Part shown: one piece after another, positions 1 through 23,978 of the stretch | How the letters are laid out: each line of letters starts with the position of its first letter | Position numbering within the stretch: the first letter of the stretch is position 1 | IMG/VR virus record: IMGVR_UViG_3300020404_000278 | Location: 1-23,978 of that record | Source of the DNA: a virus | Strand: one strand, 5' to 3' | Length of the DNA stretch: 23,978 nt | The notes under the pieces: model-generated | Told to the model about the DNA's origin: nothing | The model's database searches: none | What the model saw: the letters and a program-made list of their open reading frames with translations, nothing else | Translations under genes and position numbers: made by a program

Positions 1-384
1 ACAGCATTTAATGGTGATGTGTCAGTAGGTGGACTATTATCTGCAACAACTAAATCATTTGATATTCCACACCCAACTCTAGATAATATGAGATTACGTT
101 ACGGAGTTCTTGAGGGCCCAGAACACGGTGTTTATGTTCGTGGTAAATTAGAAAACAATTCAGTAATTGAATTACCAGAACATTGGATAGGACTTGTAGA
201 TGAGGATACAATTACAGTTCAATTAACATCAAACAGTAAACATCAAAAATTATATGTTAAACAAATTAAAGATAATAAAATTAAAATTGGAAATAGTTCA
301 TTACTATCTAAAATAAATTGTTTCTACTTTGTACAAGCAACTCGTAAAGATGTAGACAGATTGGAAGTTGAATATGAGAATTAA
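1..384 (+). CDS. C-terminus of a tail fiber/virion structural protein (5' partial)
   Basis: The reading frame is open to the first base of the window, so this is the end of a longer gene and not a short protein starting at the GTG at 19. The visible part, about 127 residues, opens with a short linker and then a compact domain containing KSFDIPHP near the start and RLRYGVLEGPEHGVYVRG, then a beta-rich stretch ending RKDVDRLEVEYEN. In my recollection this 'FDIPHP...LEGPE.GVYVRG' domain terminates many tail-fiber-like proteins of marine T4-like phages. It probably sits at the distal tip or acts as a C-terminal trimerisation or chaperone element; that role is inferred. The following fiber genes fit an adsorption module. 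Confidence 0.7.
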   Translation, partial: TAFNGDVSVGGLLSATTKSFDIPHPTLDNMRLRYGVLEGPEHGVYVRGKLENNSVIELPEHWIGLVDEDTITVQLTSNSKHQKLYVKQIKDNKIKIGNSSLLSKINCFYFVQATRKDVDRLEVEYEN

Positions 385-568
385 ATTTGAAATTGATAAA
401 AACAATAGAAATGAATTTATGAATGTAGATGACGATTATGATAATACTGATATCTCTATTCAGATTAATGAAGAGGGTAATCAAGTTGTTACAATTCTTA
501 TTAATCGTGAGTTAGTATTAGATGGTGATGAAAGAAACATGATACCACAAATTGAGGAAACTGAATAA
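374..568 (+). CDS. Small acidic protein of unknown function
   Basis: This short frame of 64 residues lies between two fiber-type genes. I do not recognise it. It is rich in Asp, Glu and Asn (for example MNVDDDYDNTD) and has no membrane segment or cysteine motif. I chose the ATG at 374 over the in-frame TTG at 368 because a GGAAG purine run (363-367) lies 6 bases upstream of 374. It overlaps the end of the preceding gene by 11 bases, and its stop shares one base with the next ATG (TAATG), so it is most likely translationally coupled. Its position suggests an accessory to fiber assembly, but nothing in the sequence proves this. Confidence 0.6.
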   Translation: MRIKFEIDKNNRNEFMNVDDDYDNTDISIQINEEGNQVVTILINRELVLDGDERNMIPQIEETE

Positions 569-3060
569 TGGCCGCTTATACAAGCACACAGTCTGGTAAC
601 TTTTCTGCATCATCTACTTGGGGTGGTGGTGGAAGTCCTAGCGCTAACGGAGATACTTTCAATGTTGCATATGGACATACTGTTACATTAGATACTGCAT
701 TTAGTATTTCTTCTGGATTTGGTGACTCATACATTTATGGTATGTTAAAGAATAGTCAATCTGCAAATACAGAATTAAGAATGTATGGTAGACTTTATAT
801 CAAAGGTGGTGGGTGTTTACATCTTTGTGATAATAGTGGTGCAGTAACAACTAAGATATTATTTGATGGTACAAACGGTGATACTCACGGATTATATCAA
901 GAAAATGAAACAGATGCACATATGGTTTTAGAGGGTGTTGATGGTATGCCTTCAACTACCTTGTCTGCACAAGAAAATGAAAACTCTACTTCATTAGCAG
1001 TTGCAAGTGGAACAAACTTTGCCGCTGGTGAATGGATTGCAATATTTGACCATCAAACTGCTGGAACTAGTGCTGGTGATGGATTTAGTTTAAGAGATGA
1101 AGGTTTTATTATTCATGAGGTAGATGGAAACACTATTTACTTTAAACATTTTGTAGGCCCAGATGATGTAACGATATCTTCTGTAAATGGTGCAAAGATT
1201 ACAGTTAATAATGCAAAGAAACATAGATTTGGACAATATGTTATTTTTGGAACTGGTTCTAATAGAAATGTCAAACAAATATCATCTATTGATTTACTAA
1301 ACAATGAAATAACTCTTGACTCTGCTGTTACTGGTTCTGTTGCTGGTGAAGTTGTTTACTTAACTGGAACAGAAAAACTTCATAAGTCTGGTGATAAGGT
1401 CAGAAAGGTTGCAACAAGAATAACAAGTGAATCTACTGGTGCAACAATCACAGTTGCAAACGCAAATAAGTTTGCAGTAGGTGATGAAATATTTCTTGCT
1501 GCTCCTTATACTGGTTCTGGAAATGATACAAACTATAACGCATATGAATACAAGCACGTTATTCAAAGTATAAGTGGTAATAATATTACATTAACAGGCG
1601 CTCCATCTTATACTGCACAAGTAAATGCGTTTGTTACTAGATTTACTAGAAATATTACGATAGGTGGACTAACAACATCTGATAGAACTTATTATTACAA
1701 TGAATATTTAAGTGATGGTGCGTATAGTAAAACAACAATTATTAAAGATGTTCACTTTAAAGATATTGGTAATACCAATAATAATGTTTATTCTGGTTTT
1801 ACTTTTAGAGGTAGAGGTAATTCACAAGTATCACAAGTTAATAATGGTGGAATTAGTGTATCCTTAACAGAACAAGTTCGTTCACACACACAAATGCCTT
1901 GGTTAGAGGGATTTACTTGCACTTGGGTTGCAAATCGTGACCATTCAAGTATTTGGCCTTATAGTGCAAGATACTTTCAAGGTAGATGTCTTTTTGCTTA
2001 CAATGCAAATGATGGACTTCACCCATATTGGGAATCTGGTCAATCATTTTATAATTGTATCTCTGCAAGAAATGACCAAAGAGGTGTAAGACATGATGGT
2101 TATAGAGAATATGGTGCGTTTGCATATAATTATATTCATAGAAATTATTATGGATTTTCTCATGGCCCAACTGAATATGAACCAAATGAAGGATTTCATC
2201 ATAACATAATAGATTGCACTAATCACTATGCAATGCAATCAAGTGGTGCAGATAATTTTAGACCAGATGGATTTTATGCATGGGATATAAAAGGTATTAG
2301 ATATGGATTTTATGGTAAACAATGGAGTATGTTATATTCCAGAGTTGTCGAGAATACAAACTTTGAAGCAGTAGATGATGCTGGAGTTGGTGACCATGGC
2401 GGAACTTCACAAGAAGGTCATGGTTACTCAACTTTACAAAGAGGTAGTGCTGGAAATGCTTCTTTAACAATATTAGAGTATGATTTTGAAATAGATAGAG
2501 TTGCACAATATAATTATAGAGTAAGAAGAATATGGCATGAAGAAGAAGGTGCATGGGCAGTTAGAAGAAGAATGTATGATACATGGGCTGGATTTGGTCA
2601 TAACGTATATGTTCCTGCTGGAACAGTTGTAATTGCAAGGTGTGCTTTGAGAGCGCCTACTGGTACAAGTTACACTGGTTATCCAAGAATATATTCTTCT
2701 GAACATATAAGTGGTATTTCTGCAAATAGAATTGCAAATAATACAACTGGAGCTGCAAGAGGTGCTGGTCAGTATTATTCTGTATCATATGACTCTGGAA
2801 TGATAGGTGATAATTATCAAACTAAGACATTGACTATTCCTGCTAAAAATTACTCTAGAACCCTAAATATCATAGTAACTAATTATAATGGTGCAGACCA
2901 AGAGGGATACTTTATGAAAAACTTAGAGATTGGTTTTAGTAAACCATATGAGGTAAAAGAGATGGCGGTTGCAAATACAACAGCTGAAATTTCTTTTGCA
3001 CCAGAAAATAGAACAAGTTTTGCAACAGTCAAGAAAAGATTAGGGGGTAGACTTAGGTAA
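568..3060 (+). CDS. G8-like / beta-helix putative tail adhesin
   Basis: This 830-residue protein begins with a Trp/Gly-rich segment (SGNFSASSTWGGGGSP, about residues 9-24) followed by GDTFNVAYGHTVTLD. That is the pattern of a G8-type domain heading a parallel beta-helix. The long middle is rich in short beta-like turns, Asn, Gly and aromatic residues, for example the His/Tyr-rich run around residues 460-560. No catalytic motif could be assigned. G8-type proteins in the large genomes of marine phages are usually placed among virion or fiber genes, so a receptor-binding or surface-polymer-contacting role is plausible but inferred. The gene is embedded in the adsorption module: it overlaps its upstream neighbour by one base (TAATG) and the downstream fiber by one base (TAATG). 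Confidence 0.65.
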   Translation: MAAYTSTQSGNFSASSTWGGGGSPSANGDTFNVAYGHTVTLDTAFSISSGFGDSYIYGMLKNSQSANTELRMYGRLYIKGGGCLHLCDNSGAVTTKILFDGTNGDTHGLYQENETDAHMVLEGVDGMPSTTLSAQENENSTSLAVASGTNFAAGEWIAIFDHQTAGTSAGDGFSLRDEGFIIHEVDGNTIYFKHFVGPDDVTISSVNGAKITVNNAKKHRFGQYVIFGTGSNRNVKQISSIDLLNNEITLDSAVTGSVAGEVVYLTGTEKLHKSGDKVRKVATRITSESTGATITVANANKFAVGDEIFLAAPYTGSGNDTNYNAYEYKHVIQSISGNNITLTGAPSYTAQVNAFVTRFTRNITIGGLTTSDRTYYYNEYLSDGAYSKTTIIKDVHFKDIGNTNNNVYSGFTFRGRGNSQVSQVNNGGISVSLTEQVRSHTQMPWLEGFTCTWVANRDHSSIWPYSARYFQGRCLFAYNANDGLHPYWESGQSFYNCISARNDQRGVRHDGYREYGAFAYNYIHRNYYGFSHGPTEYEPNEGFHHNIIDCTNHYAMQSSGADNFRPDGFYAWDIKGIRYGFYGKQWSMLYSRVVENTNFEAVDDAGVGDHGGTSQEGHGYSTLQRGSAGNASLTILEYDFEIDRVAQYNYRVRRIWHEEEGAWAVRRRMYDTWAGFGHNVYVPAGTVVIARCALRAPTGTSYTGYPRIYSSEHISGISANRIANNTTGAARGAGQYYSVSYDSGMIGDNYQTKTLTIPAKNYSRTLNIIVTNYNGADQEGYFMKNLEIGFSKPYEVKEMAVANTTAEISFAPENRTSFATVKKRLGGRLR

Positions 3061-5228
3061 TGTCAGATGATGTTTTAATCACCCCTGCTAGTCGAAAGAT
3101 TGAATTCAAAGATAGTAGTGGAAATGTTGACGGTAAAATCGAATTAGATTCTGCTGGTAATCTTGTATTAACTTCTCCAGGCGGTGGTATCGAATTAGGT
3201 GACTCATCTTCAGATATCTTTGTTGGAAATGGTTCTGCAAATATTGATATCATCTTTGAACAAAATGGTGAGATAAGAGGTACAACTGGTAGAACTGTTA
3301 CACTTGGTCAGAATGACAGTAATATTACAGTTGATGCTTTGAATTTTACTACGTCAACTTCTACATTATTCAAATCTCAAAATGGTATCACATCAACTAG
3401 ACTTTCAACAACTACAAATGGTACTGGTGGGTCTGGACAAGAAACAAGTTTTACTGCACCTCATACACTTGCTGGTGTCAGTAATGCTAATACTCAATAC
3501 GCTCTCTTAGCAACATTACCAGCAACAGGCACTGGTACACTTGACCATATTAATATTGAAGGTAGTATGGGTGGTTATACAGATAATCAAAATTTCAGAA
3601 TTAAGTTTAAGAGAAGAGATGGTTTTGCTTATGAATATACTCTATTTGCAGCTGCAAGTGCCACATTAACTAGAGCAGGAATTGTTGCTTATCAAGCATC
3701 TAATGGCACAGTAACAGTTCATGCAAAACTTACTGCATCTCAATACGGTAAATTAACTTATACAATTACTGACTCTTTTCAAGCAACTATTGTTGATAAA
3801 CCATCTTTAACAACAAGTACGCCAGCAGGAACTTTAATATTTGACTCAACCGATACTAGCTCCTATCCACCTGCTATGAAATTTCCAGATAATCAGAAGT
3901 TGGAATTTGGTGCAGCTGCAGATTTGAGAATATATCATGATGGTTCTAATTCTATTATTGAGGATAACGGAACTGGTTCATTACAACTTAAAGGTGCAGT
4001 AAATATTAATGGTGCTTATACACTTCCAGCAGCAGATGGAAATAGCGCACAAGTTCTCGCAACAAATGGTTCTGGTACAATTAGTTTTCAATCAGTCGGT
4101 TCACTTGCTGGTTCTGGTATTCAAAATGTATCTGACGATACTTCACCACAATTAGGTGGAAACTTATCTACCGCTACTAATGAAATTCACATTTCTCAAA
4201 CAAGTGGCGTTGGTATTAAAACTACAGGCAACCTTTCATCAGCAGACCTTACATTATTAAGAGCAAGTTCTCAATCTAGCCAAGACGGTCAATATGGTTT
4301 TGATATTAAATACATGGGTTCTCGTAGTGGTAATGCAAATTCTTTTGCACTTGATATGCATAATCAAACTGGAACGAATGTAGAAGCGATTACAGTTTTT
4401 CAAGATGGTAAGGTTGGTATAAATCAAACTACACCTACTGCACCTCTTCATGTTGGTGGAACTTCAACATTTGATGGTGTTGCAACTTTTAGTGAGGGTG
4501 CTACTGTTACTGGTGGAAGTAGTGGTGATGTTCTTTTAACTTTTGCTACAGATAGGAGTTGGCAGTTTCAACAATCAGGCGATGATGCGTCCACTAGACT
4601 TCAATTAAAAGCAAACACAGATAGTAAATCTTTTGATATCATTAGTAATGATAGTAGTACAAATTTCAGTTTCTTTACATCTAATTCTGGTACTCCTCAA
4701 TTTACTCTAGGTCAAAATGCAGTAATACTTTTTGAGGGTGCAACTGATGATGCTTACGAAACAACCTTAACTGCAACTGACCCTACAGCTGATAGAACTA
4801 TTACACTGCCTAATGCAACTGGCACTGTTTTATTAAATGCAGGCAACCAAACTCTTACTGGTGACTTAAAATTTCCAGACAATGAAAAAATTCTAATTGG
4901 TGATAATGGTGAATTAGAAATTCTTAACAATGGAACTAATTCAATCATAAGAGATGTTGGGTCTGGTAATTTTTCACTTCAATCAAATGGTGCTGAATTA
5001 AATTTTTGGGATAATAGTAATGGTCAATATATGGGAAGATTTACCGTTGGTGGTGCTACAGAATTATATAATAATGGTTCAAAAAAGATTGAAACCACAT
5101 CTGCTGGTGCAACTGTTACTGGAACTTTAACAACTACGAGTGGAATTACATTTAGTGATGGAACTACGCAAACATCTGCTGGTGCGTCAACTGGATTTTC
5201 AATTGCAATGGCTACTGCACTTGGATAA
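3060..5228 (+). CDS. Long repeat-containing tail fiber protein
   Basis: A 722-residue, Ser/Thr/Asn/Gly-rich, beta-structured protein typical of phage fibers. It contains a duplicated module of about 40 residues: KFPDNQKLEFGAAADLRIYH with NSIIEDNG (residues 274-312) and KFPDNEKILIGDNGELEILN with NSIIRDVG (residues 604-644). Segments such as ADRTITLPNATGTVLL and the near-terminal FSDGTTQTSA are common in fiber-like proteins of marine T4-like phages. No S74-type C-terminal autoprotease is visible. The last residues (GFSIAMATALG) are hydrophobic and may be a tip or trimerisation patch. It follows the G8-like gene with a one-base overlap and precedes a late promoter, closing the adsorption operon. 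Calling it a receptor-binding fiber is inference from composition and context. Confidence 0.75.
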   Translation: MSDDVLITPASRKIEFKDSSGNVDGKIELDSAGNLVLTSPGGGIELGDSSSDIFVGNGSANIDIIFEQNGEIRGTTGRTVTLGQNDSNITVDALNFTTSTSTLFKSQNGITSTRLSTTTNGTGGSGQETSFTAPHTLAGVSNANTQYALLATLPATGTGTLDHINIEGSMGGYTDNQNFRIKFKRRDGFAYEYTLFAAASATLTRAGIVAYQASNGTVTVHAKLTASQYGKLTYTITDSFQATIVDKPSLTTSTPAGTLIFDSTDTSSYPPAMKFPDNQKLEFGAAADLRIYHDGSNSIIEDNGTGSLQLKGAVNINGAYTLPAADGNSAQVLATNGSGTISFQSVGSLAGSGIQNVSDDTSPQLGGNLSTATNEIHISQTSGVGIKTTGNLSSADLTLLRASSQSSQDGQYGFDIKYMGSRSGNANSFALDMHNQTGTNVEAITVFQDGKVGINQTTPTAPLHVGGTSTFDGVATFSEGATVTGGSSGDVLLTFATDRSWQFQQSGDDASTRLQLKANTDSKSFDIISNDSSTNFSFFTSNSGTPQFTLGQNAVILFEGATDDAYETTLTATDPTADRTITLPNATGTVLLNAGNQTLTGDLKFPDNEKILIGDNGELEILNNGTNSIIRDVGSGNFSLQSNGAELNFWDNSNGQYMGRFTVGGATELYNNGSKKIETTSAGATVTGTLTTTSGITFSDGTTQTSAGASTGFSIAMATALG
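3879..3995 (+). repeat. Fiber module repeat, copy 1
   Basis: Codes for residues 274-312 of the long fiber. It begins KFPDNQKLEFG and contains NSIIEDNGTGS. It is the first of two related modules in the protein. Confidence 0.7.
4869..4991 (+). repeat. Fiber module repeat, copy 2
   Basis: Codes for residues 604-644 of the long fiber. It begins KFPDNEKILIG and contains NSIIRDVGSGN. It matches copy 1 in order of motifs, while the DNA has diverged in between, which points to an old internal duplication. Confidence 0.7.
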
Positions 5229-5236
5229 TATAAATA
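5229..5236 (+). promoter_or_regulatory. T4-type late promoter upstream of gp13
   Basis: An exact TATAAATA lies 1 base after the fiber stop and 18 bases before the gp13 ATG. With T4-like late spacing (octamer at about -13 to -6) transcription would start near 5242. That leaves a 13-base leader holding AAAGGA (5241-5246) as the ribosome-binding site. Confidence 0.8.
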
Positions 5237-5254
5237 TAACAAAGGAAAATTAAT

Positions 5255-6070
5255 ATGGCAGTACCAACTTCAAAATCTACATTTAAAGAATATTGTCTTA
5301 GACAATTGGGTAAACCAGTTATAGATATTAATGTTGATGAAGACCAAATAGACGATAGAATAGATGAAGCACTTCAATACTTTTCACAGTATCACTATGA
5401 TGGTGTTGAAAGGGTATATCTAAAACACGCAGTAACCCAAGCAGAAATAGACAGAGCAAAAACAAATACCTCTGCAACTGCGACTGATAAGGTAGATAGT
5501 AGTATTACAGCGTCTTGGTCAGAGGGTAAAGGTTTTATTCCAGTACCAGATAGTGTTTTATCTGTAGTAAAAGTATTTGACTTCTCTGATAAGAATACAA
5601 CTAATATGTTTGATATTCGATATCAATTAAGATTAAATGACCTATACGATTTTAGTAGTGAGTCTATTCTTCACTACGAAATGACTATGCAACATTTAGA
5701 TTTCTTAGACCACATTCTTGTGGGTGAAAAACCTATTCGTTTTAACCAACACCAAAATAGATTGTATATAGATATGGATTGGTCAACTGATATAGAAGCA
5801 GGAGAGTTTCTAATAATTGAATGTTATAGAAAACTTAATCCAGATACATACACAGATATCTATGATGACATATATCTAAAAAGATATGCAACTGCTCTTA
5901 TCAAAAGACAATGGGGTGCAAACCTATCTAAATTTGAAGGTGTTCAAATGTTAGGTGGTGTTACCTTAAACGGTGCAAAACTTTTTGAGGAGGCACAGGC
6001 AGACATAGAAAAGTTAGAAGAACAAATTCAACTTGCATATGAACTCCCAATTAATTATATGATAGGATAA
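5255..6070 (+). CDS. gp13: Neck protein gp13 (T4-like head completion)
   Basis: This 271-residue protein matches the T4 gp13 type: a conserved N-terminus (STFKEYCLRQLGKPVIDINV), then DQIDDRIDEALQYFSQYHYDGVE, an acidic helical segment shared by marine T4-like gp13 proteins. The C-terminal half has ERYA-like DDIYLKRYATALIKRQWG followed by a helical tail. It is somewhat shorter than T4 gp13 (about 309 residues). In T4, gp13 and gp14 form the neck that closes the filled head and joins it to the tail. It is the first gene of the 13-14-15 set, directly behind a perfect late promoter, and gp14 starts 4 bases after its stop. Confidence 0.92.
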   Translation: MAVPTSKSTFKEYCLRQLGKPVIDINVDEDQIDDRIDEALQYFSQYHYDGVERVYLKHAVTQAEIDRAKTNTSATATDKVDSSITASWSEGKGFIPVPDSVLSVVKVFDFSDKNTTNMFDIRYQLRLNDLYDFSSESILHYEMTMQHLDFLDHILVGEKPIRFNQHQNRLYIDMDWSTDIEAGEFLIIECYRKLNPDTYTDIYDDIYLKRYATALIKRQWGANLSKFEGVQMLGGVTLNGAKLFEEAQADIEKLEEQIQLAYELPINYMIG

Positions 6071-6074
6071 TTTG

Positions 6075-6923
6075 ATGCCAACAAATGTGTATTTCGATAC
6101 TGGGACTAGGACGGAACAAAATCTTTATGAAGACTTAATGATAGAACAATTAAAGATTTATGGTCAAGATGTTTTTTATATTCCCAGAACTTTAGTCAAA
6201 GAAGATGAACTCTTTGGTGAGGACACTTTGTCTAAATTTGGCGATGCATATATTATCGAAATGTATTTTGAAAATGTAGAGGGATATGAGGGTGAAAAAG
6301 AAATTATGTCCAAGTTTGGACTACAGATGAATGATGATGCAACCTTTGTAGTTTCAAGAAGAAGATTTGAACAATTAGTTTCTCACGACTCAAACTTAAT
6401 AGTAAAAACCAGACCGAATGAGGGCGACTTAGTTTACTTTCCAAAAGTAAAAAAGATGTTTGAGATTACTTTTGTAGACCATGATGACCCATTCTATCAA
6501 GTACATAATGTTCCAGCATTTAAATTAAAGTGTAAAACCTTTGAATACTCAAGTGAAGACTTTGATACTAATGTTGCAGAGATTGATGCGATTGAGGGTG
6601 ATAACTCACTTGATATGTTATCTTTCCAGTTTACAATGGAACAGACTGGAACATTTACACAAGGTTTACAACTTGAAGACCATACTGGAAATATTGATTT
6701 AGAAACTGCAACGCCTGGCAATACTGGTTCAGATAATCTTATTGGTGAATCTGAAACTGGTGGTGATGCACTCACACTAGAAACTGGTGACTATATAATA
6801 CAAGAGTCTTATGTAGTCGATACTGTAGATGAAAACGCTATGAACGATTTCTTTGAAAAGGAAGATGATAATATTCTTGACTTTTCAGAGTCAAATCCAT
6901 TCGGTGATATAGGGAAGAAATAA
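6075..6923 (+). CDS. gp14: Neck protein gp14 (T4-like head completion)
   Basis: A 282-residue protein of the T4 gp14 type. The N-terminal region has YFDTGTRTEQNLYEDLMIEQ and QDVFYIPRTLV, followed by an acidic central part. The FVVSRRRFEQLV segment and EGDLVYFPKVKKMFEI are conserved core features as I recall them. The C-terminus is strongly acidic (FFEKEDDNILDFSE). A TTG at 6072 is in frame, but the ATG at 6075 is the better start, with AGGATAA just upstream. T4 gp14 is about 256 residues. It works with gp13 as the neck complex. It shares one base with gp15 (TAATG), so the three neck/tail-junction genes are probably co-translated. Confidence 0.92.
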   Translation: MPTNVYFDTGTRTEQNLYEDLMIEQLKIYGQDVFYIPRTLVKEDELFGEDTLSKFGDAYIIEMYFENVEGYEGEKEIMSKFGLQMNDDATFVVSRRRFEQLVSHDSNLIVKTRPNEGDLVYFPKVKKMFEITFVDHDDPFYQVHNVPAFKLKCKTFEYSSEDFDTNVAEIDAIEGDNSLDMLSFQFTMEQTGTFTQGLQLEDHTGNIDLETATPGNTGSDNLIGESETGGDALTLETGDYIIQESYVVDTVDENAMNDFFEKEDDNILDFSESNPFGDIGKK

Positions 6924-7735
6924 TGTTAGGACAACAATTTTACCATGAAACAATGCGAAAGGTTGTAGTAGCCTTTGGTACTATTTTTAATAATATAAGT
7001 ATTGTAAGAACGAATAGTTCTGGTGCAATAACGCAGAGTATGAAAGTACCACTTGCATATGGGCCAAAAAATAAGTTTTTGACAAGACTAAGAGAAGACC
7101 CCAATTTAAATAAAAAGGTTTCTCTTACTTTACCAAGAATTGGTTTTGAAATTTCTGGTATTTCTTATGACTCCAGTAGAAAACTAAACTCAATACAAAA
7201 ATTAAAAAAAGTAAATAATTCAACTGATGGAAAAACTGTTTCATCTCAATTTATGCCCGTTCCATATAATATGGATTTTTCTTTATTTGTTATGGCAAAG
7301 AGTTCAGATGATGCATTACAAATTGTAGAACAAATTTTACCATTCTTCCAACCAGATTATACAATCACATTAAATGACAACACCTCAATGGGAACTACAA
7401 GAGATGTTCCTATCATTTTAAATGGTGTTTCATATGAAGATAGTTATGATGGTGATTTTAATGAAAGAAGAGTATTAATGTATACTCTTACTTTTACATC
7501 TAAGTTCTATCTATATGGCCCAGTTACAGACCAAAAAGTTATCAAGTCTGTACAAGTTGACCAATATACAGATATGCCAATTCAAGCACCTAAGAGGGAA
7601 CAGAGATATACCGTTGCTGCTTCACCAGCAAGTGCAGATGCAGATGATAACTTTGGATTTAATGAAGAAATATCTTTCTTCCAAGACGCAAAGAATTTTG
7701 ATGAAGAAACTGGTACGGATAAAGAAGACGCATAA
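6923..7735 (+). CDS. gp15: Tail terminator / proximal sheath stabiliser gp15
   Basis: At 270 residues this is almost the length of T4 gp15 (272). It carries the recognisable start GQQFYHETMRKVVVAFGTIF with NNISIVR, then VPLAYGPKNKFLTRL and LPRIGFEISGISYDSSRKLN. It continues with RRVLMYTLTFTSKFYLYGPV. T4 gp15 caps the sheath and tube at the head-proximal end and makes the surface that binds the neck. The C-terminus is acidic and variable (DEETGTDKEDA). Directly after the stop a CATAAATA element overlaps the stop codon region, so the next genes can be transcribed separately. Confidence 0.93.
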   Translation: MLGQQFYHETMRKVVVAFGTIFNNISIVRTNSSGAITQSMKVPLAYGPKNKFLTRLREDPNLNKKVSLTLPRIGFEISGISYDSSRKLNSIQKLKKVNNSTDGKTVSSQFMPVPYNMDFSLFVMAKSSDDALQIVEQILPFFQPDYTITLNDNTSMGTTRDVPIILNGVSYEDSYDGDFNERRVLMYTLTFTSKFYLYGPVTDQKVIKSVQVDQYTDMPIQAPKREQRYTVAASPASADADDNFGFNEEISFFQDAKNFDEETGTDKEDA

Positions 7736-7738
7736 ATA
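7731..7738 (+). promoter_or_regulatory. Late promoter upstream of the small virion-gene cluster
   Basis: CATAAATA overlaps the gp15 stop codon. The predicted start near 7744 gives a 13-base leader containing AAAAGGA before the ATG at 7757. The spacing matches that of the gp13 promoter. Confidence 0.7.
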
Positions 7739-7756
7739 ATAGAAAAGGATTAAGAC

Positions 7757-8038
7757 ATGGCAATAGACCAAATTACAACAAGTGGTGTATTAGATGGAAC
7801 ACTTACAAGTTCTGATTTAAATGCAAGCGTTTCTCTTGGTGAAGGATTTTATCAAGGAGAAAACGGTTCAACTTCTAGTGTATCAAAAAAGGGTGATATT
7901 TTTCGTGTAAATGAATCAACTCTAAACACTAGTGTGACTATTGCATCTGGTGATAATGCATCATGTTCTGGGCCCTTGACTGTATCAACTTCTGGAACTG
8001 TAAATCTTACAGTCAACGGAAATCTGACGATTGTATAG
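7757..8038 (+). CDS. Small beta-rich putative virion protein
   Basis: A 93-residue protein without charged clusters, rich in Ser, Thr, Gly and Asn (VSLGEGFYQGENGSTSSVSK; C-terminal STSGTVNLTVNGNLTIV). The alternating hydrophobic/Thr pattern at the C-terminus is typical of a beta-solenoid or fiber stem. I do not recognise a named family. It leads a four-gene run of small virion-type genes between gp15 and the packaging genes and sits directly behind a late promoter. A structural accessory, perhaps a short fiber or a plug, is an inference from composition and position. An 11-base gap with AGGGGATA separates it from the next ORF. Confidence 0.55.
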   Translation: MAIDQITTSGVLDGTLTSSDLNASVSLGEGFYQGENGSTSSVSKKGDIFRVNESTLNTSVTIASGDNASCSGPLTVSTSGTVNLTVNGNLTIV

Positions 8039-8048
8039 GGGATAGAAA

Positions 8049-8534
8049 ATGGCTTCAACATTAACAGTAGATAATATCGTAGGTGCAACCACAGCGGCAA
8101 ATGTTAAATTGCCTGCTGGTTGTGTTGTACAAACCGTAAGTGCAGACGGCCCAAATAGTCTTGTATCGTTTACAGGCACCACATATACAGATATTAATCT
8201 TAGTGCAACTATTACTCCAAAATTTTCAACAAGTAAAATACTTGTTAAGTTTAATTTTGTTAATGCTCATAATACTGGTAGTTCTGGTTCTTACCAAAAT
8301 CTTACAAGAATATTAAGAGGTTCTACTGGAATATATGAAGTATCAAGAAGCCCTTGGGTAAATGCAGCTAATGGAGCAGGGCAACTGATGCATATGGAAT
8401 ATATGGATAGTCCTAGTACTACAAGTGCAACGACTTATAAAGTACAAGTTAAAAGTGCTTCTGGTGGTGGTAATGTTTCTGCACATATGGGTAATAGTAA
8501 TGCACAAGTGATACTAATGGAGATTGCACAATGA
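8049..8534 (+). CDS. Short tail-fiber-like virion protein, paralog A
   Basis: A 161-residue protein. It begins ASTLTVDNIVGATT, a 'STL.V(D/N)N(I/L)' opening shared with the next two genes. The body has ITPKFSTSKILVKFNFV, the segment SPSTTSATTYKVQVKSASGG and the terminus VILMEIAQ. All three elements recur in the next gene, so the two are tandem paralogs. I recall such short proteins, with a conserved N-terminal anchor and variable beta-sandwich bodies, among virion or fiber genes of marine phages. The exact location in the virion is unknown. The stop overlaps the next ATG by four bases (ATGA), and its last codons carry the ribosome-binding site of the next gene. Confidence 0.65.
   Translation: MASTLTVDNIVGATTAANVKLPAGCVVQTVSADGPNSLVSFTGTTYTDINLSATITPKFSTSKILVKFNFVNAHNTGSSGSYQNLTRILRGSTGIYEVSRSPWVNAANGAGQLMHMEYMDSPSTTSATTYKVQVKSASGGGNVSAHMGNSNAQVILMEIAQ
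8517..8534 (+). repeat. MExAQ-coding junction, copy 1
   Basis: The 18 bases code for MEIAQ and stop, contain the GGAG ribosome-binding site and the ATG of the next gene. They differ at one base from the junction at 9071-9088. Confidence 0.7.
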
Positions 8535-9088
8535 GTACTCTATTCGTAAATAATCTAAACACTGCAAGTGGTTCAACGATTACAGTTCCTACTGGTAAAG
8601 TTTTAACAGCGCCTGGTCATATTATTCAAGTAGACCAAACAGTCAAAACTGATACATTAACTGAAAATTCTCAATCAGCTTTTGTGGACATTGGATTAGC
8701 AGTAAGTATAGCACCTAAGTTTGCTACTAGTAAAATTCTGGTTCAGTATAGGGTTGCAACAAGTATAGTAAATGGTGCTTATGGTTGTTATTTAAGACTA
8801 GTAAGAGGAAGCACCGATATTGCACTAGGTGATGCTAGAGGTAACAGACTTCGTGCTTCAACAATAGGTTTGTCAAACACTGGTGCTGGTGGATATAATG
8901 TATTTTATCAAACCCTTGACTTTTTAGATGAACCATCAACTACAAATAATACAACTTATAAAATACAAGCAAGAGGTTGGAATACATCTGCTGGAAACTT
9001 TCATATAAATCGAAATGATGTTGATACTAATTCAATTGACCATGCGACTGGTGTATCAACAATTACAGTCATGGAGGTTGCACAATGA
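8531..9088 (+). CDS. Short tail-fiber-like virion protein, paralog B
   Basis: A 185-residue paralog of the upstream gene. It shares the opening STLFVNNLNTASG, then VSIAPKFATSKILVQYRVA, then EPSTTNNTTYKIQARG, and ends TVMEVAQ. The central part is longer and differs (VRGSTDIALGDARGNRLRAS), so the recognition-type loops have diverged while the frame of the fold is kept. The ATG overlaps the previous stop by four bases, and GGAG inside the previous coding end is its Shine-Dalgarno site. A short fiber or tip protein is likely, but its partner is unknown. Confidence 0.65.
   Translation: MSTLFVNNLNTASGSTITVPTGKVLTAPGHIIQVDQTVKTDTLTENSQSAFVDIGLAVSIAPKFATSKILVQYRVATSIVNGAYGCYLRLVRGSTDIALGDARGNRLRASTIGLSNTGAGGYNVFYQTLDFLDEPSTTNNTTYKIQARGWNTSAGNFHINRNDVDTNSIDHATGVSTITVMEVAQ
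9071..9088 (+). repeat. MExAQ-coding junction, copy 2
   Basis: Codes for MEVAQ and stop, with GGAGG as the ribosome-binding site for the gene at 9085. It matches 17 of 18 bases of copy 1 at 8517-8534. Confidence 0.7.
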
Positions 9089-9624
9089 CATCAACATTAA
9101 AAGTAAATACAATTCAAACTGCTGGTGGTACTGTTCCAACTGTTGCAGACTTAGGTATCAATACAGTATATTGGCACGGCAAACTAGCAACTGCTCAATC
9201 CATGACACGATACGGCACTGCAAAGATTACTGGATTTACACATGAGGAATTAGATAGTCACGGTGCATTTGACGGAACAACCTTTACCGTTCCTGCTAAT
9301 CGTGGGGGCATATATTTTTGTTCCATACAATTATTTTTTGATTTTTCTCAAGCAGGCAATGATGGTGAAAATGTTTACATCTATCTGTACAAAAATGGAG
9401 CCCAAGTAGCACTTCACGAATCTAATTGTAGAGTTCCAGCAAATGACCATGCTGACATTTTGTCTGCACACTTTTTATTGAATACGATACAATCATTTGC
9501 TGCTGGAGACACAGTTGAGTGTTATGCAAGAATGGCAGATAATAGTTCAAGTGGTACTCTTAGAATTGGTGGGGAAAATACAAAAACAGATGCCTCAACA
9601 TTCATGGGTTATCAAATTGCATAG
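9085..9624 (+). CDS. C1q/TNF-like jelly-roll virion protein
   Basis: A 179-residue protein. Its N-terminus (TSTLKVNTIQTAGG) follows the same 'STL.V.NI' opening as the two upstream paralogs, but the rest is different. From about residue 60 it has FDGTTFTVPANRGGIYFCS, then VYIYLYKNGAQVALHES, then FLLNTIQSFAAGDTVECYAR, and ends STFMGYQIA. That order is the layout of a C1q/TNF-like jelly-roll as found on trimeric fibers ('F..P..G.Y.....', 'K NG', 'L..GD.V....'). It is probably a trimeric, host-facing head domain on a short stem. The family call is by pattern, not by search. It overlaps the previous gene by four bases and is followed by a late promoter. Confidence 0.65.
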   Translation: MTSTLKVNTIQTAGGTVPTVADLGINTVYWHGKLATAQSMTRYGTAKITGFTHEELDSHGAFDGTTFTVPANRGGIYFCSIQLFFDFSQAGNDGENVYIYLYKNGAQVALHESNCRVPANDHADILSAHFLLNTIQSFAAGDTVECYARMADNSSSGTLRIGGENTKTDASTFMGYQIA

Positions 9625-9625
9625 A

Positions 9626-9633
9626 CATAAATA
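9626..9633 (+). promoter_or_regulatory. Late promoter upstream of the chaperone-gp16 genes
   Basis: CATAAATA lies 2 bases after the stop of the C1q-like gene. The predicted start near 9639 leaves a leader of about 24 bases with TAGGAGAA (9649-9656) before the ATG at 9663. Confidence 0.7.
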
Positions 9634-9662
9634 TAGAAAAGAATTAAATAGGAGAACATAAT

Positions 9663-10076
9663 ATGGCAAACGCTTCAGAGGCATTAAGTGAACTAGGAAT
9701 TACTGAGTGGGTACTTCGTGGCGAACCTACAAAGGAAACAGAGTTTAATGAGATGTTCAGAAAAGTTATTGGCGCAGACGAAAACGGTAGTGCGATTGAA
9801 TCTTCTGACACTTCAAAGTGGGGTGTAACTTGGAAACAAGTATCTGATAAGATGGCTGCTATTGATGCAGCTGCACCTATGGTAGAACTTCGTAAACAAA
9901 GAGATGCCAAACTTGCAGAAACAGACTTTCACGCACTTTCTGACGTAACTATGGCAGATAATATGAAAACCTATCGTCAAGCACTTCGTGATTTACCAGC
10001 ACACAATGATGGTAAGAACGCAAAATTGAATGGTGGGGTTTTGGAAAATGTCAAATGGCCCAGCAAACCAGCATAA
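9663..10076 (+). CDS. Tail assembly chaperone-like protein (Phage_tail_APC type), copy 1
   Basis: A 137-residue protein. The C-terminal third has the arrangement LRKQRDAKLAETDFHALSDV (residues 76-95), then TYRQALRDLP (103-112) and VKWPSKP (130-136). I recognise this 'RD..LA.TD......YRQ.LRDLP....WP.KP' order as that of small phage tail assembly chaperones encoded beside tail fibers. The N-terminal half (residues 1-70) is helical and unlike anything I can name. Chaperones of this type assist folding or attachment of fibers. Here it stands between the C1q-like gene and the small terminase gene, whose start overlaps it by 22 bases. Confidence 0.65.
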   Translation: MANASEALSELGITEWVLRGEPTKETEFNEMFRKVIGADENGSAIESSDTSKWGVTWKQVSDKMAAIDAAAPMVELRKQRDAKLAETDFHALSDVTMADNMKTYRQALRDLPAHNDGKNAKLNGGVLENVKWPSKPA

Positions 10077-10456
10077 ACGTACTTGATAATGTTTTAGGTA
10101 TTACTGATGTTGTGGAAACATCAACTTCGACAGTTACTTTACCAGAGGTCAAAGTTCCAAAAGAAGTAGATAATGATTACGAATATCAACGTAGAAATTT
10201 TTATCAGTTAGTTGAAAGAGGACAAGATGCAATAGATGGTATTCTTGAACTTGCAAAGGAAAGTGAACACCCAAGGTCTTATGAGGTTGCTGGTCAATTA
10301 ATTAAGAATGTTGCAGATGTAACAGAGAAACTTGGTGAGTTACAACTTAAAATGCAAAAGTTAAAAGAAGTGCCAAGTAATGCACCAAAGAATGTAACAA
10401 ACGCATTATTTGTTGGTTCTACTTCAGAATTACAAAAGATGCTAAAGGGGAAATAA
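10055..10456 (+). CDS. gp16: Small terminase subunit gp16
   Basis: A 133-residue protein matching gp16 of marine T4-like phages. A variable N-terminus leads to a helical core (DNDYEYQRRNFYQLVERGQD, then AIDGILELAKESEHPRSYEV, then NVADVTEKLGELQLKMQKL). The end has NNALFVGST-like TNALFVGSTSELQKMLK. T4 gp16 is longer (164). The helical core forms the ring that recognises DNA and regulates the gp17 packaging motor. It begins inside the end of the upstream chaperone gene (22-base overlap) and abuts the next gene without a gap. In T4 gp16 is followed directly by gp17; here two other genes stand between them. Confidence 0.85.
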   Translation: MAQQTSINVLDNVLGITDVVETSTSTVTLPEVKVPKEVDNDYEYQRRNFYQLVERGQDAIDGILELAKESEHPRSYEVAGQLIKNVADVTEKLGELQLKMQKLKEVPSNAPKNVTNALFVGSTSELQKMLKGK

Positions 10457-11248
10457 ATGAGTCTACTTACTCAAATAGGAACTAGTGGAATCAAAGACAA
10501 TGCAATCACTACAGCAAAAGTTGCTGCTGATGCCGTTACTCAACCAAAAATTGGTGCTGGTGCTGTTGGAACAACTGAAATTGCTGATAACGCAGTTTTA
10601 ACTGGTAAAATACAAGACGGTACAATTGCAACAGCAGACCTTACTGATAATGCTGTGAATATGTCAAAACTTGCAAACTCTGGAACATTACCAGCTCTAA
10701 ATGGTTCTGCATTGACTGGTTTTAATAAAACAGTATTGATTACTAATAATACAACTGGTGGTACAGCATCTGAATTAGTTTTTGATTTATCAATGGACAC
10801 TTCATATATCTATCAGAGATATATTCTTGAAGAGGTATATTCAAGTGGTGGTGGTGATATTTATTGGCGTTCAAGAAGAGCATCAGATAATTCTTATTTT
10901 ACTGGAAGTGGTAGTTATGCTTATGCTTATCATTATGCAGCTACTGGTGGTTCTGGTGGTGCTGGAGTTAGTAGTCAAACTTATGGTCGTATAAATGGAT
11001 ACGGAATTGGAAATGCAAGTAATGAAAAAAGAAGATGGGTAATGGACATTTATGATAATCATGTTTCTGGTAGACAAACCCATGTAATATATACGAATAG
11101 TGGACATTATAACGGTGGTATATGTCATGAAAATGGCATGACTATGGAACTTGCTACTACAACTACTAATCAATGGAAAATTTATAATGGTAGTGGTGGT
11201 ACATTAACTTATTCTGGTTATACACACTATGGTATTAAGAGAGCTTAA
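10457..11248 (+). CDS. Fiber-like protein inserted between gp16 and gp17
   Basis: A 263-residue protein. Residues 8-70 form a run of short repeats of the type 'I.DNAITTAKVA', 'IADNAVLTGKI', 'LTDNAVNMSKL', as in collagen-like or beta-solenoid stems of tail fibers. ALNGSALTGF then links to a Gly/Ser/Tyr-rich globular C-terminal domain (about 90-263; GGSGGAGVSSQTYGRINGYG). There is no membrane or enzyme motif. This stem-plus-head layout is common for phage fiber proteins. It begins directly at the gp16 stop and is followed 11 bases later by a small chaperone-like gene, so the two look like a cassette. Placement in a terminase operon is unusual for T4. Confidence 0.65.
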   Translation: MSLLTQIGTSGIKDNAITTAKVAADAVTQPKIGAGAVGTTEIADNAVLTGKIQDGTIATADLTDNAVNMSKLANSGTLPALNGSALTGFNKTVLITNNTTGGTASELVFDLSMDTSYIYQRYILEEVYSSGGGDIYWRSRRASDNSYFTGSGSYAYAYHYAATGGSGGAGVSSQTYGRINGYGIGNASNEKRRWVMDIYDNHVSGRQTHVIYTNSGHYNGGICHENGMTMELATTTTNQWKIYNGSGGTLTYSGYTHYGIKRA

Positions 11249-11259
11249 AGGACTATAAG

Positions 11260-11535
11260 ATGTCAAGATATAAAATAGTAAATGGTGAAAAGACTCAGTT
11301 TTCTGCTGAAGAAGAGAAAGAATTTGACGCAGTAGAGAAAGAATGGAAAGACAATCAAGGTGATTTAAATCTTCTTCGTCAAGAAAGAGATAACAAAATT
11401 GCGAAAACAGATTGGTGGGCATCAGCAGATTTAACAATGACAGACGCACAGAAAAAATATCGTCAAGATTTGAGAGATATAACTAAGACATATAAAACAC
11501 TTAATGATGTTAAGTGGCCTACTAAACCAGAATAA
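11260..11535 (+). CDS. Tail assembly chaperone-like protein (Phage_tail_APC type), copy 2
   Basis: A 91-residue protein with the same C-terminal pattern as the gene at 9663: RQERDNKIAKTDWWASADLT (residues 40-59), KKYRQDLRDI (65-74) and VKWPTKP (84-90). The first 35 residues are acidic and helical (FSAEEEKEFDAVEKEWKDN). This is almost the minimal form of the chaperone-like family. It follows the fiber-like gene and overlaps the gp17 start (TAATG, one base), so it is a probable partner of that fiber-like protein. The sequence shows the pattern; the partner is inferred from adjacency. Confidence 0.65.
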   Translation: MSRYKIVNGEKTQFSAEEEKEFDAVEKEWKDNQGDLNLLRQERDNKIAKTDWWASADLTMTDAQKKYRQDLRDITKTYKTLNDVKWPTKPE

Positions 11536-13184
11536 TGACAGATGTAAATCACTATCTTGGTAATCCACTTCTAAAAAAAGCAAATGTTCAAGTAGAGTGG
11601 ACAAAAGAACAAATCCTAGAATATCAAAAGTGTATGCAAGACCCATTACATTTTTGCAAGAACTACATTAAGATTGTAAGTCTTGATGAGGGTCTTGTAG
11701 CTTTTGACGTATATAACTTTCAGAAAGAAATGTTAGGTACGATTCATAATAATCGTTTTACCATCTGTAAACTTCCCAGACAATCTGGTAAGACTACTAC
11801 AATTATATCTTATATCTTGCACTATGTTCTATTCAATGAACAAATGAGAGTAGCGATACTTGCAAACAAAGCTGCGACTGCAAGAGATATTCTTTCACGA
11901 CTGCAACTTGCATACGAAAATTTACCAAAATGGATGCAACAAGGGGTAATGTCTTGGAACAAGGGTTCTCTTGATTTAGAGAACGGTTCTAAGATAGTTG
12001 CGTCATCTACATCATCTAGTGCAGTTCGTGGTGGTTCATACAATATGATATTCTTAGATGAGTTTGCTTTCGTGCCTCATAATGTTGCAGAGGACTTTTT
12101 TAGTTCTGTGTATCCCACAATTTCTTCTGGACAAAATACAAAAGTTGTGATAGTATCTACACCAAACGGTATGAATCTTTTCTATAAACTTTGGTCTGAT
12201 GCAGAGAGTGGTAAAAACTCTTATAATCCTATTGAAGTACATTGGAGTGAAATACCAGGCCGTGATGAAAAATGGAAAAAAGAAACTATTGCAAATACCT
12301 CACAAGAACAATTTAATCGTGAATTTGAGTGTGAGTTCTTAGGTTCTATTAATACACTTATACACCCAACTAAAATAAAGTCAATGGTTTTTGATGACCC
12401 AGTACAAAAAAATGCTGGACTGGACTTATATAAGAAACCAGAAAAGGAAAGAACATATACAATAGTATGTGATGTTGCAAGAGGAACAGAAAGAGATTAT
12501 TCTGCATTTATTGTATTTGATGTGTCAGAACTACCTTATCGTATTGTTGCAAAATATCGTAACAATGAAATAAAACCTTTACTATTTCCAAATGTAATTC
12601 ATGATGTTGCAAAAGCATTCAATAATGCATTTGTAATGATTGAGGTAAATGATATTGGTGAACAAGTTGCAACTGCAATGCAATATGATTTAGAGTATGA
12701 TAATCTTGTGATGGCATCAATGCGTGGTCGTGCTGGTCAGATACTTGGTTCTGGATTTTCTGGGGGTAAAGTTCAATTAGGTGTAAGAACAACTAAAGCA
12801 GTAAAGATGTTGGGGTGTTCTAATCTTAAACAACTTATAGAAACTGATAAACTAATTATTAATGACTACGATATTATAACAGAGTTTGCAACATTTGTCA
12901 AGCATGGACAATCATTTCAAGCAGAAGAAGGTCATACAGATGACTTAGCAATGTGTTGTGTACTGTTTGCGTGGATGACTAATCAAACATATTTTAAAGA
13001 ACTTACAAATGTAGATATTAGAGAAAGAATGTTCTTAGAACAACAAGACCAATTAGAACAAGATATGGCGCCATTTGGATTTATGGACAATGGTATAGAT
13101 GACCCACTTGGTGAAGCAGTCATAGATGAGTATGGTACTAGATGGTCGCCTGTTACTGTAAGAAATCATGATAGCAATTGGTAG
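11535..13184 (+). CDS. gp17: Large terminase subunit gp17 (ATPase-nuclease)
   Basis: At 549 residues it is shorter than T4 gp17 (610) but carries every expected motif. The N-terminal ATPase has Walker A PRQSGKTT (81-88), Walker B MIFLDE (171-176) and coupling motif VSTPNG (207-212). The C-terminal RNase-H-fold nuclease has Asp313 in VCDVARGTERDYS, Glu370 in VMIEVND and Asp470 in HTDDLAM, a typical acidic triad. In T4 this motor drives concatemer packaging through the portal and makes the headful cut. It sits after the fiber/chaperone cassette. Its stop is only 4 bases from the end of a converging minus-strand gene, with no terminator visible between. Confidence 0.97.
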   Translation: MTDVNHYLGNPLLKKANVQVEWTKEQILEYQKCMQDPLHFCKNYIKIVSLDEGLVAFDVYNFQKEMLGTIHNNRFTICKLPRQSGKTTTIISYILHYVLFNEQMRVAILANKAATARDILSRLQLAYENLPKWMQQGVMSWNKGSLDLENGSKIVASSTSSSAVRGGSYNMIFLDEFAFVPHNVAEDFFSSVYPTISSGQNTKVVIVSTPNGMNLFYKLWSDAESGKNSYNPIEVHWSEIPGRDEKWKKETIANTSQEQFNREFECEFLGSINTLIHPTKIKSMVFDDPVQKNAGLDLYKKPEKERTYTIVCDVARGTERDYSAFIVFDVSELPYRIVAKYRNNEIKPLLFPNVIHDVAKAFNNAFVMIEVNDIGEQVATAMQYDLEYDNLVMASMRGRAGQILGSGFSGGKVQLGVRTTKAVKMLGCSNLKQLIETDKLIINDYDIITEFATFVKHGQSFQAEEGHTDDLAMCCVLFAWMTNQTYFKELTNVDIRERMFLEQQDQLEQDMAPFGFMDNGIDDPLGEAVIDEYGTRWSPVTVRNHDSNW

Positions 13185-13188
13185 ATTA

Positions 13189-13485
13189 CTACATAATATC
13201 AATAACATCATTTTCTAATTTTATATAACAATTAGAACAAACAATTTTAGATGAACTCATTAGTTTAATTATTTGATTTCTACTGTCTTCATTTAAACCT
13301 TTTCTTTTTGATGCACTTCTTATTTGTTTATCGTTAGGAAAAAATTTAAGACACATTGTTTCGCTTTCACCACAATACATACAAGAGTGTGGTGCAAGAA
13401 ATTCATTTAACCAAATAATTCTCTTGTTATAGTGTTGTTTGGAAACTTTTTTGATTGTGTCTTTGTATTTGTTATAAAATGTCAT
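13189..13485 (-). CDS. Degenerate HNH-like zinc protein, minus strand
   Basis: The only convincing minus-strand gene, 98 residues. Two cysteine pairs are visible: CMYC (35-38) and CSNC (83-86). Their spacing and surroundings (CxxCGE...LKF....CSNC followed by an aromatic residue) match a common small HNH endonuclease type, where a 'FHH' element and 'C.NCH' supply the metal-binding and catalytic residues. Here the aligned positions read LKFFPND and CSNCY, with no histidine between the cysteine pairs. The zinc scaffold is kept and the catalytic site is not. It could be a homing-endonuclease relic or a repurposed DNA-binding protein. A late-type promoter lies 5 bases upstream of the ATG. It converges on gp17 (4-base gap), and its promoter lies about 100 bases before gp18. 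Confidence 0.75.
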   Translation of the reverse strand: MTFYNKYKDTIKKVSKQHYNKRIIWLNEFLAPHSCMYCGESETMCLKFFPNDKQIRSASKRKGLNEDSRNQIIKLMSSSKIVCSNCYIKLENDVIDIM

Positions 13486-13511
13486 GCAGTTATTTATAAA
13501 CTGAACTGCAT
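13484..13511. repeat. 8-bp inverted repeat around the minus-strand promoter
   Basis: ATGCAGTT (13484-13491) and AACTGCAT (13504-13511) are exact reverse complements with a 12-base spacer. The minus-strand octamer (13491-13498) lies mostly in that spacer and the left arm includes part of the minus-strand start codon. It may be an operator-like site or a hairpin in readthrough RNA. Function is not shown. Confidence 0.5.
13491..13498 (-). promoter_or_regulatory. T4-type late promoter, minus strand, for the HNH-like gene
   Basis: On the minus strand the sequence reads TATAAATA, then ACTGC, then ATG. With T4-like late spacing the first transcribed base would be the A of the ATG at 13485. That implies a leaderless or nearly leaderless mRNA. 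Confidence 0.65.
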
Positions 13512-13541
13512 ATAAAAATGAGTTTTTGGAAACTTAAATTT

Positions 13542-13549
13542 ACTAAATA
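13542..13549 (+). promoter_or_regulatory. Late promoter upstream of gp18
   Basis: ACTAAATA lies 42 bases before the gp18 ATG, with a predicted start near 13555 and TAGGAGA (13579-13585) as the ribosome-binding site. It belongs to the xCTAAATA variant also seen before gp20, gp22 and the DUF1289-type gene. Confidence 0.6.
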
Positions 13550-13590
13550 TACAGAAGAATGAATATTTGACATAGAATAGGAGAAATAAT

Positions 13591-15624
13591 ATGCCTTTCC
13601 AAGTATCGCCTGGGGTTCTTGTCAAAGAGATTGACTTAACTAACGTAGTTCCTGCCGTATCGACTTCAATCGGTGCGATTGCTGGTGCCTTTGAAAAAGG
13701 CCCAGTTTCAGAGATTACAGCAGTTAGTTCTGAAGAGGATTTAGTCAGAATCTTTGGTAAACCCAACGGAAATAACTTTGAGACTTTCTTTACTGCATCT
13801 AACTTTCTTCAATACGGAAACGCATTGAGAGTTGTAAGAGCAGAAAGTGGTGTCACAAATGCAATGAGTGGTGGTTCTGGTCTTTTAATTAAGTCGGACA
13901 CTCACTATCAAGATAATTATTCAGCAGGGGAGGCCTCATCTGGAGAATGGGGTGCAAGAACTGCTGGAACTATTGGTAATAGTTTGGGAGTATCAATGTG
14001 TACTTCTGCAAACGCATATGAGGAAAATTTACCACAAGCAAAACGAGTAAATGGTGCCGCTAGCAAAGGTGATTTAGAGATTACAGTTGATGACGGAACT
14101 AATTTTGTTAAAGGAGATTTAATCTCTTTTTCAACTGCTGATGCATCTTCTGATGCAACTGCGTTTGTTCATGTTGCTGGTGATGAGGGTAATGAATATG
14201 AAATTACCAAAATTACAACTCATGTACTCACAATTAGATTAAAAGATGACCAAAATGGTAAGGGTTTACAAGCAGCTATCCCAGATAATACGTTTGTTCG
14301 TAGACGTTGGAGATTTTATGACTTGTTTGATAGTGCGCCTGGCACATCACCATATGCAACTGGTAAAGGTGTTACCAATGATGAAATGCATATTGTTGTA
14401 TTTGACAGAACTGGGGATATTTCTGGTTTTCGTACAGAAACTGCTGGTGAAAGAACTGGAGCTGTTCTAGAAACATATGCGTTTGTTTCACAACACCCAA
14501 ATGCAAAATCACCACAAGGTAATGCAAACTATTATCCAGATGTGATTTTTAGACAATCATCATTTGTATATTGGTTAGACCACCCATCTGTTCTAGTAAA
14601 CGCTGGTGTAGCAAGAACTGCTGGACAAGCATATGCAACTGGTGGTAGTGTTAGTGGACAACCAAAAGGTGGTGGTTCTAGTGTTGATACATTTGGATTT
14701 AATCTAAGTGGTGGAACAGATGACTATACTCCAACTGTAGGTGAATTAGATAGTGCGTATGAACTTTTTGCAGACGCAGAAACAGTAGATGTAAATCTAA
14801 TTATGGCAGGTTCAGTTCCAAATGGTACAGACGGTATCACACACGCAACTAATCTTATTGACCTTGCAGAAAAGAGAAAAGACGTTGTTGTTTTCATCTC
14901 TCCAAGAAGAGAAGATATTGTAAATATCTCATCATCTACTACTCAAACAGCAAATGTTAAAAAATTCTTTGACCAACTTTCAAGTTCATCATACGCTGTA
15001 TTTGATAGTGGATACAAGTACCAATTTGACAAGTTCAACGATACTTTCAGATTTGTACCATTGAATGGTGATATTGCTGGTCTTTGTGCAAATACAGATA
15101 ATGTTGCAGACCCATTTTTCTCTCCTGCTGGATTTAACAGAGGACAAATTCGTGGTGCAGTTAAACTTGCATACAATCCAAATAAAGCACAAAGAGATAT
15201 TCTCTATCCTGCTAGAATTAATCCAATTGTTACATTCCCAGGCCAAGGTACAATCATGTTCGGTGATAAAACTGCTCTTGCAAAACCAAGTGCGTTTGAC
15301 AGAATCAATGTTCGTAGATTGTTTATCTTACTTGAAAAAGCGATTGCAACAGCTGCTAAATTTCAACTCTTTGAATTCAATGATGAGTTTACAAGAGCGC
15401 AATTTAGAAATCTAGTTGAACCTTTCTTGAGAGATATTCAAGGAAGAAGAGGTATCACAGACTTTAGTGTTGTTGCAGACGGAACAAACAATACTGGAGA
15501 AGTGATTGATAGAAATGAGTTTGTTGCAGATATCTTTATCAAACCTGCTCGTTCAATCAACTTTATTCAACTTAACTTTATCGCAGTTAGAACTGGGGTA
15601 GCATTTTCTGAGATAGGGGGTTAA
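13591..15624 (+). CDS. gp18: Contractile tail sheath protein gp18
   Basis: A 677-residue protein, close in size to T4 gp18 (659). It begins PFQVSPGVLVKEIDLTNVVP with VSTSIGAIAGAFEKGPVSE, the classic N-terminus of T4-type sheaths ('SPGV...E.D.......V.......G....GP'). Later landmarks include EDLVRIFGKPN, LNGDIAGLCANTDNVADPFF with SPAGFNRGQI, and INVRRLFILLEKAIATAA, the conserved C-terminal core. The end (INFIQLNFIAVRTGVAFSEI) fits the sheath family. In T4, gp18 polymerises around the gp19 tube and contracts on infection. It has its own promoter and is followed after 2 bases by gp19. Confidence 0.96.
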   Translation: MPFQVSPGVLVKEIDLTNVVPAVSTSIGAIAGAFEKGPVSEITAVSSEEDLVRIFGKPNGNNFETFFTASNFLQYGNALRVVRAESGVTNAMSGGSGLLIKSDTHYQDNYSAGEASSGEWGARTAGTIGNSLGVSMCTSANAYEENLPQAKRVNGAASKGDLEITVDDGTNFVKGDLISFSTADASSDATAFVHVAGDEGNEYEITKITTHVLTIRLKDDQNGKGLQAAIPDNTFVRRRWRFYDLFDSAPGTSPYATGKGVTNDEMHIVVFDRTGDISGFRTETAGERTGAVLETYAFVSQHPNAKSPQGNANYYPDVIFRQSSFVYWLDHPSVLVNAGVARTAGQAYATGGSVSGQPKGGGSSVDTFGFNLSGGTDDYTPTVGELDSAYELFADAETVDVNLIMAGSVPNGTDGITHATNLIDLAEKRKDVVVFISPRREDIVNISSSTTQTANVKKFFDQLSSSSYAVFDSGYKYQFDKFNDTFRFVPLNGDIAGLCANTDNVADPFFSPAGFNRGQIRGAVKLAYNPNKAQRDILYPARINPIVTFPGQGTIMFGDKTALAKPSAFDRINVRRLFILLEKAIATAAKFQLFEFNDEFTRAQFRNLVEPFLRDIQGRRGITDFSVVADGTNNTGEVIDRNEFVADIFIKPARSINFIQLNFIAVRTGVAFSEIGG

Positions 15625-15626
15625 TC

Positions 15627-16157
15627 ATGGCAACAATAGATGAATTTAAAGCAAACCTTGTCGGTGGTGGTGCAAGAGCAAACCAGTTTCGTATAACTTT
15701 CAATACGCCAGGCGCAATTGCTACTGGTCTAGATGTCAGAAGAACATCTTTCTTAACCAGAACTGGACAATTGCCAGGCGCAACGATTGGTGAAGTCGCA
15801 GTTACTTTCAGAGGAAGAAGTCTTTTCCTTGCTGGTGATAGAGAGTTTGAACAATGGACAACTACAGTATTGAACGATACTGACTTTATGATTAGAAACG
15901 CTATGGAAAGATGGCAGAACGCAATGAATGATTTTCAAACTAATACTGGTTTGACAAATGTTGCAGACTATACTGCTGATTTGACTGTAGAACAATTAGA
16001 TAGAGATGATACAGTTCTTAAAACTTACATTCTAAGAAACTGTTTCCCAATTTCTACTAGTGCAATTGATTTAAGTTATGATGCGACTACTGAAGTTGAA
16101 ACTTTCGACATCACTTGGAGATACACACACTTTGAAGCATCAGCAGTTAACTTCTAA
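15627..16157 (+). CDS. gp19: Tail tube protein gp19
   Basis: A 176-residue protein of T4 gp19 type (163 in T4). Recognisable parts are LVGGGARANQFRITFNTPGA, then TSFLTRTGQLPGATIGEVAV with TFRGRSLFLAGDREFEQWTT, and the C-terminal LRNCFPISTSAIDLSYDATT. The gp3-like protein downstream contains a related 'LPG..LG' core, consistent with a shared tube-type fold. It forms the inner tube through which DNA passes. It starts two bases after the sheath stop, so sheath and tube are made from one message. Confidence 0.95.
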   Translation: MATIDEFKANLVGGGARANQFRITFNTPGAIATGLDVRRTSFLTRTGQLPGATIGEVAVTFRGRSLFLAGDREFEQWTTTVLNDTDFMIRNAMERWQNAMNDFQTNTGLTNVADYTADLTVEQLDRDDTVLKTYILRNCFPISTSAIDLSYDATTEVETFDITWRYTHFEASAVNF

Positions 16158-16165
16158 TTAGTTCT

Positions 16166-16173
16166 ACTAAATA
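16166..16173 (+). promoter_or_regulatory. Late promoter upstream of gp20
   Basis: ACTAAATA, 19 bases before the ATG at 16193. The predicted start near 16179 leaves a short leader with AAGGAG (16181-16186). Confidence 0.6.
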
Positions 16174-16192
16174 GACCTATAAGGAGTTTATG

Positions 16193-17704
16193 ATGGCGGA
16201 ATTGTTTGGTTTTCGTATCACTAGAAAAAAAGAGGACGCAGAGACTTTTACTCTGCCGTCCTCTGATGATGGTGCAGAAGATATTGCAACTGGTGGATTC
16301 TTTTCTTCAGTATATGATATTGAAGGAAAGGATAAAACTCAGTACGACCTAATCAAAAGATATAGACATATTGCACAACAACCAGAGTGTGATAGTGCAA
16401 TTGAAGATATTGTGAGTGAGGGTATCGCTTCAAATGAAGGCGATGCCCCCATCTCATTGATGTTAGATGGTCTTAAGCAATCTTCTACTGTCAAGAAAAG
16501 AATTCGTGAAGAATTTGATAGAGTTTTACAACTCTTACAATTTCAAGAAAAAGGACACGATATCTTTCGTAGATGGTACGTTGATGGTAGGATATACTAC
16601 CACAAAGTGATTGAAAAGAAAAATCCAAGAAAAGGAATTACAGAGTTAAGATATATTGACCCACAAAAAATTAAAAAAGTAAGGGAAAAAATATCTGGCA
16701 AACCTAATCCTATTACTGGTGTAGAGGAAAAACAAAAGGTAGAAGAGTTTTTCTTTTATAATGAGAATGGAATTACTACTGGTGGTTCTGTTAATAGTGG
16801 TTTAAAAATCACAAAAGATTCTATTGCGTATTGTCCATCTGGATTAATCGACCAGAATAAAGGTACAGTACTTTCTTACTTAAATAAAGCGATTAAACCA
16901 GTCAATCAATTAAGAATGATTGAAGATAGTTTGGTTATCTATCGTATATCAAGAGCACCAGAACGTAGAATTTTCTATATTGATGTTGGTAATCTACCAA
17001 AGATTAAAGCAGAACAATATCTAAAAGATGTTATGAATCGTTATCGTAACAAACTAGTATATGACGCATCTACTGGTGAAATTCGTGATGACAGAAATCA
17101 TATGTCTATGTTAGAGGATTTCTGGTTGCCAAGAAGAGAAGGTGGTAGAGGAACAGAGATTACTACTTTGCCTGGCGGTTCTAATCTTGGTGAGATTGAT
17201 GATATCCTATACTTCCAAAGAAAGCTGTATAGGTCATTAAATGTACCTATCTCAAGAATGGAAGCAGAACAGAACTTTTCTATTGGTAGGTCTACAGAGA
17301 TTACAAGAGATGAACTTAAATTTACAAAGTTTGTCCAAAGACTAAGAAAGAAATTTACTGTCTTATTACATGATATTCTGAAAACACAACTAGTATTAAC
17401 TGGTGTGATTGCAGAAGAAGAATGGGATAGTATGAAAGAACATATCACCTATGACTTCTTACAAGATGGTCATTTTGCTGAATTGCGTGATGCAGAAATT
17501 TTGAGAGAAAGAATTGATATGTTAGGAACTTTAGAACCATATGTTGGTAATTTCTTTTCCAAGAAATGGGTTCAAAAGAATGTTCTTCGTCAGACTGAAG
17601 AAGAAATCGAAATGATGGCGAAAGAAATAGAAGATGAGGGTGGTGGTGAAGAAGATGACATGATGATGTCAAACGACCCAACAATTAGTGAGGATAAAAA
17701 ATGA
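16193..17704 (+). CDS. gp20: Portal protein gp20
   Basis: A 503-residue protein of T4 gp20 type (524 in T4). Diagnostic segments are YDLIKRYRHIAQQPECDSAI with EDIVSEGI, RRWYVDGRIYYHKVIEKKNP, LRYIDPQKIKKVRE, INQLRMIEDS-like NQLRMIEDSLVIYRISRAPE with RRIFYIDVGNLPK, and TTLPGGSNLGEIDDI. The C-terminus is acidic (EDEGGGEEDDMMMSNDP). The ATG at 16193 is preferred to the adjacent one at 16190 because AAGGAG lies 6 bases upstream of it rather than 3. The portal dodecamer nucleates prohead assembly and is the docking site of gp17. Its stop overlaps the gp67 start (ATGA). Confidence 0.97.
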   Translation: MAELFGFRITRKKEDAETFTLPSSDDGAEDIATGGFFSSVYDIEGKDKTQYDLIKRYRHIAQQPECDSAIEDIVSEGIASNEGDAPISLMLDGLKQSSTVKKRIREEFDRVLQLLQFQEKGHDIFRRWYVDGRIYYHKVIEKKNPRKGITELRYIDPQKIKKVREKISGKPNPITGVEEKQKVEEFFFYNENGITTGGSVNSGLKITKDSIAYCPSGLIDQNKGTVLSYLNKAIKPVNQLRMIEDSLVIYRISRAPERRIFYIDVGNLPKIKAEQYLKDVMNRYRNKLVYDASTGEIRDDRNHMSMLEDFWLPRREGGRGTEITTLPGGSNLGEIDDILYFQRKLYRSLNVPISRMEAEQNFSIGRSTEITRDELKFTKFVQRLRKKFTVLLHDILKTQLVLTGVIAEEEWDSMKEHITYDFLQDGHFAELRDAEILRERIDMLGTLEPYVGNFFSKKWVQKNVLRQTEEEIEMMAKEIEDEGGGEEDDMMMSNDPTISEDKK

Positions 17705-17886
17705 CAAGAGAAATAATTGATGCGATTGCATCTGGTGATAACCTTGGTGCAGAAACAGAATTTAAGAGTGCAGTTAGTAAAAGAGTTGGTGATGCTCTTG
17801 AACTAAAAAGAAAAGAAGTTGCACAAACTATTGTAACACAACACATTCCAGAAGTAGAGGAAGATGAAGAAGTTCAATCAAATTGA
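17701..17886 (+). CDS. gp67: Prohead core protein gp67
   Basis: A 61-residue, highly charged helical protein. MTREIIDAIASGDNLGAETE and FKSAVSKRVGDALELKRKEV are typical of the short gp67 proteins I recall from marine T4-like phages. The C-terminus is acidic (PEVEEDEEVQSN). T4 gp67 (80 residues) is an internal core protein needed for correct prohead shape and is cleaved by gp21. The position directly after the portal and before gp21 agrees. It overlaps gp20 by four bases and the next gene by 23 bases. Confidence 0.8.
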   Translation: MTREIIDAIASGDNLGAETEFKSAVSKRVGDALELKRKEVAQTIVTQHIPEVEEDEEVQSN

Positions 17887-18118
17887 TTTGCCTGAAAAGG
17901 ACGAGCATAAGAAAACTAAAGAATATCGTAAACTATCGCCTAAAATGAAACAGGCAGTTGACGATATCTTTAAGCAAATGGATGCGAAACCTTCAGATTT
18001 CCTAAATACTTTTGAAAAAACTATAAAAAGTGTCGCTCAGAAGTATAAAGTGCGTGAAAAAGAACTGCATAAATACTTTGAGAGAGAAATGTTAGGAGAA
18101 TATGGATATGGCAGTTAG
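17864..18118 (+). CDS. Small charged protein at the gp68 position
   Basis: An 84-residue, Lys/Glu-rich, mostly helical protein (YRKLSPKMKQAVDDIFKQMD, EKTIKSVAQKYKVREKELHK). I do not recognise a family by sequence. In T4 the next gene after 67 is 68, a second prohead core protein (141 residues). This one has the right place and composition but is much shorter, so equivalence is only a suggestion. It begins inside gp67 (23-base overlap, AGAGG upstream) and its 3' part contains a CATAAATA element that may drive the next gene. Confidence 0.6.
   Translation: MKKFNQIDLPEKDEHKKTKEYRKLSPKMKQAVDDIFKQMDAKPSDFLNTFEKTIKSVAQKYKVREKELHKYFEREMLGEYGYGS
18068..18075 (+). promoter_or_regulatory. Possible late promoter inside the gp68-position gene
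   Basis: CATAAATA lies within the coding region, 32 bases before the ATG at 18108, with a predicted start near 18081. The placement relative to the next gene is like that of the other late promoters. A second CCTAAATA at 18001-18008 in the same gene has no such relation, so chance is possible. Confidence 0.4.
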
Positions 18119-18491
18119 TGCAGTAATCCTATCGGATAAAGATTTTGAAACAGTTGTCAAGGTAACAACATCTGGAACTAATACTAACGCAAGTATTGTT
18201 GATGCGTCTGCACTTGAGGGTGCTGCTACAGACCCAAGATTAAGCATTGTTGCTTGTCAATGGACTACTGGTAGTCAAACTAACGTATTATTTGACGCAA
18301 CTACAAATGATGTTGCATTATCACTAAACGGAAATGGTGCATATAATACTGGTGCAGTAGGAATGCCTTCTATTCCAAACCCAGAAAGTTCTGGTGTATC
18401 TGGTGATATTCTTTTAACAAATGGAAGTGCATCTGTAGGCACAATCTGGTTAAAGTTAAGAAAAACTTCTGGATATAATAACCTCAAATAA
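18108..18491 (+). CDS. Putative virion/head structural protein of unknown family
   Basis: A 127-residue beta-rich protein. It begins AVSAVILSDKDFETVVKVTT with ASALEGAATDPRLSIVA, and the C-terminus GTIWLKLRKTSGYNNL is alternating hydrophobic and basic. In style it resembles small virion proteins I recall from marine T4-like phages beside the head genes. A head decoration or inner-capsid role is inferred from its place between the core genes and the protease. The ATG at 18108 is chosen over 18102 because AGGAG (18094-18098) then lies 9 bases upstream; 3 bases would be too short. It overlaps the preceding gene by 11 bases. No gp21-type cleavage landmark is obvious. Confidence 0.6.
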   Translation: MAVSAVILSDKDFETVVKVTTSGTNTNASIVDASALEGAATDPRLSIVACQWTTGSQTNVLFDATTNDVALSLNGNGAYNTGAVGMPSIPNPESSGVSGDILLTNGSASVGTIWLKLRKTSGYNNLK

Positions 18492-18502
18492 AGGATAGAA
18501 CT

Positions 18503-19156
18503 ATGAGATTAATATCAGAAAATTTTGTAGATAATGTTGAATATATCACAGAACAAGACGAACAAACTGGTAAGAAAAATTACAAGTTGAAAGGCGTCTT
18601 TATGCAATCTGAGATTAAAAATCGTAATGGTAGAGTATATCCTTTTGAAGTATTAGATAAAGAAGTAAAAAGGTATAGTAAAGAATTTATTGAACAGAAT
18701 CGTGCATATGGGGAACTAGGACACCCAGACGGCCCGACAGTAAATTTAGACAAAGTATCACATATGGTAACATCATTAAAACCAGACGGTAAGAACTTTA
18801 TCGGTGAAGCAAAAGTGATGTCAACACCTATGGGTAACATTGTTAAGAATATTATGGATGATGGTGGTAAACTCGCAGTATCCTCAAGGGGTATGGGTAG
18901 TTTGGAATCAAAGAATGGTGCAAACTATGTAAAAGACGATTTCTATCTTGCAACTGCTGCTGACATTGTTGCAGACCCTTCTGCACCCAACGCTTTCGTA
19001 GACGGAATTATGGAAGGTAAAGAGTGGGTATGGAACAATGGTTTGTTACAAGAACAAGAAGTAGCGGAAATCAAGAATGAAATGGAGCGTAATATTCGTT
19101 CCAAAAAAGCGAATTACCAAGCATTGGCTTTCGCAAAATTCCTTAAAAAGTTATAA
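18503..19156 (+). CDS. gp21: Prohead maturation protease gp21
   Basis: A 217-residue protein, close to T4 gp21 (212). The N-terminal KGVFMQSEIKNRNGRVYPFE with VLDKEV, the GELGHPDGPTVNLDKVSH segment carrying His74, and KLAVSSRGMGSL carrying Ser127/Ser128 are the known landmarks of the T4-type prohead protease (His/Ser catalysis). It cleaves the core and capsid proteins after (L/I)xE motifs. Such a site is visible in the capsid protein encoded downstream. The start follows AGGATAG. There is no obvious separate promoter in the 11-base gap before it. Confidence 0.95.
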   Translation: MRLISENFVDNVEYITEQDEQTGKKNYKLKGVFMQSEIKNRNGRVYPFEVLDKEVKRYSKEFIEQNRAYGELGHPDGPTVNLDKVSHMVTSLKPDGKNFIGEAKVMSTPMGNIVKNIMDDGGKLAVSSRGMGSLESKNGANYVKDDFYLATAADIVADPSAPNAFVDGIMEGKEWVWNNGLLQEQEVAEIKNEMERNIRSKKANYQALAFAKFLKKL

Positions 19157-19158
19157 TT

Positions 19159-19166
19159 ACTAAATA
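19159..19166 (+). promoter_or_regulatory. Late promoter upstream of gp22
   Basis: ACTAAATA directly after the gp21 stop, predicted start near 19172. The leader of about 32 bases contains TAGGAGA (19191-19197) before the ATG at 19204. Confidence 0.6.
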
Positions 19167-19203
19167 TAATGATAAGGATTAATATTAACTTAGGAGACTT
19201 CAA

Positions 19204-20667
19204 ATGTCAGAAATTGATAAGACAATTGAGGAATTAGAAGCTGAAGTTCAAAACGAACTTAGTGAAGCAGAGATGAAAAAAGATACATCTGCTAGTGGAA
19301 AAGGCGCTGTCGCTGCTGAACCAATGAAAAAAATGGATTCAGAAGATGAAGATGCTGAAGATACTGGTGCTGCTGTGACTAAATCGTCTGACGCTAAGAA
19401 AGACTATGCTAAGAAAGTAAAGACTGATGGTTCTATTCCTGCTAAAGTAAAGGGTGATGAGAAACCTCAAAAACTTGCCGCTCAGTATGCAGAAGGTTAT
19501 ACTGATGAAGAGATTAGAGATTTATGTCATTCTAAAGACCATGACTGTGCAACAGTTGTGGAACACCCAGTATGGGGTAAAGGTAAACCAGTATACGAGT
19601 CTCATGCAATTCCAGATGAAAATGGATATGTTGCATGGTATGATGTACAATTCAAACATGGTTTAGAAGAAAAGGTCATGGCAGAAGACATGAAAATTGT
19701 CAAGAGTGACCATCATGGTAAAAAGGAAACTAAGAATATGACCAAAGGTGATATGCTTAATGCTATGAATATGGCCATGAAAAAGATGAAGAAAGATGAC
19801 CTTCAAGCAACTTATGATGCTATGATGAACAAAGAAGAACCAACTGATGAACAGTTGGAACTTGATGGTTTATCAAAAGCAAAAGAAGCGATTGAAAAAA
19901 GACTTGCATCAATTAATGTTAAAGAAGATGTTGACGCTCTTGTACAAGGTGAAGACCTTTCAGAAGAGTTCCAAGCAAAAGCCGCAACAATTTTTGAAGC
20001 AGCAGTCAAATCTAAAATTCGTCCAGAAGTAGAGAGAATTGAAGAAGAAAAATCTCAAGAGATTGCAGAAGAAATGGATACATTCAAAACTGAACTCGCA
20101 GAAAAGGTAGATGGTTATCTTGACTACGTTGTAACAGAGTGGATGAAAGAAAACGAACTTGCAATTGAAAGAGGACTTAAAGGTGAAATCGCAGAAGATT
20201 TCATTGGTGGTCTGAAAGCATTGTTTGAAGAACATTACATTGATGTTCCAGACGAAAAGTATGATATACTTGAATCACAAGCACAAAAGATTGATGAACT
20301 TGAAGAAAAGTTAAACGATACAATCGGTAAACTTACTGAAAAGAAACAATCTGAAGATTCACTTGTGCGTGAGTCAGTAATTAGTGAAGTTTCATCTGAC
20401 CTTGCCGACACTCAAAAAGAGAAGTTTGCAAGTTTAGTGGAAGATGTTGAGTTTACAGACAAGGATTCCTTTGTTGAAAAACTTAACACACTCAAGGAAA
20501 ATTATTTTCCAAAATCTGTTCCTTCAGAAACTTTGACAGAAGAAAATGAAGAAACAAAAGAAATTGATGTTAGCGGTGCTATGGCTGCATATATGTCCGC
20601 TATTAAAAGACAAGCGCCTTACGCAATGAAAGACGCCGAACCTTTTAAGAAAGATGTCAAAAATTAA
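19204..20667 (+). CDS. gp22: Prohead scaffold protein gp22, enlarged
   Basis: A 487-residue protein, far longer than T4 gp22 (269). The gp22-like part is the C-terminal half (about residues 236-470): EDVDALVQGEDLSEEFQAKA leading into long charged helices and coiled coil (QKIDELEEKLNDTIGKLTEK), ending in a helical tail. Residues 1-95 are low-complexity and acidic/basic. Residues about 115-168 form a distinct Trp/Tyr-containing beta-type segment (TVVEHPVWGKGKPVYESH; ENGYVAWYDVQFKHGLEEKV). Such a module is not in T4 gp22. The protein would fill the prohead core and be cleaved by gp21, leaving pieces in the head. A late promoter precedes it. The identity rests on the C-terminal half and on its place between gp21 and gp23. 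Confidence 0.9.
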   Translation: MSEIDKTIEELEAEVQNELSEAEMKKDTSASGKGAVAAEPMKKMDSEDEDAEDTGAAVTKSSDAKKDYAKKVKTDGSIPAKVKGDEKPQKLAAQYAEGYTDEEIRDLCHSKDHDCATVVEHPVWGKGKPVYESHAIPDENGYVAWYDVQFKHGLEEKVMAEDMKIVKSDHHGKKETKNMTKGDMLNAMNMAMKKMKKDDLQATYDAMMNKEEPTDEQLELDGLSKAKEAIEKRLASINVKEDVDALVQGEDLSEEFQAKAATIFEAAVKSKIRPEVERIEEEKSQEIAEEMDTFKTELAEKVDGYLDYVVTEWMKENELAIERGLKGEIAEDFIGGLKALFEEHYIDVPDEKYDILESQAQKIDELEEKLNDTIGKLTEKKQSEDSLVRESVISEVSSDLADTQKEKFASLVEDVEFTDKDSFVEKLNTLKENYFPKSVPSETLTEENEETKEIDVSGAMAAYMSAIKRQAPYAMKDAEPFKKDVKN

Positions 20668-20672
20668 ATAAT

Positions 20673-20680
20673 GATAAATA
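20673..20680 (+). promoter_or_regulatory. Late promoter upstream of the major capsid gene
   Basis: GATAAATA starts 6 bases after the gp22 stop. The predicted start near 20686 gives a leader of about 27 bases with AAGGGGA (20700-20706). Confidence 0.7.
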
Positions 20681-20712
20681 TATGCAATAAACTTAGTTTA
20701 AGGGGATACTAA

Positions 20713-22050
20713 ATGTATAATTCAGAAAACTTACAAGAGAAGTGGCAGCCAGTCCTCAATCACCCAGACTTGCCTGAGATTAAGGATAACTACAAAAAAG
20801 CCGTTACTTCAATTATCTTGGAAAACCAAGAAAAAGCAATGAGAGAGGACAATGCGTTCTTGTCAGAAGCTGCACCAGCAAACTCTGGTTTTAGCGGAAG
20901 CAATATGCAAGGTTACGACCCAATTCTCATTTCACTCGTAAGACGAGCAATGCCAAACTTGATTGCCTACGACATTTGTGCCGTGCAACCAATGACTGGC
21001 CCAACTGGTCTTATCTTCGCAATGAAGTCAAAGTTCTCAACCCAAGGTGGTACAGAGGCATTATTCAACGAACCAAATGCTGGTTTCTCAAATGATGATG
21101 CTGCTGGAGACTTAAATTCAACTGCAATGACTGGTTCTAACCCAGCAGTCTTAAATGACGCATCTGCTGGTACATACTTAACTGGTGGTGACTCTTACGG
21201 TTCACAAACTGGTGGTGGTATGACTACTGGTGAGGCGGAAGCATTAGGTGATGCATCTGCTAACTCTTTCGCAGAAATGGCGTTCTCAATCGAGAGGTCA
21301 ACTGTGACTGCAACTTCAAGAGCACTTAAAGCAGAATACACTATGGAACTTGCTCAAGACCTTAAAGCAATCCACGGTTTAGATGCTGAGACAGAATTGT
21401 CAAACATCTTGTCTGCTGAAATTCTTGCAGAAATCAATAGAGAAGTTATTAGAACAATCTATAAGTCTGCTAAGAAAGGTGCTTCAGTCAACACAACTAC
21501 TGCTGGTATCTTTGATTTAGATACTGACTCAAACGGTAGATGGTCAGTTGAGAAGTTCAAAGGACTTATGTTCCAAATCGAAAGAGATGCGAACGTAATT
21601 GCTCAAGAAACTAGAAGAGGAAAAGGTAATATCATTATCACTTCTTCAGATGTTGCTTCTGCACTTCAAATGGCAGGTGTATTAGATTACACTCCTGCTT
21701 TAAATAATAACTTACAAGTTGACGATACTGGTAATACTTTTGCTGGTGTTCTTAACGGTAGATATAGAGTGTATATTGACCCATATGCTGCTAACAACGC
21801 TGCTTCACAGTACTATGTTGTTGGTTATAAGGGTACTTCACCATATGACGCTGGTATTTTCTACTGCCCGTATGTTCCATTGCAAATGGTTCGTGCAGTC
21901 GGTGAGAATACTTTCCAACCAAAAATTGGATTTAAGACAAGATATGGTGTTGCTCAAAACCCATTTGCTACTAGTGATGCAACAGATATCATTGCTGGTT
22001 CAGATGATAACACTTACTACAGAAGAGTTCAAGTCGCCAACCTTATGTAA
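20713..22050 (+). CDS. gp23: Major capsid protein gp23
   Basis: A 445-residue protein, shorter than T4 gp23 (521) as in marine T4-likes. The N-terminal peptide is helical and charged (LQEKWQPVLNHPDLPEIKD) and ends at FLSE (49-52), an (L/I)xE site for gp21. The mature chain would start at Ala53 (AAPANSG). Core landmarks follow: GYDPILISLVRRAMPNLIAY with DICAVQPMTGPTGLIFAMKS, FSIERSTVTATSRALKAEYT with MELAQDLKAIHGLDAETEL, and the C-terminal RTRYGV-like FKTRYGVAQNPF. It is one of the surest calls in the window. No gp24 vertex-protein copy is seen here. A strong terminator ends its message 29 bases after the stop. Confidence 0.98.
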   Translation: MYNSENLQEKWQPVLNHPDLPEIKDNYKKAVTSIILENQEKAMREDNAFLSEAAPANSGFSGSNMQGYDPILISLVRRAMPNLIAYDICAVQPMTGPTGLIFAMKSKFSTQGGTEALFNEPNAGFSNDDAAGDLNSTAMTGSNPAVLNDASAGTYLTGGDSYGSQTGGGMTTGEAEALGDASANSFAEMAFSIERSTVTATSRALKAEYTMELAQDLKAIHGLDAETELSNILSAEILAEINREVIRTIYKSAKKGASVNTTTAGIFDLDTDSNGRWSVEKFKGLMFQIERDANVIAQETRRGKGNIIITSSDVASALQMAGVLDYTPALNNNLQVDDTGNTFAGVLNGRYRVYIDPYAANNAASQYYVVGYKGTSPYDAGIFYCPYVPLQMVRAVGENTFQPKIGFKTRYGVAQNPFATSDATDIIAGSDDNTYYRRVQVANLM

Positions 22051-22078
22051 TAATAAGAAACGATTTAAACGAAAAACT

Positions 22079-22106
22079 AAAGGGGAGTTCACGCTCCCCT
22101 TTTTTT
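22079..22106 (+). terminator. Intrinsic terminator after gp23
   Basis: AGGGGAG (22081-22087) and CTCCCCT (22094-22100) form an exact 7-bp GC-rich stem with a 6-base loop, followed by T's to 22106. A flanking AA can pair with the first T's. It is the clearest terminator in the window and separates capsid transcription from the promoter only a few bases further on. Confidence 0.93.
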
Positions 22107-22109
22107 ATA

Positions 22110-22117
22110 CCTAAATA
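22110..22117 (+). promoter_or_regulatory. Late promoter upstream of the DUF1289-type gene
   Basis: CCTAAATA, then ATACT, then ATG at 22123. With T4-like spacing the predicted first base is the A of the ATG. That is the same geometry as the minus-strand promoter at 13491-13498. Confidence 0.55.
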
Positions 22118-22122
22118 ATACT

Positions 22123-22320
22123 ATGGAAAGTCCATGTATAAGGGTATGTAAATTAAATTACGGTGAATATCTTTCAGTTAGTGGGCAACTGATTTGTATA
22201 GGTTGTGGAAGAACCCAAGATGAAATTAGAGAATGGTCAATCTATACAGATGAACAAAGAAGAAAAATTATGGAGAGACTAGATGGTTTCAACGAATATG
22301 TTGTCAAGACAACCAACTGA
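22123..22320 (+). CDS. DUF1289-type four-cysteine small protein
   Basis: A 65-residue protein that reads SPCIRVCKL at residues 3-11, then ICIGCGRTQDEIREW (24-38) and TDEQRRKIMERL. This is the pattern of the DUF1289 (YdhL-like) family: 'SPCI.VC.......C.GCGRT..EI..W.......R..I'. The four cysteines (5, 9, 25, 28) are all present, arranged CxxxC and CxxC, so metal or Fe-S binding is plausible; the biochemical role is not established to my knowledge. Family members are mostly small proteobacterial proteins, so this is probably host-derived. It lies between the capsid terminator and gp3, has a late-type promoter 5 bases upstream, shows no Shine-Dalgarno site, and overlaps the next gene by 38 bases. 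Confidence 0.8.
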   Translation: MESPCIRVCKLNYGEYLSVSGQLICIGCGRTQDEIREWSIYTDEQRRKIMERLDGFNEYVVKTTN

Positions 22321-22870
22321 ACTTGACTACGCAGACTCTACAAAGTTTAGATTTAAAATTAACAAACTACCAAAAGTAGAATTCTTTACAACACAATGTA
22401 CATTGCCAGGCATTAATCTTGGTGATGTTGTTATTCCTTCTCCATTTAAAGAAATACCAATTCAAGGTCATACATTAACGTATGATAATCTTGACATTAC
22501 TTTTCTTGTAGACGAAAAATTAGAAAACTATATTGAACTACATCAATGGTTAGTAGGTATTGGTTTTCCAAAAGCAAGAACCCAGTTTGAGTCATTCAAA
22601 CAAAATAATTCAGATGCATTTCCAGTACAAGGTGGAACAAAGGGTGAAGCAACAAACCCAGGCACACCATCTGGTGTACAAGGAATGTATGGTGATGCAA
22701 CATTAGTAATTACCTCAAGTAAAAATAACCCATCAGTAGAGGTAAGATTTTCTGATTTATATCCAGTATCACTAGGTTCTTTAAATTTTAATCAACAAGA
22801 GGGTGATATAACTTACCTAACTGCAACTTGTACTTTTACATATCTACGATACGAAATTTTTTCATTATAA
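22283..22870 (+). CDS. gp3: gp3-like tail completion / tube-type protein
   Basis: A 195-residue protein. Its core (TKFRFKINKLPKVEFFTTQC, then TLPGINLGDVVIPSPFKEIP, then LTYDNLDITFLVDEKLENYI, then ELHQWLVGIGFPKAR) shares the 'LPG..LG' and beta/helix layout of tube-type proteins such as gp19. In marine T4-like phages, as I recall, a protein of this type follows gp23 and is named gp3, the tail completion protein (176 residues in T4). The ORF starts inside the DUF1289-type gene (38-base overlap). GGAGAG (22272-22277) lies 5 bases before the ATG, supporting this start over 22298. The identity as gp3 is from synteny. A second tube-like or baseplate-tube protein is the alternative. Confidence 0.65.
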   Translation: MVSTNMLSRQPTELDYADSTKFRFKINKLPKVEFFTTQCTLPGINLGDVVIPSPFKEIPIQGHTLTYDNLDITFLVDEKLENYIELHQWLVGIGFPKARTQFESFKQNNSDAFPVQGGTKGEATNPGTPSGVQGMYGDATLVITSSKNNPSVEVRFSDLYPVSLGSLNFNQQEGDITYLTATCTFTYLRYEIFSL

Positions 22871-22873
22871 ATA
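22866..22873 (+). promoter_or_regulatory. T4-type late promoter upstream of uvsY
   Basis: An exact TATAAATA overlaps the gp3 stop codon. With T4-like spacing the start is at 22879, which is the first base of a long hairpin. Confidence 0.75.
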
Positions 22874-22878
22874 TAAAC

Positions 22879-22964
22879 GGTGGTGAATACATCTTGAACA
22901 AAAGATTTTTTATATTGAACTAGTGATTCAGTAAATATAAGAAAGAGAAGATAGATTCACCACC
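22879..22964 (+). promoter_or_regulatory. Long 5'-terminal hairpin in the uvsY leader
   Basis: GGTGGTGAAT (22879-22888) pairs exactly with ATTCACCACC (22955-22964). Inside this 10-bp stem are a 2x2 internal loop, a 5-bp helix (22891-22895 with 22948-22952), a lopsided internal loop, an 11-pair helix (22906-22916 with 22934-22944, one G-U) and a possible 3-bp apical stem. In total about 29 pairs form a rod of 86 bases. The first base is where the adjacent late promoter should start. GAGG (22975-22978) and the uvsY ATG (22987) lie outside the structure. It may protect the 5' end, act as a regulatory leader or be a processed small RNA. None of these is shown. Confidence 0.7.
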
Positions 22965-22986
22965 AACTTGAATTGAGGTATATAAT

Positions 22987-23415
22987 ATGGATTTAGAACA
23001 ACTACAAAAAGAAGCAGAAAAAGATTTAAAGATTGATAATGAGAAACTTGATATAGAATCTCTCAAGACACCACAACTCTACGGTAAATATCTACAAATC
23101 TATACTCGCTGGAACTTGTTATCAAAACAAGCAGAATCAGAATACAAAGTTCTCTATCGTAAAAAATGGGAATACTATTCTGGTAAATCAGACCCACAAA
23201 CATATCGTGAAAAACCTTTTGACTTGAAAGTTCTCAAACAAGACATACCAACTTATCTTGATAGTGATGAAGAACTAATTAAAGCAAAACACCAACTTGA
23301 TTATCGTAATGCAATGGCAGAATTTGCAGAGAGAATATGTAAGGCAATAAACAATCGTGGATTTCAAATCAAAAATGCGATTGATTGGAAAAGGTTCTTG
23401 GAAGGGTCATTTTGA
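22987..23415 (+). CDS. uvsY: Recombination mediator UvsY
   Basis: At 142 residues it is close to T4 UvsY (137). The segments LKTPQLYGKYLQIYTRWNLL and ESEYKVLYRKKWEYYSGKSD, then KPFDLKVLKQDIPTYLDSDE, and the C-terminus NNRGFQIKNAIDWKRFLEG are the known features of marine UvsY. UvsY loads the UvsX recombinase on gp32-coated single-stranded DNA and so supports recombination-dependent replication. The gene lies behind a late promoter and a structured leader of about 108 bases, much longer than the other leaders here. The stop overlaps the uvsW start. Confidence 0.95.
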   Translation: MDLEQLQKEAEKDLKIDNEKLDIESLKTPQLYGKYLQIYTRWNLLSKQAESEYKVLYRKKWEYYSGKSDPQTYREKPFDLKVLKQDIPTYLDSDEELIKAKHQLDYRNAMAEFAERICKAINNRGFQIKNAIDWKRFLEGSF

Positions 23416-23978
23416 TTATATCAAAGAAAAATGAGGTCTATCTTAATATTAAGACTGAACCAAACTTTGCAAGGGAACTTTCAGATTTTTTCACATTTGA
23501 AGTGCCTGGCGCAAGGTTTATGCCGTCCTATAGAAATAAATATTGGGACGGCAAAATAAGACTATTCAATCAAATGAATGGTGAAGTATATGTAGGACTA
23601 TTACCCTACATTGAAGAATTTGCAAAACGCAATGAATTAGATATTGAATATAAAGAAGGAGTTAAAGATGAGGGAGAACACAGAGATGCAGTCTTGGGTG
23701 GATTTGTTAGAAGAGTGTCACCTAAGTCCAAAGGAAAGACTTTACAGATTCGTGATTACCAGATGGCCGCATTTACTCATGCAGTCAGAAACAATCGGAG
23801 CCTTCTTCTTAGTCCTACTGCTAGTGGTAAGTCGTTAATAATTTACTTACTGAGTAGATGGTATGAATCTGATAGAGTTCTTATACTTGTTCCTACAACA
23901 TCTCTTGTGGAACAGATGTATTCCGATTTTATTGATTACGGATATCTTGAAGCAAAGATGCAAAAAATATACCAAGGT
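23412..23978 (+). CDS. uvsW: Helicase UvsW (3' truncated by window end)
   Basis: The frame is open to the last base, giving 189 codons of a protein of about 500 residues. Residues 1-90 are the UvsW-type N-terminal domain (FTFEVPGARFMPSYRNKYWD with GKIRLFN). RDYQ (114-117) begins the superfamily 2 helicase core, SPTASGKS (134-141) is Walker A and LVPTTSLVEQ (159-168) is motif Ia. In T4, UvsW is a branch-migrating RNA/DNA helicase that converts origin-type to recombination-type replication. I place the start at the TTG at 23412, which overlaps the uvsY stop and has GGAAGGG 5 bases upstream. No ATG occurs in frame before the conserved N-terminus. Confidence 0.93.
   Translation, partial: MIISKKNEVYLNIKTEPNFARELSDFFTFEVPGARFMPSYRNKYWDGKIRLFNQMNGEVYVGLLPYIEEFAKRNELDIEYKEGVKDEGEHRDAVLGGFVRRVSPKSKGKTLQIRDYQMAAFTHAVRNNRSLLLSPTASGKSLIIYLLSRWYESDRVLILVPTTSLVEQMYSDFIDYGYLEAKMQKIYQG

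Follow-up and report, generated by a model that had tools for sequence, protein, structure and literature searches.

Results

In the window considered here, namely, the whole 23,978-nucleotide stretch of an IMG/VR virus contig, a gene encoding a gp3/tail-tube-like protein (positions 22283-22870; PHROG 45, E 4.4e-32) precedes uvsY, encoding a UvsY-like recombination mediator (22987-23415; PHROG 231, E 2.6e-50), and uvsW, encoding a helicase (23412-23978, continuing past the end of the window; PHROG 16259, E 6.7e-54). These genes, like the features of the window described below, lie on the + strand. Because uvsW overlaps the uvsY stop codon, the two genes are probably co-transcribed. The order uvsY-uvsW is also found in Melnitz, a cultured marine T4-like phage of OM43. 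Although annotated as a putative restriction enzyme subunit, Melnitz gene 212 (L092:1929-3404) shows its match to DNA helicase families of the UvsW type (PHROG 16, E 2e-111).

Examination of the region preceding uvsY revealed an exact T4-type late promoter, TATAAATA, at positions 22866-22873, where it overlaps the upstream tail gene's stop codon. By the T4 late-promoter spacing rule, the first transcribed base would be position 22879. This base, predicted from that rule together with the conserved spacing seen in relatives, doubles as the opening base of a stem, termed P1, with five bases separating the end of TATAAATA from the stem. The 5' arm of P1, GGTGGTGAAT (22879-22888), pairs with its 3' arm, ATTCACCACC (22955-22964), all 10 pairs being Watson-Crick. 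Among the long-armed inverted repeats of the window, that based on P1 is the best paired (arms of 17 nt, 88%; 75-79% in longer ones).

Within P1, the core pairing, P2, joins ATCTT (22891-22895; the CUUX side) to AAGAT (22948-22952; the X'AAG side), as assigned from the fold and from the clade A alignment and, in the case of the CUUX side, from X-X' covariation in clade D. A conserved 5' core motif, CTTGAACA, is found at 22893-22900 (alignments A1, A2, and A5), with a conserved 3' core motif, AATATAAGAA, appearing in the alignments at 22934-22943, a position at which most clade D members present AATATAGAAC. An inner hairpin, the P3 region (22906-22944), involves pairing of 22906-22916 with 22934-22944 and of 22919-22921 with 22930-22932. 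The position of this hairpin is kept while its sequence varies, and its counterpart helix covaries in clade D. The Shine-Dalgarno sequence of uvsY, GAGG (22975-22978), lies outside the folded element.

The minimum-energy fold of positions 22879-22964 (86 nt) contains 29 pairs (10+5+11+3) at -25.9 kcal/mol, as compared with a mean of -10.7 kcal/mol for shuffled versions of the same sequence (z -5.4; 0 of 200 shuffles equally good). When the rest of the leader, which spans 108 nt (22879-22986), was folded along with the element, z was -5.2. In this manner, the description given in an earlier note on this DNA, namely, an exact late promoter, a perfect 10-bp stem opening at the predicted start base, some 29 pairs in 86 bases, a leader of about 108 bases, and a ribosome-binding site left outside the rod, was borne out at each point.

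Relatives of the region were next gathered by using five UvsY proteins and a single gp3-like protein as queries, yielding several hundred loci, the gp3-uvsY gaps of which were compared. Four clades were distinguished: clade A, comprising the window, L002, L083, and most of L013-L032; clade B, comprising L027 and L033-L060; clade C, comprising L061-L063; and clade D, comprising Melnitz and its relatives. The element stands before uvsY in related contigs (123 distinct upstream contexts) and in Melnitz, appearing in clades A-D as a stem-closed unit of 82-95 nt found 19-28 nt upstream of the uvsY start. In clades B, C, and D, as well as in the subclade of the window, that is, in every relative bearing the motif, TATAAATA lies 4-6 nt ahead of P1, the first base of which corresponds in Melnitz to position 129,850 of MZ577097. 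In clade A2, to which the window does not belong, CTATATAATA replaces TATAAATA 3-5 nt before the stem, such that a late start is unsure there. The CTATATAATA sequence of this clade (L013-L032) includes a perfect TATAAT just before P1.

The closing stem differs in sequence from clade to clade with pairing retained, as reflected in the pairs GGTGGTGAAT/ATTCACCACC, GGGTAAGGTA/TACCTTACCC, GGATGAGGTT/AATCTCATCC, GTGTGAGGGT/ACCCTCACAC, GAGCAGA/TCTGCTC, and GGACAGG/CCTGTCC, among others. Recurring within P1 in relatives are the CUUX/X'AAG core pairing and two unpaired strands, AACA and AAUAUAGAA. Each of the ten members folded was more stable than its shuffled versions, with z ranging from -2.9 to -5.7.

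The earlier note had held that related phages with intact gp3-uvsY gaps should present compensatory changes in the stems, and such changes were found in both clades A and D. Among 19 seed sequences of clade D, 7 of 23 pairs had changed on both sides, a count reached in none of 500 shuffles, and the covariation collapsed in slid-alignment controls. In an alignment of 72 distinct sequences, fitted to the model and including one clade A row, 16 pairs (113 cells) had changed on both sides (0/500 shuffles). A structure-free alignment of clade A placed pairs in 97.8% of cells, with both-side changes in 5 of 12 pairs (0/500 shuffles), all five in P1; P2 is mostly invariant in this clade. With a tree-based null devised for this analysis along the lines of R-scape, the X-X' pair (GC 42, TA 17, AT 10) gave an E of 0.017 among all 3,828 column pairs and, upon rescaling to the 23 pairs of the structure, further P1 and P3 pairs fell below 0.05. 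The remaining pairs are individually non-significant, given how few substitutions separate the sequences. Because G.U accounted for 92 of the pair cells and A.C for none, selection can be said to act on the + strand RNA. Comparison thus strongly supports evolutionary conservation of the fold.

All clades share the pairing CUUX/X'AAG, which forms a nested helix in clades A and C. Upon energy folding of clade B and several clade D members, P1 closes several hairpins, the last of which displays X'AA in its loop, such that CUUX/X'AAG may perhaps be a loop contact. An alternative drawing of the clade D core, containing a 3' hairpin (GAAC/GUUC, GUAAC/GUUAC) with CUUX/X'AAG as a loop contact, enjoys nearly equal comparative support and is broken in L324, L385, and L413, which are compatible only with the nested version. 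As judged from these alignments, the core may be either a nested helix or a pseudoknot.

The question of whether the clades represent one family was addressed with a covariance model, R1, built from clade D only. R1 recovered clade A gaps in register (L023, E 1e-5; L026, 6e-5; L028, 4e-4; L002, 1e-3), reached clade B weakly (L046, E 0.02), and gave no match in clade C. The window itself was matched at E 0.04, near the level of clade D reverse complements; as the latter score 19-25 bits under R1, matches in this range, that of the window included, offer no proof. The window nonetheless presents all of the family features, namely, a late promoter 4-6 nt before P1, a covarying P1, CUUX/X'AAG, the core motifs, and a downstream uvsY, with the X-X' pair being a G.G mismatch. 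The motifs CUUGAACA and AAUAUAGAA are conserved across clades at matching places. As motifs, gene, and promoter spacing are all shared, a common origin of clades A and D is likely, that clade B shares this origin is fairly likely, and that clade C does so is plausible, with clades B and C being joined to the family chiefly via position, spacing, and short motifs.

The distribution of the element was considered by scanning all IMG/VR contigs for the pattern ACTTGAACA-(18-45)-AATATAGAAC. Of the 57 stretches so identified, 28 correspond to the element, with uvsY following in all 28; the other 29, not followed by uvsY, look like chance matches inside genes. No copy preceding a gene other than uvsY was found among the motif matches, nor did a stricter pattern detect a copy in bacterial genomes. 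The complete Melnitz genome contains a single copy and the HTVC008M genome none; among cultured phages, DNA similarity reveals a copy in the four Melnitz isolates alone. Since close relatives of the window (L003-L012), as well as the cultured phages HTVC008M and Mosig, are without the element, it is dispensable. In a uvsY tree based on 142 columns, in which many forks are unresolved, its presence requires approximately four changes, with losses near the window.

Several features of phages lacking the element can be noted. In L003-L012, the gp3-uvsY gap is only 14-18 nt long and contains neither late promoter nor RNA, representing a natural deletion. In L068-L073 and in HTVC008M (L091:875-917), close to where the gp3-like gene ends, there is a different small inverted repeat, TTGCCA..TGGCA, with GATATAAT after it, which may be a sigma70-type promoter or terminator. 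Extra genes are also seen around uvsY in leader-free phages, including one annotated as DNA endonuclease V in HTVC008M (L091:918-1400) and one annotated as a 2OG-Fe(II) oxygenase in Mosig (L093:1929-2516).

Finally, local constraint on the leader was considered in pairs of related loci. In L387 and L367, the leaders are 95% identical, while the flanking hundred bases on each side are 52-53% identical. Identity between L311 and L399 is 97-100% upstream and, from approximately base 1700 onward, 98-100%, with the intervening uvsY frame (approximately 1195-1630) showing only 52-68% DNA identity. Judging from this profile, it is uvsY alone that was replaced by a distant homologue, with the leader, flanks, and uvsW retained; exchange of the leader is ruled out. 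The two UvsY proteins are probably some 45% identical, an estimate drawn from the identities of the nearest queries. As the same leader works with two such diverged proteins, UvsY is unlikely to be its specific ligand.

Discussion

The uvsY-uvsW genes are probably under the control of an RNA element. On balance, the gp3-uvsY gap can be read with reasonable, if incomplete, confidence as specifying a leader RNA that acts in cis on a late uvsY-uvsW operon, its 5' end sealed and its core serving to bind a factor. A cis-acting leader is favored by its invariable position, single copy, and co-occurring late promoter. RNA polymerase directed by the late promoter would start at the first base of P1, which would then close the leader and pair its 5' end. 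The interior would fold into a core held by CUUX/X'AAG and presenting the two conserved unpaired strands, with this core binding a trans-acting factor that would set late amounts of UvsY and UvsW, and the sealed 5' end shielding the message. The leader having persisted through an exchange of uvsY, such a factor is more likely to have come with the operon backbone or from the host, candidates being UvsW, another RNA-binding protein, and the machinery of late transcription, than to be UvsY itself.

Simple masking of the ribosome-binding site, one form that the switch raised in the earlier note could take, was not seen in the static folds. Across 123 leaders, mean predicted accessibility of the site was 0.50 with and 0.51 without the folded core. 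As static folds leave the site open, regulation would proceed via a factor, mRNA lifetime, or transcription. Covariation strongly supports the earlier proposal of a functional, structured leader opening at the first base of the late transcript, the roles put forward for it there being candidates only.

Were the element only a 5'-end stabilizer, P1 would pair the triphosphate end and hinder 5'-end-dependent decay, as in E. coli ompA and papA mRNA according to references given in PMC3997798, with the interior being mere filler. The location of P1 at the predicted +1 position in every TATAAATA-bearing relative, where pairing is kept and sequence is free, agrees with such a role, which accounts for the paired first base. 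It does not account for the conservation of CUUGAACA, AAUAUAGAA, and X-X' across clades, needless in a pure stabilizer, and this reading is thus considered possible but rather unlikely. The conserved core calls for more than 5' protection, most simply for a bound factor.

More speculatively, the leader could act as an RNA switch timing the mode of replication, bound by UvsW or by replication-coupled late transcription machinery, with the late UvsY-UvsW output that it sets deciding the passage from origin-type to recombination-dependent replication; this extended reading is offered only tentatively. In T4, UvsW is made from a late promoter and clears origins of their R-loops, such that the switch into recombination-dependent replication is marked by uvsW control (PMC3016281). 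That the operon headed by the element has a part in this switch is plausible.

Closure of the 82-95 nt unit by P1 at both ends, with constraint concentrated there, would also be expected of a small RNA cut from the leader or made independently and acting in trans. Each copy found, however, sits directly before uvsY, no terminator is seen at P1, and uvsY starts only 19-28 nt later, making this improbable. A compact fold with a conserved unpaired core could likewise describe a metabolite-sensing riboswitch ahead of uvsY-uvsW, and Melnitz does have a glutamine riboswitch elsewhere (PMC9004378), with Rfam family RF01739 having been found at L467. Yet, the element matches no Rfam riboswitch, no expression platform is seen, and recombination genes point to no obvious ligand, such that a riboswitch seems quite improbable. 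Still more doubtful is an RNA serving in replication, as R-loop or primer, at a uvsY-linked origin. T4 oriF, or ori(uvsY), is driven by an R-loop, UvsW unwinds R-loops (PMC3016281), and a folded 5' RNA is found here at the same gene; however, T4 oriF relies on a MotA-dependent middle promoter, turned off at late times (PMC3016281), the promoter here is late, and the MotA core TGCTT is absent from positions 22700-22990 on either strand. Lastly, although inverted repeats can arise randomly and the match of the window to the clade D model is weak, a chance fold or functionless DNA-level feature is scarcely credible in light of the compensatory changes, the 92:0 ratio of G.U to A.C, which excludes a DNA cruciform, and z values of -2.9 to -5.7 in ten of ten members, in agreement with the earlier view that chance was unlikely.

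Searches of Rfam 15 at strict and permissive thresholds returned only chance matches, none at the element in the window, L045, L256, or Melnitz, and the open-access literature searched contained no description of the element and nothing naming uvsY together with an RNA motif. As far as these sources show, the element is a new family of a known kind, namely, phage leader RNA, and would represent a new RNA family in marine phages. Its unusual trait is that the closing stem opens with the very base at which a late transcript is predicted to start. With a conserved RNA heading uvsY-uvsW in a cultured phage, the timing of these genes is testable.

Structured leaders of DNA-metabolism genes are known from T4, namely, the gene 32 leader pseudoknot and the gene 43 translational operator. 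The uvsY leader resembles these as the leader of a T4-type DNA-metabolism gene and, if protein-bound, would work alike; it differs in gene, fold, and the presence of a late promoter. Comparable autoregulation by UvsY, otherwise a first choice, is disfavored by the exchange of uvsY beneath a constant leader. The 5'-terminal stem-loops of E. coli ompA and papA likewise place a stem at the extreme 5' end, as predicted here, and leave the ribosome site free; the paired first base would fit protection from 5'-end-dependent decay. In contrast to these, the interior of the uvsY leader additionally holds a core of conserved sequence and another pairing that has been kept. Structured 5' leaders have also been found by comparison in marine T4-like phages, including manA, wcaG, and PhotoRC-II (PMC2864571), as well as the Melnitz glutamine riboswitch (PMC9004378), whereas the uvsY leader has no Rfam match and is tied to uvsY-uvsW and a late promoter. 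Melnitz is reported to be without recognizable middle promoters (PMC9004378). Finally, T4 oriF likewise lies at the uvsY promoter region, yet presents a MotA middle promoter, where the element described here combines a late promoter with a covarying RNA fold.
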